DNA of 64,000 bases, from positions 1,488,001 through 1,552,000 of the forward strand of contig NZ_CP065958.1 of the NCBI RefSeq assembly GCF_041270065.1, read 5' to 3'. Shown piece by piece: positions 1-64,000 of this stretch; position 1 is the stretch's first letter, and each line of letters starts with the position of its first letter. The position numbers were made by a program, and so were the translations under genes. The notes beneath the pieces are model-generated. The model had not been told where the DNA came from, ran no database searches, and was given only the letters and a program-made list of their open reading frames with translations. Source of the DNA: Streptomyces fradiae. GTDB lineage: Bacteria; Actinomycetota; Actinomycetes; Streptomycetales; Streptomycetaceae.

Positions 1-3
1 CAC
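1..3 (-). other. Probable start codon of the next gene, cut by the window edge
   Basis: On the minus strand a purine-rich AGGAGA lies 8 nt before a GTG formed by bases 3-1, so the next leftward gene probably starts exactly at the border. Only its start codon is visible, so nothing can be said of its product. In bases 4-192, between it and trmI, I see no convincing gene or terminator. Confidence 0.35.
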
Positions 4-192
4 GCGGGGCGTCTCCTGTGAGGTGGTGCGGAAGGAGTTCGTACGGTGACCGGCATCGTGCCACACGTCACAGTGCGGTGGAACAGGCGGGGTGCGGCCC
101 TCCGGTCGTGCGGCGCTCATGAAGGTGCCGCCGTCGGTTTCCGGCGCCCGGGGGCGGGAACTCGACGGCGGCACGCGCGCGTTGTGGGGGCG

Positions 193-1080
193 TCAGCCCT
201 TGTTGGGGCCCTCGTAGTCCTCGCCGTAGGCGCCCTTGGCGGGGCGGCGGCGGCGCATCGGGGGCTCCACGCCGTCGGCGAGCCTGCGGGCGGTGACCAG
301 GAATCCGGTGTGGCCGATCATGCGGTGGTCGGGGCGCACGGCCAGACCCTCGACGTGCCAGTTGCGGATCATGGACTCCCAGGGCTGCGGCTCGGCGTAG
401 CAGCCGAACTCGCGGATGGACTCCACGGTGCGGGCGAGCTGTGTGGTGGTGGCCACGTAGCAGCACAGGATGCCGCCGGGGACGAGGGCCTTGGAGACGG
501 CTTCCAGGCATTCCCAGGGGGCGAGCATGTCGAGGATGACGCGGTCGACCTCGGTGTCGGACAGGTTGTCCTGGAGGTCGCCGACGGTCAGCTGCCACGC
601 GGGGTGCGGGCCGCCGAAGTAGCGCTCGACGTTGCCCTTGGCGATCTCGGCGAAGTCCTCGCGGCGCTCGTAGGAGTGCAGCATGCCGCTGTCCCCGATG
701 GCGCGCAGCAGGAAGGCGCTGAGCGAGCCGGAGCCCACACCCGCCTCGACGACGCGGGCGCCGGGGAAGATGTCGGCGAAGGCCAGGATCTGCCCCGCGT
801 CCTTGGGGTAGACCACGGCGGCGCCGCGGGGCATGGACAGGACGTAGTCGGGGAGCAGGGGGCGCAGCGCCAGGTAGGCGACGTTTCCCGTGGTACGGAC
901 AACACTGCCCTCGGGAGCACCGATCAGCTCGTCGTGCGGGAAGGACCCCTTGTGGGTGTGGAAGTTCTTCCCGGCCTCGAGCGTGAACGTGTAGTGGCGT
1001 CCCTTGGGGTCGGTGAGCTGGACCTGGTCCCCGACCTTGAAGGGCCCGCGACGGCGGGCGGCACCGGTCGGTTCGGACAT
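193..1080 (-). CDS. trmI: tRNA (adenine-N1)-methyltransferase, TrmI family
   Basis: 295 aa. Family role: SAM-dependent methylation of adenosine 58 in the T-loop of tRNA, giving m1A58. The N-terminal ~85 residues form the small beta domain typical of TrmI (FKVGDQVQLTDPKGRHYTF near the start). A Rossmann methyltransferase domain follows, with SAM motif I VVEAGVGSGSLS near residue 107 and the later motif RVILDMLAPWE. The length fits bacterial TrmI (about 280-300 aa). It lies 18 nt downstream of the M50 protease gene in the same direction. There is no Shine-Dalgarno; a TACCCT hexamer ends 6 nt before the ATG, suggesting its own leaderless promoter. In other actinobacteria this pair lies next to the proteasome/ARC locus, which would be left of the window. 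Confidence 0.93.
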   Translation of the reverse strand: MSEPTGAARRRGPFKVGDQVQLTDPKGRHYTFTLEAGKNFHTHKGSFPHDELIGAPEGSVVRTTGNVAYLALRPLLPDYVLSMPRGAAVVYPKDAGQILAFADIFPGARVVEAGVGSGSLSAFLLRAIGDSGMLHSYERREDFAEIAKGNVERYFGGPHPAWQLTVGDLQDNLSDTEVDRVILDMLAPWECLEAVSKALVPGGILCCYVATTTQLARTVESIREFGCYAEPQPWESMIRNWHVEGLAVRPDHRMIGHTGFLVTARRLADGVEPPMRRRRPAKGAYGEDYEGPNKG

Positions 1081-1086
1081 GTGAAC

Positions 1087-1092
1087 AGGGTA
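1087..1092 (-). promoter_or_regulatory. Leaderless -10 candidate for trmI
   Basis: TACCCT on the minus strand, 6 nt before the trmI ATG and just past the M50 stop codon. It fits TANNNT with transcription starting at or next to the start codon. No clear -35 is seen. Confidence 0.4.
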
Positions 1093-1098
1093 CCGGTG

Positions 1099-2289
1099 TT
1101 ACGAGGAGGGTCGTGCCATGGCCTTGACGAAGGCCCGCTCCACGTCGGCGGTGGACAGTACGCCGTAGATCTCGCCGCCTTCCTCGACGACCAGGTACTC
1201 GGTGGCGGGGCTGGCGCGGAGGTGGTCGAGGAGGGGCTGGCCGGCGAGGTCGGCGGGGACCCGCATGCCGTCGGCGAGGTCCTGGGCGAGGGCGCTGACG
1301 GCGACCCAGGGGCGGCGGTGCTGGGGGACGGAGGCGATGGCGGTCTCGCGGACGATGCCGGTGGGGGCGCCCTGGCCGTCGACGACGACGAGGGCGCGGG
1401 CGCCGGCCTCGTTGGCGCGGCGCAGGGCCTCGGAGAGCGGGGTGGCGGTCTCGACGGGGATGGCGCGGCGGGTGAGGGTGCGGGCGCGCAGCTCGGGGAG
1501 GTGTTCGCGGAGCCGGGCCATGCGCAGGCTGTTGCCGGCGCCGGTCCAGATGATGGCGGCGAGGATCGCGGCGAGCAGGGCGTCGGTGACGGTGGTGAAG
1601 CCGCTGATGTCGTCGGTGGAGTTGCCGAGGAGGCCGGTGCGGGTGAGCAGGGGCAGTCCGATGAGGACGGTGACGGCGAGCGCGCGGCCGACCCAGGCGG
1701 CGGCGACGGTGCCGGTCATGGGGTTGCCGGTGAGCTTCCAGATGACGGCGCGGAACATCCGGCCGCCGTCGAGGGGCAGGCCGGGCAGCAGGTTGAAGAT
1801 CGCGACGATCAGGTTGGAGATCATCAGGCCGCCGAGCAGGACGGCGGGGACGGTGCCGGGCTCGACGGCGTACAGGCTGGCGTAGAAGACGCCGGCGAGG
1901 ACGAGGGAGAGCAGCGGGCCGACGAAGGCGAGGACGAATTCGCGGCCGGGGGTCTCGGTCTCCTTGTCGATCTCGGAGACGCCGCCGAAGAACTGGAGCT
2001 GGATGCGGCGCACGGGGAGCTTGAAGCGGAGCGCGGCGAGGGTGTGCGCCAGTTCGTGGACGAGCACGGAGGCGTAGAAGGCGATGGCGAAGAACAGGGA
2101 GACCAGATAGCGGGCGGCGCCGAGTTCGGGCAGGACGCGTTCGATCTGGTCGCCGAAGACCCAGGTGATGAGGGCGGCGACCAGGAACCAGCTGGGTGCG
2201 ACGTAGACGGGCACGCCGAAGGGGCGGCCCATCAGGATGCCGCCGCCCGGCTCCTCGGTCCGCTGCGGCTTGGACTCGTCCTGGTTCAC
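1099..2289 (-). CDS. Site-2 protease family (M50) intramembrane metalloprotease with CBS domains
   Basis: 396 aa from a GTG preceded by AAAGGA; a longer reading would start at an ATG at 2334 but lacks a ribosome site. Polytopic membrane protein. The zinc motif HELAH (in LVHELAHTLAAL) lies in an early membrane helix. The third metal ligand is in LLPGLPLDGGRMF, the family's NxxPxxPxDGG-type motif. The last ~140 residues form a pair of CBS domains, as in the cytosolic sensor part of this S2P subgroup; these often bind adenine nucleotides. Such proteases clip membrane-bound regulators; the substrate here is unknown. It is divergent from the RecB-like nuclease and probably co-transcribed with trmI. 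Confidence 0.9.
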   Translation of the reverse strand: MNQDESKPQRTEEPGGGILMGRPFGVPVYVAPSWFLVAALITWVFGDQIERVLPELGAARYLVSLFFAIAFYASVLVHELAHTLAALRFKLPVRRIQLQFFGGVSEIDKETETPGREFVLAFVGPLLSLVLAGVFYASLYAVEPGTVPAVLLGGLMISNLIVAIFNLLPGLPLDGGRMFRAVIWKLTGNPMTGTVAAAWVGRALAVTVLIGLPLLTRTGLLGNSTDDISGFTTVTDALLAAILAAIIWTGAGNSLRMARLREHLPELRARTLTRRAIPVETATPLSEALRRANEAGARALVVVDGQGAPTGIVRETAIASVPQHRRPWVAVSALAQDLADGMRVPADLAGQPLLDHLRASPATEYLVVEEGGEIYGVLSTADVERAFVKAMARPSS

Positions 2290-2482
2290 GGGTTCCTTTC
2301 GTCGCCGGGCCTTCGGGCCCGCGCACTCGGTCACGGTTCGATCATGCAGTGCGACGGGGCCTGCGTCGATGGTATTCCGCGCGCGCCTGTGGACGGGATC
2401 AGGGGCGAGGTGATCGGGGGCGACGTGATCGGGGCCCGGAGCGGGAGCGGTCGGGGCGGCGCTCGCTGTCAGTGGCGGGCCG

Positions 2483-2488
2483 TAGGGT
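2483..2488 (+). promoter_or_regulatory. Leaderless -10 candidate for the RecB-like nuclease
   Basis: TAGGGT is followed by 7 nt and then the ATG at 2496; there is no Shine-Dalgarno. No -35 box is evident. Confidence 0.45.
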
Positions 2489-2495
2489 CTGTGTC

Positions 2496-3368
2496 ATGAG
2501 TACGAGCGAGCAGCCGCCCGTGGCGGCGGTGGAGGCCCGGGCCCCCATGTCGTTGTCGCCGTCGCGGGCGAGCGACTTCATGCAGTGCCCCCTGCTCTAC
2601 CGGTTCCGGGTGATCGACCGGCTGCCGGAGAAGCCGAGTGCGGCGGCGACCCGGGGGACGCTGGTGCACGCGGTGCTTGAGCGGCTGTTCGACGCGCCGG
2701 CGGTGGAGCGGACGGCGCCGCGTGCGAAGGCGCTGGTGCCGGGGCAGTGGGACCGGCTGCTGGCCTCGCGCCCTGAGTTGGGCGAGCTGTTCGAGGGGGA
2801 CGCCGAGGGCGAGCGGCTCGCGCAGTGGCTGACGGAGGCGGAGTCGCTGGTCGAGCGGTGGTTCACGCTTGAGGATCCGACGCGTCTGGAGCCGGCCGAG
2901 CGCGAGCTGTTCGTGGAGACGGAGCTGGCCTCGGGGCTGCGGCTGCGCGGGGTGATCGACCGGGTGGACGTGGCGCCGACGGGCGAGGTGCGGATCGTCG
3001 ACTACAAGACGGGCAAGGCGCCCCGCCCCGAGTACAGCGAGGGCGCGCTGTTCCAGATGAAGTTCTACGCGCTGGTGGTCTGGCGGCTGAAGAACGTGGT
3101 GCCGCGCCGGCTGCAGCTGGTGTATCTGGGCAGCGGTGACGTGCTGACGTACGACCCGGTGGAGGCCGATCTGCTACGGGTGGAGCGCAAGCTGCACGCG
3201 CTGTGGGAGGCGATCCGGCTGGCGACGGAGTCGGGCGACTGGCGGCCCCGGCCGACGAAGCTGTGCGGCTGGTGCGATCACCAGGCGGTGTGCCCGGAGT
3301 TCGGCGGCACTCCCCCGGTGTATCCGCTGCCGCTGGTGCCCGCGCGCCCGCCGGAGTCCGGCGCGTAG
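2496..3368 (+). CDS. RecB/Cas4-like PD-(D/E)XK nuclease with probable 4Fe-4S cluster
   Basis: 290 aa. Stand-alone nuclease domain of the RecB/AddB/Cas4 type. The catalytic region shows RGVIDRVDV followed by RIVDYKTGKAP, i.e. the D...D-x-K active site. One cysteine lies near the N terminus (SDFMQCPLLYRF) and three near the C terminus (LCGWCDHQAVCPEF). This split 1+3 arrangement holds an iron-sulfur 'staple' in AddB and Cas4. No helicase domain is present and no CRISPR or Add genes are nearby, so it is the common actinobacterial single-domain form, presumably acting in DNA repair. The start is fixed by the TAGGGT-N7-ATG arrangement. The response regulator follows after 50 nt. Confidence 0.9.
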   Translation: MSTSEQPPVAAVEARAPMSLSPSRASDFMQCPLLYRFRVIDRLPEKPSAAATRGTLVHAVLERLFDAPAVERTAPRAKALVPGQWDRLLASRPELGELFEGDAEGERLAQWLTEAESLVERWFTLEDPTRLEPAERELFVETELASGLRLRGVIDRVDVAPTGEVRIVDYKTGKAPRPEYSEGALFQMKFYALVVWRLKNVVPRRLQLVYLGSGDVLTYDPVEADLLRVERKLHALWEAIRLATESGDWRPRPTKLCGWCDHQAVCPEFGGTPPVYPLPLVPARPPESGA

Positions 3369-3418
3369 ACCCAGGGCAGAATGGATCAGGTCCAGCCCAC
3401 CCCGTGAAGGAGTTGTCC

Positions 3419-4090
3419 GTGGCTATCCGCGTCCTACTGGTCGACGACCAGCCGCTGCTGCGCACCGGTTTCCGGATGATCCTGGAGGCCGAGCAGGACA
3501 TCGCGGTGGTGGGTGAGGCCGGGGACGGTCTCCAGGCTCTCGACCAGGTGCGGGCGTTGCAGCCCGATGTGGTGCTGATGGACATCCGGATGCCGCGGAT
3601 GGACGGGGTGGAGGCGACCCGGCAGATCACCGGCCCGGGCCGGGACGGCCCGGCGAAGGTCCTTGTGCTGACCACCTTCGACCTCGACGAGTACGTGGTG
3701 GAGGCGCTGAAGGCGGGGGCGAGCGGCTTCCTCCTGAAGGACGCGCCGGCGACCGAGCTGGTGCAGGCGATCCGGGTGGTGGCGGCGGGCGAGGCGATGC
3801 TGGCGCCGTCGATCACCCGGCGGCTGCTCGACAAGTACTCGGCGCATCTGCCCTCGGGCGAGGAGCAGGTGCCGGACACGCTGAACACGCTGACCGACCG
3901 CGAGGTCGAGGTGCTGAAGCTGGTGGCGCGCGGGCTGTCGAACGCGGAGATCGCGGCGGATCTGTTCGTCAGCGAGACGACGGTGAAGACCCATGTCGGG
4001 CATGTGCTGACCAAGCTGGGCCTGCGCGACCGGGTGCAGGCCGCGGTGTACGCGTACGAGAGCGGTCTGGTGCGTCCCGGCGCGCAGTGA
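3419..4090 (+). CDS. NarL/LuxR-family response regulator (orphan)
   Basis: 223 aa from a GTG with AAGGAG 6 nt upstream. The receiver domain (residues 1-~120) shows the acidic pocket in LLVDDQ, the phospho-acceptor Asp in VVLMDIRMPRMDG, and the conserved Thr and Lys in VLTTFD and LLKDAP. A LuxR-type helix-turn-helix occupies the last ~65 residues (LTDREVEVLKLVARGLSNAE, then SETTVKTHVGHVL). It should be a DNA-binding output regulator activated by phosphorylation. No histidine kinase lies next to it in the window, so its partner and targets cannot be named. A strong hairpin follows the stop codon. Confidence 0.93.
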   Translation: MAIRVLLVDDQPLLRTGFRMILEAEQDIAVVGEAGDGLQALDQVRALQPDVVLMDIRMPRMDGVEATRQITGPGRDGPAKVLVLTTFDLDEYVVEALKAGASGFLLKDAPATELVQAIRVVAAGEAMLAPSITRRLLDKYSAHLPSGEEQVPDTLNTLTDREVEVLKLVARGLSNAEIAADLFVSETTVKTHVGHVLTKLGLRDRVQAAVYAYESGLVRPGAQ

Positions 4091-4123
4091 CCGCGCAGTC
4101 CGCCTCCCCCGAGGCGGTACGCG

Positions 4124-4160
4124 GAAGGGCCCGGCGCGCGCGTCGCACGCCGGGCCCTTC
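4124..4160. terminator. Bidirectional terminator hairpin
   Basis: A perfect 13-bp stem (4124-4136 with 4148-4160, GAAGGGCCCGGCG / CGCCGGGCCCTTC) lies between the convergent response regulator and binding-protein genes. Confidence 0.8.
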
Positions 4161-4161
4161 G

Positions 4162-4215
4162 CCGTACCGGAGGCCTGATCCGTACCGGAGACCTGATCCG
4201 TACCGGAGGCCTGGT
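4162..4215. repeat. Three tandem 18-bp direct repeats
   Basis: Three adjoining copies of CCGTACCGGAGGCCTGAT at 4162-4179, 4180-4197 (one change) and 4198-4215 (one change). The third copy reaches the stop codon of the binding-protein gene. No spacers are present, so this is not a CRISPR array. Confidence 0.85.
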
Positions 4216-5792
4216 CAGCCCTTCTTGATCTCCCAGAAGCGGAAGACGGTGGAGGCGTCCAGGGTCCATTCGAGGCCGGTGACGCCCTCGCGGGCGACGG
4301 CGTACTGCTTGCCCTGCCACAGCGGAAGGAGCGGGAGCTCCTCGGCGACGAGGTCCTGGACCTTGTTGTAGGTGGAGCCGGTCTGGGACCGGTCGGGCGA
4401 GGCGGCGACGGCCGGCAGCAGCTCGCCGGTGATCAGGGCGTTCTTGTAGCGGTTGCCGAGGACGTTGTCGTCGCCGAAGAACGGCGAGGTGAAGTTGTCG
4501 GCGTCCGGGTAGTCGGGGACCCAGCCGCGGACGTACACGCCGTACTTGCCGGCGTCGATGTCCTTCTCGTACTGCTCGTAGGGCACCGACTGGACCTTGG
4601 CCTCGAACAGGCCGCTGGCGTTGAGCTGGCCGGCTATGGCCTCCATCATCTGGTCGGTGGAGGGCCCGAAGCGGTTCGGGGTGGACCAGAGGGTGAGCTT
4701 GACCTTGCCGCTGACGCCGTCCTTGCGCAGCGCCTCCTTCGCCTTGGCGGTGTCGGGGTCGCCGTAGGTGTCGAAGAACGAGGTGGCGTGGCCGGCGATG
4801 CCGGCCGGGACGATGGAGTACAGCGGCGTCGCGGTCGACTTGTAGACGTTCTCGACGAGCGCCTCGCGGTCGACGAGGTGGGCGATGGCCTTGCGGACGC
4901 CGAGCTTGCCGGCGACCGGGTCCTTGACGTTGAAGACCAGGTGCTGGACCTCGGCGCTGGAGCCCTGGACGACCTGGATGCCCTTGGCGTCGGTCCGGTT
5001 CTCCAGGGCGGCGATGTCGTCGGCGGCGAGGCCTCGGTAGGCGACGTCGATGTCGCCGGCGGAGAGGGCCTTGCCGAGGGCCTCGCGGTCGCCGCGGTAG
5101 AGCTTCAGGGTGACGCCGCCGTTCTTGCGCTTGGCGTTGCCCTGGTAGCTGTTGTTGGCGGTGAAGACGGCCTCGGTGTCGCTGAAGGAGTCGAGCTTGT
5201 ACGGGCCGGAGCCGGCCGCCTTGCCGTCGGTGCGCAGGGCGTCGGCGGCGTACTCGCGGTGGTCGACGATGGAGCCGGCGCCCGAGGCGATCTTGCTGGG
5301 GAAGGTGGCGTCGGCGACCTTCAGGCGGAAGACGACGGTCTTCGCGTCGGGGGCCTCGATGGAGTCGATCGAGGAGAGCAGCGGGGCCGGGCCGTTGGGG
5401 TCGGCGATCTTCAGGGCGCGCTCGAAGGAGAACTTGACGTCCTCCGACGTGAGCGGGTTGCCGTTGGAGAACTTCAGGCCCTCGCGGAGGGTGCAGGTGT
5501 AGACCTTGCTGCCGCCGGAGAAGGCGCACTTGTCGGCGGCGTCGGGCTCGGGCTCGGAGCCGCCCTTGGGGAAGGCGAGCAGGGACTGGAAGACGTTGTT
5601 GAACAGCAGCCAGGAACCGGGGTCGTAGCCGCCGGCCGGGTCGGTCGCGACAATCTCGTCGGACATGCCGACCCGGACGGTCGGTCCGGCGTTACCGGAG
5701 CCTTCGCCCTGTTCGGTGCCGCAGCCGCTGAGCAGGGTCGCGGCCAGGCCCGCGGCGAGCGGGGCGGTCAGCCACTTGTTGTGTGCCTTCAC
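4215..5792 (-). CDS. Oligopeptide/dipeptide ABC transporter substrate-binding lipoprotein (family 5)
   Basis: 525 aa from GTG with AGAGG upstream. The lipoprotein signal peptide ends in the lipobox LLSGC (lipidated Cys24), so it is anchored to the outer face of the membrane. The body is a family 5 extracellular solute-binding protein (OppA/DppA type). The signature region lies near residues 95-130, where KVYTCTLREGLKFSNG and SEDVKFSFERAL are visible. It binds peptides or similar solutes and delivers them to an Opp/Dpp permease. No permease or ATPase gene is in the neighbourhood. It lies 68 nt downstream of a paralogue, probably in one operon. The actual ligand cannot be read from sequence. 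Confidence 0.9.
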   Translation of the reverse strand: MKAHNKWLTAPLAAGLAATLLSGCGTEQGEGSGNAGPTVRVGMSDEIVATDPAGGYDPGSWLLFNNVFQSLLAFPKGGSEPEPDAADKCAFSGGSKVYTCTLREGLKFSNGNPLTSEDVKFSFERALKIADPNGPAPLLSSIDSIEAPDAKTVVFRLKVADATFPSKIASGAGSIVDHREYAADALRTDGKAAGSGPYKLDSFSDTEAVFTANNSYQGNAKRKNGGVTLKLYRGDREALGKALSAGDIDVAYRGLAADDIAALENRTDAKGIQVVQGSSAEVQHLVFNVKDPVAGKLGVRKAIAHLVDREALVENVYKSTATPLYSIVPAGIAGHATSFFDTYGDPDTAKAKEALRKDGVSGKVKLTLWSTPNRFGPSTDQMMEAIAGQLNASGLFEAKVQSVPYEQYEKDIDAGKYGVYVRGWVPDYPDADNFTSPFFGDDNVLGNRYKNALITGELLPAVAASPDRSQTGSTYNKVQDLVAEELPLLPLWQGKQYAVAREGVTGLEWTLDASTVFRFWEIKKG

Positions 5793-5860
5793 AGAACTTG
5801 CCTCTTGATCTCTTGCCAGGCCGGCCGCGCGGGCAGTGCGCGGCCGGTACAACGAAGGGG

Positions 5861-7450
5861 TCAGGCGGTGCCGCGGCCGAGCTCCCACAGGAGCAGGTCG
5901 GAGGAGGTGTTCAGCGCCCATTCGACGCCGGTGACGTCGTCGCGGGCGGCGACGTACTGCTTGCCCTGCCACAGCGGCAGCACCGGGACGTCCTTGGCGA
6001 CGATCTTCTGGATCTGCTCGAAGACCGGGGTCGCGGCGGTGCGGTCGGCCTGGCGGCGCGACTGCGGGATCAGCCGGTCACGGACGGACTGGTTGACGTA
6101 GGGGGTGTTGAGGAAGTTGTCGCTGTCCAGGAACGGCGCGATGTAATTGTCCGGGTCCGGGTAGTCGGGGAACCAGCCGAGGCCGTAGACGGCGTAGTCG
6201 CCGCGCTTCTGCGCCGGGCGGAACTTGGACCACTCGGTGCCCTTGATCTTGGCGTCGAACAGCTTGGAGGCGTTGAGCTGGGCGCCGAGCGCCTCGAACT
6301 CCTCGGCCGTCTCGCTGCCGTAGTGGTCGGTGGTGTAGTTGAGGGTGACCGGGACGGGCGTCTTCACGCCGGCGTCGCGCAGCAGCTTGGCCGCCTTGGC
6401 CGCGTCGGGCTCGCCGTAGGTGTCGATGAACGAGGTGGCGTGGCCGGTGACGCTGGAGGGGATCAGCGAGTACAGCGGCTGGGCGGTGGGGCCGTAGACC
6501 TGCTCGATCAGCTTGCCGCGGTCGACGACGGAGGCCATGGCCTGCCGGACGGCCTTCTCCTTGACGGCCGGGGCCTTGGTGTTGAAGCCGAGGTAGCGGA
6601 TCTCCAGGCCGGGGACCTCGGTGAGGTTGATGCCCTCCTGGGGCTTCTCGGTGAGGTCCTTGATCTGGGGCTGCGACATGGCGCGGGCGGCCATGTCGAT
6701 GTCGTCGGCGCGCAGCGCCTTGTCCATGGCGGCGGCGTCGGCGAAGGAGCGCAGTTCGACCTTGTCGTTGCGCAGGGTGATGTCGCCCTGGTACTTCGGG
6801 TTCTTGGTGAAGACGAATTTGGTCACCGCGTCGCCGGAGACCTCGGTCTTCAGGGTGTACGGGCCGGAGCCGTCCACGTCGAAGCCGGCGCGCAGCGCCT
6901 TGCCGTCGTACTTGGCCTTGCTGAGGATGCCGGCGACGGGGGTGGAGAGCTTGTACGGGAAGGTGGCGTCGGGCGTCTTGAGGTGGAAGATCACCTCGAG
7001 CTCGCCCCGGGTCTCCACGGTGTCGATGTTGGAGAGCAGGGCGGCCGTGCCGTTGTCGGACTTGATGGCGAGCACGCGCTCGACGGAGAACTTGACGTCC
7101 GCGGCGGTGACCGGGGTGCCGTCGGCGAAGGTGAGGCCCTCGCGCAGCTTGCAGCGGTAGCTCTCGCTCTCCTTGTCGGAGAAGCCGCAGCTCTGGGCGG
7201 CCTCGGGGACCGGCGCACCGCCGCCGCGCGGGACGTGCATCAGGGTCTGAAGGGTCTGCCGCAGGATGTTCCAGGCGCCGGTGTCGTAGGCGAAGGCCGG
7301 GTCGAGCGGGGCGGGGGCGTCCTCGGTGGCTTCGAACCGGTCCGTGGTGCCGACGACGATGGCTCTGCTGTCGTCCCCTCCGCCGCAGCCGGCGAGCAGG
7401 GGGGTGAGCAGGGCGGCCACGGCGGGCAGCACCAGGGTCTTGCGGTTCAT
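5861..7450 (-). CDS. Second oligopeptide-type ABC substrate-binding lipoprotein (family 5)
   Basis: 529 aa. The ATG at 7450 is chosen over the ATG six codons upstream because GAGGAG lies between the two. The lipobox LLAGC gives lipidated Cys22. Family 5 solute-binding fold, with SYRCKLREGLTFADG and AADVKFSVERVLA in the signature region. It is clearly paralogous to the downstream gene: the same layout, including PLYSLIPSSVTGHATSF against PLYSIVPAGIAGHATSF. The pair probably arose by tandem duplication. The two likely feed a common permease encoded elsewhere or act as peptide sensors. No ABC permease or ATPase is present on either side. Confidence 0.9.
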   Translation of the reverse strand: MNRKTLVLPAVAALLTPLLAGCGGGDDSRAIVVGTTDRFEATEDAPAPLDPAFAYDTGAWNILRQTLQTLMHVPRGGGAPVPEAAQSCGFSDKESESYRCKLREGLTFADGTPVTAADVKFSVERVLAIKSDNGTAALLSNIDTVETRGELEVIFHLKTPDATFPYKLSTPVAGILSKAKYDGKALRAGFDVDGSGPYTLKTEVSGDAVTKFVFTKNPKYQGDITLRNDKVELRSFADAAAMDKALRADDIDMAARAMSQPQIKDLTEKPQEGINLTEVPGLEIRYLGFNTKAPAVKEKAVRQAMASVVDRGKLIEQVYGPTAQPLYSLIPSSVTGHATSFIDTYGEPDAAKAAKLLRDAGVKTPVPVTLNYTTDHYGSETAEEFEALGAQLNASKLFDAKIKGTEWSKFRPAQKRGDYAVYGLGWFPDYPDPDNYIAPFLDSDNFLNTPYVNQSVRDRLIPQSRRQADRTAATPVFEQIQKIVAKDVPVLPLWQGKQYVAARDDVTGVEWALNTSSDLLLWELGRGTA

Positions 7451-7923
7451 CTGGGACGTTCTCCTCATCCGGCACGGGGTGTCGGCCGGCAGTGGTACAG
7501 CGGCTTTCGGGCACTCCGTCGGCCGCCCGGTCGGGGCGGTGGCGATCGGGCCGGGATGGGGGTGCGATCGGGCCTGTGGACGCGGCGACTTGGGTGGGCG
7601 CCGGGGCACGCGGTGGGGTGCGGCGGAGTACTCGCGAAAGCGTAGTGGGCGGCGCCGGGGTTACTGGACGGAAGCAATCGCGGCCGTCACCCGGGGGCGA
7701 TCATGAATACGGTGCGTTCGATAGTCATGCAGGGGAATGATTCGTACGCGGCTGGGCGAATCGGGACACAAGAGCGGGGTGTAACCGCCGGTTTCCGGAC
7801 ACCGCACGCAGACAGGCCACCCGCCGGTCGGCACTCTGCGTGACGAAGCTCACGCAGGGTTCTTTCCGGCGGATGGCCTGTTCGTTTCCGGACGCGAAGC
7901 GGGGTGGCTCAGATCCTGCCCGG
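7451..7923. other. 473-bp intergenic region
   Basis: No gene is supported here. It should hold the promoter of the binding-protein pair; the first ~150 bases upstream of the start are ordinary GC-rich DNA. The only marked structure is the palindrome at 7836-7857. A short direct repeat CTGCCCGG flanks the HAD stop codon near 7917-7934. Confidence 0.6.
7836..7857. promoter_or_regulatory. CRP-like palindrome or hairpin
   Basis: Perfect 8-bp arms CTGCGTGA and TCACGCAG around CGAAGC. The core GTGA-N6-TCAC has the layout of a CRP/FNR-type operator. It lies 67 nt past the HAD gene stop and 386 bp upstream of the binding-protein start, so it could instead be the HAD transcript's terminal hairpin, though no T-run follows. 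Confidence 0.35.
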
Positions 7924-8661
7924 TTACTGCCCGGATCCTGCTCGGATTCCGTGCGGCGCGGCGCTCCGGGAGGTGATCAGGGTGCGCAGGAAAGGCACGT
8001 CGACCTCTTCCAGGGAGCGCACCACGACCCGGCCCGCGGAGGGCGCGATGGGGGCGACGGAGGGCACGGCGACGACCCGGCAGCCGGCCGCCTCGGCGGC
8101 CGCGACTCCGGTCGCGGTGTCCTCGACAACGGCGCACAGCAGGGGGTCGGCGCCCACCCCGCGGGCGGCGGTCAGATACGGCTCCGGGTGCGGCTTGGTA
8201 CGGGCCACCTCGTCGCCCGCGACGGTCAGCGCGAAGCGGTCGCGGCCGAGCGAGCCGAGCACCCGGTCGATGATCCGCCGGTGCGAGGCGGAGACCAGGG
8301 CGGTGGGGATGTTGTGCCGGGCCAGCTCGGTGAGCAGCCGGTCGGCGCCGGGCATCAGCGGGACACCCCGGTCGATGCGCTGCTCGAACTTCTCGTTGAG
8401 CAGCACGGTGAGCTCGGCCAGGGTGATGTCGGCCCCGGTGGCCTCGATCAGATAGCCGGCGCTGCGGGTCATGGGGCCGCCGACCACGATGTCCCGCCAG
8501 GACTCGTCGAGCCGGTGCCCGAGGTCCGCGAAGACCTCCACCTCCGCGTCCCACCAGAAGCCCTCGGTGTCGACGAGGGTGCCGTCCATGTCGAGGAAGA
8601 CCGCCTGCAGCGCGGAGCTGCCGTTGGCACGGGACAAGGACGCGGGGACCGTACTGGTCAT
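7924..8661 (-). CDS. HAD-superfamily phosphatase, beta-phosphoglucomutase-like
   Basis: 245 aa, ATG with GGAGG 8 nt upstream. All four HAD motifs are visible. Motif I is FLDMDGTLVDTEG (nucleophile and acid Asp near residue 24). Motif II is the Ser in ALVSASH. Motif III is the Lys in RTKPHPEPYL. Motif IV is VVEDTATGV. The helical cap between motifs I and II fits subfamily IA (PGMB, YniC or CbbY-like). It should hydrolyse or isomerise a small phosphorylated sugar or nucleotide; the substrate is not determinable. It lies downstream of metH in the same direction, but a terminator and a possible operator separate them, so it is probably transcribed alone. Confidence 0.88.
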   Translation of the reverse strand: MTSTVPASLSRANGSSALQAVFLDMDGTLVDTEGFWWDAEVEVFADLGHRLDESWRDIVVGGPMTRSAGYLIEATGADITLAELTVLLNEKFEQRIDRGVPLMPGADRLLTELARHNIPTALVSASHRRIIDRVLGSLGRDRFALTVAGDEVARTKPHPEPYLTAARGVGADPLLCAVVEDTATGVAAAEAAGCRVVAVPSVAPIAPSAGRVVVRSLEEVDVPFLRTLITSRSAAPHGIRAGSGQ

Positions 8662-8688
8662 CCGGCACACCTCCACGGAGGGACGAAG

Positions 8689-8729
8689 AGGCCGGTCACC
8701 CTCCCCGGTACGGGGGTGGCGACCGGCCT
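8689..8729 (-). terminator. Hairpin after metH
   Basis: 9-bp arms AGGCCGGTC (8689-8697) and GACCGGCCT (8721-8729) with further inner pairing, between the metH stop and the HAD start. It may also affect HAD expression, since it lies in that gene's leader. Confidence 0.5.
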
Positions 8730-8730
8730 G

Positions 8731-8747
8731 CACTGGACCGACCAGTG
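8731..8747 (-). promoter_or_regulatory. Inverted repeat upstream of the HAD gene
   Basis: CACTGG-N5-CCAGTG. On the minus strand TACACT overlaps it (8744-8749) and could be a -10 box, so this may be an operator. Confidence 0.3.
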
Positions 8748-8791
8748 TACGTCCGGTTCACATCGAACGCAGGTATTTACTCCTGCCCCGA

Positions 8792-11700
8792 TTACCGAGC
8801 GTTGAAGTACTTCGCCTCCGGGTGATGGATGACGATGGCGTCGGTGGACTGTTCGGGGTGCAGCTGGAACTCCTCGGAGAGGTGGACGCCGATCCGCTCC
8901 GGCTCCAGGAGCTCGGCGATCTTCGCCCGGTCCTCCAGGTCGGGGCAGGCGCCGTAGCCGAGCGAGAAGCGCGCGCCGCGGTACTTGAGGTCGAACATGT
9001 CCTTCACGTCGGCCGGGTCCTCGCCGCCGAAGCCGAGCTCGGCGCGCACGCGCGCGTGCCAGTACTCGGCGAGGGCCTCCGCCAGCTGCACGGACAGGCC
9101 GTGCAGTTCGAGGTAGTCGCGGTAGGAGTCGGAGGCGAAGAGCTTGGCCGTGGCCTCGCCGATCTTCGAGCCGACGGTGACGACCTGGAGGCCGACGACA
9201 TCGGTCTCGCCGGACTCCTCCGGGCGGAAGAAGTCCGCCAGGCACAGCCGGCGGCCGCGCCGCTGACGCGGGAAGGTGAAGCGGGTCCGCTCGTTCCCGG
9301 CCTCGTCGAGGATGATCAGGTCGTCGCCCTTGGAGACACAGGGGAAGTAGCCGTGGACGACGGCCGCTTCGAGCAGGTTCTCCGTGTGGAGCCGCTCCAG
9401 CCAGCCGCGCAGCCGCGGCCGGCCGTCGGTCTCCACCAGCTCCTCGTACGACGGCCCGTCGCCGGCCCGGTTCTGCTTCAGGCCCCACTGGCCCTTGAAG
9501 AGCGCGCCCTCGTCGAGCCAGGAGGCGTAGTCCTTCAGCGGGATGCCCTTGACGACGCGGGTGCCCCAGAACGGCGGGGTGGGTACGGGGTTGTCGGTGG
9601 CGACGTCGGAACGGCCGCCCGGCTCCGGCTCGTCGACCTGGAGGGTCGCGGAGCTCGTGGCGACCCGCCGCTGCTTCAGCTCCGGCAGTACGGCTCCGGG
9701 CACGCCGCGCTTCACGGCGACGAGCGCGTCCATGAGGCGCAGGCCCTCGAAGGCGTCGCGGGCGTAGCGGACCTCGCCCTGGTAGATCTCGTGGAGGTCC
9801 TGCTCGACGTAGGCGCGGGTGAGGGCGGCGCCGCCGAGGATCACCGGGTACTTGGCCGCCAGCTCGCGCTGGTTGAGCTCCTCCAGGTTCTCCTTCATGA
9901 TCACGGTCGACTTGACCAGGAGACCGGACATGCCGATGACGTCGGCGGAGTGCTCCTCGGCTGCTTCCAGGATCGCGGAGACGGGCTGCTTGATGCCCAG
10001 GTTCACCACGTTGTAGCCGTTGTTCGACAGGATGATGTCGACCAGGTTCTTGCCGATGTCGTGGACGTCGCCGCGGACGGTGGCGAGGACGATGGTGCCC
10101 TTGCCCTCGGCGTCGGACTTCTCCATGTGCGGCTCCAGATGCGCCACCGCGGTCTTCATGACCTCAGCCGACTGCAGCACGAACGGCAGCTGCATCTGAC
10201 CCGAGCCGAACAGCTCACCGACGACCTTCATGCCGTCCAGGAGCGTGTTGTTGACGATGTCCAGGGCCGGGGTGGTGGTCAGGGCCTCATCGAGGTCGGC
10301 CTCCAGGCCGTTCTTCTCACCGTCGATGATCCGCCGCTTGAGCCGCTCCTCCAGCGGCAGCGCGGCCAGCTCCTCCGCCTTGCCGGCCTTCAGGGACTTC
10401 GCGGTGGCGCCCTCGAACAGGGCCATCAGCTTCTGCAGCGGGTCATAGCCCTCGCTGCGCCGGTCGTAGATCAGGTCGAGGGCGGTGGTGACCTGCTCGT
10501 CGTCGAAACGGGCGATCGGCAGGATCTTCGACGCGTGCACGATCGCCGAGTCCAGACCCGCCTTCACACACTCGTCCAGGAAGACGGAGTTCAGCAGGAT
10601 CCGGGCGGCCGGGTTGAGGCCGAAGGAGATGTTCGACAGGCCGAGGGTGGTCTGGACGTCGGGGTGGCGGCGCTTCAGCTCACGGATCGCCTCGATCGTC
10701 GCCACACCGTCCTTGCGGGACTCCTCCTGACCCGTGCAGATCGTGAAGGTGAGGGTGTCGATCAGGATGTCCGACTCGAGGATGCCCCAGTTCCCGGTCA
10801 GGTCGTCGATGATCCGCTCGGCGATCGCGACCTTGTCCTCGACCGTCCGGGCCTGGCCCTTCTCGTCGATCGTCAGCGCGATCAGCGCCGCACCGTGCTG
10901 CTTCGCAAGGCGGGTGACCTTGACGAACCGGGACTCCGGGCCGTCGCCGTCCTCGTAGTTGACCGAGTTGATGACCGCACGGCCACCCAGCTTCTCCAGA
11001 CCCGCCTCGATGACATCCACCTCGGTGGAGTCCAACACGATCGGCAGGGTGGAGGCGGTGGCGAAGCGTCCGGCGAGCTCCTTCATGTCCGCGACACCGT
11101 CACGGCCCACGTAGTCCACGCACAGGTCGAGCATGTGCGCGCCCTCGCGGATCTGGTCGCGCGCCATCTCCACGCAGTCGTCCCAGCGGCCCTCCAGCAT
11201 GGCCTCGCGGAACTTCTTCGAGCCGTTGGCGTTCGTCCGCTCACCGATCGCGAGGTACGAGGTGTCCTGGCGGAACGGCACCGTCTGGTACAGCGACGCG
11301 GCGCCCGGCTCCGGGTGCGCCACCCGCGCCGGCGGAACGACCCCACGCACCCGCTCCACGACCTGCCGCAGGTGCTCCGGAGTCGTACCGCAGCAGCCGC
11401 CGACCAGCGACAGCCCGTACTCGGCCACGAAGGTCTCATGGGCGTCGGCCAGCTCCGCCGGAGACAGCGGATAGTGCGCACCGTCCTTCGTCAGCACCGG
11501 CAGACCCGCGTTCGGCATGCAGGACAGCGCGATGCCGGCGTGCCGGGCGAGGTAGCGAAGGTGCTCGCTCATCTCCGCCGGGCCGGTGGCGCAGTTCATG
11601 CCGATCATGTCGATGCCCAGCGGCTCAAGCGCCGTCAGCGCCGCACCGATCTCCGACCCGAGCAGCATCGTGCCCGTCGTCTCGACCGTCACCGAGGTGA

Positions 11701-12310
11701 TGAGCGGGACGGTGTAGCCGGCGATCTCCATGGCGCGGTGGGCCGCGATGATCGCGGCCTTGGTCTGCAGCAGGTCCTGGGTGGTCTCGACGATCAGGGC
11801 GTCGGCGCCGCCGGCGAGAAGGCCCTCGGCGTTCTGCTGGTAGGCGTCGCGGATGGTCGCGTACTCGACGTGGCCGAGGGTCGGCAGCTTGGTGCCGGGG
11901 CCCATGGAGCCGAGCACCCAGCGCTGCTGTCCGGTGCGCTCGGTGTAGTCGTCGGCGACCTCGCGGGCGATCCGGGCACCGGCCTCGGAGAGCTCCTGGA
12001 TGCGGTGGGCGATGTCGTACTCGCCGAGCGCGGAGAAGTTGCAGTTGAAGGTGTTGGTGCCGACGCAGTCGGTGCCGACCGCGAGATAGGCGTCGTGGAC
12101 CGAGCGGACGATGTCCGGGCGGGAGACGTTCAGGATCTCGTTGCAGCCCTCCAGGTTCTGGAAGTCCTCCAAGGAGGGGTCCTGGGCCTGGAGCATGGTG
12201 CCCATCGCGCCGTCGGAGACGACGACCCGGGAGGCGAGTGCCTCGCGGAGGGCGTCGGCCCGCTGGGCGGCGGTCGCGGATGCGGTGGAAGGGGTCGGCG
12301 ACGAGGCCAT
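8792..12310 (-). CDS. metH: Cobalamin-dependent methionine synthase
   Basis: 1172 aa, close to E. coli MetH. It transfers methyl from methyltetrahydrofolate to homocysteine through cobalamin in the cytosol. Order of domains: homocysteine-binding barrel with zinc cysteines (GTNTFNCNFS and GGCCGTTPEH); pterin-binding barrel (SLYQTVPF... to ASKILPI); cobalamin cap and Rossmann domain with the axial-His motif DVHDIGKNLV; C-terminal SAM-binding activation domain (SLGYGACPDLEDR). The chosen ATG gives the N terminus MASSPTPSTA, preceded by AGGGAG at ~9 nt. It is divergent from gylR with a 243-bp shared control region. I looked for a B12 box there and did not find one. A terminator follows at 8689-8729. 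Confidence 0.97.
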   Translation of the reverse strand: MASSPTPSTASATAAQRADALREALASRVVVSDGAMGTMLQAQDPSLEDFQNLEGCNEILNVSRPDIVRSVHDAYLAVGTDCVGTNTFNCNFSALGEYDIAHRIQELSEAGARIAREVADDYTERTGQQRWVLGSMGPGTKLPTLGHVEYATIRDAYQQNAEGLLAGGADALIVETTQDLLQTKAAIIAAHRAMEIAGYTVPLITSVTVETTGTMLLGSEIGAALTALEPLGIDMIGMNCATGPAEMSEHLRYLARHAGIALSCMPNAGLPVLTKDGAHYPLSPAELADAHETFVAEYGLSLVGGCCGTTPEHLRQVVERVRGVVPPARVAHPEPGAASLYQTVPFRQDTSYLAIGERTNANGSKKFREAMLEGRWDDCVEMARDQIREGAHMLDLCVDYVGRDGVADMKELAGRFATASTLPIVLDSTEVDVIEAGLEKLGGRAVINSVNYEDGDGPESRFVKVTRLAKQHGAALIALTIDEKGQARTVEDKVAIAERIIDDLTGNWGILESDILIDTLTFTICTGQEESRKDGVATIEAIRELKRRHPDVQTTLGLSNISFGLNPAARILLNSVFLDECVKAGLDSAIVHASKILPIARFDDEQVTTALDLIYDRRSEGYDPLQKLMALFEGATAKSLKAGKAEELAALPLEERLKRRIIDGEKNGLEADLDEALTTTPALDIVNNTLLDGMKVVGELFGSGQMQLPFVLQSAEVMKTAVAHLEPHMEKSDAEGKGTIVLATVRGDVHDIGKNLVDIILSNNGYNVVNLGIKQPVSAILEAAEEHSADVIGMSGLLVKSTVIMKENLEELNQRELAAKYPVILGGAALTRAYVEQDLHEIYQGEVRYARDAFEGLRLMDALVAVKRGVPGAVLPELKQRRVATSSATLQVDEPEPGGRSDVATDNPVPTPPFWGTRVVKGIPLKDYASWLDEGALFKGQWGLKQNRAGDGPSYEELVETDGRPRLRGWLERLHTENLLEAAVVHGYFPCVSKGDDLIILDEAGNERTRFTFPRQRRGRRLCLADFFRPEESGETDVVGLQVVTVGSKIGEATAKLFASDSYRDYLELHGLSVQLAEALAEYWHARVRAELGFGGEDPADVKDMFDLKYRGARFSLGYGACPDLEDRAKIAELLEPERIGVHLSEEFQLHPEQSTDAIVIHHPEAKYFNAR

Positions 12311-12483
12311 GGATGGGGCTCCCTGGGATGCGACGGCTGTCGGCTTTGCGCCCTCGGCAGAGGGTGCACGGGCCCAGAGTAACCATGCGGGGGCCGGGGT
12401 GGACATGGGGTTCCGGCAGGTGGACGGCATCCTGTGTCCGGGGACTCCCGGTCCGGCCCGTTCTTGTCCGACACTGTCTGGTG

Positions 12484-12513
12484 TGACACAAGGTCGGCAT
12501 CGACCGATAGTGT
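12484..12513 (+). promoter_or_regulatory. Candidate gylR promoter
   Basis: TGACAC (12484-12489) and TAGTGT (12508-12513) are spaced by 18 bp. The -10 touches the palindromic operator at 12511-12529, the geometry expected for autorepression. Confidence 0.4.
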
Positions 12514-12529
12514 TCAGCATTGTCGAACA
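12511..12529. promoter_or_regulatory. Probable GylR operator in the gylR promoter
   Basis: TGTTCAGCATTGTCGAACA has inverted TGTTC/GAACA ends. The 15-mer GCATTGTCGAACAGC (12517-12531) recurs exactly upstream of glpF at 13446-13460, which marks it as a shared operator of this locus. Confidence 0.65.
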
Positions 12530-12553
12530 GCATGTGAGGAGAAAGGCCGGGCG

Positions 12554-13318
12554 ATGGCGAAGAACATCCAGTCGCTTGAACGGGCGGCGGCGATGCTGCG
12601 ACTGCTCGCGGGCGGCGAGCGCCGGCTCGGCCTGTCCGACATCGCCTCCTCCCTCGGACTCGCCAAGGGAACGGCGCACGGCATCCTGCGCACCCTCCAG
12701 GCCGAGGGCTTCGTGGAGCAGGACCCGGCCTCGGGGCGCTACCAGCTGGGCGCGGAGCTGCTGCGCCTGGGCAACAGCTATCTGGACGTGCACGAGCTGC
12801 GCGCGCGGGCGCTGGTGTGGACGGACGACCTGGCCCGGTCCAGCGGCGAGAGCGTCCATCTGGGCGTGCTCCACCAGAGCGGCGTGCTGATCGTCCACCA
12901 TGTCTTCCGGCCGGACGACAGCCGGCAGGTCCTGGAGGTGGGGGCGATGCAGCCGCTGCACTCCACGGCCCTGGGCAAGGTGCTGTCGGCCTACGACCCG
13001 GTGGCGCACACCGAGGCCGTGGAGGTCGAGCGGGAGCCGTTCACGCCCCGTACGGTCACGGAGCTGACGGACTTCGAGTCGCTGCTCGACATGACCCGGG
13101 CGCGCGGCTGGGCGGCGGACGTGGAGGAGACCTGGGAGGGCGTGGCCTCGGTGGCGGCGCCGATCCACGACCGGCGCCGGATGCCGGTGGGCGCGGTGGC
13201 CATCACCGGCGCCGTGGAGCGGGTCTGCGCGGACGGGGAGCTCCGCTCGGAGCTGGTGGCCGCGGTGCGGGACTGCGCCCGTGCGGTCTCCCGTGACCTG
13301 GGGGCGGGCCGCTTCTGA
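12554..13318 (+). CDS. gylR: IclR-family glycerol operon regulator GylR
   Basis: 254 aa. An N-terminal winged helix (residues ~5-65: LSDIASSLGLAKGTAHGIL) is followed by the IclR effector-binding domain (SGVLIVHHVFRP, HSTALGKVLSAY, ASVAAPIHDRRRMPVGAVAI). Known family role: GylR represses the Streptomyces glycerol operon and is relieved by glycerol-3-phosphate. The ATG at 12554 has AAAGG about 7 nt upstream. It sits directly before glpF-glpK-glpD, separated by an intrinsic terminator, so it has its own transcript. The same 15-bp element lies in its own promoter and in that of glpF, supporting autorepression and control of the operon. Confidence 0.95.
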   Translation: MAKNIQSLERAAAMLRLLAGGERRLGLSDIASSLGLAKGTAHGILRTLQAEGFVEQDPASGRYQLGAELLRLGNSYLDVHELRARALVWTDDLARSSGESVHLGVLHQSGVLIVHHVFRPDDSRQVLEVGAMQPLHSTALGKVLSAYDPVAHTEAVEVEREPFTPRTVTELTDFESLLDMTRARGWAADVEETWEGVASVAAPIHDRRRMPVGAVAITGAVERVCADGELRSELVAAVRDCARAVSRDLGAGRF

Positions 13319-13349
13319 CCGTCCGGGCGACCGCGTCCGAACACACCTC

Positions 13350-13386
13350 AACCCGTCGGTAACGATCGCGTTATCGGCGGGTTTTT
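13350..13386 (+). terminator. Intrinsic terminator of gylR
   Basis: AACCCG (13350-13355) pairs with CGGGTT (13378-13383) with inner AACG/CGTT pairing, followed by a run of five T. This is unusually classical for such GC-rich DNA. Confidence 0.8.
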
Positions 13387-13433
13387 CGTTCCCGCGACCC
13401 TTGACGCGCTGTTAACCGTGGCGCAAAACTTCC

Positions 13434-13460
13434 GTTCATCGGTCGGCATTGTCGAACAGC
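13434..13460 (+). promoter_or_regulatory. Probable GylR operator upstream of glpF
   Basis: Contains GCATTGTCGAACAGC (13446-13460), identical to the element in the gylR promoter. An inverted GTTC lies at 13434-13437. TAAGGT (13477-13482) downstream may be the -10 of glpF. Confidence 0.6.
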
Positions 13461-13506
13461 TACCGGCAATACGCGCTAAGGTGTGACAGTGCCAAGGGCC
13501 GGCAAC

Positions 13507-13551
13507 GCCCTCACCTGAGGGCGCGAACCACCGGAGTCACCCGTGGTTCGC
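13507..13551 (+). promoter_or_regulatory. Two consecutive hairpins in the glpF leader
   Basis: GCCCTC-acct-GAGGGC (13507-13522) is immediately followed by a 9-bp stem GCGAACCAC / GTGGTTCGC (13523-13531 with 13543-13551). They end about 22 nt before the Shine-Dalgarno of glpF. A role in mRNA stability or translation is possible. Confidence 0.5.
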
Positions 13552-13583
13552 CTTCCCCTGGACGAAGGACAAAGGAGTCGCGG

Positions 13584-14372
13584 GTGTCCAGCTCCGACAT
13601 CTTCATCGGCGAGATCATTGGTACCGCCGTGCTCATCCTGCTCGGTGGTGGCGTCGTCGCCGCCGTCGTGCTCAAGCGCTCGAAGGCGCAGAACGCCGGC
13701 TGGCTCGCGATCACCTTCGGGTGGGGCTTCGCGGTCATGACCGCCGTCTACATGACGGGTACCCTCTCCGGCGCCCACCTCAACCCTGCGGTCACCGTCG
13801 GCATCGCGATCAAGGACGGCGACTGGAGCAACACCCCGGTCTACTTCGCCGGTCAGCTGCTCGGCGCCATGCTCGGCGCCTTCCTGGTCTGGATCGCGTA
13901 CTACGGACAGTTCCGGGCCCACCTCACGGACCCGGAGATCCTCGCCACGCCCCCGCACGAGGAGGGACTGGTCACCGAGGACGCCGCCCCGAAGGCCGGC
14001 CCGGTGCTCGGTGTCTTCTCCACCGGTCCGGAGATCCGCAACATCTGGCAGAACCTGGCCACCGAGATCATCGGCACCGTGGTGCTCGTGCTCGCCGTGC
14101 TCACCCAGGGCCTCAACGACAGCGGCAAGGGCCTCGGCGTCATCGGCGCCCTGATCACCGCCTTCGTCGTGGTGTCCATCGGCCTCTCGCTCGGCGGCCC
14201 GACCGGCTACGCCATCAACCCGGCCCGCGACCTCGGTCCCCGCATCGTGCATGCCCTCCTCCCGCTGCCGAACAAGGGCGGCTCCGACTGGAGCTACGCC
14301 TGGATCCCGGTCGCCGGTCCGCTGATCGGTGGCGCCATCGCCGCGGGTATCTACAACATCGCGTTCGCCTGA
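13584..14372 (+). CDS. glpF: Glycerol facilitator (aquaglyceroporin)
   Basis: 262 aa from GTG, with AAAGGAG 6 nt upstream. MIP-family channel letting glycerol diffuse across the cytoplasmic membrane. Six hydrophobic segments and the two pore half-helices carrying [13 protein letters not shown] near residue 67, and [12 protein letters not shown] in the second half, with the Asp after the second NPA that marks glycerol channels. The loop between the halves ([14 protein letters not shown]) is polar. First gene of the glycerol operon: glpK starts 36 nt after its stop. Expected to be induced by glycerol through GylR. Confidence 0.96.
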
Positions 14373-14407
14373 GCCGTCCTTCTTCCAGACTTCCCTTGGA
14401 GTACACC

Positions 14408-15937
14408 GTGACCGACGCCCACACCGCCGGCCCGTTCATCGCCGCCATCGACCAGGGCACCACCTCGTCGCGCTGCATCGTCTTCGACAAGGACGGACGC
14501 ATCGTCTCCGTCGACCAGAAGGAGCACGAGCAGATCTTCCCGAAGCCGGGCTGGGTCGAGCACGACGCCACCGAGATCTGGACCAACGTCCAGGAGGTCG
14601 TCGCCGGCGCCATCGCCAAGGCCGGGATCACCGCCGCCGACGTCAAGGCGATCGGCATCACCAACCAGCGCGAGACCACCCTGATGTGGGACAAGAACAC
14701 CGGTGAGCCGGTGCACAACGCGCTCGTGTGGCAGGACACCCGCACCGACGCCCTGTGCAAGGAGCTCGGCCGCAACGTCGGCCAGGACCGCTTCCGCCGC
14801 GAGACCGGCCTGCCCCTCGCCTCGTACTTCTCCGGCCCCAAGGTCCGCTGGCTGCTCGACAACGTCGAGGGCCTGCGCGAGCGCGCCGAGCGCGGCGACA
14901 TCCTCTTCGGCACCATGGACTCCTGGGTCATCTGGAACCTGACCGGCGGCACCGAGGGCGGCGTGCACGTCACCGACGTCACCAACGCCTCGCGCACCCT
15001 CCTGATGAACCTGCACACCATGGCCTGGGACGACAAGATCCTGCAGTCCGTGGAGATCCCGGCCGCCGTGCTGCCGGAGATCCGCTCCTCCGCCGAGGTG
15101 TACGGCACGGTCAAGGGCGGCGTCCTCGACGGCGTCCCGGTCGCCTCCGCGCTGGGCGACCAGCAGGCCGCCCTGTTCGGCCAGACCTGTTTCGCCGAGG
15201 GCGAGGCCAAGTCCACGTACGGCACCGGCACGTTCATGCTGATGAACACCGGCGACAAGATCATCAACTCCTACAGCGGCCTGCTGACCACGGTCGGCTA
15301 CCAGATCGGCGACCAGAAGCCGGTCTACGCCCTGGAGGGCTCCATCGCCGTCACCGGCTCGCTCGTCCAGTGGATGCGCGACCAGATGGGCCTGATCAAG
15401 TCCGCGGCCGAGATCGAGACCCTCGCCTCCTCCGTCGAGGACAACGGCGGTGCCTACTTCGTCCCGGCCTTCTCCGGCCTCTTCGCCCCGTACTGGCGCT
15501 CCGACGCCCGCGGTGTGATCGCCGGCCTCACCCGCTACGTCACCAAGGCGCACATCGCCCGTGCCGTCCTGGAGGCCACCGCCTGGCAGACCCGCGAGAT
15601 CACCGACGCCATGACCAAGGACTCGGGCGTCGAGCTGACCGCCCTCAAGGTCGACGGCGGCATGACCTCCAACAACCTGCTGATGCAGACCCTCTCGGAC
15701 TTCCTGGACGCCCCCGTGGTGCGCCCGATGGTCGCCGAGACCACCTGCCTCGGCGCCGCCTACGCCGCCGGTCTGGCCGTCGGCTTCTGGCCGGACACCG
15801 ACGCCCTGCGCGCCAACTGGCGCCGGGCCGCCGAATGGACCCCTCGCATGGACGCCGACAAGCGCGACAGCGAGTACAAGAACTGGCTCAAGGCCGTAGA
15901 GCGCTCCATGGGCTGGATCGAAGCAGAAGAGAACTGA
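14408..15937 (+). CDS. glpK: Glycerol kinase
   Basis: 509 aa from GTG with TTGGAG 6 nt upstream. It phosphorylates glycerol to sn-glycerol-3-phosphate with ATP, trapping it inside the cell. FGGY-family kinase: phosphate-binding loop [11 protein letters not shown] at the N terminus; glycerol-contact region [13 protein letters not shown]; middle [13 protein letters not shown]-terminal [14 protein letters not shown] and [12 protein letters not shown]. The length matches the family (~500 aa). It lies between glpF and glpD, 16 nt before glpD, so the three genes form one operon for conversion of glycerol to dihydroxyacetone phosphate. Confidence 0.97.
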
Positions 15938-15953
15938 CGAGGAGCAATTCGCG

Positions 15954-17558
15954 ATGACCACCCTGCAGAGCCTCCCCTCCCTGGGGTCGCACCCGGCTGC
16001 CGGTTCCCTTCCGACCCGCGCCGAGACCAGGGAGCAGCTGTCCAAGGCGACGTACGACCTCCTGGTGATCGGCGGCGGCATCCTGGGCATCTCCACCGCC
16101 TGGCACGCCGCGCAGTCCGGGCTGCGGGTGGCCCTGGTGGACGCCGGCGACTTCGCCGGCGCCACCTCCTCCGCCTCCTCCAAGCTCCTCCACGGCGGTC
16201 TGCGCTACCTGCAGACCGGCGCGGTCAAGCTCGTCGCGGAGAACCACTTCGAGCGGCGCGCGGTCTCCCGGCAGGTGGCCCCCCACCTGTCCAACCCGCT
16301 CACCTTCTACCTGCCCGTCTACAAGGGCGGCCCGCACGGCGCGGCCAAGCTCGGCGCCGGTGTCTTCGCCTACAGCGCGCTGTCCGCGTTCGGCGACGGC
16401 GTCGGCCACCTGCTCAGCCCCGCCAAGGCCGCCCAGGACGTGCCGGAGCTGCGCACCGACAACCTCAAGGCGGTCGCCGTCTACGGCGACGACCAGATGA
16501 ACGACTCGCGCATGGCGCTGATGACGGTGCGCGCCGCCGTCGACGCCGGCGCGGTGGTCCTCAACCACGCCGAGGTCACCGGTCTGCGCTTCACCCGGGG
16601 CCGGGTCACCGGCGCCGAGCTCCGCGACCGGATGTCCGGCGAGGAGTTCGGCGTCGACGCCCGCCTGGTGCTCAACGCCACCGGCCCGTGGGTCGACCAC
16701 CTGCGCAAGATGGAGGACCCGAACGCGGCGCCCTCCATCCGGCTCTCCAAGGGCGCGCACCTGGTGCTCAAGCGCACCTCCCCCTGGAAGGCCGCGCTCG
16801 CCACCCCGATCGACAAGTACCGGATCACCTTCGCCCTCCCCTGGGAGGACATGCTCCTGCTCGGCACCACCGACGAGGAGTACGAGGGCGACCCGGGCGA
16901 GGTCGCGGTCAACGACAAGGACATCGCCCAGATCCTGGACGAGGCCGCCTTCTCGATCCGCGACCAGCAGCTCGACCGCTCCCTGATCACCTACGCCTTC
17001 GCGGGTCTGCGGGTGCTGCCGGGCGGTCCCGGCGACACCTCGAAGGCCAAGCGCGAGACGGTGGTCACCGAGGGCCGCGGCGGCATGCTGTCGGTGGCCG
17101 GCGGCAAGTGGACCACCTTCCGGCACATCGGCCGCACCATCATGAAGAAGCTGGAGGCGCTGCCGGGCCACCCGCTCGGCGAGGACTACGAGTCGGTCTC
17201 CACGCTGCCGAAGCGGCTGCCGCTGCCCGGCATAGCCAACCCGAACGCGGTGGCCCACCGGCTGCTCGTGGACGGCCCGGCGCCCGGCCCGCGGATGTCC
17301 GCCGACACCGCCAAGCACCTGGCCACCCACTACGGCTCGCTGGCCTTCGACATCGCCCGCATGGCGAACGAGAACCCGGAGCTCGCCGAGCGCGTCCACC
17401 CCGACGCCCCGGAGATCTGGGCCCAGGTCGCCTACGCCCGCGACCACGAGTGGGCGGAGACCGCGGACGACGTGCTGCGCCGCCGTACCACCCTGACCAT
17501 CCGCGGCCTCGCGAACGACGAGATCCGCGGCAAGGTCGAGGACATGCTGCGCAAGTAG
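15954..17558 (+). CDS. glpD: Glycerol-3-phosphate dehydrogenase (FAD, GlpD type)
   Basis: 534 aa, ATG with GAGGAG upstream. Membrane-associated flavoprotein oxidising glycerol-3-phosphate to dihydroxyacetone phosphate and passing electrons to menaquinone. The FAD-binding glycine motif is DLLVIGGGILGIST near residue 40. Conserved SSASSKLLHGGLRYL and VAGGKWTTFRHIGR are GlpD hallmarks. A C-terminal helical cap (VAYARDHEWAETADDVLRRR) completes the family layout. Third gene of the glycerol operon; a strong hairpin follows the stop codon, separating it from the ParJ-like gene. Confidence 0.97.
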   Translation: MTTLQSLPSLGSHPAAGSLPTRAETREQLSKATYDLLVIGGGILGISTAWHAAQSGLRVALVDAGDFAGATSSASSKLLHGGLRYLQTGAVKLVAENHFERRAVSRQVAPHLSNPLTFYLPVYKGGPHGAAKLGAGVFAYSALSAFGDGVGHLLSPAKAAQDVPELRTDNLKAVAVYGDDQMNDSRMALMTVRAAVDAGAVVLNHAEVTGLRFTRGRVTGAELRDRMSGEEFGVDARLVLNATGPWVDHLRKMEDPNAAPSIRLSKGAHLVLKRTSPWKAALATPIDKYRITFALPWEDMLLLGTTDEEYEGDPGEVAVNDKDIAQILDEAAFSIRDQQLDRSLITYAFAGLRVLPGGPGDTSKAKRETVVTEGRGGMLSVAGGKWTTFRHIGRTIMKKLEALPGHPLGEDYESVSTLPKRLPLPGIANPNAVAHRLLVDGPAPGPRMSADTAKHLATHYGSLAFDIARMANENPELAERVHPDAPEIWAQVAYARDHEWAETADDVLRRRTTLTIRGLANDEIRGKVEDMLRK

Positions 17559-17583
17559 GGCGCCGGACCCCGTCCGGGGCGGT

Positions 17584-17618
17584 GTAAGGGGCGGTCTCCC
17601 TGGGAGGCCGCCCCTTAC
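17584..17618 (+). terminator. Terminator of the glycerol operon
   Basis: 11-bp arms GTAAGGGGCGG and CCGCCCCTTAC with extra inner pairing, 25 nt after the glpD stop. Confidence 0.8.
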
Positions 17619-17732
17619 GCGCGTGCCCCGTGTGCGGAGACCGGTTCCTGGGTAGTCGATCAAGGCCGACGAGACGTCCGGAAGGCATAGGGTTGGTCCG
17701 TACGACAGGAACTTCGACGAAGGAGGCGCTGG

Positions 17733-18788
17733 GTGATCGAGCTCGAGGGGGTTCCCGAGCTGATCGACCCGGTCATGGTGGCCGCGTTCGAGGGGTGGAA
17801 CGACGCCGGTGACGCCGCCTCAGCCGCGGTCGCGCATCTGGACCGGGAGTGGAAGGGCGAGGTGTTCGCGGCGCTCGACGCCGAGGACTACTACGACTTC
17901 CAGGTCAACCGTCCCACGGTGTGGCTGGACGGCGGCGTCCGGAAGATCACCTGGCCGACGACCCGGCTCTCCGTGGTCCGGATCGGCGGCGAGAAGCCCC
18001 GGGACCTGGTCCTGGTGCGCGGCATCGAGCCGTCGATGCGCTGGCGTTCGTTCTGCAACGAACTGCTCGGCTTCGCGCACGAACTGGGCGTGGAGATGGT
18101 GGTGATCCTGGGCGCGCTGCTGGGCGACACCCCGCACACCCGTCCGGTGCCGGTCAGCGGGGTCACGTCCGACCCGGACCTGGCGCGCACGATGGATCTG
18201 GAGGAGACCCGCTACGAGGGCCCGACCGGCATCGTCGGCATCCTCCAGGAGGCCTGCACGCACGCCGGGGTGCCGGCGGTGAGCCTGTGGGCGGCGGTGC
18301 CGCACTACGTGTCGCAGCCGCCGAACCCGAAGGCGACGCTCGCGCTGCTCAACCGGCTTGAGGACCTGCTCGGTCTGCGCATCCCGCTGGGCGAGCTGCC
18401 CGAGGACGCGCGGGCCTGGCAGGTGGGCGTGGACCAGCTGGCCGCCGAGGACAGCGAGGTCGCCGAGTACGTGCAGACCCTGGAGGAGGCGCGGGACACG
18501 GCGGAGCTGCCGGAGGCCTCCGGCGAGGCCATCGCCCGCGAGTTCGAGCGCTATCTGCGCCGCCGCGAGCCCGGTCAGGGGCCGGGCCAGGGCGTGGCGA
18601 CGGAGGGCGGCGACACCTCGTACCTCCGGGACACCCCGAGCGGCCGGACCCGCCCGCCGAAGCCCCAGCAGCCGGGCCCGGAGGCGGTCCCGGGCACGGA
18701 CTCCGGAACGGACCCGGAGCCGCCGCAGGACGAGAACGGCGGGGAGTCCGCCGGCGAGGAGGAGTCCCCCGGGGACTCGAAGGAGTGA
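17733..18788 (+). CDS. parJ: PAC2-family protein, ParJ-like
   Basis: 351 aa from GTG with AAGGAGG 6 nt upstream. PAC2 domain (proteasome assembly chaperone 2-like fold) over residues ~1-270: MVAAFEGWNDAGDAAS, VVILGALLGDTPHTRPVPV, GPTGIVGILQEACTHAG. The last ~75 residues are a Gly/Pro/acidic low-complexity tail. In S. coelicolor the PAC2 protein next to the glycerol operon was described as ParJ, which binds ParA and influences chromosome segregation; the position and family agree here. Assignment rests on that synteny and the fold, so the symbol is likely, not proven. It ends against mshC with a shared terminator. Confidence 0.78.
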   Translation: MIELEGVPELIDPVMVAAFEGWNDAGDAASAAVAHLDREWKGEVFAALDAEDYYDFQVNRPTVWLDGGVRKITWPTTRLSVVRIGGEKPRDLVLVRGIEPSMRWRSFCNELLGFAHELGVEMVVILGALLGDTPHTRPVPVSGVTSDPDLARTMDLEETRYEGPTGIVGILQEACTHAGVPAVSLWAAVPHYVSQPPNPKATLALLNRLEDLLGLRIPLGELPEDARAWQVGVDQLAAEDSEVAEYVQTLEEARDTAELPEASGEAIAREFERYLRRREPGQGPGQGVATEGGDTSYLRDTPSGRTRPPKPQQPGPEAVPGTDSGTDPEPPQDENGGESAGEEESPGDSKE

Positions 18789-18793
18789 TCTCG

Positions 18794-18830
18794 GGTACGG
18801 GAGGGGTGGCGCGGCCGCCCCTCCCGTACC
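18794..18830. terminator. Bidirectional terminator
   Basis: A perfect 13-bp stem GGTACGGGAGGGG / CCCCTCCCGTACC between the convergent parJ and mshC genes. Confidence 0.85.
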
Positions 18831-18835
18831 GCTTT

Positions 18836-20065
18836 CTACAGCGCGACGCCGAGAAGGGCGTCGACGGCGCGGGAGACGAGACCGGGGGCGGACTCCTCGG
18901 TGCCGCCGTCGGCCTCCTGGCGGGCGGCCCAGCGGTCGACCGCGGCGAGCGCGGCCGGGGCGTCCAGGTCGTCGGCGAGCGCCTCGCGGATCTCCTCGAC
19001 GAGCGCGTCGGCGGACGGGCCGTCGGGGCGCGAGACGGCGGCGCGCCAGCGGCCCAGGCGGGCCTCGGCGTCCTGGAGGACCTGGTCGGTCCACTCCCAG
19101 TCGGCCCGGTAGTGGTGGGAGAGCAGGGCGAGCCGGATGGCGGCCGGGTCGACGCCCTCCTTGCGGAGGGTGGAGACGAAGACCAGGTTGCCCTTGGACT
19201 TGGACATCTTCTCGCCGTCGAGGGCGACCATGCCGGCGTGCACGTAGGCCTTGGCCATGGGGAACTCGCCGGTGAGGGTCTGGGCGTGGGAGGCGCCCAT
19301 CTCGTGGTGCGGGAAGATCAGGTCGGAGCCGCCGCCCTGCACGTCGAAGCCCATGCCGAGGTGGTCGAGGGCGATGGCGACGCACTCGATGTGCCAGCCG
19401 GGGCGGCCGGGGCCGAGGCTGCCGCCGTCCCAGCTGGGCTCGCCCTCGCGGGCGGCCATCCACAGCATCGGGTCGAGCGGGTTCTTCTTGCCCGGGCGGT
19501 CCGGGTCGCCGCCGCGCTCGGCGGACAGGTGGCGCATCAGCTCGGTGTCGTAGTTCGACACCTGGCCGAAGTGCGGGTCGGCCTCGACGGAGAAGTAGAT
19601 GTCGCCGTCGAGCTCGTAGGCGGCACCGGAGTCCCGCAGCCGCTCGACCAGCGGGACGATGCCGGGTATCGCCTCGACCGCGCCGATGTAGTGCTGCGGG
19701 GGCAGCATCCGCAGGGCGGTCATGTCCTCGCGGAACAGGGCGGTCTCGCGCTCGGCGAGGCCAACCCAGTCGATGCCGTCGCGGAGCGCCCGCTCCAGGA
19801 GGGGATCGTCCACGTCGGTGACGTTCTGGACGTAGTGGACCTGCCGCTTGGTGTCGAGCCACACGCGCTGAACGAGGTCGAACGCGTTGTAGGTCGCCGC
19901 GTGACCCATGTGGGTCGCGTCGTACGGCGTGATGCCGCAGACGTAGATGCGGGCGACGGGGCCGGGGGCGAGGGTCACTCGTCCACCGGTCGCGGTGTCG
20001 TGAATCCGGAGGTCGCGGCCCTTGCCGGGCAGGGCGGGGACCTCAGAAGCGGGCCAGGCATGCAT
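18836..20065 (-). CDS. mshC: Mycothiol biosynthesis cysteine ligase MshC
   Basis: 409 aa, the usual MshC length. It joins L-cysteine to GlcN-inositol using ATP, the penultimate step of mycothiol synthesis. Class I aminoacyl-tRNA synthetase-like fold related to CysRS: zinc and HIGH region [19 protein letters not shown] near residue 43, KMSKSKGN near residue 290, and [14 protein letters not shown]. It lacks the CysRS C-terminal anticodon domain, which separates it from cysS. TACGCT lies 6 nt before the ATG with no Shine-Dalgarno, suggesting a leaderless message; an imperfect CCGGACA/TGTTCCGG repeat overlaps that promoter. Next upstream is a conserved kinase-like, DUF3090 and phosphatase block in the same direction. 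Confidence 0.96.
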
Positions 20066-20071
20066 GTCCTG

Positions 20072-20077
20072 AGCGTA
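20072..20077 (-). promoter_or_regulatory. Leaderless -10 candidate for mshC
   Basis: TACGCT on the minus strand, 6 nt before the ATG. The imperfect repeat at 20079-20095 lies where a repressor could block it. I saw no good sigma-R match (GGAAT-N18-GTT). Confidence 0.45.
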
Positions 20078-20168
20078 ACCGGACAGGTGTTCCGGATACG
20101 AACCGCATCCAGGATCTTGGCCGAGGAGGCGGTCTTGCGCGCAGGCCGGCTTCCATGCATGGCGCGAC

Positions 20169-20185
20169 ATACCCCCGGGGGGTGT
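20169..20185. promoter_or_regulatory. GC-core palindrome resembling a CsoR-type operator
   Basis: ATACCCCCGGGGGGTGT: ACCCCC and GGGGGT arms around one G, flanked by AT on one side. CsoR copper-sensor operators have this C-run/G-run layout. It lies between the kinase-like gene and mshC, about 100 bp upstream of mshC. No CsoR or copper gene is nearby. Confidence 0.35.
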
Positions 20186-20244
20186 ACCACGCTCTGGGAA
20201 GGTTGGCCGAAAAGCATCGGCCAAAGGGTGAAGTAGCTGGTCGG

Positions 20245-21048
20245 CTACACCGGGGGCCAGGGAATGGCCGGCCACTGCCCCGAGGGTTCGGGATGCCTCC
20301 CGGTCCCGCGCAGCACCGCCACCCGCTCCCGCAGGGCGGCCACCTCGGCCGCGGTCAGGAGCGCGCCGAGCCGTTCCGCCAGCGGAGTGCCGGGCGCCAG
20401 GAGCGCGTACAGACGGGTGAGGACCGTCACGGCCTCGTCCGTCAGGTCCTCGCCCGCCCAGCCCCACAGCAGGGTGCGCAGCTTGTCCTCGACGTGGAAC
20501 GAGACGCCGTGGTCGATCCCGTACAGACGCCCGTCCGGCGCGGGCAGCAGATGCCCGCCCTTGCGGTCGCCGTTGTTGATGACCGCGTCCAGGACGGCGA
20601 GCCGGCGCAGCTCGGGGGTGTCGGCGTGCACGAGCAGCGCGGTGCGGTCCTCGGCGATCTGCGCGGGCCCCACGGCCTTCCACCCTTCGCCCGCCTCGTC
20701 GTCCTCGACCAGGGCGAGCAGCTGCGCGGCCGGGTCCGGCTCGACCCACAGCTGGACCATGCCCTCGCCGTACGGCCCGTCGCGGAGCACGGTCGGCGGG
20801 ACCAGGCCCCAGCCGGTCGCCTCGGACAGCTCGAAGGCGGCCACCTCGCGCTGGGCGAGGGTGCCGTCCGGGAAGTCCCACAGCGGGCGCTCCCCCGCGA
20901 CCGGCTTGTAGACGCAGTCGGCCCGCTCGCCCTCGTACACGACGGAGCAGAACAGCACCGCGTTGGACGCCTCGCGGACCCGGCCGACGACGGTCAGCTC
21001 CCCCGCGGTGAGCAGTTCGATGGTGGTCGAGGTCCCCTGGCCGCTCAT
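20245..21048 (-). CDS. SCO1664-family protein, PI3/PI4-kinase-like fold
   Basis: 267 aa. Actinobacterial family of unknown function with an atypical kinase core. CVYKP near residue 47 supplies the ATP-binding Lys. [14 protein letters not shown] near residue 165 is the catalytic loop (D-R, then Asn/His). YGIDHGVSF is the DFG-equivalent metal site. These motifs resemble phosphatidylinositol 3/4-kinases and HipA-type kinases, so phosphotransfer is plausible, but the substrate is unknown. Its ATG overlaps the TGA of the DUF3090 gene (ATGA), so the two are translationally coupled. The block with mshC is, from memory, kept in many actinobacteria. Confidence 0.8.
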
Positions 21049-21635
21049 GCGCCGCGACGGTATCCGTTCTGGCGGGGGCAGACATGGCCCTCGGGGTCGA
21101 GCGGGAGGCTGCACAGCGGGCACGGCGGCCGGCCGGCGTTGACCACGTCGAGGGCGCGCTTGGCGAAGGCCCGGGCCTGCGCGCCGGTGAGCCGGACCCG
21201 CAGCATCGGCGGGCCGTTCTCCTCGTCCTGGAGCAGCCGCTCCTCGGCCTCGGCGAGGTCCTCCTCGGAGTCCGCGTCGAGCTCGACGAGCGCCTGCGCC
21301 TCGACGATCATGCGCTGTTCCTCGCCGTCCCAGGCGAGCGCCATGGTGCCGACCCGGAACTCCTCCTCGACGGGGGTGTCCAGCGGGGCGGTGTCCGCGT
21401 TGTCGGCGGGGGCGACGGCCGGCACCGGGGCGTTGCCGCCGGTGCGGCGCACCACCTCGTCGAGCAGTTCGTCGATCCGCTCGGCGAGGGCCGCGACCTG
21501 TGACTTCTCCAGGGCGACGCTGGTGACGCGCCCGGCCGCGGACGCCTGCAGGAAGAACGTACGGCGGCCAGGCAGCCCGACCGTGCCGGCCACGAACCGC
21601 TCCGGCGGGTCGTAGAGGAACACCTGACGGGACAC
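21045..21635 (-). CDS. DUF3090 family protein with C-terminal zinc-ribbon-like motif
   Basis: 196 aa from GTG with GGGAG 8 nt upstream. Conserved actinobacterial protein of unknown function. It begins [19 protein letters not shown]. An acidic stretch near residues 125-140 ([15 protein letters not shown]) follows the [19 protein letters not shown] strand region. Near the C terminus [15 protein letters not shown] (C-x2-C-x8-H-x-C) looks like a zinc knuckle. Its stop overlaps the start of the kinase-like gene. Together with mshC, the kinase-like protein and the phosphatase it forms a conserved neighbourhood. A function in nucleic-acid or thiol metabolism is guesswork; none is assigned. Confidence 0.82.
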
Positions 21636-21653
21636 GTTCCTGACTCCCTCGGG

Positions 21654-21680
21654 TCTCGACTGTCTCGACTGTCTCGGCTG
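21654..21680. repeat. Three tandem 9-bp repeats
   Basis: TCTCGACTG, TCTCGACTG, TCTCGGCTG in tandem just upstream of the DUF3090 gene. They are possibly promoter-proximal; no function is evident. Confidence 0.75.
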
Positions 21681-21771
21681 TGGGTGCCGCGGGCCGTGGG
21701 CGGTGCCGCTGCCGTCGGCGGTCGCGCAGCAGCGGGCTACCGCGGCGCGTCCACCCTACTGCGCGGATGGA

Positions 21772-22461
21772 TCACGGTGCGCCCGCACCGCCCCCGACCT
21801 CCGCCGCCCCCTCGGCGGCCGGGGTCTCGCGCGGGGCGAGGCCGGACAGGTCGCCGGTGTCGCCGAGGCGGAGCAGAAAGGGCCGCAGCCGGGTGTAGCG
21901 GATCGCGGTGACCGAGCAGGGGTCCACCTGGATGCGCTGGAAGAGGTCGAGGTGGAGGCCGAGGGCGTCGGCGACGATCGCCTTGATGATGTCGCCGTGG
22001 GAGCACATCGCGAAGACGGCGTCCTCGCCGTGCTCCTCCTCGATCCGGGCGTTCCAGTCGCGCACCGCGTCCACGGCGCGGGCCTGCATGGCGCGCAGGG
22101 ACTCGCCGCCGGGGAAGGCGGCGGCCGAGGCGTGCCCCTGGACCACCTGCATCAGCGGCTCGTCCATCAGCTCGGCGAGCTTGCGGCCGGACCAGTCGCC
22201 GTAGTCGCACTCGCTGATCCGCTCCTCGGTGTGCAGCGGCACTCCGGGGCGGGCGTCGAGCAGCGGGCGCACGGTCTCCCGGCAGCGCTGGAGCGGGCTG
22301 GAGACGACGGCGGCGAGCGGCACTCCGGCGAGCCGCCCGGGCAGCGCGGCGGCCTGCGCGGCGCCCCGCTCGTCGAGTGCGATCCCGGGCGTCCGCCCGG
22401 CGAGCACTCCGGAGGTGTTGGCGGTGGAGCGTCCGTGCCGTACGAGGATCAGGGTGGCCAT
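21772..22461 (-). CDS. Histidine phosphatase (phosphoglycerate mutase-like)
   Basis: 229 aa. Branch-1 histidine phosphatase: the phospho-acceptor His lies in LILVRHGRSTANT at residues ~4-16, the second Arg in SSPLQRCRET, the acid Glu region in ISECDYGDWSG, and the second catalytic His in MCSHGDII. The family removes phosphate from small metabolites or proteins; mutase activity is unlikely to be the role here. It corresponds to the phosphomutase-like member of the conserved mshC neighbourhood. TACGCT sits 7 nt before the ATG with no Shine-Dalgarno, so the transcript is probably leaderless. It is divergent from the CorA gene 126 bp away. Confidence 0.88.
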   Translation of the reverse strand: MATLILVRHGRSTANTSGVLAGRTPGIALDERGAAQAAALPGRLAGVPLAAVVSSPLQRCRETVRPLLDARPGVPLHTEERISECDYGDWSGRKLAELMDEPLMQVVQGHASAAAFPGGESLRAMQARAVDAVRDWNARIEEEHGEDAVFAMCSHGDIIKAIVADALGLHLDLFQRIQVDPCSVTAIRYTRLRPFLLRLGDTGDLSGLAPRETPAAEGAAEVGGGAGAP

Positions 22462-22468
22462 GGGGGCC

Positions 22469-22474
22469 AGCGTA
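22469..22474 (-). promoter_or_regulatory. Leaderless -10 candidate for the histidine phosphatase
   Basis: TACGCT (minus strand) followed by 7 nt and ATG. No Shine-Dalgarno. Confidence 0.45.
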
Positions 22475-22574
22475 GGCGTCCGCACGCGCGCGTGGGGACG
22501 GGCGGTGGGAGCGGTCCGGTACGGCGGGGGCGCGGCTCCCGGCCCCGGCGGATGCGCCCGGGCGCCGACCGGGG

Positions 22575-22580
22575 GACAAT
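22575..22580 (+). promoter_or_regulatory. Leaderless -10 candidate for the CorA gene
   Basis: GACAAT followed by 7 nt and the GTG start; no Shine-Dalgarno. It matches only the A and T of TANNNT. Confidence 0.3.
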
Positions 22581-22587
22581 ACGGCCC

Positions 22588-23571
22588 GTGATCGTGGACT
22601 CTGCCATCTACCGTGCCGGGCGCAGGACGAAGGGCCCCACCGACCTCTCCGACGCGCTGGCGGAGGCGCGGGCGACCGGTGACGCCTTCCTGTGGGTGGG
22701 TCTCCACGAGCCGACGGAGGCCGAGTTCAGCCATGTCTCCGAGGAGTTCGCGCTGCACCCGCTGGCCGTCGAGGACGCCCTCAAGGCACATCAGCGGCCC
22801 AAGCTGGAGGTGTACGACGACTCGCTGTTCGCGGTGCTCAAGCCGGTCGTGTACGAGCCGGAGAGCGACCGGGTCTCGTCCGGCGAGCTGATGCTCTTCA
22901 TCGGCGACTCGTTCGTGGTGACCGTGCGGCACGGCGTGGGCTCGCCGCTTGCGGCCGTCCGCAAGCGCCTGGAGGCGGAGCCCGAGGTGCTCAGGCACGG
23001 GCCGACCTCGGTGCTGTACGCGATCAGCGACGCGGTGGTGGACCACTACATCGAGGTGGCCGGGGAGCTCCAGGTCGACCTGGAGGAGCTGGAGGCCGAC
23101 GTGTTCGCGCCGGCCGGCGGCAATCCGCCGCGGACCGCGGAGCGGATCTACACCGCCAAGCGGCAGGTCCTGGAGTTCCGCCGGGCGACCGGGCCGCTGG
23201 CCGGTCCGATGGCGCGCCTCGCGACCGGCTCGGTGCCCTTCGTGCACGAGCACGCGATGCCGTTCTTCCGCGACGTCCAGGACCATCTGCTGCGCGCCAA
23301 CGAGCAGGTCGAGGGCCTGGACCGGCTGCTCTCGGACGTGCTGTCGGCGCACCTGGCGCAGATGGGCGTGCGGCAGAACGACGACATGCGCAAGATCTCG
23401 GCCTGGGCCGCCATGGCCGCGGTCCCGACGATGGTCGCGGGGATCTACGGCATGAACTTCGACCACATGCCGGAGCTGCGCTGGGTGTGGTCGTACCCGG
23501 CGGTGATCCTGCTGATGGCGGGGATCGTGACGGGTCTGTACCGGCTGTTCAAGCGGCGCGGCTGGATGTGA
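22588..23571 (+). CDS. corA: CorA-family magnesium/cobalt transporter
   Basis: 327 aa. A large cytosolic N-terminal domain (residues 1-~260, with HPLAVEDALKAHQRPKLEVY, a CorA hallmark) and a long stalk helix are followed by two C-terminal membrane helices. The ion-selectivity motif YGMNF (GxN type) ends the first helix, and a short basic tail KRRGWM ends the protein. It forms pentameric Mg2+/Co2+ channels. The GTG at 22588 lies 7 nt after GACAAT; an alternative GTG two codons later is possible. Monocistronic: a hairpin follows directly. Confidence 0.92.
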   Translation: MIVDSAIYRAGRRTKGPTDLSDALAEARATGDAFLWVGLHEPTEAEFSHVSEEFALHPLAVEDALKAHQRPKLEVYDDSLFAVLKPVVYEPESDRVSSGELMLFIGDSFVVTVRHGVGSPLAAVRKRLEAEPEVLRHGPTSVLYAISDAVVDHYIEVAGELQVDLEELEADVFAPAGGNPPRTAERIYTAKRQVLEFRRATGPLAGPMARLATGSVPFVHEHAMPFFRDVQDHLLRANEQVEGLDRLLSDVLSAHLAQMGVRQNDDMRKISAWAAMAAVPTMVAGIYGMNFDHMPELRWVWSYPAVILLMAGIVTGLYRLFKRRGWM

Positions 23572-23573
23572 GC

Positions 23574-23591
23574 CCCCCGGCTTCCCGGGGG
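23574..23591. terminator. Hairpin after corA
   Basis: CCCCCGG-cttc-CCGGGGG, 3 nt after the stop, between convergent genes; a short T-run (TTT) lies 20 nt further. Confidence 0.6.
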
Positions 23592-23645
23592 ATCACAGGG
23601 TTCACAGAGGTTTACGGGCCGTCCGGCTCAGAAGACCGGGCCGCT

Positions 23646-24455
23646 TCAGAAGGCCGGGATCGGGGCGGTTGGCCCTCCCCCTGCCTCCGGCGGGGGGACC
23701 CCCAGGGCGTCGCGGCGCTCGGGCATCCGCAGGTCGACCATCTTGTGCCAGCCGGCCGCCCGCTCCCACGCGTACATCCCGTGGATGCCGGCGGCGAGGG
23801 CGGTGGCCTTGGCCTTCGGCCAGCGCAGGATGCGGCCCATGTGGCTCATCACAGCGAGGCTGACGTCGCGGTAGACCTGGATCTCGACGAGCGCGGACTC
23901 CCGGAGGGTGCGCTGGATGAGCCGCCCGTGGCCCTCGTAGTTGAGGCGCAGCAGCTCCTCGTGGCAGTACGAGAGGTGGTTGGTCTCGTCGTTGTCGATC
24001 ATGCGGATGGCCTTGCCGAGCTCGGGGTGGTCCCCGAAGTACTTGACCAGCATGATCATCTGGTCCGCGGCGCGCTGCTCGGTGACCCGGCTGTGCGCGA
24101 GGTAGACGACGATGTCCTCCTCGGTCAGCGGCTCGTCGCGGCGCAGCTTGTCGTGGGCCAGGCCGATCCCGCGCCGCTCCAGGAGCATCGTGTAGTCGGT
24201 CTCGGGCGGCACGGGCACCGGTTCGAGGCCGCGCTTCTTCAGCAGGGCGTTGAAGATCCGGCCGTGCTTGTCCTCGTCGGCGCCGTGCCGGACGATCTTG
24301 GGAGCCATGTCCCGCATGCCGGGGGCGACGAGGGCCGCGATCCGGCCGTTCTCCCAGCCGCCCTGGGCCTCGCCACTGGCGGCGATGGAGCAGAAGAGCC
24401 GGAACGAGTCGTCGTTGTCGATGATTTCCTGGAACAGGCCTTTGGCCGTGAGCAT
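23646..24455 (-). CDS. Ferritin-like diiron-type protein, function unknown
   Basis: 269 aa from the ATG with GGAGG 8 nt upstream; an ATG five codons earlier overlaps that ribosome site. All-helical. Metal-type carboxylate and histidine pairs are visible: ADEDKHGR near residue 64, SRVTEQRAAD, and DNDETNHLSYCHEELL near residue 151. The spacing fits a four-helix ferritin-like diiron site. The C-terminal third (VSLAVMSHMGRILRWPKAKA) extends beyond the usual bundle. An oxidase or oxygenase role is possible, but no substrate can be named. Its neighbours (LLM oxidoreductase upstream, 276 bp away) do not define a pathway. Confidence 0.7.
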   Translation of the reverse strand: MLTAKGLFQEIIDNDDSFRLFCSIAASGEAQGGWENGRIAALVAPGMRDMAPKIVRHGADEDKHGRIFNALLKKRGLEPVPVPPETDYTMLLERRGIGLAHDKLRRDEPLTEEDIVVYLAHSRVTEQRAADQMIMLVKYFGDHPELGKAIRMIDNDETNHLSYCHEELLRLNYEGHGRLIQRTLRESALVEIQVYRDVSLAVMSHMGRILRWPKAKATALAAGIHGMYAWERAAGWHKMVDLRMPERRDALGVPPPEAGGGPTAPIPAF

Positions 24456-24646
24456 GCCTGCCACCTCCATGCGGACGTCCGCACTCCGCACGCCCGTGGA
24501 GTACGAGTCAAGTGCGCCGAGCCGGGTCGGGCAACAGGAGGAGGGCGGACGCTGCGCCGAACGAGGCAGCGCGCGGGACAGCGGCCGGGGCGCACGGGGC
24601 GCGGGGGCGCGTAACTCCGGTCGCCCTCGCGCGTTGTGCTCCATGA

Positions 24647-24688
24647 CGGCCGTGGCGGGGAAGACCCCCCGAGCCCCCACCACGGCCG
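24647..24688 (-). terminator. Hairpin after the LLM oxidoreductase gene
   Basis: CGGCCGTGG (24647-24655) pairs with CCACGGCCG (24680-24688), with inner GGGG/CCCC, in the 276-bp gap between two minus-strand genes. The rest of the gap holds no gene. Confidence 0.55.
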
Positions 24689-24731
24689 CGGAGTTCTCGT
24701 TGTCGTTCTCCGTACGGTGCGCGAGGCCGCG

Positions 24732-25784
24732 TTACGACGCGAGGCCGGCCCGCTCCAGCGCCTCCACGCCCGCCCGCAGCGCCGCGAGCCGCTCGTCGAG
24801 CGTGAAGCCGGCCGGGGAGAGCGTCAGGGTGGTGACCCCGGCGGAGGCGTAGGCCTTCATCCGGTCGGCGATCCGGTCGACGCCGCCGAGCAGCGCGGTC
24901 TGGTCGATCAGCTGGCGCGGCACGGCCGCCGCGGCGCCCTGCTTGTCGCCGGACAGGTACTTCTCCTGGATCTCGGCGGCGGCCTTCTCGTAGCCCATCC
25001 GCTGGGCGAGCTGGTTGTAGAAGTTCTGCTTGCGGCTGCCCATGCCGCCGACGTACAGCGCGGTGTAGGGGCGGAACATGTCGGCGAGCGCGTCGATGTC
25101 GTCGCCGAGCGCGATCGGCAGCGTCGGGTGGACGTCGAAGCCGTCCATCGTCAGTCCGGCCTTCTCGCGGCCCGCGCGCAGGTGGCGAAGGGTGGTCTCC
25201 TCCAGGTGCTCGGCGGCCGGGAAGATGAGCAGCGCGCCGTCGGCGATCTCGCCGGTCTGCTCCAGGTTCTTCGGGCCGATGGCCGCGATGTAGAGCGGGA
25301 TGTGCGGGCGGGTGGGGTGGACGGTGAGCTTGATCGGCTTGCCCGGGCCGTCCGGCAGCGGCAGCGTCCAGTGCTCGCCCTGGTGGGTGAGGCGCTCGCG
25401 GGTCATCGCCTTGCGGACGATCTCGACGTACTCGCGGGTGCGGGCGAGCGGCTTGTCGAACTTGACGCCGTACCAGCCCTCGGAGACCTGCGGGCCGGAG
25501 ACGCCGAGGCCGAGCCGGAAGCGGCCGCCGGAGAGCGAGTCGAGGGTGGCGGCGGTCATCGCCGTCATCGCGGGCTGCCGGGCCGGGATCTGCATGATCG
25601 CCGAACCGACGTCGATCCGCTCGGTCTTGGCGGCGACCCAGGAGAGCACGGTGGGGGCGTCGGAGCCGTACGCCTCCGCCGCCCAGCACACGTCGTAGCC
25701 GAGGCGGTCCGCCTCCTGGGCCACGGCCAGGTTGTCGCCGTCCATGCCCGCGCCCCAGTAGCCGAGGTTGATGCCGAGCCGCAT
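24732..25784 (-). CDS. LLM-class F420-dependent oxidoreductase
   Basis: 350 aa, ATG with AAGGGG 8 nt upstream. Luciferase-like TIM barrel. The N terminus RLGINLGYWG and the strand YDVCWAAEAYGSDAPT hold the typical substrate and cofactor pocket. RFRLGLGVSGPQVSEGWYG is the hallmark of the F420-dependent LLM group (G-x-G-x-SGPQVxEG-type). IPLYIAAIGPKNLEQTGEIA is also typical. It presumably uses reduced F420 for a hydride transfer on an unknown substrate. A short inverted repeat TTACC/GGTAA lies right upstream of the start. Transcribed alone. Confidence 0.9.
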   Translation of the reverse strand: MRLGINLGYWGAGMDGDNLAVAQEADRLGYDVCWAAEAYGSDAPTVLSWVAAKTERIDVGSAIMQIPARQPAMTAMTAATLDSLSGGRFRLGLGVSGPQVSEGWYGVKFDKPLARTREYVEIVRKAMTRERLTHQGEHWTLPLPDGPGKPIKLTVHPTRPHIPLYIAAIGPKNLEQTGEIADGALLIFPAAEHLEETTLRHLRAGREKAGLTMDGFDVHPTLPIALGDDIDALADMFRPYTALYVGGMGSRKQNFYNQLAQRMGYEKAAAEIQEKYLSGDKQGAAAAVPRQLIDQTALLGGVDRIADRMKAYASAGVTTLTLSPAGFTLDERLAALRAGVEALERAGLAS

Positions 25785-25796
25785 GCCACGTACCCC

Positions 25797-25810
25797 TTAC
25801 CCATCGGTAA
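25797..25810. promoter_or_regulatory. Short inverted repeat before the LLM gene
   Basis: TTACC-CATC-GGTAA overlaps the Shine-Dalgarno side of the LLM gene leader. It may be an operator or a translational hairpin. Confidence 0.3.
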
Positions 25811-25906
25811 CGTCCCTGTGCGGGGACTCTAGCGCGCGGCCCCGGCATTCGTCAGGAGCCGATCGGGCACGGGTCGGCGCGGGGCGCCGGCTCCTCGAAC
25901 GGGTGG

Positions 25907-25929
25907 CCTGTGGACAGGTTGTCCACAGG
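25907..25929. promoter_or_regulatory. Inverted pair of DnaA boxes
   Basis: Perfect 10-bp arms CCTGTGGACA and TGTCCACAGG around GGT. This gives TTGTCCACA (25919-25927, plus strand), the preferred Streptomyces DnaA box, and CTGTCCACA on the minus strand (25909-25917), one base apart. They lie 27 bp upstream of the aldo/keto reductase -10 candidate. Confidence 0.7.
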
Positions 25930-25955
25930 GTCTCTCCGCGTGGTGCCGTGGCCAG

Positions 25956-25961
25956 TAATCT
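25956..25961 (+). promoter_or_regulatory. Leaderless -10 for the aldo/keto reductase operon
   Basis: TAATCT followed by 7 nt and ATG at 25969; no Shine-Dalgarno. It lies next to the DnaA-box palindrome. Confidence 0.5.
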
Positions 25962-25968
25962 CGCGGCC

Positions 25969-26955
25969 ATGGAGCAGAGGCATCTCGGACGTACCGGCCT
26001 GCGCGTGTCCCGGCTCGGGCTCGGCACCCTCACCTGGGGCCGGGACACCGACGAGCACGACGCGGCCGAGCAGTTGAAGGCGTTCTGGGACGCGGGCGGC
26101 ACGCTCGTGGACACCGCGGACGTGTACGGGGGCGGCGAGGCGGAGTATCTGCTCGGGCGGCTGATCGACGAGCGGTCCGGTCTGGTGCCGCGCCGCGACC
26201 TGGTGATCTCCACCAAGGCGGGCAGCGTGCCCGACCCGGACCGGCGCACGGACGGCTCGCGCGGGCATCTGCTCGCCGCGCTCGACGCCTCGCTCGCGAG
26301 GCTCGGCACGGACTACGTGGACCTGTGGCAGCTGCACGCCCCGGACCCCCACACCCCGCTGGAGGAGTCCCTGCAGGCCCTCGACATCGCGGTGCGCACC
26401 GGCCGCGCGCGCTATGTGGGGGTGGCCGGCTTCTGCGGCTGGCAGCTGGCCAGGGCCGGCACCTGGCAACTGGCCGGGGACCGGACGCGGCTGGCCGGGA
26501 CGCAGATGGAGTACTCGCTGCTGCAGCGGGGCGTCGAGCGCGAGGTGCTCCCCGCCGCGCTCGACCTCGGCATCGGGCTGCTGCCCTCCTCGCCGCTCGG
26601 GCGCGGGGTGCTCACCGGGAAGTACCGGCACGGCACCCCGGCCGACTCGCGCGGCGGCTCGGAGGCCCTGGCGCCCTTCGTCGAGCCCTATCTCGACGAC
26701 ACGGCGGGCCGGATCGTGGACGCGGTGCGCACGGCCGCGGACGGTCTCGCCACCACCCCGCTGCATGTCGCCCTCGCCTGGGTCCGCGACCGCCCCGGGG
26801 TCACCGCCCCGGTCGTCGGCGCGCGCAACGCGCAGCAGCTCGCGACCGCTTTGTCAGTGGAGAGCCTTAGTCTTCCTGACGAGATCTGCCGGGCCCTCGA
26901 CGACGTGTCGGCGCCCGTGCACCGCTATCCGGATCACGACTGGAGCACCTTGTGA
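25969..26955 (+). CDS. Aldo/keto reductase
   Basis: 328 aa. NADPH-dependent TIM-barrel oxidoreductase of the YdhF/Tas-like type. N terminus MEQRHLGRTGLRVSRLGLGT. Catalytic Asp/Tyr in TADVYGGGEAEYLLG (near residues 46-60), Lys in ISTKAG, His in WQLHAPDPHTPLEE, and the C-terminal cofactor region TAPVVGARNAQQL. The physiological carbonyl substrate is unknown. The start is set by TAATCT-N7-ATG. Its stop overlaps the GTG of the RecD2-like gene (GTGA), so the two proteins are translationally coupled, an unexpected pairing. Confidence 0.93.
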   Translation: MEQRHLGRTGLRVSRLGLGTLTWGRDTDEHDAAEQLKAFWDAGGTLVDTADVYGGGEAEYLLGRLIDERSGLVPRRDLVISTKAGSVPDPDRRTDGSRGHLLAALDASLARLGTDYVDLWQLHAPDPHTPLEESLQALDIAVRTGRARYVGVAGFCGWQLARAGTWQLAGDRTRLAGTQMEYSLLQRGVEREVLPAALDLGIGLLPSSPLGRGVLTGKYRHGTPADSRGGSEALAPFVEPYLDDTAGRIVDAVRTAADGLATTPLHVALAWVRDRPGVTAPVVGARNAQQLATALSVESLSLPDEICRALDDVSAPVHRYPDHDWSTL

Positions 26956-29090
26956 CCGAGCCTTCCGGCGACACCGCGCCGCCCGAGGCCGACGAGCCCA
27001 CCGCCGACGCCCAGGAGGCGCCCGCCGCACCCGGCACGGAGCCGGAGCCGGGTCCGGAGGAGCCCGGGACCGAGGAGCCCGGGACCGCCGAGGCCGGCGC
27101 CACGGAGGCCGGAGCGGAGGGCGCCGAGCCCGGGCTTTCCGAGGCGCAGGCGGAGCTGGCCGCGCAGCGGGAGCTGCGGGAGAAGATCGAGCGGCGCAAG
27201 GCGGAGCGGGGTGCGCCCGTCGAGGCGGGCGGCAAGCTGACGGGCACGGCCGCCGACCTGCTCGCCGCCGTCCGGGCGGTGGAGAGCGGCGAGAAGCCGG
27301 TCTCGGTCCCGCGCGCCGCGGTGCCGATTCCCGCGCCCACGCCGGAGCGGACCGCCCCGGCGGCGCCGCCGGAGACGACCGTGCGCCCGCCGGCCCCCGA
27401 GGCGCCGGTGGCGACCGAGGAGACCACGGAGGCCGTCCGGCAGGTCCTCCAGCGCGGCGGGGCCCCCGAGACGCTGGCCGCCCCGGTGGCCGCCGTGCTC
27501 GGCGAGGGCGCCGCCCGGGCCCTCGCGGACGACCCCTGGCAGCTGCTCGCGGTGCCGGGCGTGCGCCCCGAGCAGGCCGACGGCTTCGCCCGGGCGCTGC
27601 TCGGCGCGGAGTGCGGCCCCGCCGACCCGCGCCGCGCGGTGGCCCTCACCGCCTGGCTCCTGGAGCAGGCGGTCCTCAAGGGGCACACCGCCCTGGAGAT
27701 CGGCGCCGTCCGCGACGCCCTCGCCCGGCTCTCGGTGCCCGAGCCGGACAAGGCCGTCGACCTGGCGGTGTCCGAGGCCGCCATCCTCGTCTTCCAGGAG
27801 GAGGAGCAGGAGGAGCCGGAGGACGAGACCGAGACCGAGGGCGAGGCCGCCGCCGCGCCGGCCCCCGGCCCCGAGGTGCCGGTGCTGCTCGGCCTGGAGC
27901 GGTACGCGCTCGCGGAGGAGAGCCTGGCCGACGGGCTCGCCCGGCTGATCCGTACGGCCGAGGCGGCCGAGTGGGACGGCCCCGAGCTGGCGCGGGCCGC
28001 CGGGGCGCACGGGCTCGTGCTGCACACCGGCGGCGAGGCCGCCCGCGCCGAACCGGCCGCGCTGGCCGAGGCGGCCCGCGCGCGCGGCCTGCGGGTCGCG
28101 CTCGCGGCGCACACCGCGCGGGACGGCGCCCTGCCGGTGGCCGCGCTGCTGTCCGGCGCGGCCGGACCGGGCCGGGACGCCGAGGGCACCCTCGCCCTGG
28201 ACCTGCTCGTGGTCCTGGACGCGCCGCAGCTCGACGTGGAGACGGCGGCCACGCTGGTCGAGGCGCTCCCGGACGGCTGCCGCCTGGTGCTCAGCGGCGA
28301 TCCGTACGTCCTGGGCGCGGCGGGCCCCGGCAGGGTGTTCGCCGATCTGCTCGCCGCGAAGGTGACCCCGCAGATCGCCTCCCGGGTGCCCGACCCGGGC
28401 CCGATCGGCGAGCTGGTCTCGGGCATCGGCGCCGGCGAGCTGAACCAGGTGGCCGCTCCCGGCAAGGAGGTCGTGATCGTCCCGGTCCGGGACGCCGGCG
28501 AGGCGGTGCACCGCACGGTGCAGCTGGTCGCCGACTCGATCCCGCGGGCCATCGGCGTACCCACCGAGCAGACCCAGGTGATCACCGTGGGCCATGGCGG
28601 CTCGGCCGGCACCCGCGCGCTGAACGCGGCGCTCAAGGAGCGCCTCAACCCCGGCCCGGGCCGCTTCGGCGGCTTCGACCCGGGCGACCGGGTGGCCCAC
28701 TCCCCCGCCCCTGGCCGGACGGTGACCGGCACGGTCGTCTCGGCCGACGCCGAGGGCCTGCACCTGGACTGCGCGGGCGAGCGGGTCGTCGTACCGAAGG
28801 AGCGGGTCGAGTCCGCGCTGCGGCACGGCTGGGCGCTGACCGCGCACCAGGCCGCCGGGGCGCGCTGGCCCGCGGCGGTCGTGGTGCTGCCCGGCGACGC
28901 GGCCGGCGGCCTCACCCGCTCCTGGGTCTACACGGCCTTCGGCCGCGCGGAGCGCCATCTGTCCGTGGTCCACGGGGTCGAGCAGGCGCTGCCGAGGGCG
29001 GTGGCCGAGGGCCGCGAACCGGAGCGCACGACTCGGCTGCGGCCCCTCCTGGAGGCGCTGCTGCACGAGGAGGACGAGGCCGGGGCGTAG
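26952..29090 (+). CDS. RecD2-like protein with degenerate helicase motifs (HhH domain protein)
   Basis: 712 aa from GTG overlapping the previous stop. Residues 1-~150 are acidic and Pro/Ala-rich, probably disordered. Residues ~160-250 look like the RecD2 helix-hairpin-helix region (DDPWQLLAVPGVRPEQADGF, then DPRRAVALTAWLLEQ). The helicase core follows, but where Walker A belongs the sequence reads VLHTGGEAARAEPAALAEAA (near 357), with no GKT. Motif II is VVLDAPQLD in place of DEAS. Motif III SGDPYVLGAAGPGRVFADL (~447), the SAGTRALN region (~550), an SH3-like insert FDPGDRV (~575), LTAHQAAGARWP (~628) and YTAFGRAERHL (~660) remain recognisable. It is therefore probably a non-catalytic RecD2 relative, perhaps a DNA-binding scaffold. 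Confidence 0.75.
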   Translation: MTEPSGDTAPPEADEPTADAQEAPAAPGTEPEPGPEEPGTEEPGTAEAGATEAGAEGAEPGLSEAQAELAAQRELREKIERRKAERGAPVEAGGKLTGTAADLLAAVRAVESGEKPVSVPRAAVPIPAPTPERTAPAAPPETTVRPPAPEAPVATEETTEAVRQVLQRGGAPETLAAPVAAVLGEGAARALADDPWQLLAVPGVRPEQADGFARALLGAECGPADPRRAVALTAWLLEQAVLKGHTALEIGAVRDALARLSVPEPDKAVDLAVSEAAILVFQEEEQEEPEDETETEGEAAAAPAPGPEVPVLLGLERYALAEESLADGLARLIRTAEAAEWDGPELARAAGAHGLVLHTGGEAARAEPAALAEAARARGLRVALAAHTARDGALPVAALLSGAAGPGRDAEGTLALDLLVVLDAPQLDVETAATLVEALPDGCRLVLSGDPYVLGAAGPGRVFADLLAAKVTPQIASRVPDPGPIGELVSGIGAGELNQVAAPGKEVVIVPVRDAGEAVHRTVQLVADSIPRAIGVPTEQTQVITVGHGGSAGTRALNAALKERLNPGPGRFGGFDPGDRVAHSPAPGRTVTGTVVSADAEGLHLDCAGERVVVPKERVESALRHGWALTAHQAAGARWPAAVVVLPGDAAGGLTRSWVYTAFGRAERHLSVVHGVEQALPRAVAEGREPERTTRLRPLLEALLHEEDEAGA

Positions 29091-29122
29091 GCCGGGTCTT
29101 CCCGACGTAGGCCGGGTCTTCC
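29086..29122. repeat. 17-bp direct duplication across the stop codon
   Basis: CGTAGGCCGGGTCTTCC at 29086-29102 and again at 29106-29122 (20-bp period). The first copy contains the stop codon of the RecD2-like gene. Confidence 0.85.
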
Positions 29123-29147
29123 AGATCTCGCCGTCCGGGCATGGACA

Positions 29148-29184
29148 AGGGCGCCCTCCCCGCTCGCCGCGGGGAGGGCGCCCT
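29148..29184. terminator. Bidirectional terminator
   Basis: A perfect 16-bp stem (29148-29163 with 29169-29184, AGGGCGCCCTCCCCGC and complement) and a 5-nt loop, between convergent genes. Confidence 0.85.
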
Positions 29185-29217
29185 GTGCGTGACGGGCCGG
29201 GCCCGGCGGGCCCGGGC

Positions 29218-29850
29218 TCAGGCCTGGGAGACCCGGGCCGCCGGTTCCTCCTCGTCCGTCTCGTCGTCGAAGACGGCGCTGATGTCGAAGCGGCACACGA
29301 GGTGCTCGGGGTCGGCCTGGTCGAAGGGGGCGTTCAGCCACTCCCCCGGTTCGGGCAGGTCGTCGGCGGCCTCGACCCAGAGGGTGGAGTCGCCCTCCTC
29401 CAGGCCGAATTCCTTGTGCCGGGACGCGATTTCGTCAGGTTCGTACTCGCCGAACACGATCCCGAGCGCCGCGTGCGTGGTCCCCGCGCCCTCCTCCCGG
29501 TCCAGGTCGGTGACCCGGCGGGCCTGGGCGATCAGGCGCTGCGGCTCGACCACGGCGTAGTCGCGGCGGATCAGCACGCTGAGGGCATGCGGCTCCTCCG
29601 GGCCCGCGTAGGGCGGCAGGGAGTCGTCGGCGCCCGGGATCTCGAAGGGCGTGACCTCGTCGTACCGGTCGTAGAGGGCCTCGTCGTACGCCTCCGCCGC
29701 CGCGGCGAGCGCGTTGAAGGCCTCGTAGACGGCCGGGTCGTCGTCCCCGGTGCGGCGTTCGACCGCCGCGAGGTGACGGTCCAGTGCGGCTTTGACCGCC
29801 TCGGCGGCGGCGCGTACCTCGGCAGCGGTGGGCTGCGCAGCATCAGACAT
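29218..29850 (-). CDS. Conserved acidic hypothetical protein
   Basis: 210 aa, strongly acidic. I recognise it only as a protein common in streptomycetes, with no assigned function. The N-terminal half is helical (AAAEAVKAALDRHLAAVE). The middle contains ALSVLIRRDYAVVEPQRLIA and HAALGIVFGEYEPDEIASRH. The C terminus is an acidic run (FDDETDEEEP). No signal peptide or membrane segment. TAGCGT lies 7 nt before the ATG without a Shine-Dalgarno, so it is probably leaderless. It is divergent from the DUF5703 gene, with only 47 bp between the starts. Confidence 0.8.
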   Translation of the reverse strand: MSDAAQPTAAEVRAAAEAVKAALDRHLAAVERRTGDDDPAVYEAFNALAAAAEAYDEALYDRYDEVTPFEIPGADDSLPPYAGPEEPHALSVLIRRDYAVVEPQRLIAQARRVTDLDREEGAGTTHAALGIVFGEYEPDEIASRHKEFGLEEGDSTLWVEAADDLPEPGEWLNAPFDQADPEHLVCRFDISAVFDDETDEEEPAARVSQA

Positions 29851-29857
29851 AGGACAG

Positions 29858-29863
29858 ACGCTA
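29858..29863 (-). promoter_or_regulatory. Leaderless -10 candidate for the acidic protein gene
   Basis: TAGCGT (minus strand), 7 nt, ATG. In the 47-bp divergent gap it faces CACAAT (29885-29890), 7 nt before the ATG of the DUF5703 gene. Confidence 0.45.
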
Positions 29864-29897
29864 TCCGTACCGGGCCCTTGGCCGCACAATAGATGCG

Positions 29898-30086
29898 ATG
29901 CCGGAATACGAATTTGTCGACGTGTACGTGCCGCGTGGCGTCTCCCGCAAGGAGACGACGCGGCTCCTGACCGACCATGCCGAGTACGGACACTGGGAGT
30001 TGGACCGCCTGAGCCTGCGCCGGGACGGCAGCCGCAGGGTACGGCTGAAGCGCCGCATCATCCGTCAGATCCGCGCCACCTGGTGA
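29898..30086 (+). CDS. DUF5703 family small basic protein
   Basis: 62 aa. Short protein with MPEYEFVDVYVPRGVSRKE at the N terminus and a very basic end (RRVRLKRRIIRQIRATW). The family is known only as a domain of unknown function in actinobacteria. The beta-strand-rich start and basic tail could suit nucleic-acid binding, but this is inference. The start lies 7 nt after CACAAT with no ribosome site. A perfect hairpin followed by TTTT directly downstream makes it a compact single-gene unit upstream of the chaplin genes. Confidence 0.8.
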   Translation: MPEYEFVDVYVPRGVSRKETTRLLTDHAEYGHWELDRLSLRRDGSRRVRLKRRIIRQIRATW

Positions 30087-30094
30087 CATGAGGA

Positions 30095-30126
30095 AGGGGC
30101 CCCGCGACCGCGGGGCCCCTGCTTTT
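30095..30126. terminator. Terminator hairpin
   Basis: AGGGGCCCCGC (30095-30105) and GCGGGGCCCCT (30110-30120) with a 4-nt loop, followed by GCTTTT. It serves the DUF5703 gene and possibly chpC from the other side. Confidence 0.85.
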
Positions 30127-30144
30127 CTCGCGCTGCGGCCGGGA

Positions 30145-30921
30145 CTAGGCGGCGCTGCGGGCCCGGCGGTAGATCACCGAGCCGGCGAGCAGCAGGCCGG
30201 CGCCGGCGGGCACGATCAGGCCGAGCGGACCGGCACCGGTGCTCGCGAGCTCCTCGGTGGGCCCGTTCGGCGTGAGGGACCGCGTACTCGGCGTGTTCGG
30301 CCCGTGCGAGGCGCCGGGAGTGCCCGGGTGCTCGCCCTCGCCGCGCGGGGGCGTGCTCGGGGTGCCGGGCGTCTCCGGCGTCCCCGGGGTCTCGGGCGTG
30401 CCGGGGTGTCCCGGGGTGGTCGGCTCGACGCCGTAGCCGCAGTCGTTGCCGTAGGCCGCGTTGCCGGCACCGACGCCCGTGACGCTGTTCCCGCAGACGT
30501 TGACGGGGGCGTCGATCGGGACCTCGACGGTGTTGCCGGAGCCGACGCCCGGGGAGTCGGAGCCGTGACCGCCTGCCTGGGAGCCGCCCTCGTCGCCGTA
30601 ACCGCCGGGGCTCCCCGGGCTGCCGGGACCGCCGGGGCTGCTGGGACCGCCCGGCGCTCCGGAACCGCCCTGGTTGGCACAGGAGTTGCCGGACACCGGG
30701 TTCAGCAGTCCGATGACGGAGACGGTGTTGCCGCAGACGTTGACCGGCGCGTGGACCGGGACCTGCACGGTGTTGCCGGACGCGACGCCCGGCGAGTCGG
30801 CCGCGGCGCCGCTCGCGCCGGACGAGGCGTGGGCGTAGCCCCCGCCGAGGGCGATCATGCCGCCGGCCGCGGCGACCGTGATGATGCTCTTGCGCGTGAT
30901 GACGCGTGTGACCTGTCGCAT
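30145..30921 (-). CDS. chpC: Long chaplin (two chaplin domains, sortase-anchored), ChpC-like
   Basis: 258 aa. Secreted, cell-wall-anchored hydrophobic protein that helps form the amyloid-like coat of aerial hyphae. A signal peptide (ITVAAAGGMIALGGGYAHA) precedes two chaplin domains, at ~42-80 (SPGVASGNTVQVPVHAPVNV) and ~125-165 (SPGVGSGNTVEVPIDAPVNV), each with two Cys. Gly/Ser/Pro-rich linkers separate them. The C-terminal sorting signal is LASTG at ~225 followed by a hydrophobic helix and RRARSAA; LAxTG is the motif of Streptomyces class E sortases. The short chaplin chpH lies just upstream, the same arrangement as chpC-chpH in S. coelicolor, on which the symbol rests. Confidence 0.93.
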   Translation of the reverse strand: MRQVTRVITRKSIITVAAAGGMIALGGGYAHASSGASGAAADSPGVASGNTVQVPVHAPVNVCGNTVSVIGLLNPVSGNSCANQGGSGAPGGPSSPGGPGSPGSPGGYGDEGGSQAGGHGSDSPGVGSGNTVEVPIDAPVNVCGNSVTGVGAGNAAYGNDCGYGVEPTTPGHPGTPETPGTPETPGTPSTPPRGEGEHPGTPGASHGPNTPSTRSLTPNGPTEELASTGAGPLGLIVPAGAGLLLAGSVIYRRARSAA

Positions 30922-30960
30922 TGTGGGTTACCTGCTTCTCGGCTCGTGACGAAATGGCCA

Positions 30961-30997
30961 CCGGCCCCGGAGTGCATGGCACGCACTCCGGGGCCGG
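30961..30997 (-). terminator. Terminator between chpH and chpC
   Basis: A perfect 15-bp stem CCGGCCCCGGAGTGC / GCACTCCGGGGCCGG with a 7-nt loop, 37 nt after the chpH stop; it probably makes chpH a separate transcript. Confidence 0.8.
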
Positions 30998-31033
30998 TCC
31001 GGGCTCAGACCCTCAGGGGGTCGAGACAGAACG

Positions 31034-31267
31034 TCAGGCGTTGACGCAGGTGTTGCCGAAGGACGGGTTCAGCAGCCCGATGATGGACACCGTGTTGCCG
31101 CACACGTTCACGGGAACGTGAACCGGCACCTGGACGACGTTGCCCGAGAGGACACCGGGGGAACCGATGGCCGCACCCTGGGCACCCGCGTCGGCGACGG
31201 CCATGCCCGCACCCGCGAGAACGAGACCGCCGGTGGCAGCCGCAGCAGCGACGACCTTCTTGATCAT
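31034..31267 (-). CDS. chpH: Short chaplin ChpH
   Basis: 77 aa with a strong Shine-Dalgarno (AAGGAGG, 4 nt spacing). The signal peptide is cleaved near AVA/DAG, leaving a ~52-aa mature chaplin domain: AAIGSPGVLSGNVVQVPVHV, then PVNVCGNTVSIIGLLNPSFG with the two conserved Cys. Short chaplins are secreted, self-assemble into amyloid fibrils at the air-water interface and make aerial hyphae hydrophobic; ChpH with ChpE is among the most abundant. It lies upstream of the long chaplin, separated by a terminator. A hairpin at 31335-31351 ends the preceding M20 gene. Confidence 0.96.
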   Translation of the reverse strand: MIKKVVAAAAATGGLVLAGAGMAVADAGAQGAAIGSPGVLSGNVVQVPVHVPVNVCGNTVSIIGLLNPSFGNTCVNA

Positions 31268-31334
31268 TATTCCTCCTTGTTGGCAAATGCGGTCCCAGCC
31301 GCGGACCGCACCACCTGTAACGAGGGGGAATCTT

Positions 31335-31351
31335 GGGGGCTACGAGCCCCC
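31335..31351 (-). terminator. Hairpin between the M20 peptidase and chpH
   Basis: GGGGGCT-acg-AGCCCCC, 52 nt past the M20 stop and inside the chpH upstream region. It probably insulates chpH. Confidence 0.55.
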
Positions 31352-31402
31352 TCGGGCATTCACTCTTTCCGGTGCCTCGTGGACGCGCGGTCGATTCCGC
31401 GC

Positions 31403-32728
31403 TCAGCTCGCGTCGAGGAAACGGTCCAGGACGCGGACGCCGAACTTGAGCCCGTCCACCGGGACCCGCTCGTCCACCCCGTGGAACATGCCGGCGAAGT
31501 CCAGCTCCGGCGGCAGCTGGAGCGGCGCGAAGCCGAAGCAGCGGATGCCGAGGTCGTCGAAGGACTTGGCGTCGGTGCCGCCGGAGAGCATGTACGGCAC
31601 GGCCCGGGCGATCGGGTCCTCGGCCCGCAGCGCCACCTGCATGGCGTCGACCAGGGCGCCGTCGAAGCTGGTCTCCAGGGCCTTGTCGCCGTGCACGTCC
31701 TCGCGCTTCACGCGCGGGCCGAGGATGCGGTCGAGGTCGGCCAGGAACTCCTCCTCGTATCCGGGCAGGAAGCGGCCGTCCACGTGCGCGGTGGCCTGGC
31801 CGGGGATGACGTTCACCTTGTATCCGGCGCCGAGCATGGTGGGGGCGGCGGAGTTGCGCAGGGTGGCGCCGACCATCTTGGCGATGCCGCCCAGCTTGGC
31901 GAGGGTGGCGTCCATGTCCTCGGGGTCGAGCGGGGTGCCGAGGGCGTCCGAGAGCTCGTCCAGGAAGGACCGCACGGTCTTGGTGACCCGCACCGGCCAC
32001 TGGTGGCGGCCGAGCCGGCCGACGGCCTCGCACAGCTCGGTGATCGCGTTGTCGTTGTTGGTCATGGAGCCGTGCCCGGCGGTGCCCTCGACGGTCAGCC
32101 GCATCCAGTGCATGCCCTTCTGGGCCGTCTCGACCAGGTAGAGCCGCAGGTTCTCGTTGACGGTGAAGGAGAAGCCGCCGACCTCGCCGATCGCCTCCGT
32201 CACACCTTCGAACAGATCGCGGTGGTGGTCGACCAGATGGCGGGCGCCGTAGGTGCCGCCGGCCTCCTCGTCGGCCATGAAGGCGAGGACGACGTCGCGC
32301 GGGGGCTTGCGGCCGCTGCGCATCCGCTCGCGAACGACCGCGAGGGTCATCGCGTCCATGTCCTTCATGTCGACGGCGCCGCGGCCCCACACGCACCCGT
32401 CGGCGACCTCGCCGGAGAAGGGGTGGTGGGTCCAGTCCTCCGCGTTGGCCGGCACCACGTCGGTGTGCCCGTGGATGAGCAGGGCCGGCCGCGAGGGGTC
32501 CTCGCCCTCGATCCGGGCCACGGTGGAGGCCCGTCCCTTGTGCGACTCGATGATCTTCGGCTCCAGGCCGACCTCGGCGAGCTTCTCGGCGACGTACTCG
32601 GCCGCCGCCCGCTCGCCCGGCCCCGAGTGGTCGCCGTAGTTGCTGGTGTCGATACGGATGAGGTCCCGGCACAGGTCGACGACCTCGTCCTCGCCCGTCA
32701 GGCCCCGGCCGGTGTTCGACTCGCTCAC
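31403..32728 (-). CDS. M20/M25/M40-family metallopeptidase (dipeptidase-like)
   Basis: 441 aa from GTG with GGGAGGAAC upstream. Cytosolic zinc aminoacylase or dipeptidase of the M20 type. Metal ligands are visible: His in LLIHGHTDVVPAN, bridging Asp in WGRGAVDMKDMDA, the Glu pair in FMADEEAGGTYGARH, and a late His. The dimerisation (lid) domain occupies the middle (RLTVEGTAGHGSMTNNDNA). The length is typical. It would hydrolyse a peptide or N-acyl amino acid; the substrate is not evident. Transcribed away from the tRNA-Leu gene. Confidence 0.9.
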   Translation of the reverse strand: MSESNTGRGLTGEDEVVDLCRDLIRIDTSNYGDHSGPGERAAAEYVAEKLAEVGLEPKIIESHKGRASTVARIEGEDPSRPALLIHGHTDVVPANAEDWTHHPFSGEVADGCVWGRGAVDMKDMDAMTLAVVRERMRSGRKPPRDVVLAFMADEEAGGTYGARHLVDHHRDLFEGVTEAIGEVGGFSFTVNENLRLYLVETAQKGMHWMRLTVEGTAGHGSMTNNDNAITELCEAVGRLGRHQWPVRVTKTVRSFLDELSDALGTPLDPEDMDATLAKLGGIAKMVGATLRNSAAPTMLGAGYKVNVIPGQATAHVDGRFLPGYEEEFLADLDRILGPRVKREDVHGDKALETSFDGALVDAMQVALRAEDPIARAVPYMLSGGTDAKSFDDLGIRCFGFAPLQLPPELDFAGMFHGVDERVPVDGLKFGVRVLDRFLDAS

Positions 32729-32862
32729 GCTGTTCCTCCCGCTGCGCGCCCCATGACTGTGGTCCCCCTATCCTCGCCCGCCGCCCCGTCCCGGCCCAAG
32801 GCCCCCCGCCCCGCGGCACCGGGGCGGCCCCGGGGTGGTGATCGACCGCCCCAGATGTTTGC

Positions 32863-32868
32863 TATGGT
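32863..32868 (+). promoter_or_regulatory. Candidate -10 for tRNA-Leu
   Basis: TATGGT, 43 nt upstream of the mature tRNA 5' end, in a locally AT-richer stretch. The -35 is unclear. Confidence 0.4.
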
Positions 32869-32911
32869 TTTCCTCGTCGGAAGGGGCCGAGAGCCCCGGA
32901 GGACACACCCC

Positions 32912-32999
32912 GTCCGGGTGGCGGAATGGCAGACGCGCTAGCTTGAGGTGCTAGTGCCCTTTATCGGGCGTGGGGGTTCAAGTCCCCCCTCGGACACCA
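32912..32999 (+). tRNA. tRNA-Leu, anticodon GAG
   Basis: 88 nt. The 7-bp acceptor stem GTCCGGG pairs with CTCGGAC (one G-U). The anticodon stem CTAGC/GCTAG encloses the loop TTGAGGT, giving anticodon GAG (reads CUC and CUU). A long variable arm (TGCCCTTTATCGGGCG) marks a class II tRNA. The T-arm carries GGTTCAAGTCC. Discriminator A and CCA are encoded (32997-32999). A terminator follows within 5 nt. No copy of the 3' end is repeated nearby, so no integrated element is indicated. Confidence 0.97.
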
Positions 33000-33003
33000 G
33001 CCG

Positions 33004-33032
33004 AAAGGCCCCACAGCGATGTGGGGCCTTTT
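33004..33032 (+). terminator. Terminator of tRNA-Leu
   Basis: 12-bp stem AAAGGCCCCACA / TGTGGGGCCTTT with a GCGA loop and a T-run. Confidence 0.9.
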
Positions 33033-33072
33033 CGCATGTCAGGCGCACGCCGGTCGCCTGTCGGCCGCCCGT

Positions 33073-33078
33073 TACGGT
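33073..33078 (+). promoter_or_regulatory. Leaderless -10 candidate for the pseudouridine synthase
   Basis: TACGGT followed by 6 nt and the GTG at 33085; no Shine-Dalgarno. Confidence 0.4.
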
Positions 33079-33084
33079 GGGGGC

Positions 33085-34032
33085 GTGCGACGCAGAGCCA
33101 AGGCCCCCTCCTCTCCCCTCCCGCAGCGCGACGGGATCGATGCCGTGCGGGTCCGGCTGCCCGAGGATCCGGACGGCGCCTGGGCGACCGTCGGCGCGTT
33201 CCTGGTCGGTCGGTACGGGGCGGCCGTCGGGGTGGGGCGGGTCGAGGGGATGCTGCGCGAGGGTCGGTTCGTCGGGGTCGACGGGCGGGCCGTCGCGGCG
33301 GGCGAGGCGTACGGGGCCGGGCGGTATCTGTGGTTCCACCGGGAGTTCCCGGCCGAGGAGCGGGTGCCGGGCGAGGTGCGGGTGGTGTACCGGGACGAGC
33401 GGATCGTCGTGGCGGACAAGCCGCACTTCCTGGCGACGATGCCGCGCGGGGGCCATGTGAAGGAGACGCTCCTCGCGCGGCTGCGGCGGGACCTCGGGCT
33501 GCCGGAGCTGCAGCCGGCGCACCGGCTCGACCGGCTGACGGCGGGCCTGGTGCTGTGTGTCGTACGGCCGGAGGACCGCGGGGCGTACCAGACGCTGTTC
33601 CGGGACCGGGCCGTGGGCAAGTCGTACGAGGCGGTGGCGCCGTACGACCCGGCGGTGGAGCTGCCGGTGACCGTGCGGAGCCGGATCGAGAAGGAACGCG
33701 GGGTGCTGGCCGCCCGGGAGGTGCCGGGCGAGCCGAACGCCGAGAGCCGGATCGAGCTCCTCGCGCACCGGGGCGGGCTTGCCCGGTACCGGCTGGTGCC
33801 GGTGACCGGGCGGACCCATCAGCTGCGGGTGCACATGAACGCGCTCGGGCTGCCGATCCGCCACGATCCCCTGTATCCGGTGGTCCGTGCGGACGGGCCG
33901 GAGGACTTCGGGCGGCCGCTGCAGCTGCTCGCGCGGTCGCTGGTGTTCACCGACCCGGTCACGGGTGAGCTCAGGAAGTTCCTGAGCCCGCGGCCTCTCC
34001 AAGGCCTCGATGGCCTCAATGGCCTCGCTTGA
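33085..34032 (+). CDS. RluA-family pseudouridine synthase
   Basis: 315 aa. It isomerises uridine to pseudouridine in rRNA or tRNA. The catalytic Asp lies in the family motif LQPAHRLDRLTAGLVL near residue 150. The upstream region has VVYRDERIVVADKPHFLAT, and the C-terminal part has GRTHQLRVHMNALGLPIRHD, both RluA signatures. The N-terminal ~85 residues vary and may hold a degenerate S4-like domain. It ends in a short repeat (GLDGLNGLA), overlapping the convergent metallo-hydrolase gene by 17 bp. The exact RNA target cannot be predicted. The start is chosen by TACGGT-N6-GTG. Confidence 0.9.
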   Translation: MRRRAKAPSSPLPQRDGIDAVRVRLPEDPDGAWATVGAFLVGRYGAAVGVGRVEGMLREGRFVGVDGRAVAAGEAYGAGRYLWFHREFPAEERVPGEVRVVYRDERIVVADKPHFLATMPRGGHVKETLLARLRRDLGLPELQPAHRLDRLTAGLVLCVVRPEDRGAYQTLFRDRAVGKSYEAVAPYDPAVELPVTVRSRIEKERGVLAAREVPGEPNAESRIELLAHRGGLARYRLVPVTGRTHQLRVHMNALGLPIRHDPLYPVVRADGPEDFGRPLQLLARSLVFTDPVTGELRKFLSPRPLQGLDGLNGLA

Positions 34033-34645
34033 GCCACTCCTCCAGGTGCGGGGCCTCCTCCCCGATCGTGGTGGAGTCGCCGTGGCCGGTACGGACCACC
34101 GTCTCCGGCGGCAGCGTGAGCAGCTTCGTACGGATGGAGTCGACGATGGTCGGGAAGTCCGAGTAGGACCGGCCGGTCGCGCCCGGGCCGCCCTGGAAGA
34201 GGGTGTCGCCGGAGAAGACCGTGGCAAGGTCGGGGGCGTACAGGCAGACCGCTCCGGGGGCGTGGCCCGGGGTGTGGAGGACCGTGAGGTCCGTCCCGGC
34301 GATGGTCAGGACCTGGCCGTCGGCGAGGTCGCCGTCCGGGCTGTGGTCCGGGTGGGTCAGCTTCCACAGCGGCTGGTCGGCGGGGTGCAGCAGGATCCGG
34401 GCGCCGGTGGCGGCGGCAAGCGCGGGGGCCGCGTCGATGTGGTCGTCGTGGGCGTGGGTGCAGACGATGGCGCGCAGGGCGCGTCCTTCGAGGGCGGCGA
34501 GGATGGCCTGGGCGTCGTGGGCGGCGTCGATGACGAGGGCCTCGGTGTCGTCGCCGACGATCCAGACGTTGTTGTCGACCTCCCAGGTGCCGCCGTCGAG
34601 GCTGAAGGTGCCGGAGGTGACCAGACGGTCGATGCGGGCGCCCAT
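34016..34645 (-). CDS. Metallo-beta-lactamase-fold hydrolase paired with mscR
   Basis: 209 aa. MBL fold with zinc motif CTHAHDDHIDAAP near residue 62, HTPGHAPGAV and FSGDTLFQGG, of the glyoxalase II type. Its ATG overlaps by one base the TGA of the mycothiol-dependent formaldehyde dehydrogenase gene, so they form an operon. From memory the same pair exists in Mycobacterium tuberculosis (Rv2259-Rv2260). By analogy with glutathione systems it may hydrolyse the S-formyl-mycothiol made by the dehydrogenase; that role is inference. The 3' end overlaps the convergent pseudouridine synthase gene by 17 bp. Confidence 0.87.
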   Translation of the reverse strand: MGARIDRLVTSGTFSLDGGTWEVDNNVWIVGDDTEALVIDAAHDAQAILAALEGRALRAIVCTHAHDDHIDAAPALAAATGARILLHPADQPLWKLTHPDHSPDGDLADGQVLTIAGTDLTVLHTPGHAPGAVCLYAPDLATVFSGDTLFQGGPGATGRSYSDFPTIVDSIRTKLLTLPPETVVRTGHGDSTTIGEEAPHLEEWLKRGH

Positions 34646-35730
34646 CAGAAGACCACCACCGAGCGCAGCACGTCGCCCTCGTGCATGCGGGCGAAGGCCT
34701 TCTCGACGTCGCCGAGTCCGATGGTCTCGGTGACGAAGGCGCCGAGGTCGATGCGGCCCTGCTGGTGCAGGTCGATGAGCATCGGGAAGTCGCGGGACGG
34801 CAGACAGTCGCCGTACCAGGAGGACTTGAGCGCGCCGCCGCGGCCGAAGACGTCGAGCAGCGGGAGTTCGAGCTTCATCTCGGGGGTGGGGACGCCGACC
34901 AGGACGACGGTGCCGGCCAGGTCGCGGGCGTAAAAGGCTTGCTCGTACGTCTCGGGGCGGCCGACCGCCTCGATGACGACGTCGGCGCCGAAGCCGCCGG
35001 TGAGCTCGCGGATCGCCTCGACGGGGTCGGCGGTGCGGGAGTTGACGGTGTGGGTGGCGCCCATCTCCTTCGCCTTGGCGAGCTTGCGGTCGTCGATGTC
35101 GACGGCGATGATCCGGGCGGCTCCGGCGAGCCGGGAGCCGACGACGGCCGCGTCGCCGACGCCGCCGCAGCCGATGACGGCGACGCTGTCGCCGCGGCCG
35201 ACGTTGCCGGTGTTGATGGCGGCGCCGATGCCGGCCATGACGCCGCAGCCGAGGAGGCCGGCGATCTCGGGGGCGACGGACGGGTCGACCTTGGTGCACT
35301 GTCCGGCGTGGACGAGGGTCTTCTCGGCGAAGGCGCCGATGCCGAGGGCCGGGGAGAGCTCCGTGCCGTCGAGCAAAGTCATCTTCTGCTGGGCGTTGTG
35401 GGTGTTGAAGCAGTACCAGGGGCGGCCGCGCCGGCAGGCGCGGCACTGGCCGCACACCGCGCGCCAGTTGAGGATCACGAAGTCGCCGGGCGCGACGTCG
35501 GTGACGCCGGCGCCGACGGACTCGACGATTCCGGCGGCCTCGTGGCCGAGCAGGAAGGGGAACTCGTCGTTGATCCCGCCCTGCTTGTAGTGGAGGTCGG
35601 TGTGGCAGACCCCGCAGGCCTGCACCTTCACCACGGCCTCGCCGGGACCGGGGTCGGGGATCACGATCGTCTCGACCCGGACCGGCTCGTTCTTGCCGGG
35701 GGCGACGACCCCCTGGACCTGCTGCGGCAT
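34645..35730 (-). CDS. mscR: S-(hydroxymethyl)mycothiol dehydrogenase
   Basis: 361 aa. Zinc-dependent medium-chain dehydrogenase. Catalytic zinc ligands are in [12 protein letters not shown] and FLLGHEAAG; structural zinc cysteines are in [15 protein letters not shown]. The Rossmann motif [10 protein letters not shown] binds NAD. The sequence from [20 protein letters not shown] to [13 protein letters not shown] is typical of the mycothiol-dependent formaldehyde dehydrogenase / MSNO reductase. It oxidises S-hydroxymethyl-mycothiol, detoxifying formaldehyde, and may reduce S-nitroso-mycothiol. The ATG has AAGGGAAG upstream. The following metallo-hydrolase gene is coupled. mshC, which makes the cofactor, is in the same window. 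Confidence 0.92.
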
Positions 35731-35801
35731 CGTGAACTTCCCTTCTCCGACAGCCTCTGCGCTGTAAGGATCTTGCGTACCACTATCTCCTGACAAAACG
35801 C

Positions 35802-35834
35802 GAGACCCCCGCAGTTCGTGCCTGCGGGGGTCTC
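35802..35834 (-). terminator. Terminator after the permease gene
   Basis: GAGACCCCCGCA / TGCGGGGGTCTC, 12 bp, followed on the minus strand by GCGTTTTG; it lies between the permease gene and mscR. Confidence 0.8.
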
Positions 35835-35879
35835 TTGTCCCGTGGGGGGTGTGGGGCGGGGCTCAGTCCCGGGCGGGGA

Positions 35880-37349
35880 TCAGTCCCGGGCGCCGGCGCC
35901 CTGGGTCGCGCGGACCCGGCCGCGGACCAGGAACCAGCCGCCGACCAGCGCGGCCGCGATGAGCGGCAGGCAGGCGACGGTGGTGCGGCCGACGCCGCCG
36001 TCCATCCACATGAGGACCAGGACGGTGCCGAGGAACAGCAGCGTCACGATCTGGGTGTACGGGGCCCAGGGCAGCTGGTACGAGGGCCGGACGAGCTTGC
36101 CCTCCTTGGCGCGGCGGACGAACAGCAGCGAGCAGACCATGATCATGGCCCAGGTGCCGATGATGCCGATGGAGGCGAAGTTGAGCACCAGCTCGAAGGC
36201 CTCGCCGGGCATCCGGTAGTTGAGGAAGACGCCGACGACACCGAAGCCGGCGGTGAGCAGGATGCCGCCGTAGGGGACGCCGCCCCGGTTCATCACGCCG
36301 GTGAACTTGGGAGCGGAGCCGGCGAGGGACATCGAGCGCAGGATGCGGCCGGTGGAGTAGAGGCCCGAGTTGAGGCTGGAGAGGGCGGCGGTGAGCACGA
36401 CCAGGTTCATCACGCCGGCGGCGCCGGGGATGCCCAGCTTGTCGAAGACGGTGACGAAGGGGCTCTGGTCGCCGGTGTACGCGGTGAACGGGAGGATCAG
36501 CGCGAGCAGGACGACGGAGCCGACGTAGAACAGGCCCACGCGCCACATGATCGAGTTGATCGCCTTCGGCATGATCTTCTCGGGGTTCTCGGTCTCGCCG
36601 GCGGCGACGCCGCACAGCTCGACGGAGGCGTAGGCGAAGACGACGCCCTGGATGAGCAGCAGCATCGGCATGACGCCGTTGGGGAAGATGCCGCCGTTCT
36701 CGGTGATGTTGGCGAGGCCCGGGGTGTGGCCGCCGACCTCGTGCTGGGTGACGACGAGGTAGATGCCGACGAGCATGAAGGCGACCAGGGCGCCGACCTT
36801 GATGATCGCGAACCAGAACTCCATCTCGCCGAAGTACTTCACCGAGATGAGGTTGGCGGCGAGGACGATCGCGAGGGCGATCAGGGCGAGCACCCACTGC
36901 GGGATGTCGCTGAACATCGACCAGAAGTGGGCGTAGGTCGCCGCGGCGGTGATGTCGGCGACGGCGGTGGTCGACCAGTTGAGGAAGTACAGCCAGCCGG
37001 CCGTGTAGGCCCCCTTCTCGCCCATGAACTCACGGGCGTAGGAGACGAAGGCGCCGGAGGAGGGCCGGTAGAGCACCAGCTCGCCGAGGGCACGGACCAC
37101 GAAGAAGGCGAAGACGCCGCACACCGCGTAGGCGATGAAGAGGGAGGGTCCGGCGTTGGCCATGCGGCCGCCGGCGCCGAGGAACAGGCCGGTGCCGATC
37201 GCGCCGCCGATGGCGATCATGTTGATGTGCCGGGACTTGAGGTCCTTGCGGTATCCGGCGTCGCCGGCGTCCACATGGGTGGAGGCCGCCGTGCCTGAGG
37301 CCGCCGGGGTGGCGGACAGCGGGTCGGCCGCAGTGATGCGGTCACTCAT
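35880..37349 (-). CDS. Amino acid permease (AAT family, AnsP/GabP-like)
   Basis: 489 aa. APC-superfamily proton-coupled transporter with 12 hydrophobic segments. The first helix carries the family signature HINMIAIGGAIGTGLFLGAG near residue 42. Others include SSGAFVSYAREFMGEKGAY, FAYASVELCGVAAGETENP, and the conserved SSLNSGLYSTGRILRSM. The N-terminal ~35 residues are cytosolic. Closest by eye to L-asparagine/GABA-type AAT permeases, but the substrate is uncertain. GAAGG lies about 11 nt before the ATG. Single-gene unit: a terminator lies downstream, and the GntR gene upstream is 192 bp away in the same direction. Confidence 0.9.
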   Translation of the reverse strand: MSDRITAADPLSATPAASGTAASTHVDAGDAGYRKDLKSRHINMIAIGGAIGTGLFLGAGGRMANAGPSLFIAYAVCGVFAFFVVRALGELVLYRPSSGAFVSYAREFMGEKGAYTAGWLYFLNWSTTAVADITAAATYAHFWSMFSDIPQWVLALIALAIVLAANLISVKYFGEMEFWFAIIKVGALVAFMLVGIYLVVTQHEVGGHTPGLANITENGGIFPNGVMPMLLLIQGVVFAYASVELCGVAAGETENPEKIMPKAINSIMWRVGLFYVGSVVLLALILPFTAYTGDQSPFVTVFDKLGIPGAAGVMNLVVLTAALSSLNSGLYSTGRILRSMSLAGSAPKFTGVMNRGGVPYGGILLTAGFGVVGVFLNYRMPGEAFELVLNFASIGIIGTWAMIMVCSLLFVRRAKEGKLVRPSYQLPWAPYTQIVTLLFLGTVLVLMWMDGGVGRTTVACLPLIAAALVGGWFLVRGRVRATQGAGARD

Positions 37350-37541
37350 GGAGTTGTTCGCCTTCGTGAGGGGGAGGGTGTGCGGTACCCGGCCGTGCCC
37401 TTGTGGGGCTTTCCGGCACGGCCAGCGCACATCCTCACGGCAACACCCGGTAACTGACTGTGGCCGAAATCACTGAAGGGCCGGATTTGAGGTAGTTCAG
37501 AGGTTACGCACGGGTGAACAAGCGGGTGGGTGGACGGGGCG

Positions 37542-38246
37542 TTACGGCGCGAGGACGTCCAGCTCCTTCAGGGCGCCGACCGCGATCTGCCGGGTCAGCT
37601 CCTCGGCGCGCACCGCGTTCTTCTCCCGTACGGCCTCGGCGACCTGGACGTGCAGGGTGACGGCGGCCGGGTCCGGGTCCTCGAACATCACCTGGTGGTG
37701 GGTGCGGCCGGTGAGCACCTCGGCGACGACGTCGCCGAGCCGGGCGAACATCTCGTTGCCGGAGGCGTTGAGGACGACCCGGTGGAAGGCGATGTCGTGC
37801 ACCAGATACGCCTCCAGCTGCCGGCCGCGCGAGGTGGCGACCATGCCGAGGGCCTGCTCGGTGAGCTCGCGGCACTGCTCGGGGGTGGCGTGCAGGGCGG
37901 CGAGTCCGGCGGCGACCGGCTCGATCGCGGAGCGCAGCACGGTGAGCGAGCGCAGCTGGCGGGGGCGGTCGGCGCCGGCCAGGCGCCAGCGGATGACCTG
38001 GGGGTCGTACACGTTCCAGCGCTCGGTGGGCAGCACGATCACGCCGACCCGGCGCCGGGACTCGACCAGGTGCATGGACTCGAGGACGCGGACCACCTCG
38101 CGCACCACGGTCCGGGAGACGTCGAAGCGCTCGGCGATCTCGTCGGAGCGGAGCACGGTGCCGGGCGGGTACTCCCCGGCCGTGATGGCCAGGCCCAGGG
38201 TGGCCAGGACCTGCGGATGGAGCCCCTGAGCGGCCGGTGTCGTCAT
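37542..38246 (-). CDS. gntR: GntR/FadR-subfamily regulator, probable gluconate repressor
   Basis: 234 aa. N-terminal winged helix (EIAERFDVSRTVVREVVRVL near residue 38) and an FCD effector domain (AYLVHDIAFHRVVLNASGNE, with metal-type Asp/His, and HVQVAEAVREKN). It lies divergent from gntK-gntP, whose promoter carries AT-rich palindromes, so it most likely represses gluconate uptake and phosphorylation and is released by gluconate or 6-phosphogluconate. TAGGCT lies 7 nt before the ATG with no Shine-Dalgarno, suggesting a leaderless message. Confidence 0.88.
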   Translation of the reverse strand: MTTPAAQGLHPQVLATLGLAITAGEYPPGTVLRSDEIAERFDVSRTVVREVVRVLESMHLVESRRRVGVIVLPTERWNVYDPQVIRWRLAGADRPRQLRSLTVLRSAIEPVAAGLAALHATPEQCRELTEQALGMVATSRGRQLEAYLVHDIAFHRVVLNASGNEMFARLGDVVAEVLTGRTHHQVMFEDPDPAAVTLHVQVAEAVREKNAVRAEELTRQIAVGALKELDVLAP

Positions 38247-38253
38247 GGCCGCA

Positions 38254-38259
38254 AGCCTA
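38254..38259 (-). promoter_or_regulatory. Leaderless -10 candidate for gntR
   Basis: TAGGCT (minus strand), 7 nt, ATG. Confidence 0.45.
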
Positions 38260-38358
38260 TGCGGGCCGGGCCTGATGATCACACCCGAGAGCGCCCGAAG
38301 CCTCGGTCGCGTCCCTGCCACGCCCCGATCGCGTCCCGGCCACGGCCCCGGCGGGAAT

Positions 38359-38403
38359 TAAAAGTACGACTTTTATGTCACAGACTCTTGAATACGTCGT
38401 ACT
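38359..38403 (+). promoter_or_regulatory. GntR operator pair upstream of gntK
   Basis: TAAAAGTACGACTTTTA (38359-38375) is a perfect palindrome with 7-bp arms, conspicuously AT-rich. AGTACGAC (38363-38370) recurs inverted as GTCGTACT at 38396-38403. Two such sites 33 bp apart upstream of gntK suit a dimeric GntR-type repressor. Confidence 0.65.
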
Positions 38404-38460
38404 CAATGGGTTTCATGAGCGCGACGGATCGATGTCGAAGAAGACAGCGAGGCACCACCC

Positions 38461-39015
38461 ATGAGCACCACCCCTCACGCCGCGGCGACGAGCGGCCGTC
38501 CCCCGGTCGTCGTCGTGATGGGCGTCGCAGGTACCGGCAAGACGACGATCGGCCCGCTGGTCGCCGAGGCGCTCGGCCTCCCCTACGCGGAGGGCGACGA
38601 CTTCCACCCGGCGGCCAACGTGGCCAAGATGTCGGCCGGCGTTCCGCTCGACGACCGTGACCGCGAGCCCTGGCTCGACGCGATCGGCGCATGGGCGCAC
38701 GACCGGGCCGGGCTCGGCGGTGTGGTGAGCAGCTCCGCGCTCAAGCGGGTCTACCGGGACCGGCTGCGCGCGGCCGCCCCCGGTGTGGTCTTCCTGCATC
38801 TGACCGGGGACCGGGAGCTGATCGAGCGGCGGATGAAGGCCCGCAAGGGGCACTTCATGCCGACCGCGCTCCTCGACTCCCAGTTCGCCACCCTGCAGCC
38901 GCTGCGGGAGGACGAGGCCGGCGTCGCCGTCGACGTCTCCGGCACCCCCGAGGAGATCACCGCCCGGGCCGTCGCCGCACTGCGGCGGCTCACCGACTGC
39001 ACCACCCCCGCCTGA
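38461..39015 (+). CDS. gntK: Gluconokinase
   Basis: 184 aa. ATP-dependent phosphorylation of gluconate to 6-phosphogluconate, feeding the pentose phosphate pathway. P-loop GVAGTGKTTIGP near residue 21; substrate and lid region EGDDFHPAANVAKMSAGVPL followed by DDRDREPWLDAI; SSSALKRVYRDRLR; and the GHFMPTALLDSQFATL signature of GntK/IdnK. The length matches. First gene of the gluconate operon; gntP begins 137 nt after its stop. The ribosome site is weak (GAGG, ~9 nt). Confidence 0.95.
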   Translation: MSTTPHAAATSGRPPVVVVMGVAGTGKTTIGPLVAEALGLPYAEGDDFHPAANVAKMSAGVPLDDRDREPWLDAIGAWAHDRAGLGGVVSSSALKRVYRDRLRAAAPGVVFLHLTGDRELIERRMKARKGHFMPTALLDSQFATLQPLREDEAGVAVDVSGTPEEITARAVAALRRLTDCTTPA

Positions 39016-39152
39016 CCGGACGCCCGGTCGGACCCCCTTCCCGACCGGGCCCGGGCCACCCCCCATGGCCCCACCGGCCGTTCCGGCCCCGAAGCCCTCC
39101 CCCGGGCCTCCGGGCCGCTGTCCCCCTTCCCCCTGACCCCAAGGGATCCCCC

Positions 39153-40550
39153 GTGACCAGTCTCAGCGTCGAGACCCTGGCAGCGGACGCCGTCGAACCG
39201 ATCACCTCGGCGGGCAACGCCCAGCTCGGTATCGCCGTACTCGCCGGCATCGCCGTCATCGTCCTGCTCATCACCAAGTTCAAGCTGCACGCGTTCCTCG
39301 CGCTGACCATCGGGTCGCTGGCGCTCGGCGCGTTCGCCGGCGCCCCGCTCGCGGACGCCATGAAGTCCTTCACCACCGGACTCGGCGCCACCGTCGCCGG
39401 TGTCGGTGTGCTCATCGCGCTCGGCGCGATCCTCGGAAAGCTGCTCGCCGACTCTGGCGGCGCCGACCAGATCGTCGACACGATCCTCGCGAAGGCGAGC
39501 GGCCGGGCCATGCCGTGGGCGATGGTCCTGATCGCGTCCGTGATCGGCCTGCCGCTGTTCTTCGAGGTCGGCATCGTGCTGCTGATCCCGGTGGTGCTGA
39601 TGGTCGCCAAGCGCGGCAACTACTCGCTGATGCGGATCGGCATCCCGGCCCTCGCCGGTCTGTCCGTGATGCACGGCCTGATCCCGCCGCACCCCGGCCC
39701 GCTCGTCGCGATCGACGCGGTCGGCGCCAACCTGGGCATCACCCTGGCCCTCGGCCTGCTCGTCGCCGTCCCGACCGTGATCATCGCCGGTCCGGTCTTC
39801 TCCAAGTACGCCGCCCGCTGGGTGGACATCCAGGCTCCGGAGAAGATGATCCCCACCCGGCCCTCCGAGGACCTGGAGAAGCGCCCGGGCTTCGGCATCA
39901 CCGTCGCGACCATCCTGCTGCCCGTCGTCCTGATGCTGGTCAAGGCGCTCGTGGACATCGTGGTCGACGACCCCGAGAACGGCGTGCAGAAGGTCACCGA
40001 CGTCATCGGCTCGCCGCTGATCGCCCTGCTCGCGGCGGTCATAGTCGCCATGTTCACGATGGGCCGCGCGGCCGGCTTCACCAAGGAGCGGCTGTCCTCC
40101 ACCGTCGACAAGTCGCTCGCCCCGATCGCCGGCATCCTGCTGATCGTCGGCGCGGGCGGCGGCTTCAAGCAGACCCTGATCGACCTCGGCGTCGGCCAGA
40201 TGATCCTCGACTTCTCGAAGAGCTGGTCGATCCCGGCCCTGCTGCTCGCCTGGCTGATCGCGGTCGCGATCCGGCTCGCGACCGGCTCGGCGACGGTGGC
40301 GACGATCTCGGCGGCCGGCCTGGTGGCCCCGCTCGCGGCGGGCATGTCGACCGGCGAGGTGTCCCTGCTCGTGCTGGCGATCGGTGCCGGTTCGCTCTTC
40401 TTCAGCCACGTCAACGACGCCGGTTTCTGGCTGGTGAAGGAGTACTTCGGGATGAACGTCGGCCAGACGATCAAGACCTGGTCGGTGATGGAGACGATCA
40501 TCTCGGTGGTCGGCATCGGGTTCGTGCTGCTGCTGTCGCTGGTGATCTAG
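39153..40550 (+). CDS. gntP: Gluconate:H+ symporter (GntP family)
   Basis: 465 aa from GTG with AAGGGA about 6 nt upstream. GntP-family permease with about 12-14 hydrophobic segments. Recognisable parts: LLITKFKLHAFLALTIGSLA, GLIPPHPGPLVAIDAVGANL (GntP signature), AIRLATGSATVATISAAGLV, and FFSHVNDAGFWLVKEYFGM. It imports gluconate for the kinase encoded just upstream. Expression should follow GntR. A strong hairpin ends the operon. Confidence 0.95.
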   Translation: MTSLSVETLAADAVEPITSAGNAQLGIAVLAGIAVIVLLITKFKLHAFLALTIGSLALGAFAGAPLADAMKSFTTGLGATVAGVGVLIALGAILGKLLADSGGADQIVDTILAKASGRAMPWAMVLIASVIGLPLFFEVGIVLLIPVVLMVAKRGNYSLMRIGIPALAGLSVMHGLIPPHPGPLVAIDAVGANLGITLALGLLVAVPTVIIAGPVFSKYAARWVDIQAPEKMIPTRPSEDLEKRPGFGITVATILLPVVLMLVKALVDIVVDDPENGVQKVTDVIGSPLIALLAAVIVAMFTMGRAAGFTKERLSSTVDKSLAPIAGILLIVGAGGGFKQTLIDLGVGQMILDFSKSWSIPALLLAWLIAVAIRLATGSATVATISAAGLVAPLAAGMSTGEVSLLVLAIGAGSLFFSHVNDAGFWLVKEYFGMNVGQTIKTWSVMETIISVVGIGFVLLLSLVI

Positions 40551-40568
40551 CCCTCTCACCCGGCTGGT

Positions 40569-40612
40569 GGAGGCCCCGGAGCGCGGTTCGTCCGACCGCG
40601 CCCGGGGCCTCC
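40569..40612. terminator. Terminator of the gluconate operon
   Basis: GGAGGCCCCGG (40569-40579) pairs with CCGGGGCCTCC (40602-40612), and inner AGCGCGG/CCGCGCC extends the stem. Between convergent genes. Confidence 0.85.
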
Positions 40613-40628
40613 GTCGTACGTACGGGGC

Positions 40629-42296
40629 TCAGGCCACCGCGGCCGCCGCGGCCCGCCCCGCCGCGCGCCCCGAGAAGAGGCAGCCGCCGAGGAAGGTGCC
40701 CTCCAGGGACCGGTAGCCGTGGACGCCGCCGCCGCCGAAGCCGGCCGCCTCGCCCGCCGCGTACACCCCGGGCAGCGGCTCGCCGTCCGCCGTGAGCACC
40801 CGCGAGGACAGGTCGGTCTGCAGTCCGCCGAGGGACTTGCGGGTCAGGATGTTGAGGCGTACGGCGACGAGCGGGCCGGCCTTGGGGTCGAGGATGCGGT
40901 GCGGGGGCGCCGTACGGATCAGCTTGTCGCCCAGATAGCGGCGGGCCCCGCGGATCGCCATGACCTGGAGGTCCTTGGTGAAGGGGTTGGCGATCTCGCG
41001 GTCGCGGGCGGTGATCTCGTGGCGCAGCGCGGTCTCGTCGATCAGGTCCTCGCCGGTGATCCGGTTCATGCCGCGGACCAGGGCGGCGAGGTCGTGCTCG
41101 ACGACGAAGTCGGCGCCCTTGTCCATGAAGGCCTGCACGGGTCCCGGGACGTCGGCGCGGGCGCGGCCGATGACGTCGCGGACGGACTTGCCGGTGAGGT
41201 CGGGGTTCTGCTCGGAGCCGGAGAGGGCGAACTCCTTGCCGATGATCTTCCGGTCGAGCACGAACCAGGTGTGGTCGTGGCCGGTGCGCATGATGTGTTC
41301 GAGCGTGCCGAGGGTGTCGAAGCCGGGGAAGAGCGGCACGGGCAGCCGCTTGCCGGTCGCGTCGAGCCAGAGCGAGGACGGACCGGGCAGGATCCGGATG
41401 CCGTGCCTGGCCCAGATCGGGTTCCAGTTCTCGATGCCCTCGGTGTAGTGCCACATCCGGTCGCGGTTGACGTGGTGGGCGCCGGCGTCCTCGGCGATGC
41501 CCAGCATCAGGCCGTCGACGTGCGCGGGCACGCCGGAGAGCATGCGGGCGGGCGGGGTGCCGAGCCGCTCGGGCCACTGCTTGCGCACCAGGTCGTGGTT
41601 GCCGCCGATGCCGCCGGTGGTGACGATCACCGCCTGGGCGCGGTACGAGAACTCGCCGGTGACCTCGCGGTCGCTGGCGGTGCCGCGCGGGACCGCGGAG
41701 GGCGCCAGGACCTCGCCGGTCACGGTGTCGACGGCGCCGGCGGTACGGGCCAGGCCGGTCACCCGGTGCCGGAAGCGGAAGCGGACCAGGCCGCGGGCGA
41801 CGCCCTCGCGGACCCGGCGCTCGAAGGGGGCGACCAGGCCGGGGCCGGTGCCCCAGGTGATGTGGAAGCGGGGTACGGAGTTGCCGTGGCCGTTCGCGTC
41901 GTAGCCGCCGCGCTCGGCCCAGCCCACCACCGGAAAGAAGCGCACCCCGAGCCCGTGCAGCCAGGCGCGCTTCTCGCCGGACGCGAAGTCCACGTACGCC
42001 TCGGCCCAGCGCCGCGCCCAGGCGTCGTCCTCGGGCCGGTCGAAGCCCGCGGTGCCCATCCAGTCCTGGAGGGCCAGGGCGTGGCTGTCGCGGATCCGCA
42101 TCCGGCGCTGCTCGGGCGAGTCGACGAGGAAGAGGCCGCCGAAGGACCAGTGGGCCTGGCCGCCGATGGACTGTTCGGGTTCCTGGTCGAGGAGCAGCAC
42201 CGTGCGGCCGGCGTCGACCAGTTCGGCGGTGGCGGCGAGACCGGCGAGGCCGGCCCCGATGACGATCACATCGGCGTCGTACGGCTCATGGGGCAT
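40629..42296 (-). CDS. FAD-binding dehydrogenase, 3-ketosteroid Delta1-dehydrogenase-like
   Basis: 555 aa. Flavoprotein of the fumarate reductase/KstD superfamily. FAD dinucleotide motif VIVIGAGLAGLAATAELVDA near residue 10; QSIGGQAHWSFGGLFLVD; VIVTTGGIGGNHDLVRKQWP; C-terminal GVYAAGEAAGFGGGGVHGYR. It probably introduces or reduces a C=C bond next to a carbonyl on a steroid-like or other cyclic substrate. The ATG at 42296 is chosen; another in-frame ATG lies three codons upstream, and neither has a clear ribosome site. It is divergent from a TetR gene and the steroid-dehydrogenase-like SDR, with two palindromes in the gap. Confidence 0.85.
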   Translation of the reverse strand: MPHEPYDADVIVIGAGLAGLAATAELVDAGRTVLLLDQEPEQSIGGQAHWSFGGLFLVDSPEQRRMRIRDSHALALQDWMGTAGFDRPEDDAWARRWAEAYVDFASGEKRAWLHGLGVRFFPVVGWAERGGYDANGHGNSVPRFHITWGTGPGLVAPFERRVREGVARGLVRFRFRHRVTGLARTAGAVDTVTGEVLAPSAVPRGTASDREVTGEFSYRAQAVIVTTGGIGGNHDLVRKQWPERLGTPPARMLSGVPAHVDGLMLGIAEDAGAHHVNRDRMWHYTEGIENWNPIWARHGIRILPGPSSLWLDATGKRLPVPLFPGFDTLGTLEHIMRTGHDHTWFVLDRKIIGKEFALSGSEQNPDLTGKSVRDVIGRARADVPGPVQAFMDKGADFVVEHDLAALVRGMNRITGEDLIDETALRHEITARDREIANPFTKDLQVMAIRGARRYLGDKLIRTAPPHRILDPKAGPLVAVRLNILTRKSLGGLQTDLSSRVLTADGEPLPGVYAAGEAAGFGGGGVHGYRSLEGTFLGGCLFSGRAAGRAAAAAVA

Positions 42297-42307
42297 GGAC
42301 CGCATCT

Positions 42308-42327
42308 TGGATACACAAATGTATCCA
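42308..42327. promoter_or_regulatory. Perfect palindrome upstream of the FAD dehydrogenase
   Basis: TGGATACA and TGTATCCA (8-bp arms) around CAAA, 12 nt before the dehydrogenase start. Unusually AT-rich for this DNA; probably an operator. Confidence 0.65.
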
Positions 42328-42364
42328 GTCAACGGTTCGAGCCCCTCTCGCCCCTCCCGCTTTC

Positions 42365-42379
42365 TAATGCCGAGCATTA
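42365..42379. promoter_or_regulatory. Palindromic operator at the TetR gene promoter
   Basis: TAATGC-cga-GCATTA overlaps the -10 candidate TAATAT (42378-42383) of the TetR gene, as expected for autorepression. Confidence 0.65.
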
Positions 42380-42383
42380 ATAT
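42378..42383 (+). promoter_or_regulatory. Leaderless -10 for the TetR gene at 42391
   Basis: TAATAT, 7 nt, ATG; no Shine-Dalgarno. Confidence 0.5.
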
Positions 42384-42390
42384 GGTCGGC

Positions 42391-43807
<1,417 letters not shown>

Positions 43808-43828
43808 CGCACCTGATTTCATGGGCGC

Positions 43829-44359
43829 ATGCACGCCTCCGCCGCCTTCGATCCCTCCGCCGAGATCCTCGACGTCGTCGACGAGCAGGACCGGGTGATC
43901 GGACAGGCCCCGCGCGGTGAGGTGTACGCGCGGGGCCTGATCCACCGCTGCGTCTTCATCCGCGTGCGGGACTCCCTCGGCCGGACCTTCGTCCACCGCA
44001 GGACCCCGACCAAGCTGGTCTTCCCGTCCCTGTACGACATGTTCGTCGGCGGCGTCGTCGGCGCCGGCGAGTCGTACGACGACGCCGCGCTGCGCGAGGC
44101 CGAGGAGGAGCTCGGCGTGTCCGGGCTGCCCCGGCCCGAGCCCGTACTGAAGTTCCTGTACGACTCCGAGGGCGTGGCCGGGAAGTGGTGGTCGGCGGTC
44201 TACGAGGTGCGCTGCGACCTGCCGGTGAACCCGCAGGTCGAGGAGGTGGCCTGGCACGGCTTCCTCACCGACGAGGAGCTGACCGCGCGGCTCGGCGAGT
44301 GGGAGTGGGTGCCGGACGGGCGCCGGGCCTACGAGCGGCTGCTCGCGCACGGGGCCTGA
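43829..44359 (+). CDS. Nudix hydrolase (YfcD-like)
   Basis: 176 aa. A complete Nudix box runs from about residue 72: GGVVGAGESYDDAALREAEE followed by ELGV, matching G-x5-E-x7-REU-x-EE-x-GU. The N-terminal part (SAEILDVVDEQDRVIGQAPR and RGLIHRCVFIRV) resembles the YfcD/IDI-like branch. It should hydrolyse a nucleoside diphosphate linked to another group; the substrate is unknown. It begins 21 nt after the SDR stop and may be transcribed with it. No strong ribosome site. Confidence 0.9.
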   Translation: MHASAAFDPSAEILDVVDEQDRVIGQAPRGEVYARGLIHRCVFIRVRDSLGRTFVHRRTPTKLVFPSLYDMFVGGVVGAGESYDDAALREAEEELGVSGLPRPEPVLKFLYDSEGVAGKWWSAVYEVRCDLPVNPQVEEVAWHGFLTDEELTARLGEWEWVPDGRRAYERLLAHGA

Positions 44360-44428
44360 GGGCACCGGGCCGGCACCTTTCCGGGCCCGCGGGGAGCCGC
44401 CGTACGGGAAGATCATCGTCCGGATAGG

Positions 44429-44434
44429 TAGGGT
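44429..44434 (+). promoter_or_regulatory. Leaderless -10 candidate for the DUF202 pair
   Basis: TAGGGT, 6 nt, GTG at 44441; no Shine-Dalgarno. Confidence 0.45.
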
Positions 44435-44440
44435 GCGGGC

Positions 44441-44836
44441 GTGAGCGACTTCGTACAGAGCCTGCGGCTGTGGTTCGCGCCGCGGCGCCTCCGGGAGGAG
44501 GGCGAGACCCCCGACTACCGCTTCTCCCTGGCCAACGAGCGGACCTTCCTCGCCTGGCTCCGGACCGCTCTGGCGCTCATCGGCGGCGGTTTCGCCGTGG
44601 ACCAGTTCCTGCCGGACCTGCGCTGGGGCGTCCGGGTCGGGCTCGCGGTCGCGCTGCTCGTCGCGGGTGTGCTGTGCGCGCTGCGGGCGGTGAACCACTG
44701 GGTGCGCTGCGAGCGGGCGATGCGACGGGGCGAGGACCTGCCGGTCTCCCGTTTCCCGGCGGTCCTCAGCCTCGCGGTGGCGGTGGTCGCGCTCGCGATG
44801 GTGGTGGTCGTGGTCTTCGGCTGGGCCGGACGGTGA
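44441..44836 (+). CDS. DUF202 (YidH-like) membrane protein
   Basis: 131 aa from GTG. Three hydrophobic segments. The family motif FSLANERTFLAWLRTALALI lies near residue 28. The C-terminal helix is very hydrophobic (LAVAVVALAMVVVVVFG). DUF202 proteins are small inner-membrane proteins of unknown function; the family includes YidH and the core of vacuolar transporter chaperones. Its stop overlaps the GTG of a second DUF202 gene (GTGA), so the two are coupled and may form a hetero-oligomer. Confidence 0.88.
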   Translation: MSDFVQSLRLWFAPRRLREEGETPDYRFSLANERTFLAWLRTALALIGGGFAVDQFLPDLRWGVRVGLAVALLVAGVLCALRAVNHWVRCERAMRRGEDLPVSRFPAVLSLAVAVVALAMVVVVVFGWAGR

Positions 44837-45165
44837 GCGGGCCGGGGACCGGAGCCGCGGTCGCGGACCGGGATCCCGGGCTGCAGCCGGAGCGGACCCG
44901 GCTCGCCTGGCGGCGGACCACGCTCTCGGCCACGGTGGTGGCCGTCCTCGCCGGCAAGCAGGCGATCCACGACGAGGTGACGGCCACCGGTCTGCTCGCG
45001 GCGGGCCTGTCGGCCCTGGTGTGGATCGGGTTCCTCGCGGTGGCGCACCGCCGGATCCAGTCCCTGGAGGCGGCCCGGCCGCGCGTGATGTCGCTCCGGG
45101 GCGCGCTGCTCGCGGTGGCGTGCACGGTGGCGTTCGCGGGGTTCGCGGTCGGCGTGCTGCTCTGA
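44833..45165 (+). CDS. Second DUF202-type membrane protein
   Basis: 110 aa from GTG overlapping the preceding stop. It contains the shortened family motif LQPERTRLAWRRTTLSATVV near residue 17, followed by two further hydrophobic segments (LLAAGLSALVWIGFLAVAHR and LLAVACTVAFAGFAVGVLL). It is a shorter, divergent paralogue of the upstream gene. Function unknown. Tandem coupled DUF202 genes are common in actinobacteria. Confidence 0.85.
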   Translation: MSGPGTGAAVADRDPGLQPERTRLAWRRTTLSATVVAVLAGKQAIHDEVTATGLLAAGLSALVWIGFLAVAHRRIQSLEAARPRVMSLRGALLAVACTVAFAGFAVGVLL

Positions 45166-45269
45166 CGGAGCCCAGCCTCCGCTGCCCGGTGCACCCCAAC
45201 TTCCCCCGGGCCCGGGCCTGCTGGCACTCTTCCCCTGTCCGATTCGGGCTCTCATCCGGGGGATTCCCT

Positions 45270-46187
45270 TTGCCTGCCACCGATCCGTACGTGGTCGCGC
45301 TCGCGCCGCACGTCCACGCCTTCGTCCAGCCCGACGGGGGCTGGTGCCTGAACAACGCCGGCTTCGTCGGCGATCCCGGCGGCGGCGAGACGCTGCTCGT
45401 CGACACCGCCGCCACCGAACGCCGGGCCCGGCTGCTGCGCGCGGCCGTCCTCGACGCGGGACTCGCGCTGCCGCGCACCATCGTCTCCACCCACCACCAC
45501 GGCGACCACACCTACGGCAACGGGGTGTTCCGGCCGGAGGCCCGGATCGTCGGGCACGCCAACTGCCGGGCCGAGCAGCTGGCCGCCGGGCGGCAGCTGC
45601 ATCTGCTGTGGCCGCAGACCGACTTCGGCGCGGTGGAGATCCTGCCGCCGGACCTCACGTACACGGACGCGCTGACGCTGTACGTCGGGGAGACCGAGGT
45701 CCGGGTGCTGCACCCGGGTCCGGCGCACACCACCGGCGACTCGATCGTCCATCTCCCGGCGCAGGGCGTGGTGTTCACCGGCGACCTGGTGTTCCACGGC
45801 GGCACGCCGTTCCTGCCGATGGGGTCGCTCGCGGGGTCGCTGCGCGCCCTCGAACTGCTGCGCTCGCTGGACGCGCCCACGGTCGTGCCCGGGCACGGAC
45901 GGGTGACCGACCCCTCGGCGTACGACGCGACCGAGCGGTATCTGCGCTGGGTGCGGGAGCTGGCGGCCGAGGGGTACGCGAAGGGGGACCCGCCGCTGGA
46001 GACGGCGCGGGCGGCGGAGCTCGGCGAGTTCGGGGCCTGGCAGGAGAGCGAGCGGCTCGTCGCCAATCTGCACCGCGCGTACGCGGAGCTGGAGGGGCTG
46101 CCGGAGGGTCATCCGCTCGACCCGGCGGCCGTGTTCGGCGACATGGCGGCGATGAACGGCGGGGTGCCGGTCGCCTGTCACGCGTAG
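45270..46187 (+). CDS. MBL-fold metallo-hydrolase
   Basis: 305 aa using a TTG start with GGGGGA 6 nt upstream; no ATG or GTG gives a better start. MBL fold: zinc motif STHHHGDHTYGNGVF near residue 74, then HPGPAHTTGDSIVHLP and FTGDLVFHGGTPF, and the late His in VVPGHGRVTD. It resembles the SoxH/quinoprotein-relay-like and cyclase-type branch of the superfamily. A hydrolase of unknown substrate. It ends 13 bp from the convergent glucarate dehydratase gene, and no terminator is seen between them. Confidence 0.85.
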   Translation: MPATDPYVVALAPHVHAFVQPDGGWCLNNAGFVGDPGGGETLLVDTAATERRARLLRAAVLDAGLALPRTIVSTHHHGDHTYGNGVFRPEARIVGHANCRAEQLAAGRQLHLLWPQTDFGAVEILPPDLTYTDALTLYVGETEVRVLHPGPAHTTGDSIVHLPAQGVVFTGDLVFHGGTPFLPMGSLAGSLRALELLRSLDAPTVVPGHGRVTDPSAYDATERYLRWVRELAAEGYAKGDPPLETARAAELGEFGAWQESERLVANLHRAYAELEGLPEGHPLDPAAVFGDMAAMNGGVPVACHA

Positions 46188-46200
46188 TACACCCGCGGAG

Positions 46201-47499
46201 TCACCAGCGGGTGGGCCGCCACTCCGGGTCCGCCGCGCGCATCGCGGCCGCGTCGTCGCGGTCGCGGTACCGGCCGTCGTCCTCCGCCCAGCGGCGGTGG
46301 AGGTCGGCGAGCCGGTCCCGGTCGAGCTCCACGCCGAGGCCCGGTGTGTCGGTCACGGCGAGCCGGCCGGCCCGGAAGACGGGGGCGGTGGTGATCACGT
46401 CCTCGGTGAGCCACGGGTAGTGGGTGTCGCAGGCGTGGTGGAGGGCCGGGAGGGTCGCGGCGACCTGGGTCATCGCGGCCAGGCTGATGCCCAGGTGGGT
46501 GTTGGAGTGCATGGAGAGCCCGATGCCGTACGTGCCGCAGAGCGCGGCGAGTTCGCGGGTGCGGTGCAGGCCGCCCCAGTAGTGGTGGTCGCAGAGCACG
46601 ATGCTGACGGCGCCGCGCGCGAAGGCCTCGGGGACCTCGGCGAGGGTGGTCACGCACATGTTGGTGGCGAGCGGCAGGTGGGTGCCGGCGGCGACCTCGG
46701 CCATGGCGGCGGTGCCGGTGGCCGGGTCCTCCAGGTATTCGAGGGCGGGGAGGCCCTCGAGTTCGCGGGCCACGGCGAGGGAGGTCTCCACGGACCAGGC
46801 GCCGTTGGGGTCGAGGCGCAGCGGGGCGCCGGGGAAGGCCTCGGCGAGCGCGCGGATCGCGGCGATCTCGCGGTCCGGCGCGAAGACCCCGCCCTTGAGC
46901 TTGAACGAGCCGAAGCCGTGCAGGCGGGCGAAGCGCCGGGCCTGCTCGACGAGGCCGGCCGGGTCGAGGGCCTCGCCCCAAGGGTCGGCCTCCTCGGGCG
47001 CGGCGCCCGGGTGGGCACCCCACTTGTAGAAGAGGTACGCGCTGTACTCGACCTCGTCGCGGACCCGGCCGCCGAGCAGGGCGTGCACGGGCAGTCCGAG
47101 GCTCCGGCCGAGGGCGTCGAGGCAGGCGGTCTCGACGGCGGAGACCACGGAGAGCAGCAGTTTGTCGGCGGTCTGGACGCCGCGCAGTCCACCGGCGTCG
47201 ACCCGTCCGTCCGCGTCCTTCGCGGCCGCCGTACCGCACACCTCGGCGGCCAGCACGAACAGGCCGTTCACATCCGTGACCAAGCGGCCGGGCAGCGCCT
47301 CGGCGAGCGGACGTGCGAGGTCGAGGTACTTCGTGTCGCCGTAGGTCTCGCCGAGCCCGACGACTCCGCCTGCCGTGACCACTTCGACCACCAGGCGTGG
47401 GGTGAGGGGCTGGTGGACGCCCTGGGTGTTGAGCAGCGGCGGGTCCTTGACGAGGACGGGGGTCAGGCGGACGTGGTCGATGCGCAGCGCCGGATTCAT
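46201..47499 (-). CDS. gudD: Glucarate dehydratase (enolase superfamily)
   Basis: 432 aa. Mandelate racemase-like enolase-superfamily enzyme removing water from D-glucarate/L-idarate to give 5-keto-4-deoxyglucarate. N-terminal capping domain (TPRLVVEVVTAGGVVGLGET). Barrel with catalytic KLKGG in FGSFKLKGGVFAPDRE; metal ligands in LRLDPNGAWS, LEYLEDPA and TNMCVT; and the His general base region LCDHHYWGG followed by LSMHSNTHLG. The length and these motifs fit glucarate dehydratase closely. No permease or aldolase of the pathway is next to it. AGGG lies about 8 nt before the ATG. Confidence 0.92.
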   Translation of the reverse strand: MNPALRIDHVRLTPVLVKDPPLLNTQGVHQPLTPRLVVEVVTAGGVVGLGETYGDTKYLDLARPLAEALPGRLVTDVNGLFVLAAEVCGTAAAKDADGRVDAGGLRGVQTADKLLLSVVSAVETACLDALGRSLGLPVHALLGGRVRDEVEYSAYLFYKWGAHPGAAPEEADPWGEALDPAGLVEQARRFARLHGFGSFKLKGGVFAPDREIAAIRALAEAFPGAPLRLDPNGAWSVETSLAVARELEGLPALEYLEDPATGTAAMAEVAAGTHLPLATNMCVTTLAEVPEAFARGAVSIVLCDHHYWGGLHRTRELAALCGTYGIGLSMHSNTHLGISLAAMTQVAATLPALHHACDTHYPWLTEDVITTAPVFRAGRLAVTDTPGLGVELDRDRLADLHRRWAEDDGRYRDRDDAAAMRAADPEWRPTRW

Positions 47500-47614
47500 A
47501 TGTGAACCCTATTCACGCCTTCGGACGGCACGCCAGAGACGTGCGCCTTCTTTCCCGCCGGGTTCCCGAAGCGTCCGGGCAGGGTTCGGGCGGGGCTTGA
47601 CGGGGATCACTCTG

Positions 47615-47636
47615 GACGACATACCGACTGGTCGGT
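47615..47636 (+). promoter_or_regulatory. TetR-type operator before the kinase/ACAD operon
   Basis: ACCGAC-TG-GTCGGT palindrome (47623-47636). The 18-mer GACGACATACCGACTGGT (47615-47632) is found identically, in the same orientation to the gene, upstream of the SDR/acyl-CoA synthetase operon (53092-53109). A -35-like TTGACG lies at 47597-47602. Confidence 0.75.
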
Positions 47637-47673
47637 CATCATGAACCGACGCCGAACCCGGAGGTACGCCCGC

Positions 47674-48723
47674 ATGACCCCGACTCCCCCACCCGGCCTC
47701 GACCCCGAGGCGCTGCGCCGCCTGCTCGACCGCGAGCGGCCCGGCCTGGTCGCCGGCCCGCTGACCGCCCGGCTGATCGAGGGCGGGCGCTCGAACCTCA
47801 CGTACCTCGTGACCGACGGCTCCGCCCAGTGGGTCGTCCGCCGCCCGCCGCTCGGCCACGTCCTGGCCACCGCGCACGACATGAAGCGCGAGCACCGGGT
47901 GATCAGCGCGCTGCACGACACCGCCGTACCGGTGCCGGAGGCGGTGCTGCTGTGCGAGGACGACACGGTGCTCGGCGCGCCATTCTACGTCATGGAGTAC
48001 GTGGCGGGCACCCCGTACCGCTCGGCCGCCCAGCTCGCCCCGCTCGGCCCGGAGCGCACCCGCGCCGCCGTCCTCGGGCTCGTCGACACCCTGGTCGACC
48101 TGCACGCCGTGGACCCGGACGCCGTCGGACTCGGCGACTTCGGGCGCCCGGAGGGCTTCCTCGACCGGCAGCTGCGCCGCTGGGGCAAGCAGCTGGACGC
48201 CTCGCGGGGCCGCGAGCTGCCCGGCATCGGCGAGCTGCACGCGGCTCTCGGCCGCCGCCTCCCGCAGTCCCCCGCCCCGACCGTCATCCACGGCGACTAC
48301 CGGCTCGACAACGTCCTCATCGGCGACGACGACCGGATCAAGGCCGTCCTGGACTGGGAGATGTCCACCCTCGGCGACCCGCTCACCGACCTCGGCCTGC
48401 TCGTCATGTACAGCACGCCGCTGGCCGTCCCGGACTCGCCGGTGTCCACCACCGCGACGGCCGCCGGACACCCGAGCACCGCCGAGCTGATCGAGCGCTA
48501 CGCCGCCCGCTCGGGCCGCGACGTCTCCGCCCTCTCCTGGTACACGGCCTTCGCCTGGTTCAAGCTCGCCGTGATCCTGGAGGGCATCCACTACCGCTAC
48601 ACCCTCGGGCAGACCGTCGGCGCCGGCTTCGACCGGATCGGCGAACTCGTCCCGGTCTTCATCGAGCACGGCCTCACCACGCTCCAGGACCTCCAGGAAC
48701 TCCAGGACCCTCAGGAAGGCTGA
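47674..48723 (+). CDS. APH-type phosphotransferase (ACAD10/11 N-terminal or LvaA-like acyl-CoA kinase)
   Basis: 349 aa, ATG with GGAGG ~10 nt upstream; an ATG 11 codons earlier lacks a site. Aminoglycoside-phosphotransferase fold: nucleotide loop LIEGGRSNLTYLV near residue 35, ATP-binding region QWVVRRPPLG, catalytic loop VIHGDYRLDNVLIG near 208, and metal motif VLDWEMSTLGDPLTDL. This type is the kinase half of mammalian ACAD10/ACAD11 and of bacterial LvaA, which phosphorylate 4-hydroxyacyl-CoA. The acyl-CoA dehydrogenase half follows 6 nt later. The C terminus ends in a repeated LQDLQELQDPQEG. An antibiotic-resistance role is unlikely in this setting. Confidence 0.88.
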   Translation: MTPTPPPGLDPEALRRLLDRERPGLVAGPLTARLIEGGRSNLTYLVTDGSAQWVVRRPPLGHVLATAHDMKREHRVISALHDTAVPVPEAVLLCEDDTVLGAPFYVMEYVAGTPYRSAAQLAPLGPERTRAAVLGLVDTLVDLHAVDPDAVGLGDFGRPEGFLDRQLRRWGKQLDASRGRELPGIGELHAALGRRLPQSPAPTVIHGDYRLDNVLIGDDDRIKAVLDWEMSTLGDPLTDLGLLVMYSTPLAVPDSPVSTTATAAGHPSTAELIERYAARSGRDVSALSWYTAFAWFKLAVILEGIHYRYTLGQTVGAGFDRIGELVPVFIEHGLTTLQDLQELQDPQEG

Positions 48724-48729
48724 TCCGCC

Positions 48730-49944
48730 ATGGACTTCGCGTTCGACGCCCGCACCGAGGAGCTGCGGGCGAGACTCCTCGCCTTCATGGACGAGCACGT
48801 GTATCCCGCCGAGGCCGTCGCCGAGGAGCAGCGGGCCGCGCTCGCCTCCCCGTGGGACACCCCCGCGATCGTCGAGGAGCTGAAGGCCGAGGCGCGCCGC
48901 CAGGGTCTGTGGAACCTCTTCCTCCCCGACGAGGAGTACGGCGCCGGGCTCACCAACCTGCAGTACGCGCCGCTCGCCGAGATCACCGGCCGCAGCCCCC
49001 ACCTCGCCCCCACCGCCCTCAACTGCGCGGCCCCCGACACCGGGAACATGGAGGTGCTCGCCCAGTTCGGCGACGAGGCGCAGAAGAAGCAGTGGCTGGA
49101 GCCGCTGCTCGCCGGCGAGATCCGCTCGGCCTTCGCGATGACGGAGCCGGAGGTGGCCTCGTCCGACGCGACCAACATCGAGACCCGGATCCGGCGGGAC
49201 GGCGACTCGTACGTCGTCGACGGGCGCAAGTGGTACATCTCCGGGGCCATGAACCCCGACTGCAAGATCTTCATCGTGATGGGCAAGACCGACCCCGACG
49301 GGGCCGACATCCGACGCCAGCAGTCGATGATCCTGGTCCCCCGCGACACCCCCGGCGTCGAGGTGCGCCGCGCGATGCAGGTGTACGGCTACGAGGACCA
49401 CTCGCACGGCGGGCACGCCGAGGTGCTCTTCCACGGGGTGCGGGTCCCGGCCGCGAACCTGATCGGCGAGGAGGGCGGCGGCTTCGCCATCGCCCAGGCC
49501 CGGCTCGGCCCCGGCCGCATCCACCACTGCATGCGCCTGATCGGCATGGCCGAGCGGGCCGTGGAGCTGATGTGCCGGCGCGCCGTCTCCCGTACCGCCT
49601 TCGGCAAGGCCCTCGCCCAGCAGGGCGTCGTACAGACCTGGATCGCGGACGCCCGGGTGACCATCGAGCAGCTGCGGCTGCTGGTCCTGAAGACGGCCTG
49701 GCTGATGGACACCGTCGGCAACCGGGGTGCGCACACCGAGATCCAGGCGATCAAGATCGCCACCCCGCGGGCGGTGGTCGACATCATCGACAAGGCGGTC
49801 CAGCTGCACGGCGCCGGCGGCGTCTCGCAGGACTTCCCGCTGGCCGAGCTGTGGGCCGCGGCCCGCACCCTGAAGCTCGCCGACGGCCCGGACGAGGTGC
49901 ACCAGCGCTCGCTGGCCCGCCGGGAGCTGAAGAAGTACCTGTAG
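48730..49944 (+). CDS. Acyl-CoA dehydrogenase (ACAD11/LvaC-like)
   Basis: 404 aa. FAD-dependent acyl-CoA dehydrogenase with all three domains: N-terminal helices (ARTEELRARLLAFMDEHVYP), middle beta domain (FAMTEPEVASSDATNIET; GRKWYISGAMNP), and C-terminal helical bundle (GRIHHCMRLIGMAERAVELM; VQLHGAGGVSQDFPLAE; ADGPDEVHQRSLARREL). The SSDATNIET and DEVHQ motifs place it with the ACAD10/11 group of long-chain or phospho-acyl substrates. With the kinase upstream it could remove a 4-phosphate from 4-phosphoacyl-CoA to give an enoyl-CoA. Coupled to the kinase gene; ends at a short hairpin shared with the TetR gene. Confidence 0.92.
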   Translation: MDFAFDARTEELRARLLAFMDEHVYPAEAVAEEQRAALASPWDTPAIVEELKAEARRQGLWNLFLPDEEYGAGLTNLQYAPLAEITGRSPHLAPTALNCAAPDTGNMEVLAQFGDEAQKKQWLEPLLAGEIRSAFAMTEPEVASSDATNIETRIRRDGDSYVVDGRKWYISGAMNPDCKIFIVMGKTDPDGADIRRQQSMILVPRDTPGVEVRRAMQVYGYEDHSHGGHAEVLFHGVRVPAANLIGEEGGGFAIAQARLGPGRIHHCMRLIGMAERAVELMCRRAVSRTAFGKALAQQGVVQTWIADARVTIEQLRLLVLKTAWLMDTVGNRGAHTEIQAIKIATPRAVVDIIDKAVQLHGAGGVSQDFPLAELWAAARTLKLADGPDEVHQRSLARRELKKYL

Positions 49945-49959
49945 GACGTGGGCCCGTAG

Positions 49960-49978
49960 GCCCGTAGGCCCTACGGGC
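49960..49978. terminator. Short hairpin between ACAD and TetR genes
   Basis: GCCCGTAG-gcc-CTACGGGC; it overlaps the TetR stop codon. A tandem GGCCCGTAG copy just before gives an alternative pairing. Confidence 0.45.
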
Positions 49979-50564
49979 GCAGGGCCCGCAGCAGGAGGTC
50001 GGCCAGGTGGTCGGCGACCTGCTGCGGGGTCAGCGGCCCGTCCGGGCGGTACCAGGTCGACAGGTGGTGGACCGAACCGAAGTGGTAGTCCACCACCAGG
50101 TCGGCGGGGGTCGCGTCGGAGAACACCCCGGCCCGCTGGCCCTCCTCGATCAGGGCCCGGAAGCGCTCGTGGTAGCGCCGCCGCTCGGTGCGCACCTGCT
50201 TGTTCTTCTCCGGGCTCAGGTGGTGCATCGAGCGGAAGAAGATCGAGGCGTCGTCGAGGTTGTCGATGGTGGTGACGACGACGTCCGCGGCGGCGTCCCG
50301 CAGCCGCTGCTCCACCGGGGCGTCCGCCTCCGCGAAGGCGTCGAGCCGCTCCTGCTGGAGCCGCAGGACCCGGGCGTAGACCTCCTGGAGCAGGTCCTCC
50401 TTGGAGCCGAAGTAGTGGTAGAGGGCGCCCTTGGTGACGCCCGCCGCCTCCACGATCTCCTGGACGGAGGTCCGGTCGTAGCCCTGCTCGGCGAAAAGCC
50501 GGGTGGCGGCGGCGAGGAGCCGCTGGGGAACGGGCGCCCCGTTCCCCTCCGTCGTCCTGGCCAT
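49971..50564 (-). CDS. TetR-family regulator, probable repressor of the acyl-CoA module
   Basis: 197 aa from the ATG with AAAGG 9 nt upstream (an in-frame GTG at 50597 is an alternative). TetR helix-turn-helix EIVEAAGVTKGALYHYFGSK near residue 36; the C-terminal domain includes DNLDDASIFFRSMHHLSPEK, as in FadR/KstR2-like fatty-acid regulators. It lies between the two operons that share the 18-bp operator, following acyl-CoA synthetase in the same direction with 45 bp between, so it may be co-transcribed with that operon. The likely ligand is an acyl-CoA. Confidence 0.88.
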   Translation of the reverse strand: MARTTEGNGAPVPQRLLAAATRLFAEQGYDRTSVQEIVEAAGVTKGALYHYFGSKEDLLQEVYARVLRLQQERLDAFAEADAPVEQRLRDAAADVVVTTIDNLDDASIFFRSMHHLSPEKNKQVRTERRRYHERFRALIEEGQRAGVFSDATPADLVVDYHFGSVHHLSTWYRPDGPLTPQQVADHLADLLLRALRP

Positions 50565-50590
50565 GCTGCGCCGCCTTTCGTCCGTGCGTC

Positions 50591-50614
50591 TGCTCACGTG
50601 CTCACGTGCTCACT
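50591..50614. repeat. Three tandem 8-bp repeats at the synthetase stop
   Basis: TGCTCACG, TGCTCACG, TGCTCACT; the third copy contains the stop codon of the acyl-CoA synthetase gene. Confidence 0.75.
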
Positions 50615-52292
50615 TCGGGGACCGCAGGTCCCGCCTGAGGATCTTCCCACTAGTCGTCTTGGGCAGCTCCGGCAGGATCTCGACCTCGCGCGGGTATTTG
50701 TACGCGGCGAGCCGCCCGGCACAGTACGCGGACAGCTCGGCCGGGTCCGCGGCGGCGCCGGGGCGCAGGCTCACGTACGCCTTCACGGTCTCGCCGCGGT
50801 AGGCGTCGGGGACACCGACGACGGCCGCCTCGCGGACCGCCGGGTGGGTGTAGAGGACGTCCTCGACCTCGCGCGGCCACACCTTGAAGCCGGAGGCGTT
50901 GATCATGTCCTTCTTGCGGTCGACAACGTAGAGCCAGCCCTCGGCGTCCATGAAGCCGATGTCGCCGGTGCGCAGCTCCCCGCCGGGGAACGCGGCGGCG
51001 GTGGCCTCGGGCAGCCGCCAGTAGCCGGGGACGACCTGGGGGCCGCGGACGGCGATCTCGCCCTGCTCGCCGAAGGGCACGTCGGCGCCGGTCTCGTCGA
51101 CGATCCGGACTACGGTGTCGGGTCCGGGCACGCCGACCGAGAGGGTGCCGGAGACGGGGTCGACGGGCGCCTCGTGCTGCGGCGGTACGGAGGCGCAGGG
51201 CGCGGTGCACTCGGTGAGGCCGTAGCCGTTGCGGATGTACGGGCCGAAGCCGGCCCGGAACTTCTCGACCAGGGCGGGCGGCACGGGCGCACCGCCGGAG
51301 GAGATCACCAGGAAGGACGAGAAGTGGTCGGGGGTGGCGCCGGGGTGGGCGCCGAGCGCCATGAAGGCGGTGGAGGGGCCGACGGTGTAGGCCGGGCGGT
51401 GCTCCAGGAAGGCGTCCAGGACCACGCCGGCCTCGAAGCGGTAGGCGAGGACGAGGGTGCCGCCGTTGGCGAGGCAGGCACCGAGCTCGCAGACCAGGCC
51501 GGTGATGTGGAAGAGCGGGGCGAGGACGAAGTAGCCGGCGCCGGGCGGGACGGGGTGGCCGGTGCGCTGGCGTTCGGCGTTGTGGACGATGCCCCGGTGC
51601 AGGTTGAGGGCGCCCTTGGGGGTGCCGCTGGTGCCCGAGGTGTAGCTGATCAGGGCGATGTCGTCGGTGGTGAGCTCGCGCCCCTCGGGGGCCGGGTGTC
51701 CGGCGCGGGCGACCGCGAGCAGGTCGTCGACCTCGGTGGGCACGGCCTCGAAGCCGAGGACGCGCGGGTCGTTCCGGGTCTGCAGCTGGCGCTCGTCGGC
51801 GGTGAGGGCGATCCCCACGCCGGCCGCGGCGGCGGTGTCGCGGACGTGGTCCGCCCACGCGCGGCCGGAGCAGATGACGGCGCGGGCGCCCGAGTCGCGC
51901 AGGGCGTGGCCGACCTCGGCCGCCTTGTACATGGGGTTGAGCGGCACGACGGCGGCCCCGGCCTTCCACGCGCCGAGCAGGGCGAGCACGAAGTGCGGGC
52001 TGTTCTGCAGCATGACCGCGACCCGGTCGCCGCGCCCGACCCCGCGGGCGGCGAGGTGTCCGGCGACGGAGTCGGAGAGCGCGTCGGTCTCGGCGTACGT
52101 GAGGCGCGCGTCGAAGTAGACGAGCGCCGGGTGGTCGGGGGTGCGGGCGGCGGCGGCCCGGAAGGCGTGCAGCAGGGTGGGCGGCGGGTCGATCGGGGCC
52201 CGCTGGGCCTCGCTGAGCCGGCCGAGCCAGGGCCTGGCGGCGTAGATGGACTCCGCGGCGTGCTCGCCCTGGGCGGCCCCGTGTGCGGTCAT
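50610..52292 (-). CDS. Acyl-CoA synthetase (AMP-forming)
   Basis: 560 aa. ANL-superfamily ligase activating a carboxylic acid with ATP and CoA. P-loop-like ISYTSGTSGTPKGA near residue 215; GYGLTECTAP near 350; adenine and hinge region LRTGDIGFMDAEGWLYVVDR followed by KKDMINASGFKVWPREVE; catalytic Lys in PKTTSGKILRRDL near the C terminus. It resembles medium/long-chain fatty acyl-CoA and LvaE-type ligases. Its ATG overlaps the TGA of the SDR gene (ATGA), so the two form one operon under the shared operator. It should supply the acyl-CoA for the kinase/ACAD pair. Confidence 0.93.
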   Translation of the reverse strand: MTAHGAAQGEHAAESIYAARPWLGRLSEAQRAPIDPPPTLLHAFRAAAARTPDHPALVYFDARLTYAETDALSDSVAGHLAARGVGRGDRVAVMLQNSPHFVLALLGAWKAGAAVVPLNPMYKAAEVGHALRDSGARAVICSGRAWADHVRDTAAAAGVGIALTADERQLQTRNDPRVLGFEAVPTEVDDLLAVARAGHPAPEGRELTTDDIALISYTSGTSGTPKGALNLHRGIVHNAERQRTGHPVPPGAGYFVLAPLFHITGLVCELGACLANGGTLVLAYRFEAGVVLDAFLEHRPAYTVGPSTAFMALGAHPGATPDHFSSFLVISSGGAPVPPALVEKFRAGFGPYIRNGYGLTECTAPCASVPPQHEAPVDPVSGTLSVGVPGPDTVVRIVDETGADVPFGEQGEIAVRGPQVVPGYWRLPEATAAAFPGGELRTGDIGFMDAEGWLYVVDRKKDMINASGFKVWPREVEDVLYTHPAVREAAVVGVPDAYRGETVKAYVSLRPGAAADPAELSAYCAGRLAAYKYPREVEILPELPKTTSGKILRRDLRSPK

Positions 52293-53053
52293 GCGCCCGC
52301 TCCTTCCCACTTCTGCTGGATGTGGTTCATGTTGCCGAGCCAGCGCTCCGGGTCGCCGGCCCGGGCCCGGTAGTAGGCGCCGACCTCGGGGTGCGGAAGG
52401 ACCAGGAAGCGGTCCTCCGCCATGGCGTCGAAGAGCGCGGCGGCGACGTCGTCGGGCTCGATGGCGGTGGGGGCGAGCACGAGTTCGCCGGCCGAGCCGG
52501 CGGCGGTCAGCATGTCCGTACGCACGCCCTGCGGGCAGATCGCGTGCACCTTGAGGCCACGGTGGCGGTAGGTGAGCGAGAGCCATTCGGCGAAGGCGTA
52601 CGCGCCGTGCTTGGAGACGCTGTACGGGGCGGCGCCGACCATGGTGAGCAGTCCGGCGGCGGAGACGGTGGACACGAAGCGTCCCTCGCCGCGCTCCAGC
52701 CAGTCGGGCAGCAGGGCGCGGGCGGCGCGCACATGGGCCATCACGTTGACGTCCCAGGCGGCGGCCCAGACCGCCTCGTCGGCGAAGGCGTCGCCGGGCG
52801 AGGCGAGACCGGCGTTGGCGCACCAGACGTCGATCCGGCCGCCGAGCGCGGCGCGGGCCTCCTCGACGACGGCGGAGGCGTCACCGGGCACGGCGAGGGC
52901 GCCGATCTCCTCGGCCGCCGCCTTGGTGCGGTCCGGGTCGAGGTCGTTGACCACGACCCGCGCGCCCTCGGCGGCGAACCGCCGGGCCAGTGCCGCGCCG
53001 ATACCGCCCGCCGCGCCCGTGACGACCACTCCCGCGCCCTGCACCGTACTCAT
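52289..53053 (-). CDS. Short-chain dehydrogenase/reductase
   Basis: 254 aa, ATG with GGAGAGG upstream. Rossmann motif GAAGGIGAALARRF near residue 13; CANAGLASPGD (NAG motif); catalytic Ser in STVSAAGLL and YSVSKHG (Tyr-x3-Lys); then CPQGVRTDML. It is probably an NAD-dependent alcohol dehydrogenase acting on a hydroxyacyl or related intermediate. First gene of the operon with acyl-CoA synthetase. The operator at 53088-53109 lies 35 nt before its start. Confidence 0.9.
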   Translation of the reverse strand: MSTVQGAGVVVTGAAGGIGAALARRFAAEGARVVVNDLDPDRTKAAAEEIGALAVPGDASAVVEEARAALGGRIDVWCANAGLASPGDAFADEAVWAAAWDVNVMAHVRAARALLPDWLERGEGRFVSTVSAAGLLTMVGAAPYSVSKHGAYAFAEWLSLTYRHRGLKVHAICPQGVRTDMLTAAGSAGELVLAPTAIEPDDVAAALFDAMAEDRFLVLPHPEVGAYYRARAGDPERWLGNMNHIQQKWEGAGA

Positions 53054-53087
53054 CCGGCTCACCTCTCCGTTGCGGTTCTGCGGGCAG

Positions 53088-53109
53088 ACTAACCAGTCGG
53101 TATGTCGTC
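53088..53109 (-). promoter_or_regulatory. TetR-type operator before the SDR/synthetase operon
   Basis: The minus strand reads GACGACATACCGACTGGT, identical over 18 bp to the site before the kinase operon. The palindrome is imperfect here (ACTAAC on one arm). TAGTCT on the minus strand next to it could be the -10. Confidence 0.75.
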
Positions 53110-53203
53110 GTGGAAGAGGTCGTGGCACGCCTCGTTCCGCGCGGGCCCGTCGGGCGCTAGCGTGCGGGGCCATGTCAGGGAAGGCGATCAAGGAGGTTTC
53201 CTC

Positions 53204-54475
53204 ATGAGCCGTACGAACCTGTCCAGGATGTCGAGACGCGGTCTGCTGGCGGCGGGCGCGGGCGGTGCGCTGGCGGCGGCCGTGACGGCCGCTCCCGCGG
53301 CGGCCGACGCGCCGCCCGGAAAGGGCCGCCGGGTGCGCACCGGTTTCGACCGGCTCGCCGCCGACGGCTACGCGCCGCTGGCCGGGCAACGGGTCGGCGT
53401 GGTCACCAACCCGACCGGCATCACCGCCGACGCCCGGCACCTCGTGGACGTGATGCACGCCGACGAACGCGTCGACCTGGTCGCCGTCTTCGGCCCGGAG
53501 CACGGCTTCCGCGGCACCGCCCAGGCGGGCGGCTCGGAGGGGCGCTACGACGACCCGGCGACCGGACTGCCGGTCTACGACACGTATCTGAAGAGCGGTC
53601 AGCCGCTCGCGGACGTGTTCACCGCCTCCGGTGTGGACACCGTCGTCTTCGACATCCAGGACGTCGGCGCCCGCTTCTACACGTACATCTGGACGCTGTA
53701 CGACTGCATGGCCGCCGCCGCGCTCGCGGGGAAGCGCTTCGTGGTCCTGGACCGGCCGAACCCGGTGACCGGGCGGGGGGCGCTCGGCCCGGTCCTGGAC
53801 CGGGCGTTCGCCACCTTCGTGGGCCGCGAGCCGATCGCGCAGGCGCACGGCATGACGGTGGCGGAGCTGGCCCGGCTGTTCAACGCGGAGTTCCTGGCGA
53901 AGCCGGTGCCGCTGGAGACGGTCGCGGTGAGCGGCTGGCGGCGGGCCGACTTCTTCGACGCGACCGGGCTGCCGTGGGTGCCGCCGAGCCCCAACATGCC
54001 GACCGCCGACACGGCGCTGGTCTACTCCGGCACCTGTCTTTTCGAGGGCACCAACCTCTCCGAGGGGCGCGGCACCACCCGGCCCTTCGAACTGCTCGGC
54101 GCGGAGGGGATCGACGGGCGCTGGGCGGAGGCGGCGAACGCGGCCGGCCTGCCGGGCGTGCGCTTCCGCGAGGCCTATTTCGCGCCCACCTTCTCCAAGT
54201 TCCAGGGGAAGACGGTCGGCGGGGTGCAGTTGATGGTGCACGACCGCGAGGCCTTCGACCCGGTCCGCACCGGCATCGCGCTGCTCGTCACGGCGCGGCG
54301 GGTCTGGAGCGGCTTCGCCTGGCGCCCGGACAACTGGATCGACAAGCTCACCGGCTCGACCCGGGTGCGCACGCTGATCGACGCGGGAGCCGGCACCGAC
54401 GAGGTGGTCGGCGCCTGGGACGCGGACCTGGCGGCCTTCCGGACGATGCGGCAGGAGTACCTGATGTACCACTAG
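53204..54475 (+). CDS. namZ: NamZ-type exo-beta-N-acetylmuramidase (DUF1343)
   Basis: 423 aa, ATG with AAGGAGG 7 nt upstream. Tat-type signal peptide with twin Arg (RMSRRGLLAAGAGGALAAAV), so it is exported folded. DUF1343 body: GQRVGVVTNPTGITADARHL, AVFGPEHGFRGTAQAG, DIQDVGARFYTYIWTLYDCM, PNPVTGRGALGPVLD, GTCLFEGTNLSEGRGTTRPF. NamZ enzymes release N-acetylmuramic acid from the non-reducing ends of peptidoglycan fragments, so wall recycling or predation is the likely role. The protein ends with the family-typical QEYLMYH and TAG; an in-frame coding-like tail follows. Divergent from the SDR operon. Confidence 0.88.
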   Translation: MSRTNLSRMSRRGLLAAGAGGALAAAVTAAPAAADAPPGKGRRVRTGFDRLAADGYAPLAGQRVGVVTNPTGITADARHLVDVMHADERVDLVAVFGPEHGFRGTAQAGGSEGRYDDPATGLPVYDTYLKSGQPLADVFTASGVDTVVFDIQDVGARFYTYIWTLYDCMAAAALAGKRFVVLDRPNPVTGRGALGPVLDRAFATFVGREPIAQAHGMTVAELARLFNAEFLAKPVPLETVAVSGWRRADFFDATGLPWVPPSPNMPTADTALVYSGTCLFEGTNLSEGRGTTRPFELLGAEGIDGRWAEAANAAGLPGVRFREAYFAPTFSKFQGKTVGGVQLMVHDREAFDPVRTGIALLVTARRVWSGFAWRPDNWIDKLTGSTRVRTLIDAGAGTDEVVGAWDADLAAFRTMRQEYLMYH

Positions 54476-54631
54476 GGGACGGCGCGGGACTGGTTGGGCG
54501 TGGCGCGGCCCACCCTGGCGATAGGCACCACGTACCCCTGGGAGGGCGACCTGGCCGACATACGGCTCGCCGCCTCGTTCGACGCCCTGGTGCACTTCCC
54601 GGTCATCACCGCCGCCCGGCTGCGTTTCTGA
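54476..54631 (+). pseudogene. Coding-like in-frame tail after the namZ stop, possible gene remnant
   Basis: In the same frame as namZ, directly after its TAG, 51 sense codons run to a TGA at 54629-54631. Third positions are almost all G/C, as in real genes here. The translation includes TARDWLGVARPTLAIG and DLADIRLAASFDALVHFPVI. It has no start codon or ribosome site and is not like the NamZ C terminus. It looks like the 3' end of another gene fused in frame by a deletion, or a readthrough extension. I do not recognise the parent protein. Confidence 0.4.
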
Positions 54632-54702
54632 CGACTGGCCGCCCCTCCGCGCGGGAAGAATGCCGGTGCCAACGGCGCTCCTCGACGCGGAGGGACGGGC
54701 CC

Positions 54703-55917
54703 ATGACGGTGACGAGTGTCGATCCGTACCGCGAGGTGGTCCTCGACAAGGACGGCGACGGGCCGGCCGGCCAGGCGGGGGCGCTCGCGGGGCTCGCCCG
54801 CGCGGGCTGCACGGACCTGGTGCTCTTCACGCACGGCTGGAACAACTCGCCGTCCGTGGCGACCGGTCTCTTCGACCGCTTCTTCGAGCCGTTCCCGGCG
54901 CTGTCCGGCCCCGGCCGGCGGCTCGGCTACGCGGGCCTGGTGTGGCCGTCGATCATGTTCTCCGACGAGCGTGTGCCGGACTATCCGGCGCTCCGGGCGG
55001 TCCTCCCGGAGCGGGCGGCGGCGGTGGACCGGATCGAGGAGCTGCTCGCCGCGGAGCCGGCGGACGAGGCGGCCCTGGCGGAGTTCGCCGGGCTGCTGCG
55101 GGAGCTCACCGGGACCGAGGCCGAGGGCCGGGAGGCGGTCGGGGCTGCGGTGGGGGACGCCGCCCCGGTGCCGCAGTTCCTGGTGGGCGATCCGGCGATG
55201 GTGTACGGGATGTTCGCCGACGCCCTGGAGGGCGCCGAGGGCGAGGCCGGGGCCGAGGCGCTGTTCGGCGGGAATCCGGCGGGGCGGCTGTGGAAGGGCG
55301 CCAGGGAGGCGCTGCGGCAGGCCACGTACTTCACGATGAAGCGCCGGGCGGGTGTGGTCGGCGAGCGGGGCCTGGGCCCGCTGCTCGGCGAGCTCGGCCG
55401 GGCGGCGCCGGGCCTGCGGGTGCATCTGGTCGGGCACAGTTTCGGCGGCCGGCTCGTCGCGTACGCCCTGCGCGGGCTGCCCGCCGGGGCCCGGAACGTG
55501 AAGTCGGTGACCGTGCTCCAGGGCGCCTTCTCGCACTACGCCTTCGCGGCCCGGCTGCCGCACGACCGCGGCCACGGCGGCTCGCTGGCCGGACTGCAGG
55601 ACCGGATCGACGGCCCGCTGGTGGCCTGCCACTCCCACCGTGACTCCGCGCTGCGGATCTTCTACCCGCTGGCCTCCCGGGTCTCCCGGGACGACGAGTC
55701 GCTGTTCGGCGACGAGCGGCGCTGGTGGGCGATCGGTTACGACGGCGTGCAGGCCGTCCCGGGCACGGCGGCCCGCAGCCTCGGGGCCGTGCTTGCCGAC
55801 GGGCTGCCCGGGACGGGCTGTGTGAGCGTGGACGCGGCGCAGGTGGTGACCGAGCACAGCGACATCTGCCATGCCGAGCTGGCCCGGGTGGTGGCCCGGG
55901 CGGGCCGCTTCGACTGA
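54703..55917 (+). CDS. Alpha/beta hydrolase-fold protein
   Basis: 404 aa, ATG with GGAGGGA upstream. The nucleophile elbow HLVGHSFGGRLVAYAL lies near residue 247. An oxyanion-type start, VLFTHGWNNSPSVATGLFDR, lies near residue 37. A late Asp/His pair probably comes from CHSHRDSALRIFYPLASR or TEHSDICHAELARV. A ~120-residue insertion (AEPADEAALAEFAGLL to ALFGGNPAGRLWKGA) lies between strand 3 and the nucleophile. No signal peptide. Conserved streptomycete protein annotated only as serine hydrolase-like; the substrate is unknown. The following 169-bp gap has a CGTACGGCCG direct repeat but no clear terminator. Confidence 0.75.
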   Translation: MTVTSVDPYREVVLDKDGDGPAGQAGALAGLARAGCTDLVLFTHGWNNSPSVATGLFDRFFEPFPALSGPGRRLGYAGLVWPSIMFSDERVPDYPALRAVLPERAAAVDRIEELLAAEPADEAALAEFAGLLRELTGTEAEGREAVGAAVGDAAPVPQFLVGDPAMVYGMFADALEGAEGEAGAEALFGGNPAGRLWKGAREALRQATYFTMKRRAGVVGERGLGPLLGELGRAAPGLRVHLVGHSFGGRLVAYALRGLPAGARNVKSVTVLQGAFSHYAFAARLPHDRGHGGSLAGLQDRIDGPLVACHSHRDSALRIFYPLASRVSRDDESLFGDERRWWAIGYDGVQAVPGTAARSLGAVLADGLPGTGCVSVDAAQVVTEHSDICHAELARVVARAGRFD

Positions 55918-56086
55918 GCCGCGCGCCGCCCCGTACGGGCACCGCGTACGGCCGCCTCGTACGGCCGTCTCCCCCGGCCGGTTTTCGGCCGATGCGCCGA
56001 AGTCCGGCGGAAGACGATGGAACACGATGCGGCTCCCGTTCGTCCCTCTCATATCGCCGGAGTGCTAGCGACGGAGGTGGCAGACG

Positions 56087-56698
56087 ATGGCCGGGTTCCG
56101 GAGTCTCGCGAGACAGGTGCGCGACCCAGGGTGCGACACGGCGCTGCGGCGCTATTCGCTGCGCAAGTGCCTGGAGCGGTTCGCGCCCTACGGTCACCGG
56201 GCGACCTGGGACCATCTGTGCCGCAGGCACGGCTTCGGTCCCGAGGACCGGGAGGCCGATCCGAGCCGGCTGGTGGCCGCGCTCGACGAGCTGGAGGCGG
56301 CGCGGACGGTCTGGCTCGCGTACGAGGAGGAGTTCGCCGAGCGGCGGCGCCGCGAGAAGCACGGCGGACTGCGCCGGCCGGGCGGGCTCGACGAGTGGCA
56401 CCGCAGGATCTGGGGCGGCAACGGGGTGGCCCGCTGCGACGACCCGGCCCACCATCCCGCCGAGCCGCTGCCCGAGGTGGTGGGGCGCCTGGTGGCGGCG
56501 CTGCGGCGGGGCCCGGGCGAGCTGTGCCCGGTGTGCGCGGGCCCGCACATCGAGTGGCGCGGCGGGCCGGCGGACGAGCCGTGGTTCGGTCCGGCCTGCG
56601 GGGACTGCGGGGTGCTGATACCGCGGGCGGTGCTGACGCCCCGGGCGCTCGCCCGGACCCGGGGGGTCGTTCCGGCCCGGCTCGCGTCGGTGGCGTGA
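56087..56698 (+). CDS. Hypothetical protein with C-terminal zinc-ribbon motif
   Basis: 203 aa, ATG with GGAGG 9 nt upstream. I do not recognise a named family. The N-terminal half is basic and helical (YSLRKCLERFAPYGHRATWD; LDELEAARTVWLAYEEEFAE). The C-terminal part contains CPVCAGPHIEW and PACGDCGVLIPRAV, a CxxC...CxxC zinc ribbon near residues 148-175. A CDDPAHHP motif near 126 may add ligands. Its TGA overlaps the ATG of the BKACE-type gene by one base, so they are co-translated. Confidence 0.75.
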   Translation: MAGFRSLARQVRDPGCDTALRRYSLRKCLERFAPYGHRATWDHLCRRHGFGPEDREADPSRLVAALDELEAARTVWLAYEEEFAERRRREKHGGLRRPGGLDEWHRRIWGGNGVARCDDPAHHPAEPLPEVVGRLVAALRRGPGELCPVCAGPHIEWRGGPADEPWFGPACGDCGVLIPRAVLTPRALARTRGVVPARLASVA

Positions 56699-57447
56699 TG
56701 CTGCAGGTGTGCCTCAACGGCAGCCGCGGGCCCGGGGAGCCGGCGGCCGTTCCGGCGGTCCCGGAGGCGCTGGCCGAGTCCGCCGCCGCGGCCGTCGCGG
56801 CGGGCGCCGAGGACGTGCATGTGCACCCGAGGACGCCGTGCGGGAACGACACCCTCTCGCCGCGGGTGCTCGCCGAGACGCTGAACGCGATCCGCGCGGT
56901 GGTGGACGTGCCGGTGGGCGTGACGACCGGGGCGTGGGCGGAGCCCGACCCGGTACGCCGGCTGGCCCGGGTGCGGGCCTGGACGGTGCTGCCCGACCAC
57001 GCCTCCGTGAACTGGCACGAGCCGGGCGCCGAGGCCCTCGCCGCGGCCCTGCTCGACCGGGGCGTCGCCGTGGAGGCGGGCCTGTGGTCGGGCACCGACG
57101 GACCGGCCCGTTTCCTGCGCTCCTCCCTCGCGCCCCGGGTACTGCGGGTCCTCGCCGAGGTGACGGACCCCTCGCCGGCCCGGGCCGAGGACACCGCGCG
57201 AGCCCTGCTCGCGACGCTCGCCCGCTCACCGCACGCCCGGCCGGTGCTGCTGCACGGCGAGGGCGGCTCGGCCTGGCCGGTCCTGCGACTGGCCCGGCGG
57301 CTCGGTCTGGACACCCGGATCGGTCTGGAGGACACCCTGCTCCTCCCGGACGGCACCCCGGCCGCCACCAACGCCCAGCTGGTGTCGGCGGCGCTCGCCG
57401 AGCCCGGCAGGCCCGGCGCGTCCGCCCCGGCGACGGTGTCGGCGTAG
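56698..57447 (+). CDS. BKACE-family enzyme (DUF849), short form
   Basis: 249 aa; ATG overlaps the previous stop (TGATG). Beta-keto acid cleavage enzymes condense a beta-keto acid with acetyl-CoA and split it to acetoacetate plus a new acyl-CoA on a Zn2+ TIM barrel. Visible: start LQVCLNGSRGPGEPAAVPA, zinc ligands AEDVHVHPRTPCGNDTLS near residue 40, PVGVTTGAWAEPDP, ASVNWHEPGAEAL, and RIGLEDTLLLPDGTPAATNA at the C terminus. It is shorter than the usual ~270-310 aa, lacking part of the late barrel, so the substrate may differ. Confidence 0.85.
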   Translation: MLQVCLNGSRGPGEPAAVPAVPEALAESAAAAVAAGAEDVHVHPRTPCGNDTLSPRVLAETLNAIRAVVDVPVGVTTGAWAEPDPVRRLARVRAWTVLPDHASVNWHEPGAEALAAALLDRGVAVEAGLWSGTDGPARFLRSSLAPRVLRVLAEVTDPSPARAEDTARALLATLARSPHARPVLLHGEGGSAWPVLRLARRLGLDTRIGLEDTLLLPDGTPAATNAQLVSAALAEPGRPGASAPATVSA

Positions 57448-57577
57448 CAGGCCGCCCACCGGGCGAAGAGGGGGACGCTACCAGGCAACAATCCGTTCGC
57501 CCAGGGGAATTCGGACCCGGCACAGTGTGCGGCGATGACCACGCCACCCGATCACCCGAAACGACCGGAGTTCTGAC

Positions 57578-58651
57578 ATGTCGACGCTGCGCGTCACCGC
57601 CGAGACCCTGACCGTCCACGAGCACCCCAACGCCGACGCGCTCGAACTCGCGCAGGTCGGTCTGTACCGCGCGGTGGTCGCCAAGGGCAGCTACCGGACC
57701 GGAGACGTGGCGCTCTACATCCCCGAACAGGCGGTGCTGCCCGCGCCGTTGGTCGACGAGCTGGGGCTGACCGGACGGCTCGCGGGGAAGGCCTCGGACC
57801 GGGTCAAGGCGGTGCGGCTGCGCGGCGAGCTGTCGCAGGGGATCGTGTGCCGGCCGAAGGCGCTCGACGGGGTGGACCTGGAGCGGGCGGCGAAGGACGG
57901 CACGGACTTCGCGGAGCTGCTCGGGATCGTCAAGTGGGCGCCGCCGGTGCCGCCGACGATGAGCGGTGAGGTGGAGGCGGCGCCGGACCTGCTGCCCTGG
58001 GTGGACATCGAGAACCTGCACCGCTTTCCGGACATCTTCACGCCCGGCGAGCCGGTGGTCCTCACCGAGAAGCTGCACGGCACGGCCTGCCTGGTCACCT
58101 ACCTCGCCGCGGAGGGCCGGACGCTCGTCTCCTCCAAGGGCTTCGGGGCGAAGGGCCTCGCACTGAAGGAGGACCCGCGCAACCTGTACTGGCGCGCGAT
58201 ACACGGCCATGGTCTGTCCGCCGTCGCGGCCCGGCTCGCGGCGCGCCTCGGGGCCTCCCGGGTCGGCCTGTTCGGCGAGGTGTACGGGGCGGGGGTGCAG
58301 GACCTGGCGTACGGGGCGAACGCCCGCGCCGAGGACGGTGTCGGCTTCGCGCTGTTCGACCTCGCGGCCGAGGTCGACGGGCAGGTGCGCTGGCTGGACC
58401 CGGCCGAGGTGCTGGAGCCGGGCGAGCTGCCCCTCGTACCGCGGCTGCACACCGGCCCGTACGACCTGGACACCGTCCTCGCGCTGGCGAGCGGCCGCGA
58501 GACGGTCTCCGGGCGCGAGCTGCATCTGCGCGAGGGTGTGGTGATCCGCCCGGTGACCGAGCGGCACAGCCCGGTGGTCGGCGGCCGCGCGATCGCGAAG
58601 GCGGTCAGCCCGGCGTATCTGACCCGCAAGGGCGGCACCGAGTACGAGTGA
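57578..58651 (+). CDS. ATP-dependent RNA ligase, DraRnl (Rnl5) type
   Basis: 357 aa, ATG with GGAG 7 nt upstream. N-terminal OB-like module (residues 1-~110, with HEHPNADALELAQVG and GDVALYIPEQAVLPAPLVDE), then a nucleotidyltransferase domain. Motif I VLTEKLHGTACLVTYL has the adenylated Lys at residue 165 (KxHG, as in DraRnl). Then motif III/IIIa-type GLFGEVYGAGVQDLAYG, motif IV LREGVVIRPV near 319, and motif V GRAIAKAVSPAYLTRKGGTE near 337-356. Layout and length match Deinococcus DraRnl, which seals 3'-OH/5'-phosphate RNA nicks on a template. No phosphatase-kinase or RtcB partner lies nearby. A strong terminator follows. Confidence 0.88.
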   Translation: MSTLRVTAETLTVHEHPNADALELAQVGLYRAVVAKGSYRTGDVALYIPEQAVLPAPLVDELGLTGRLAGKASDRVKAVRLRGELSQGIVCRPKALDGVDLERAAKDGTDFAELLGIVKWAPPVPPTMSGEVEAAPDLLPWVDIENLHRFPDIFTPGEPVVLTEKLHGTACLVTYLAAEGRTLVSSKGFGAKGLALKEDPRNLYWRAIHGHGLSAVAARLAARLGASRVGLFGEVYGAGVQDLAYGANARAEDGVGFALFDLAAEVDGQVRWLDPAEVLEPGELPLVPRLHTGPYDLDTVLALASGRETVSGRELHLREGVVIRPVTERHSPVVGGRAIAKAVSPAYLTRKGGTEYE

Positions 58652-58677
58652 CGCCGGCCGACCGGCCGCACAGACCG

Positions 58678-58712
58678 AGCGGGGCCCGCCCACGGGGGTG
58701 GTGGGCCCCGCT
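58678..58712. terminator. Bidirectional terminator
   Basis: AGCGGGGCCC (58678-58687) / GGGCCCCGCT (58703-58712) with further inner pairing, between the convergent RNA ligase and soxR genes. Confidence 0.8.
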
Positions 58713-58740
58713 CTCTCATGTCTCCCGCGCGTCCCGGCGG

Positions 58741-59205
58741 CTACCCGTCCCGGCGCTCCGGCATCAGGCGGGAGCCGGTGAGCCGCTCGCCGAAGACGTC
58801 GTCGGGGTTGGACAGGACGCAGTTCTCCAGGGACAGGCAGCCGCAGCCGATGCAGTCGGTGAGATGGTCCCGGAGCCGGCCCAGCTGTGTGATCCGCTCG
58901 TCGAGCTCGGCCCGCCAGTCCGCCGAGAGCCGCGCCCAGTCGTCACGGGTCGGCGTGCGTTCCTCGGGCAGCCGGGCGAGCGCGTCGCGGACGGTGGCGA
59001 GGGGGATGCCGACCCGCTGCGCGGCCCGGATGAAGGCGACCCGGCGCAGGATGTCCCGTCCGTAGCGGCGCTGGTTGCCGCTGGTGCGGCGGCTGCTGAT
59101 CAGGCCCTTCGCCTCGTAGAAGTGGAGGGCGGAGACGGCCGCGCCGCTGCGCGCGGACAGCTGGCCGACGGTGAGTTCGTGGATCTTCTCGGGAATCTGC
59201 GGCAC
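58741..59205 (-). CDS. soxR: SoxR redox-sensing MerR-family regulator
   Basis: 154 aa from GTG. MerR-type winged helix ([39 protein letters not shown]), a dimerisation helix, and the [2Fe-2S] cysteine motif [12 protein letters not shown] (C-x2-C-x-C-x5-C) near residue 120. In streptomycetes SoxR responds to redox-active compounds such as the organism's own antibiotics rather than driving soxS. No soxS is present. The GTG is fixed by TAGGCT 7 nt upstream with no ribosome site. It is divergent from the MaoC gene; the palindrome between them matches the TetR operator, not a SoxR box. Confidence 0.93.
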
Positions 59206-59212
59206 TCGTCCG

Positions 59213-59218
59213 AGCCTA
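59213..59218 (-). promoter_or_regulatory. Leaderless -10 candidate for soxR
   Basis: TAGGCT (minus strand), 7 nt, GTG. TTGACA on the plus strand nearby (59224-59229) is in the wrong orientation. Confidence 0.45.
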
Positions 59219-59254
59219 GTCCGTTGACACGGACCCACCCCGACCCACAACATG

Positions 59255-59270
59255 CTAAGCAGTCGCTTAG
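59255..59270. promoter_or_regulatory. TetR operator before the MaoC hydratase
   Basis: CTAAGC-AGTC-GCTTAG, perfect 6-bp arms. Nearly the same palindrome lies upstream of the TetR gene at 60507-60522, defining a two-site regulon. Confidence 0.75.
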
Positions 59271-59308
59271 AGACGTGCGCGAGCATGGCATCAGAGAGGG
59301 AGCGGAAC

Positions 59309-59770
59309 ATGGCCGAGCCGAGGATCTTCACCTCCGCCGAGGAACTGCGCGCCGGGGTCGGCGAGCAGCTGGGACACAGCGACTGGCTGGAGATCGAGCA
59401 GAAGCGGATCGACCAGTTCGCCGACGCCACCGGCGACCACCAGTGGATCCATGTCGACCCGGAGCGCGCCGCCGGCGGCCCGTTCGGGAAGACCATCGCC
59501 CACGGCTATCTGACCCTGTCGCTGCTGCCCACCCTGGTGCCGCAGATCATGCGGGTCGAGGGCATGAAGATGGGCCTCAACTACGGCACCAACAAGGTGC
59601 GGTTCCCCGCCCCGGTGCCGGTCGGCTCGCGGCTGCGGGCCACCGCCGTGCTCACCGAGGTGACGGAGGCCGGCGGCGGCGTGCAGGTGACGGCGACGGT
59701 GACCGTGGAGCGCGAGGGCGGCGACAAGCCGGTCTGCGTCGCGGAGTCGGTCTCGCGCTACTACTTCTGA
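59309..59770 (+). CDS. MaoC-like (R)-specific enoyl-CoA hydratase
   Basis: 153 aa, ATG with GGGAG 6 nt upstream. Single hot-dog domain with the hydratase 2 motif [20 protein letters not shown] (catalytic Asp and His near residues 43-48), then [19 protein letters not shown] and [20 protein letters not shown]. It hydrates trans-2-enoyl-CoA to (R)-3-hydroxyacyl-CoA. It faces a convergent TetR gene, and both share the CTAAGC-type operator; an acyl-CoA dehydrogenase lies 1.1 kb away. The gap after its stop contains several CCGCCGGAC repeats (59771-59817). Confidence 0.93.
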
Positions 59771-59817
59771 ACCGCCGGACCGCCGCCGGACCGCCGGACT
59801 ACTGCTGGACCGGCGGA

Positions 59818-60459
59818 CTAACCCTGCGGCGCCGGCGCCTGGGCGCCGACCATCCTGAGCACGAGGCCGGCGTAGAGCGCGCCGACCTCGTCGGCCGTGT
59901 GCCGGCCCTGGGTGTTGAACCAGCGCGAGACGTCGATGCAGAGCGACAGGATCGCGACCGCGGTGCCGGCCACGTCGGGGACGTCGAACTCCCCGGCGGC
60001 CACGCCCTCGTTGATGATCCGCCGCACGGTGGCGTCCGACTCGCGGCGCAGCGCCACGATCTCGGTGCGGTGCTCGGGGCCGAGGGCGTCGAGCTCGTAC
60101 TGCACGACCCGGGCGGTGGTGTGCCGCTCGGCGTGCCAGCGGACGAAGGACCGTACGGCGTCGGCGAGCCGCTCGGCGGCGGTGCCGGGGCCGTCGGCGG
60201 CCGCCCGCAGGATCTCCAGGGCCTTGTCGTGGCCGATCCGGCTGATCCGGTGGAGCAGCTCTTCCTTGGTCTTGTAGTGGATGTAGAGCGCGGCCGGGCT
60301 CATGCCGGCCCGGCCCGCGATGTCCCGGGTCGTGGTGGCGTGGTAGCCGCGCTCGGCGAACGCCTCGACCGCCGCGACCAGCAGGCGCCGGGCGGCCTCG
60401 GGCGTGACCTCGCCCCACGGCATGTCCTCGCCGCCGGGCGTCTCCTCCGCCGCGCTCAT
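59818..60459 (-). CDS. TetR-family regulator of the MaoC gene
   Basis: 213 aa, ATG with GGAGGAG upstream. TetR helix-turn-helix DIAGRAGMSPAALYIHYKTK near residue 47. The C-terminal domain (FVRWHAERHTTARVVQYELD; DVSRWFNTQGRHTADEVGAL) resembles acyl-CoA-sensing TetR regulators of actinobacterial fatty-acid catabolism. The palindrome GCTGAGCAAGCGCTTAGC lies 47 nt upstream of its start and CTAAGCAGTCGCTTAG before the MaoC gene, so it probably represses itself and MaoC. Ligand likely acyl-CoA. Confidence 0.9.
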   Translation of the reverse strand: MSAAEETPGGEDMPWGEVTPEAARRLLVAAVEAFAERGYHATTTRDIAGRAGMSPAALYIHYKTKEELLHRISRIGHDKALEILRAAADGPGTAAERLADAVRSFVRWHAERHTTARVVQYELDALGPEHRTEIVALRRESDATVRRIINEGVAAGEFDVPDVAGTAVAILSLCIDVSRWFNTQGRHTADEVGALYAGLVLRMVGAQAPAPQG

Positions 60460-60505
60460 CGCACACTCCTCCTCGGGCCGTCAGGGACGAACACCATACA
60501 ACGAA

Positions 60506-60523
60506 GCTGAGCAAGCGCTTAGC
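60506..60523. promoter_or_regulatory. TetR operator upstream of its own gene
   Basis: GCTGAGCAAGCGCTTAGC: 7-bp arms with one mismatch; core shared with 59255-59270. Confidence 0.7.
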
Positions 60524-60544
60524 GGTTGGCCGATTCGTCGCCGG

Positions 60545-60832
60545 TCAGAGCTTCTGGAAGGGGTCGTGCTCGGCGAGCAGCTTCTCCAGGCGGGCCTGGT
60601 CGACCCGGCTGACGATCTGACCCGCCTCCTGCCGGTCGCGGACGACCTTGGCGAGGGTGAAGGCGGAGGTGGTGAGGTAGAGGACGGAGATGGCGAGGAA
60701 GGCCCGCACCCAGGCGCTGGCGTCGAGCTGGTAGACGCCGATGGCCACGGCGGCCAGGGCGAGGCCGAAGGAGATGACGGCCTGCGCGTAGTAGGCGGCG
60801 GTGTTCTGCTGCTTGACCGGTGTGTCGCTCAT
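60545..60832 (-). CDS. YiaA/YiaB-type small membrane protein
   Basis: 95 aa. Two hydrophobic helices (AAYYAQAVISFGLALAAVAI and WVRAFLAISVLYLTTSAFTL) with the YiaA/YiaB domain layout, then a soluble basic and acidic tail (AKVVRDRQEAG, LEKLLAEHDPFQKL). Family function unknown. It lies between the TetR and acyl-CoA dehydrogenase genes in the same direction, with gaps of about 85 bp on each side. No Shine-Dalgarno; GATCCT lies 7 nt before the ATG, a weak leaderless -10. Confidence 0.85.
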   Translation of the reverse strand: MSDTPVKQQNTAAYYAQAVISFGLALAAVAIGVYQLDASAWVRAFLAISVLYLTTSAFTLAKVVRDRQEAGQIVSRVDQARLEKLLAEHDPFQKL

Positions 60833-60917
60833 GCCGGACAGGATCGGGCGGATGTGGCCCGCGCCACATCCGCCCGGATACTCACGCACCCCGCCCGGGT
60901 ACTCAGGTTCGGCAGGC

Positions 60918-62066
60918 TCAGAAGGCGGAGACTCCGGTGAGCGCGCGTCCGATGATGAGCTTCTGGATCTGGCTGGTGCCCTCGTAGAGGGTCATCACGC
61001 GGGCGTCGCGGAGCAGCTTGCCGACCGGGTACTCGTCGATGTAGCCGTAGCCGCCGAAGACCTGGAGGGCGTTGTTCGCCGAGCGGACGGCGGCCTCGGA
61101 GGCGTACAGCTTGGCCTTGGAGGCGGCGGTGGCGAAGTCCTGGCCGCGGTCGACGAGGTCGGCGACCCGCCAGGTCAGCAGCCGGGCGGCGTCGACGTCC
61201 ACGGCGATGTCGCTGATGAGTTCCTGGACGAGCTGGTACGAGGCGATGGGCTTGCCGAACTGCTCGCGCTCCCCGGCGTAGCGGACGGCCGCGTCGAGGG
61301 CGGCCTGCGCGATGCCGACGCAGCCGGCGGCGACCGACATCCGGCCCTTGGCGAGGGCGGACATGGCGACGGAGAAGCCCTTGCCCTCGGGGCCCAGCAT
61401 GGCGCTCGCCGGGACGCGGACGCCCTCCAGGACGAGTTCGGCGGTGGCCTGGCCGCGCAGGCCGAGCTTGCCGTGCACGGGGCGGCGGGTGAGGCCGGGG
61501 GTGTCGGTGGGGACGAGGAAGGCGGAGACGCCGCGGTGGCCGGGGCCGCCGGTGCGGGCGAAGAGCAGCACCACGTCGGCCCAGGTGCCGTTGGTGATGA
61601 ACATCTTGGTGCCGTCGATGACGTAGGTGTCGCCGTCGCGGACCGCCCGGGTGGCGAGGTTGCCGGCGTCGGAGCCGGTGCCGGGCTCGGTGAGGCCGAA
61701 GCAGCCGATGGCCTCGCCGGAGGCGAGCCGGGGCAGCCAGGCGCGCTTCTGCGCCTCGTCGCCCCAGGCGGCGACGGTCTTGGCGACCAGGCCGAGCGAG
61801 ACGGAGACGATGCCGCGGACCGAGGAGTCGCCGCGGCCCAGCTCCTCGGTGACCAGGCAGTAGGCGAGGTGGTCGCCGCCGGAGCCGCCGTACTCCTCGG
61901 GGATGGTCAGGCCGAGGAAGCCGACGGCGCCGAGCTTCTTCACGATGCCCCGGTCCACCTCCTCGGCGCGGTCCCAGGCGACGGCGTGCGGGGCGACCTC
62001 GCGGGCGACGAAGTCCTCGGCGAGCCGGCGTACGGCCTCCTGCTCCTCGCTGAGCTCCAGATTCAT
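60918..62066 (-). CDS. Acyl-CoA dehydrogenase
   Basis: 382 aa, the usual bacterial ACAD length. N-terminal LELSEEQEAVRRLAEDFVAR, FAD/substrate middle domain GCFGLTEPGTGSDAGNLATR and GTKMFITNGTWADV, C-terminal YAGEREQFGKPIASYQLVQE and QVFGGYGYIDEYPVGKLLRD. The catalytic Glu is in TLYEGTSQIQKLIIGR near residue 365. It oxidises a fatty or branched acyl-CoA to the 2-enoyl-CoA with electrons to ETF; it resembles short/branched-chain enzymes. The MaoC hydratase nearby could act on its product. Divergent from another TetR gene, which may control it. Confidence 0.93.
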   Translation of the reverse strand: MNLELSEEQEAVRRLAEDFVAREVAPHAVAWDRAEEVDRGIVKKLGAVGFLGLTIPEEYGGSGGDHLAYCLVTEELGRGDSSVRGIVSVSLGLVAKTVAAWGDEAQKRAWLPRLASGEAIGCFGLTEPGTGSDAGNLATRAVRDGDTYVIDGTKMFITNGTWADVVLLFARTGGPGHRGVSAFLVPTDTPGLTRRPVHGKLGLRGQATAELVLEGVRVPASAMLGPEGKGFSVAMSALAKGRMSVAAGCVGIAQAALDAAVRYAGEREQFGKPIASYQLVQELISDIAVDVDAARLLTWRVADLVDRGQDFATAASKAKLYASEAAVRSANNALQVFGGYGYIDEYPVGKLLRDARVMTLYEGTSQIQKLIIGRALTGVSAF

Positions 62067-62136
62067 GGCGTCACCCCATCGGTCGGGTCGGGTCGGGTCC
62101 GGGCTGGGCCGGGGCCGGTCGCGGCCGGTCGCCCGA

Positions 62137-62160
62137 GTTTAATTACCACTGCTAGTTTTC
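62137..62160. promoter_or_regulatory. AT-rich control region between ACAD and TetR
   Basis: GTTTAATTACCACTGCTAGT and the following TTTTC stand out as AT-rich in the divergent gap and suggest an operator, but no clean palindrome is seen. The adjoining bases 62085-62130 are a degenerate GGTCGGGTC/GGCCGGTCGC repeat. Confidence 0.35.
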
Positions 62161-62171
62161 TTGGCCCCGCC

Positions 62172-62177
62172 TACTAT
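62172..62177 (+). promoter_or_regulatory. Leaderless -10 for the TetR gene at 62185
   Basis: TACTAT, 7 nt, ATG; no Shine-Dalgarno. Confidence 0.5.
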
Positions 62178-62184
62178 GTGCGCC

Positions 62185-62862
62185 ATGGCCCGACCGCGCA
62201 AGCCCCTGCTCAGCCGAGACCGCATCGTCGCAACGGCGGGCACGCTCGTGGACGCCGAGGGCCTGGCCGCGCTCTCCACCCGGCGGCTCGCGGCCGAACT
62301 CGGCGTCAGCGGCCCCTCCCTCTACAACCACTTCCGCACCAAGGACGAGATCCTGGACGCGGTCGCGGACACGGTCAGCGCGAAAGTCGATCTGTCGATG
62401 TTCGCGCCGGGCGACCCGCGTGACTGGCGCACCGCGCTGCACGACTGGGCGGTCTCCTACCGCGCGGCCCTGACCGACCACCCGAACCTGGTCCCCCTGC
62501 TCGCCCAGGGCCCCGGCCGCCGCCCGGCCGGCCTCAAGGTCGCGGACGCGGTCTTCGGCGCGATGGTCCGGGCCGGCTGGCCACCCGCCCAGGCCACCCG
62601 CATCGGCGCCCTCATGCGCTACTTCATCACCGGCTCCGCCCTCGGCTCCTTCGCCCGCGGCTTCGTGAACGACGAGGACGCCTACGACCCCGCCGACTAC
62701 CCTCACCTGGGACAGGCCCACCTGCTCGCGGAGCGCGGCGAACAGGTCGACGAGGGGGCGTTCGAGACGGGCCTGCGGGCGCTCCTCGACGGGCTGGCGA
62801 TGCAGTACGAGGCGGGGGTACGGGGGACATGGCCGAAGCAGGACTCGGCGAACGGCTCATAG
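62185..62862 (+). CDS. TetR-family regulator
   Basis: 225 aa. N-terminal basic MARPRKPLLSRDRIVATAG and TetR helix-turn-helix RRLAAELGVSGPSLYNHFRT near residue 35. The C-terminal domain is of the TetR_C type with WRTALHDWAVSYRAAL and IGALMRYFITGSALGSFARG. Divergent from the acyl-CoA dehydrogenase, so that gene is the likely target, with ligand acyl-CoA or a drug-like molecule unknown. Start by TACTAT-N7-ATG. Its 3' end overlaps the ankyrin-repeat gene by 34 bp, so they are probably co-transcribed. Confidence 0.9.
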   Translation: MARPRKPLLSRDRIVATAGTLVDAEGLAALSTRRLAAELGVSGPSLYNHFRTKDEILDAVADTVSAKVDLSMFAPGDPRDWRTALHDWAVSYRAALTDHPNLVPLLAQGPGRRPAGLKVADAVFGAMVRAGWPPAQATRIGALMRYFITGSALGSFARGFVNDEDAYDPADYPHLGQAHLLAERGEQVDEGAFETGLRALLDGLAMQYEAGVRGTWPKQDSANGS

Positions 62863-64000
62863 CGGCGGTACGGGCGGGCGGCGCGGAGGAGGCCCGCCGG
62901 CTCCTGGAGGCGGGCGCCGACCCGGACACGGCGGGCGAGGACGGGCTGCCGCTGCTGTGCGTGGCGGTCGCGGCGTACGACGCGGAGGCGGCCGGGGAAC
63001 TCGCGATGGGCGGCGCCGACCCGAACCGCCTGCTCCCCGACGGGTCGACCCCGCTGCTGCGGGCGATCGAGGGCGGCTCGGCCGCGGTCGTCTCGGCGAC
63101 GCTCGCCCACGACCCGGGCCCGCGGCTGCGCGGGCCCGCCGGGGACCGGGCCCTGGCCGCCGCGCGCAGCTGGTACGAGCGGAGCGGGACGGCGACCGGC
63201 GAGCGGACCCGGGTGCCGGACGACGAGTTCACGTACGTCGACGAACTCGTCCTGGACGGACGCACGGTGCGGGCCGGGCACGGCGCGATCCTCACCGAGC
63301 TGGAGTGGGGGCTGGGCATCCTCACGCCCGTCGAGGAGCTGGCGGACCGGGCGGTGAGGTATCCGGACTGGGAGCACGTGGACTGGTGGGCCGCTGTGCG
63401 CCTGCTCGGCCGACGGCGCAGCAGGGAGACCTGGTCGGCCGTCGCGGCGCTGCGCCGGCATCCCGACCCGGACCACCGGCGGTTCGCCGCCCATGCCCTG
63501 TGGTCCCTGACGCTCCTCGAGAACGGCAAGGTCCCGTCGTACGAGGCCGAGACGAGCGACCTCCTGGCGCGCTGGGCGACGGAGGAGACGGACGCGCGGG
63601 TGCTGGCGGCGGTGCTCCGCGCCTGGTCGGCCGAGCACGACCACCCGGACATGGTGGCGACCGGGCTGCGGTACACCGGCCACCCGGACGCGGGGGTCCG
63701 CGCGGCGGTGCCGGACTGCGTCGACGGAAGGCCGCTCGACCCGGGGGCGCGGGCGGCGCTCCTCGGGCTCGTCCGGGACCAGGACGGCGGGGTGCGCGGC
63801 GCCGCGGGCGCGGTCCTCGGCAGGAACCTCGACGGCTCGCCGGACGTCCGTCAGGCGCTGGTCCGCCTGGCCCGTGACCCTGAGGCCGAGGTGCGGTGGA
63901 TGGCCGCGGAGCGCCTCTCCGAGGGCGACGACCACGCGCCGGAGGTGGCCGACGCGCTCGCCGGGCTGCTGGACGAGGAGTTCCAACTGGTGCGGCTCAT
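62829..64000 (+). CDS. Ankyrin/HEAT-repeat protein, 3' end beyond the window
   Basis: At least 390 aa; no stop before the window end. The ATG lies inside the 3' end of the TetR gene. The N-terminal ~90 residues carry ankyrin-like repeats (EEARRLLEAGADPDTAGEDG; GGADPNRLLPDGSTPLLRAI). A linker (YERSGTATGERTRVPDDEFT) leads to a long HEAT-like helical region: VAALRRHPDPDHRRFAAHAL, VLAAVLRAWSAEHDHPDMVA, LLGLVRDQDGGVRGAAGAVL, LARDPEAEVRWMAAERLSEG. No catalytic motif, signal peptide or membrane segment. A protein-binding scaffold is likely; the partner is unknown. Confidence 0.82.
   Translation, partial: MAEAGLGERLIAAVRAGGAEEARRLLEAGADPDTAGEDGLPLLCVAVAAYDAEAAGELAMGGADPNRLLPDGSTPLLRAIEGGSAAVVSATLAHDPGPRLRGPAGDRALAAARSWYERSGTATGERTRVPDDEFTYVDELVLDGRTVRAGHGAILTELEWGLGILTPVEELADRAVRYPDWEHVDWWAAVRLLGRRRSRETWSAVAALRRHPDPDHRRFAAHALWSLTLLENGKVPSYEAETSDLLARWATEETDARVLAAVLRAWSAEHDHPDMVATGLRYTGHPDAGVRAAVPDCVDGRPLDPGARAALLGLVRDQDGGVRGAAGAVLGRNLDGSPDVRQALVRLARDPEAEVRWMAAERLSEGDDHAPEVADALAGLLDEEFQLVRL

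Follow-up and report, generated by a model that had tools for sequence, protein, structure and literature searches.

In a 64,000-nucleotide stretch of the Streptomyces fradiae genome (the window), the gene that follows an aldo/keto reductase (AKR) gene encodes a RecD2-like pseudo-helicase, i.e., a protein that retains the RecD2 fold and is under purifying selection. As indicated by alignments and trees, its ATPase motifs were lost in one branch, which includes the Streptomyces order and relatives from Nocardiopsis, Thermobifida and Actinomadura; the loss of the motor is ancient, dating to ancestors of Streptomyces and some of its relatives. What is described here belongs to a known family of helicases, as a variant with dead motifs, and does not amount to a new kind of system. 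Because the engine decayed long ago and yet the protein is strongly preserved, it probably has a job that requires the shape of a helicase but not its motor. On balance, we lean towards a reading in which the pseudo-helicase would be an ATP-free DNA clamp or adaptor acting through its HhH and 2A domains, encoded in one operon with the AKR.

Table 1. Features of the pseudo-helicase locus, in window coordinates.
Feature	Position	Strand	Basis
DnaA-box sequence TTGTCCACA, 50 bases before AKR start (putative site)	25919..25927	+	exact in 69/79 sequences
TAATCT, -10-like element inside footprint GGCCAGTAATCTC	25956..25961	+	footprint alignment; putative promoter role
Aldo/keto reductase (AKR)	25969..26955	+	PF00248 9.9e-61
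RecD2-like pseudo-helicase gene, 712 aa, GTG start	26952..29090	+	single open frame, Pfam, predicted fold
Acidic low-complexity N-terminal tail, residues 1-61	26952..27134	+	pLDDT mostly <50; dN/dS 0.78, nearly unconstrained
Helical segment, residues 62-113	27135..27290	+	two helices in model; dN/dS 0.28
HHH_RecD2 domain, residues 158-246	27423..27689	+	PF14490; 0.89 of motif-intact rows' fixed columns kept in Streptomyces rows
Former Walker A / motif I, residues 355-372, LVLHTGGEAARAEPAALA	28014..28067	+	alignments; model
Former Walker B / motif II, residues 417-428, DLLVVLDAPQLD	28200..28235	+	alignments
Motif III remnant, residues 444-460, RLVLSGDPYVLGAAGPG	28281..28331	+	alignments
SH3-like insert, residues 577-625	28680..28826	+	strands in model; profile alignment with 3e1s
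Motif V remnant, residues 626-641, GWALTAHQAAGARWPA	28827..28874	+	alignments
Motif VI, residues 657-670, Arg665 kept, SWVYTAFGRAERHL	28920..28961	+	alignments

In a Pfam scan of the protein, HHH_RecD2 (PF14490) matches residues 158-246 (7.8e-10, 39 bits vs. a cut-off of 27); UvrD_C_2 (26.7 vs. 27.4 bits) and AAA_30 (22 vs. 27 bits) fall below their cut-offs, and the RecD2 equivalog TIGR01448 scores 115 bits vs. a cut-off of 500. Two structure models were used. The first is poor beyond about residue 480, and was replaced by the second; the pLDDT of the tail and the N-terminal helices are taken from the first. The predicted structure has the tertiary fold of RecD2 over domains 1A, 1B, 2A and the SH3-like insert. 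An initial annotation, made from the sequence, had recognized RecD2 landmarks in the right order and proposed structure prediction as a check; HHH_RecD2, 1A/1B, 2A and the SH3-like insert do follow one another as in RecD2, and the predicted fold is that of RecD2.

The state of the motifs was assessed by alignment with the canonical RecD2 of the same genome (L001). At Walker A the pseudo-helicase reads TGGEAARAE, and L001 TGGPGCGKS. Motif II is VVLDAPQLD where L001 has VVVDEASMLD; that is, the Walker B Asp has become Leu and the Glu has become Asp. Motifs III and V are GDPYVLGAAG and TAHQAAGARWP, where L001 reads GDVDQLPSVG and TIHRSQGSEYP, respectively. Motif VI, YTAFGRAERHL vs. the canonical YTAVTRARK, retains its Arg. 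In the second structure model, three residues separate strand and helix at the position of the P-loop.

The replacements were then compared across 201 aligned rows, namely 80 loci, 120 database proteins and the window, with some genes present twice. These rows are the best 80 of 463 loci and the best 120 of 4608 proteins, and hence represent nearer relatives only: one locus is labelled Microtetraspora and the rest Streptomyces, and those database proteins with names are from Streptomyces. Here, and in the alignments with the canonical RecD2, across the order and class and for the larger tree, loci were taken as stop-to-stop frames, hence the extra residues ahead of the start. No Lys is found at residues 354-372 in any of the 201 best-match rows, and the Walker B Asp position is Leu in 197. 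His358, Gly360, Gly361, Glu367, Asp423, Arg478, His632 and Gln633 are identical in all 201, and Arg665 of motif VI is present in 199. As judged from this alignment, the replacements at the lost motif positions are fixed among the nearer relatives and are not random decay. The claim that the Lys of GKT and the DE pair had disappeared from an intact frame is therefore upheld by the single open frame, by the comparison with the canonical RecD2 and by the 201 rows; the orthologue alignment that had been suggested alongside it shows that the losses are common to orthologues. A strain-specific loss or a sequencing error is ruled out by the orthologues with the same losses. The persistence of Arg665 and Asp423 might indicate that a nucleotide is still used, by an unusual site; given that motif I has no Lys in any of these rows, that only three residues connect strand and helix in the model and that Leu replaces the Walker B Asp almost throughout, we consider this very unlikely.

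The TGA of the AKR gene overlaps the GTG of the pseudo-helicase gene as GTGA (26952-26955). Among the best 80 of 463 loci, the AKR gene is directly upstream in 78; the exceptions are L110, where the stretch begins close to the pseudo-helicase gene, and L061, a Streptomyces stretch in which 4 kb upstream are included and the gene is present without AKR or F420-type gene. The initial annotation had proposed translational coupling to the AKR gene; the overlap recurs as GTGA in 78/78 AKR-bearing loci, with the GTG in frame with the main ORF in 77. In L107 the GTGA is kept and the GTG is out of frame, because of either a frameshifted tail or faulty assembly. Each of the following occurs in 76-77 of the 80 stretches: the F420-type gene, a 210-aa gene, and the DUF5703, chaplin-like and M20 genes. 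The long gene downstream at 30145-30921 (minus strand), with repeated GNTV-type segments, is one that we take to be chaplin-like; it lies beside the locus in 76/80 stretches. No nuclease or recombination gene is among the three neighbours scanned or among the flanking genes that were compared between loci. This result argues against a role, by analogy with RecC, as the part of a larger repair machine that reads DNA. There are precedents for dead SF1 helicases as subunits of such machines, and the preservation of HhH and 2A without ATPase motifs would fit them; nevertheless, in view of the neighbourhood, a RecC-like role seems unlikely.

Upstream of the AKR start, two conserved footprints stand amid variable sequence, GTTGTCCACAGG at -51 to -40 and GGCCAGTAATCTC at -19 to -7. 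The DnaA-box sequence TTRTCCACA was sought before the AKR in 79 sequences, the window included; it is exact in 69, has one mismatch in 5 and two in 3, and is unrecognizable in 2. A facing half-site, matching at 8 of 9 positions (25909-25917), forms a palindrome with the box, and recurs in 1/78 loci (L035, a 95% relative). The box before the AKR appears to be mainly a Streptomyces trait, being present in 1/23 AKR-bearing stretches outside the genus and in 2/4 further stretches inside it. We infer that DnaA may bind at this box and that the AKR may have a leaderless start. The initial annotation had described the pseudo-helicase gene as preceded by DnaA boxes; one genus-wide box does exist, but it lies before the AKR, and there is no cluster before the pseudo-helicase gene. 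The genome as a whole contains 68 TTRTCCACA sequences, vs. 16 for the reversed control; for TTRTCCACAGG the numbers are 46 and 1, and several of these sites form close pairs or triplets (e.g., G000:C1:659929-659953 and 3394547-3394609).

Two TTGTCCACAGG boxes are also found just upstream of the genome's own canonical RecD2 gene (L001; G000:C1, about 2747885-2747920). Shared DnaA control of both RecD2 genes was nonetheless rejected, as none of four other Streptomyces canonical loci (L031-L034) has a box within 400 bases. Three of these (L031, L032, L033) have instead (C/T)TGTC(G/A)GTG-N8-TAnnnT, which we take to resemble a DNA-damage (PafBC) promoter motif. A DnaA-box repair regulon was likewise rejected, in that 10 box-adjacent genes picked from 51 box stretches are mixed (GAF, P450, NIF3, radical SAM, M48, SSB, PaaA/PaaC, KptA, LiaF-like and YgjP-like).

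To assess the spread of the pseudo-helicase, we considered first the order and then the class. PF14490 has a match in 197/197 genomes sampled in the order, and at least two in 190, most second matches being known from the profile count alone. The locus was read in 14 order genomes, 4 of the window's genus and 10 outside it. The pseudo-helicase is present in all 14 (broken over frames in L208, on a short contig in L204), and the AKR and F420-type genes are both present in 13. In all 13 aligned order rows, a set without L208, motif I is no longer intact and motif II lacks its DE pair. Members of one genus in the order (L200-L202, L204) retain the Lys-Thr at the motif I position, and have lost the DE pair and the SH3-like insert. 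In L208 (G358) the pseudo-helicase is split over several reading frames beside the AKR, by assembly error or true decay. In the class, 104/296 genomes have a PF14490 match. Twenty weak-type matches outside the order were hand-picked from the list for reading; 12 have intact GGPGTGKS and DE motifs and 8 lack both. Motif-dead rows, where named, are from Nocardiopsis, Streptomonospora, Thermobifida, Actinomadura, Spirillospora and kin; motif-intact rows, where named, are from Mycobacteriales, Frankiales, or metagenome bins of Frankiaceae or Streptosporangiaceae. The 118 database rows aligned, drawn from the best 120 of 230, divide into 101 dead and 17 intact.

Of the 20 class-level stretches, 14 include the AKR (7/12 motif-intact, 7/8 motif-dead); in L210, L219 and L227 it is not the immediate neighbour. 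Because it is near both motif-intact and motif-dead genes, its linkage seems older than the motif loss. This linkage, like the overlap of the genes in Streptomyces, would be expected if the pseudo-helicase served the AKR, e.g., as a scaffold or redox-linked partner. However, the motif-intact relatives at the like position resemble real helicases, so that the linkage appears to have arisen around a DNA enzyme, and 6/20 stretches have no AKR (one of them, L211, ends at a contig end); a role in the service of the AKR is thus improbable.

Trees were built without the motif columns, from 78 chosen rows of the 204 aligned and then from 48 of those 78; L204, L208, L210, L213 and L218 are among the rows left out. 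All dead rows used form one clade within the intact rows, with 47 of 78 rows and an SH-aLRT of 99; in the smaller tree this clade has 28 of 48 rows, support of 100/100, and is found in 100% of 200 bootstrap trees. Long-branch effects could still contribute to the single dead clade. A history of two losses, in which the dead Nocardiopsis/Actinomadura-type rows join the eight nearest active rows, is disfavoured with an AU p of 0.0032, a value weakened by the fact that the grouping was defined after the first tree had been seen. Among these eight, P0344 is from a Streptosporangiaceae metagenome bin. A recent duplication of the genome's own canonical RecD2 was rejected, since canonical rows form a separate and distant branch. 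According to the trees, the pseudo-helicase belongs to a separate short RecD2-like clade of Actinomycetes, with motif-intact members elsewhere, often next to an AKR gene. Of the 13 order rows that are not part of the main Streptomyces set, 4 retain the motif I Lys-Thr, and these 4 belong to one genus; the Walker B Asp and Glu survive in 4/109 and 50/109 Nocardiopsis/Actinomadura-type rows, respectively; replacement letters and relics differ from lineage to lineage. Because the relics so differ, erosion probably continued in parallel after the split, and the full loss of each residue was probably parallel too, even though the clade is single.

To examine selection, dN/dS was obtained by a plain Nei-Gojobori count, for 2,963 of 3,003 pairs (those of moderate divergence) among 78 genes, i.e., 77 loci and the window, L107 having dropped out. 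Because a plain count was applied to GC-rich, related pairs, only the comparison between regions is safe. The median is 0.30 for pseudo-helicase residues 154-700, vs. 0.14 for the neighbouring AKR. From the N-terminus, the values are 0.78 for the tail (1-61), 0.28 for the helical segment (62-113), 0.55 for a linker (114-153), 0.36 for HhH (154-283), 0.88 for an acidic linker (284-310), 0.30 for 311-480, 0.13 for 481-576, 0.39 for SH3 (577-625) and 0.18 for 626-700. Domain 2A is thus the most constrained part, on par with the AKR, and the acidic tail is among the least constrained. Of the new acidic N-terminal tail proposed in the initial annotation, the acidic tail is confirmed, but it is almost free to evolve, and the conserved part is residues 62-113. 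In Streptomyces this segment (LSEAQAELAAQRELREKIERRKAE..GKLTGTAADLLAAVRAVESG) shows strong conservation, with invariant columns from E68 to G113 among 50 rows, and has no Pfam match at E 1.

Conservation relative to the motif-intact relatives was evaluated at 210 columns that are at least 95% fixed in 58 motif-intact rows, as the share kept in three sets, namely 14 rows from Streptomyces, another 13 from the order (of which three are Streptomyces) and 109 of the Nocardiopsis/Actinomadura type, respectively. The shares are 0.89, 0.87 and 0.90 for HhH; 0.78, 0.69 and 0.77 for non-motif columns in 481-576; 0.73, 0.74 and 0.72 for those in 626-700; 0.66, 0.55 and 0.65 for motifs V and VI; 0.55, 0.43 and 0.56 for SH3; 0.53, 0.47 and 0.59 for non-motif columns in 311-480; and 0.42, 0.42 and 0.53 for the motifs within 311-480. 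By this measure, preservation is highest for HhH and the core of 2A, and drift has affected the SH3-like insert and all of 1A/1B, formerly the ATPase domain. Since the erosion of non-motif 1A/1B and of the insert comes close to that of the 1A motifs, decay is not limited to the motor residues. The missing ATPase motifs and the broken copy in one genome (L208) could be those of a decaying relic without function. That is extremely unlikely, however, as the constraint on domain 2A matches that on the AKR, several replaced residues are identical in every best-match row and the gene is in every order stretch read. Thus, the notion of a maintained RecD2-type pseudo-helicase is sustained by the shared loss, the predicted fold and purifying selection.

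In the reading that we favor, the pseudo-helicase would work without ATP hydrolysis, as a passive clamp, adaptor or reader whose HhH, 2A and C-terminal surfaces would hold single-stranded DNA, forked DNA or a partner protein, and it would be made with the reductase from one operon. Some observations count against a clamp or adaptor: decay extends beyond the motor residues; HhH is less constrained than 2A within Streptomyces; those residues of motifs Ia and V that would touch DNA in RecD2 are largely altered; one genus of the order has no SH3-like insert; the AKR offers no hint of a DNA role; and the gene is broken in L208 and has its GTG out of frame in L107. A fuller scenario is distinctly doubtful, namely that a helicase sublineage lost its motor once, before the split between the Streptomyces order and Nocardiopsis-Actinomadura, and turned into a reader of DNA or a clamp at forks that needs no ATP, whose production in Streptomyces would be tied to the replication initiator via the DnaA box at a leaderless operon promoter.

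Alternatively, the pseudo-helicase could regulate the canonical RecD2 of its own genome, in a mixed complex or by competing for its DNA. That canonical RecD2 lies at C1:2745644-2747809 (844 bits), and 13/15 genomes examined have one over the cut-off, as such a partnership would require. Nevertheless, G456 and G458 (L205, L206; Streptomyces, both 99% complete drafts) have the pseudo-helicase and no canonical match, and the motif-intact short type also occurs without any canonical match, e.g., in G572 and G528 (98% and 96% complete). We therefore regard such a partnership as rather unlikely.

These results point to a widespread and apparently unstudied Streptomyces protein behind a putative promoter with a conserved DnaA-box sequence; no published description of it was found in titles or abstracts of the open-access literature. 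In databases some close relatives, among the best 120 of 4608, carry the names ATP-dependent RecD-like DNA helicase or DNA helicase RecD, which the sequence argues against. As the family still has both motif-intact and motif-dead branches, often in a shared neighbourhood, it would allow the value of a helicase fold without its engine to be tested directly.

Compared with the RecD2 SF1B helicases (TIGR01448; Deinococcus radiodurans 3e1s/3gp8/3gpl, Bacillus subtilis RecD2), the pseudo-helicase has HHH_RecD2, 1A/1B, 2A and the SH3-like insert in like order and fold, but it lacks the Walker A Lys and the Walker B DE, and its motifs Ia, III, IV and V are altered. At the sequence level, no N-terminal OB-like part is recognized in it, either as a counterpart in alignments or as a Pfam match. 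A catalytically inactive K368Q mutant of B. anthracis RecD2 is reported to be mitomycin C sensitive (PMC12143592), from which it follows that the pseudo-helicase is probably no simple replacement for RecD2. RecD2 has been reported in Streptomyces, with no second copy mentioned in the available part of that source (PMC1193525). The short motif-intact RecD2-like proteins (e.g., P0123, L219-L224) belong to the same clade as the pseudo-helicase in the trees; unlike it, they keep GGPGTGKS, DE(A/T)S, GDPAQLPSIG, HRAQGSEW (motif V) and motif VI, motifs V and VI not being seen in L218, which ends at a contig end. Of the 7/12 stretches in which these proteins have an AKR, all 7 also have the F420-type gene. 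Lastly, RecC and AddB are helicase-fold subunits without motor function, and RecC in RecBCD is a dead SF1 helicase that reads Chi. Compared by description, both are larger and have partner and nuclease links not seen for the pseudo-helicase; like it, they have kept the helicase fold for a role other than that of a motor.
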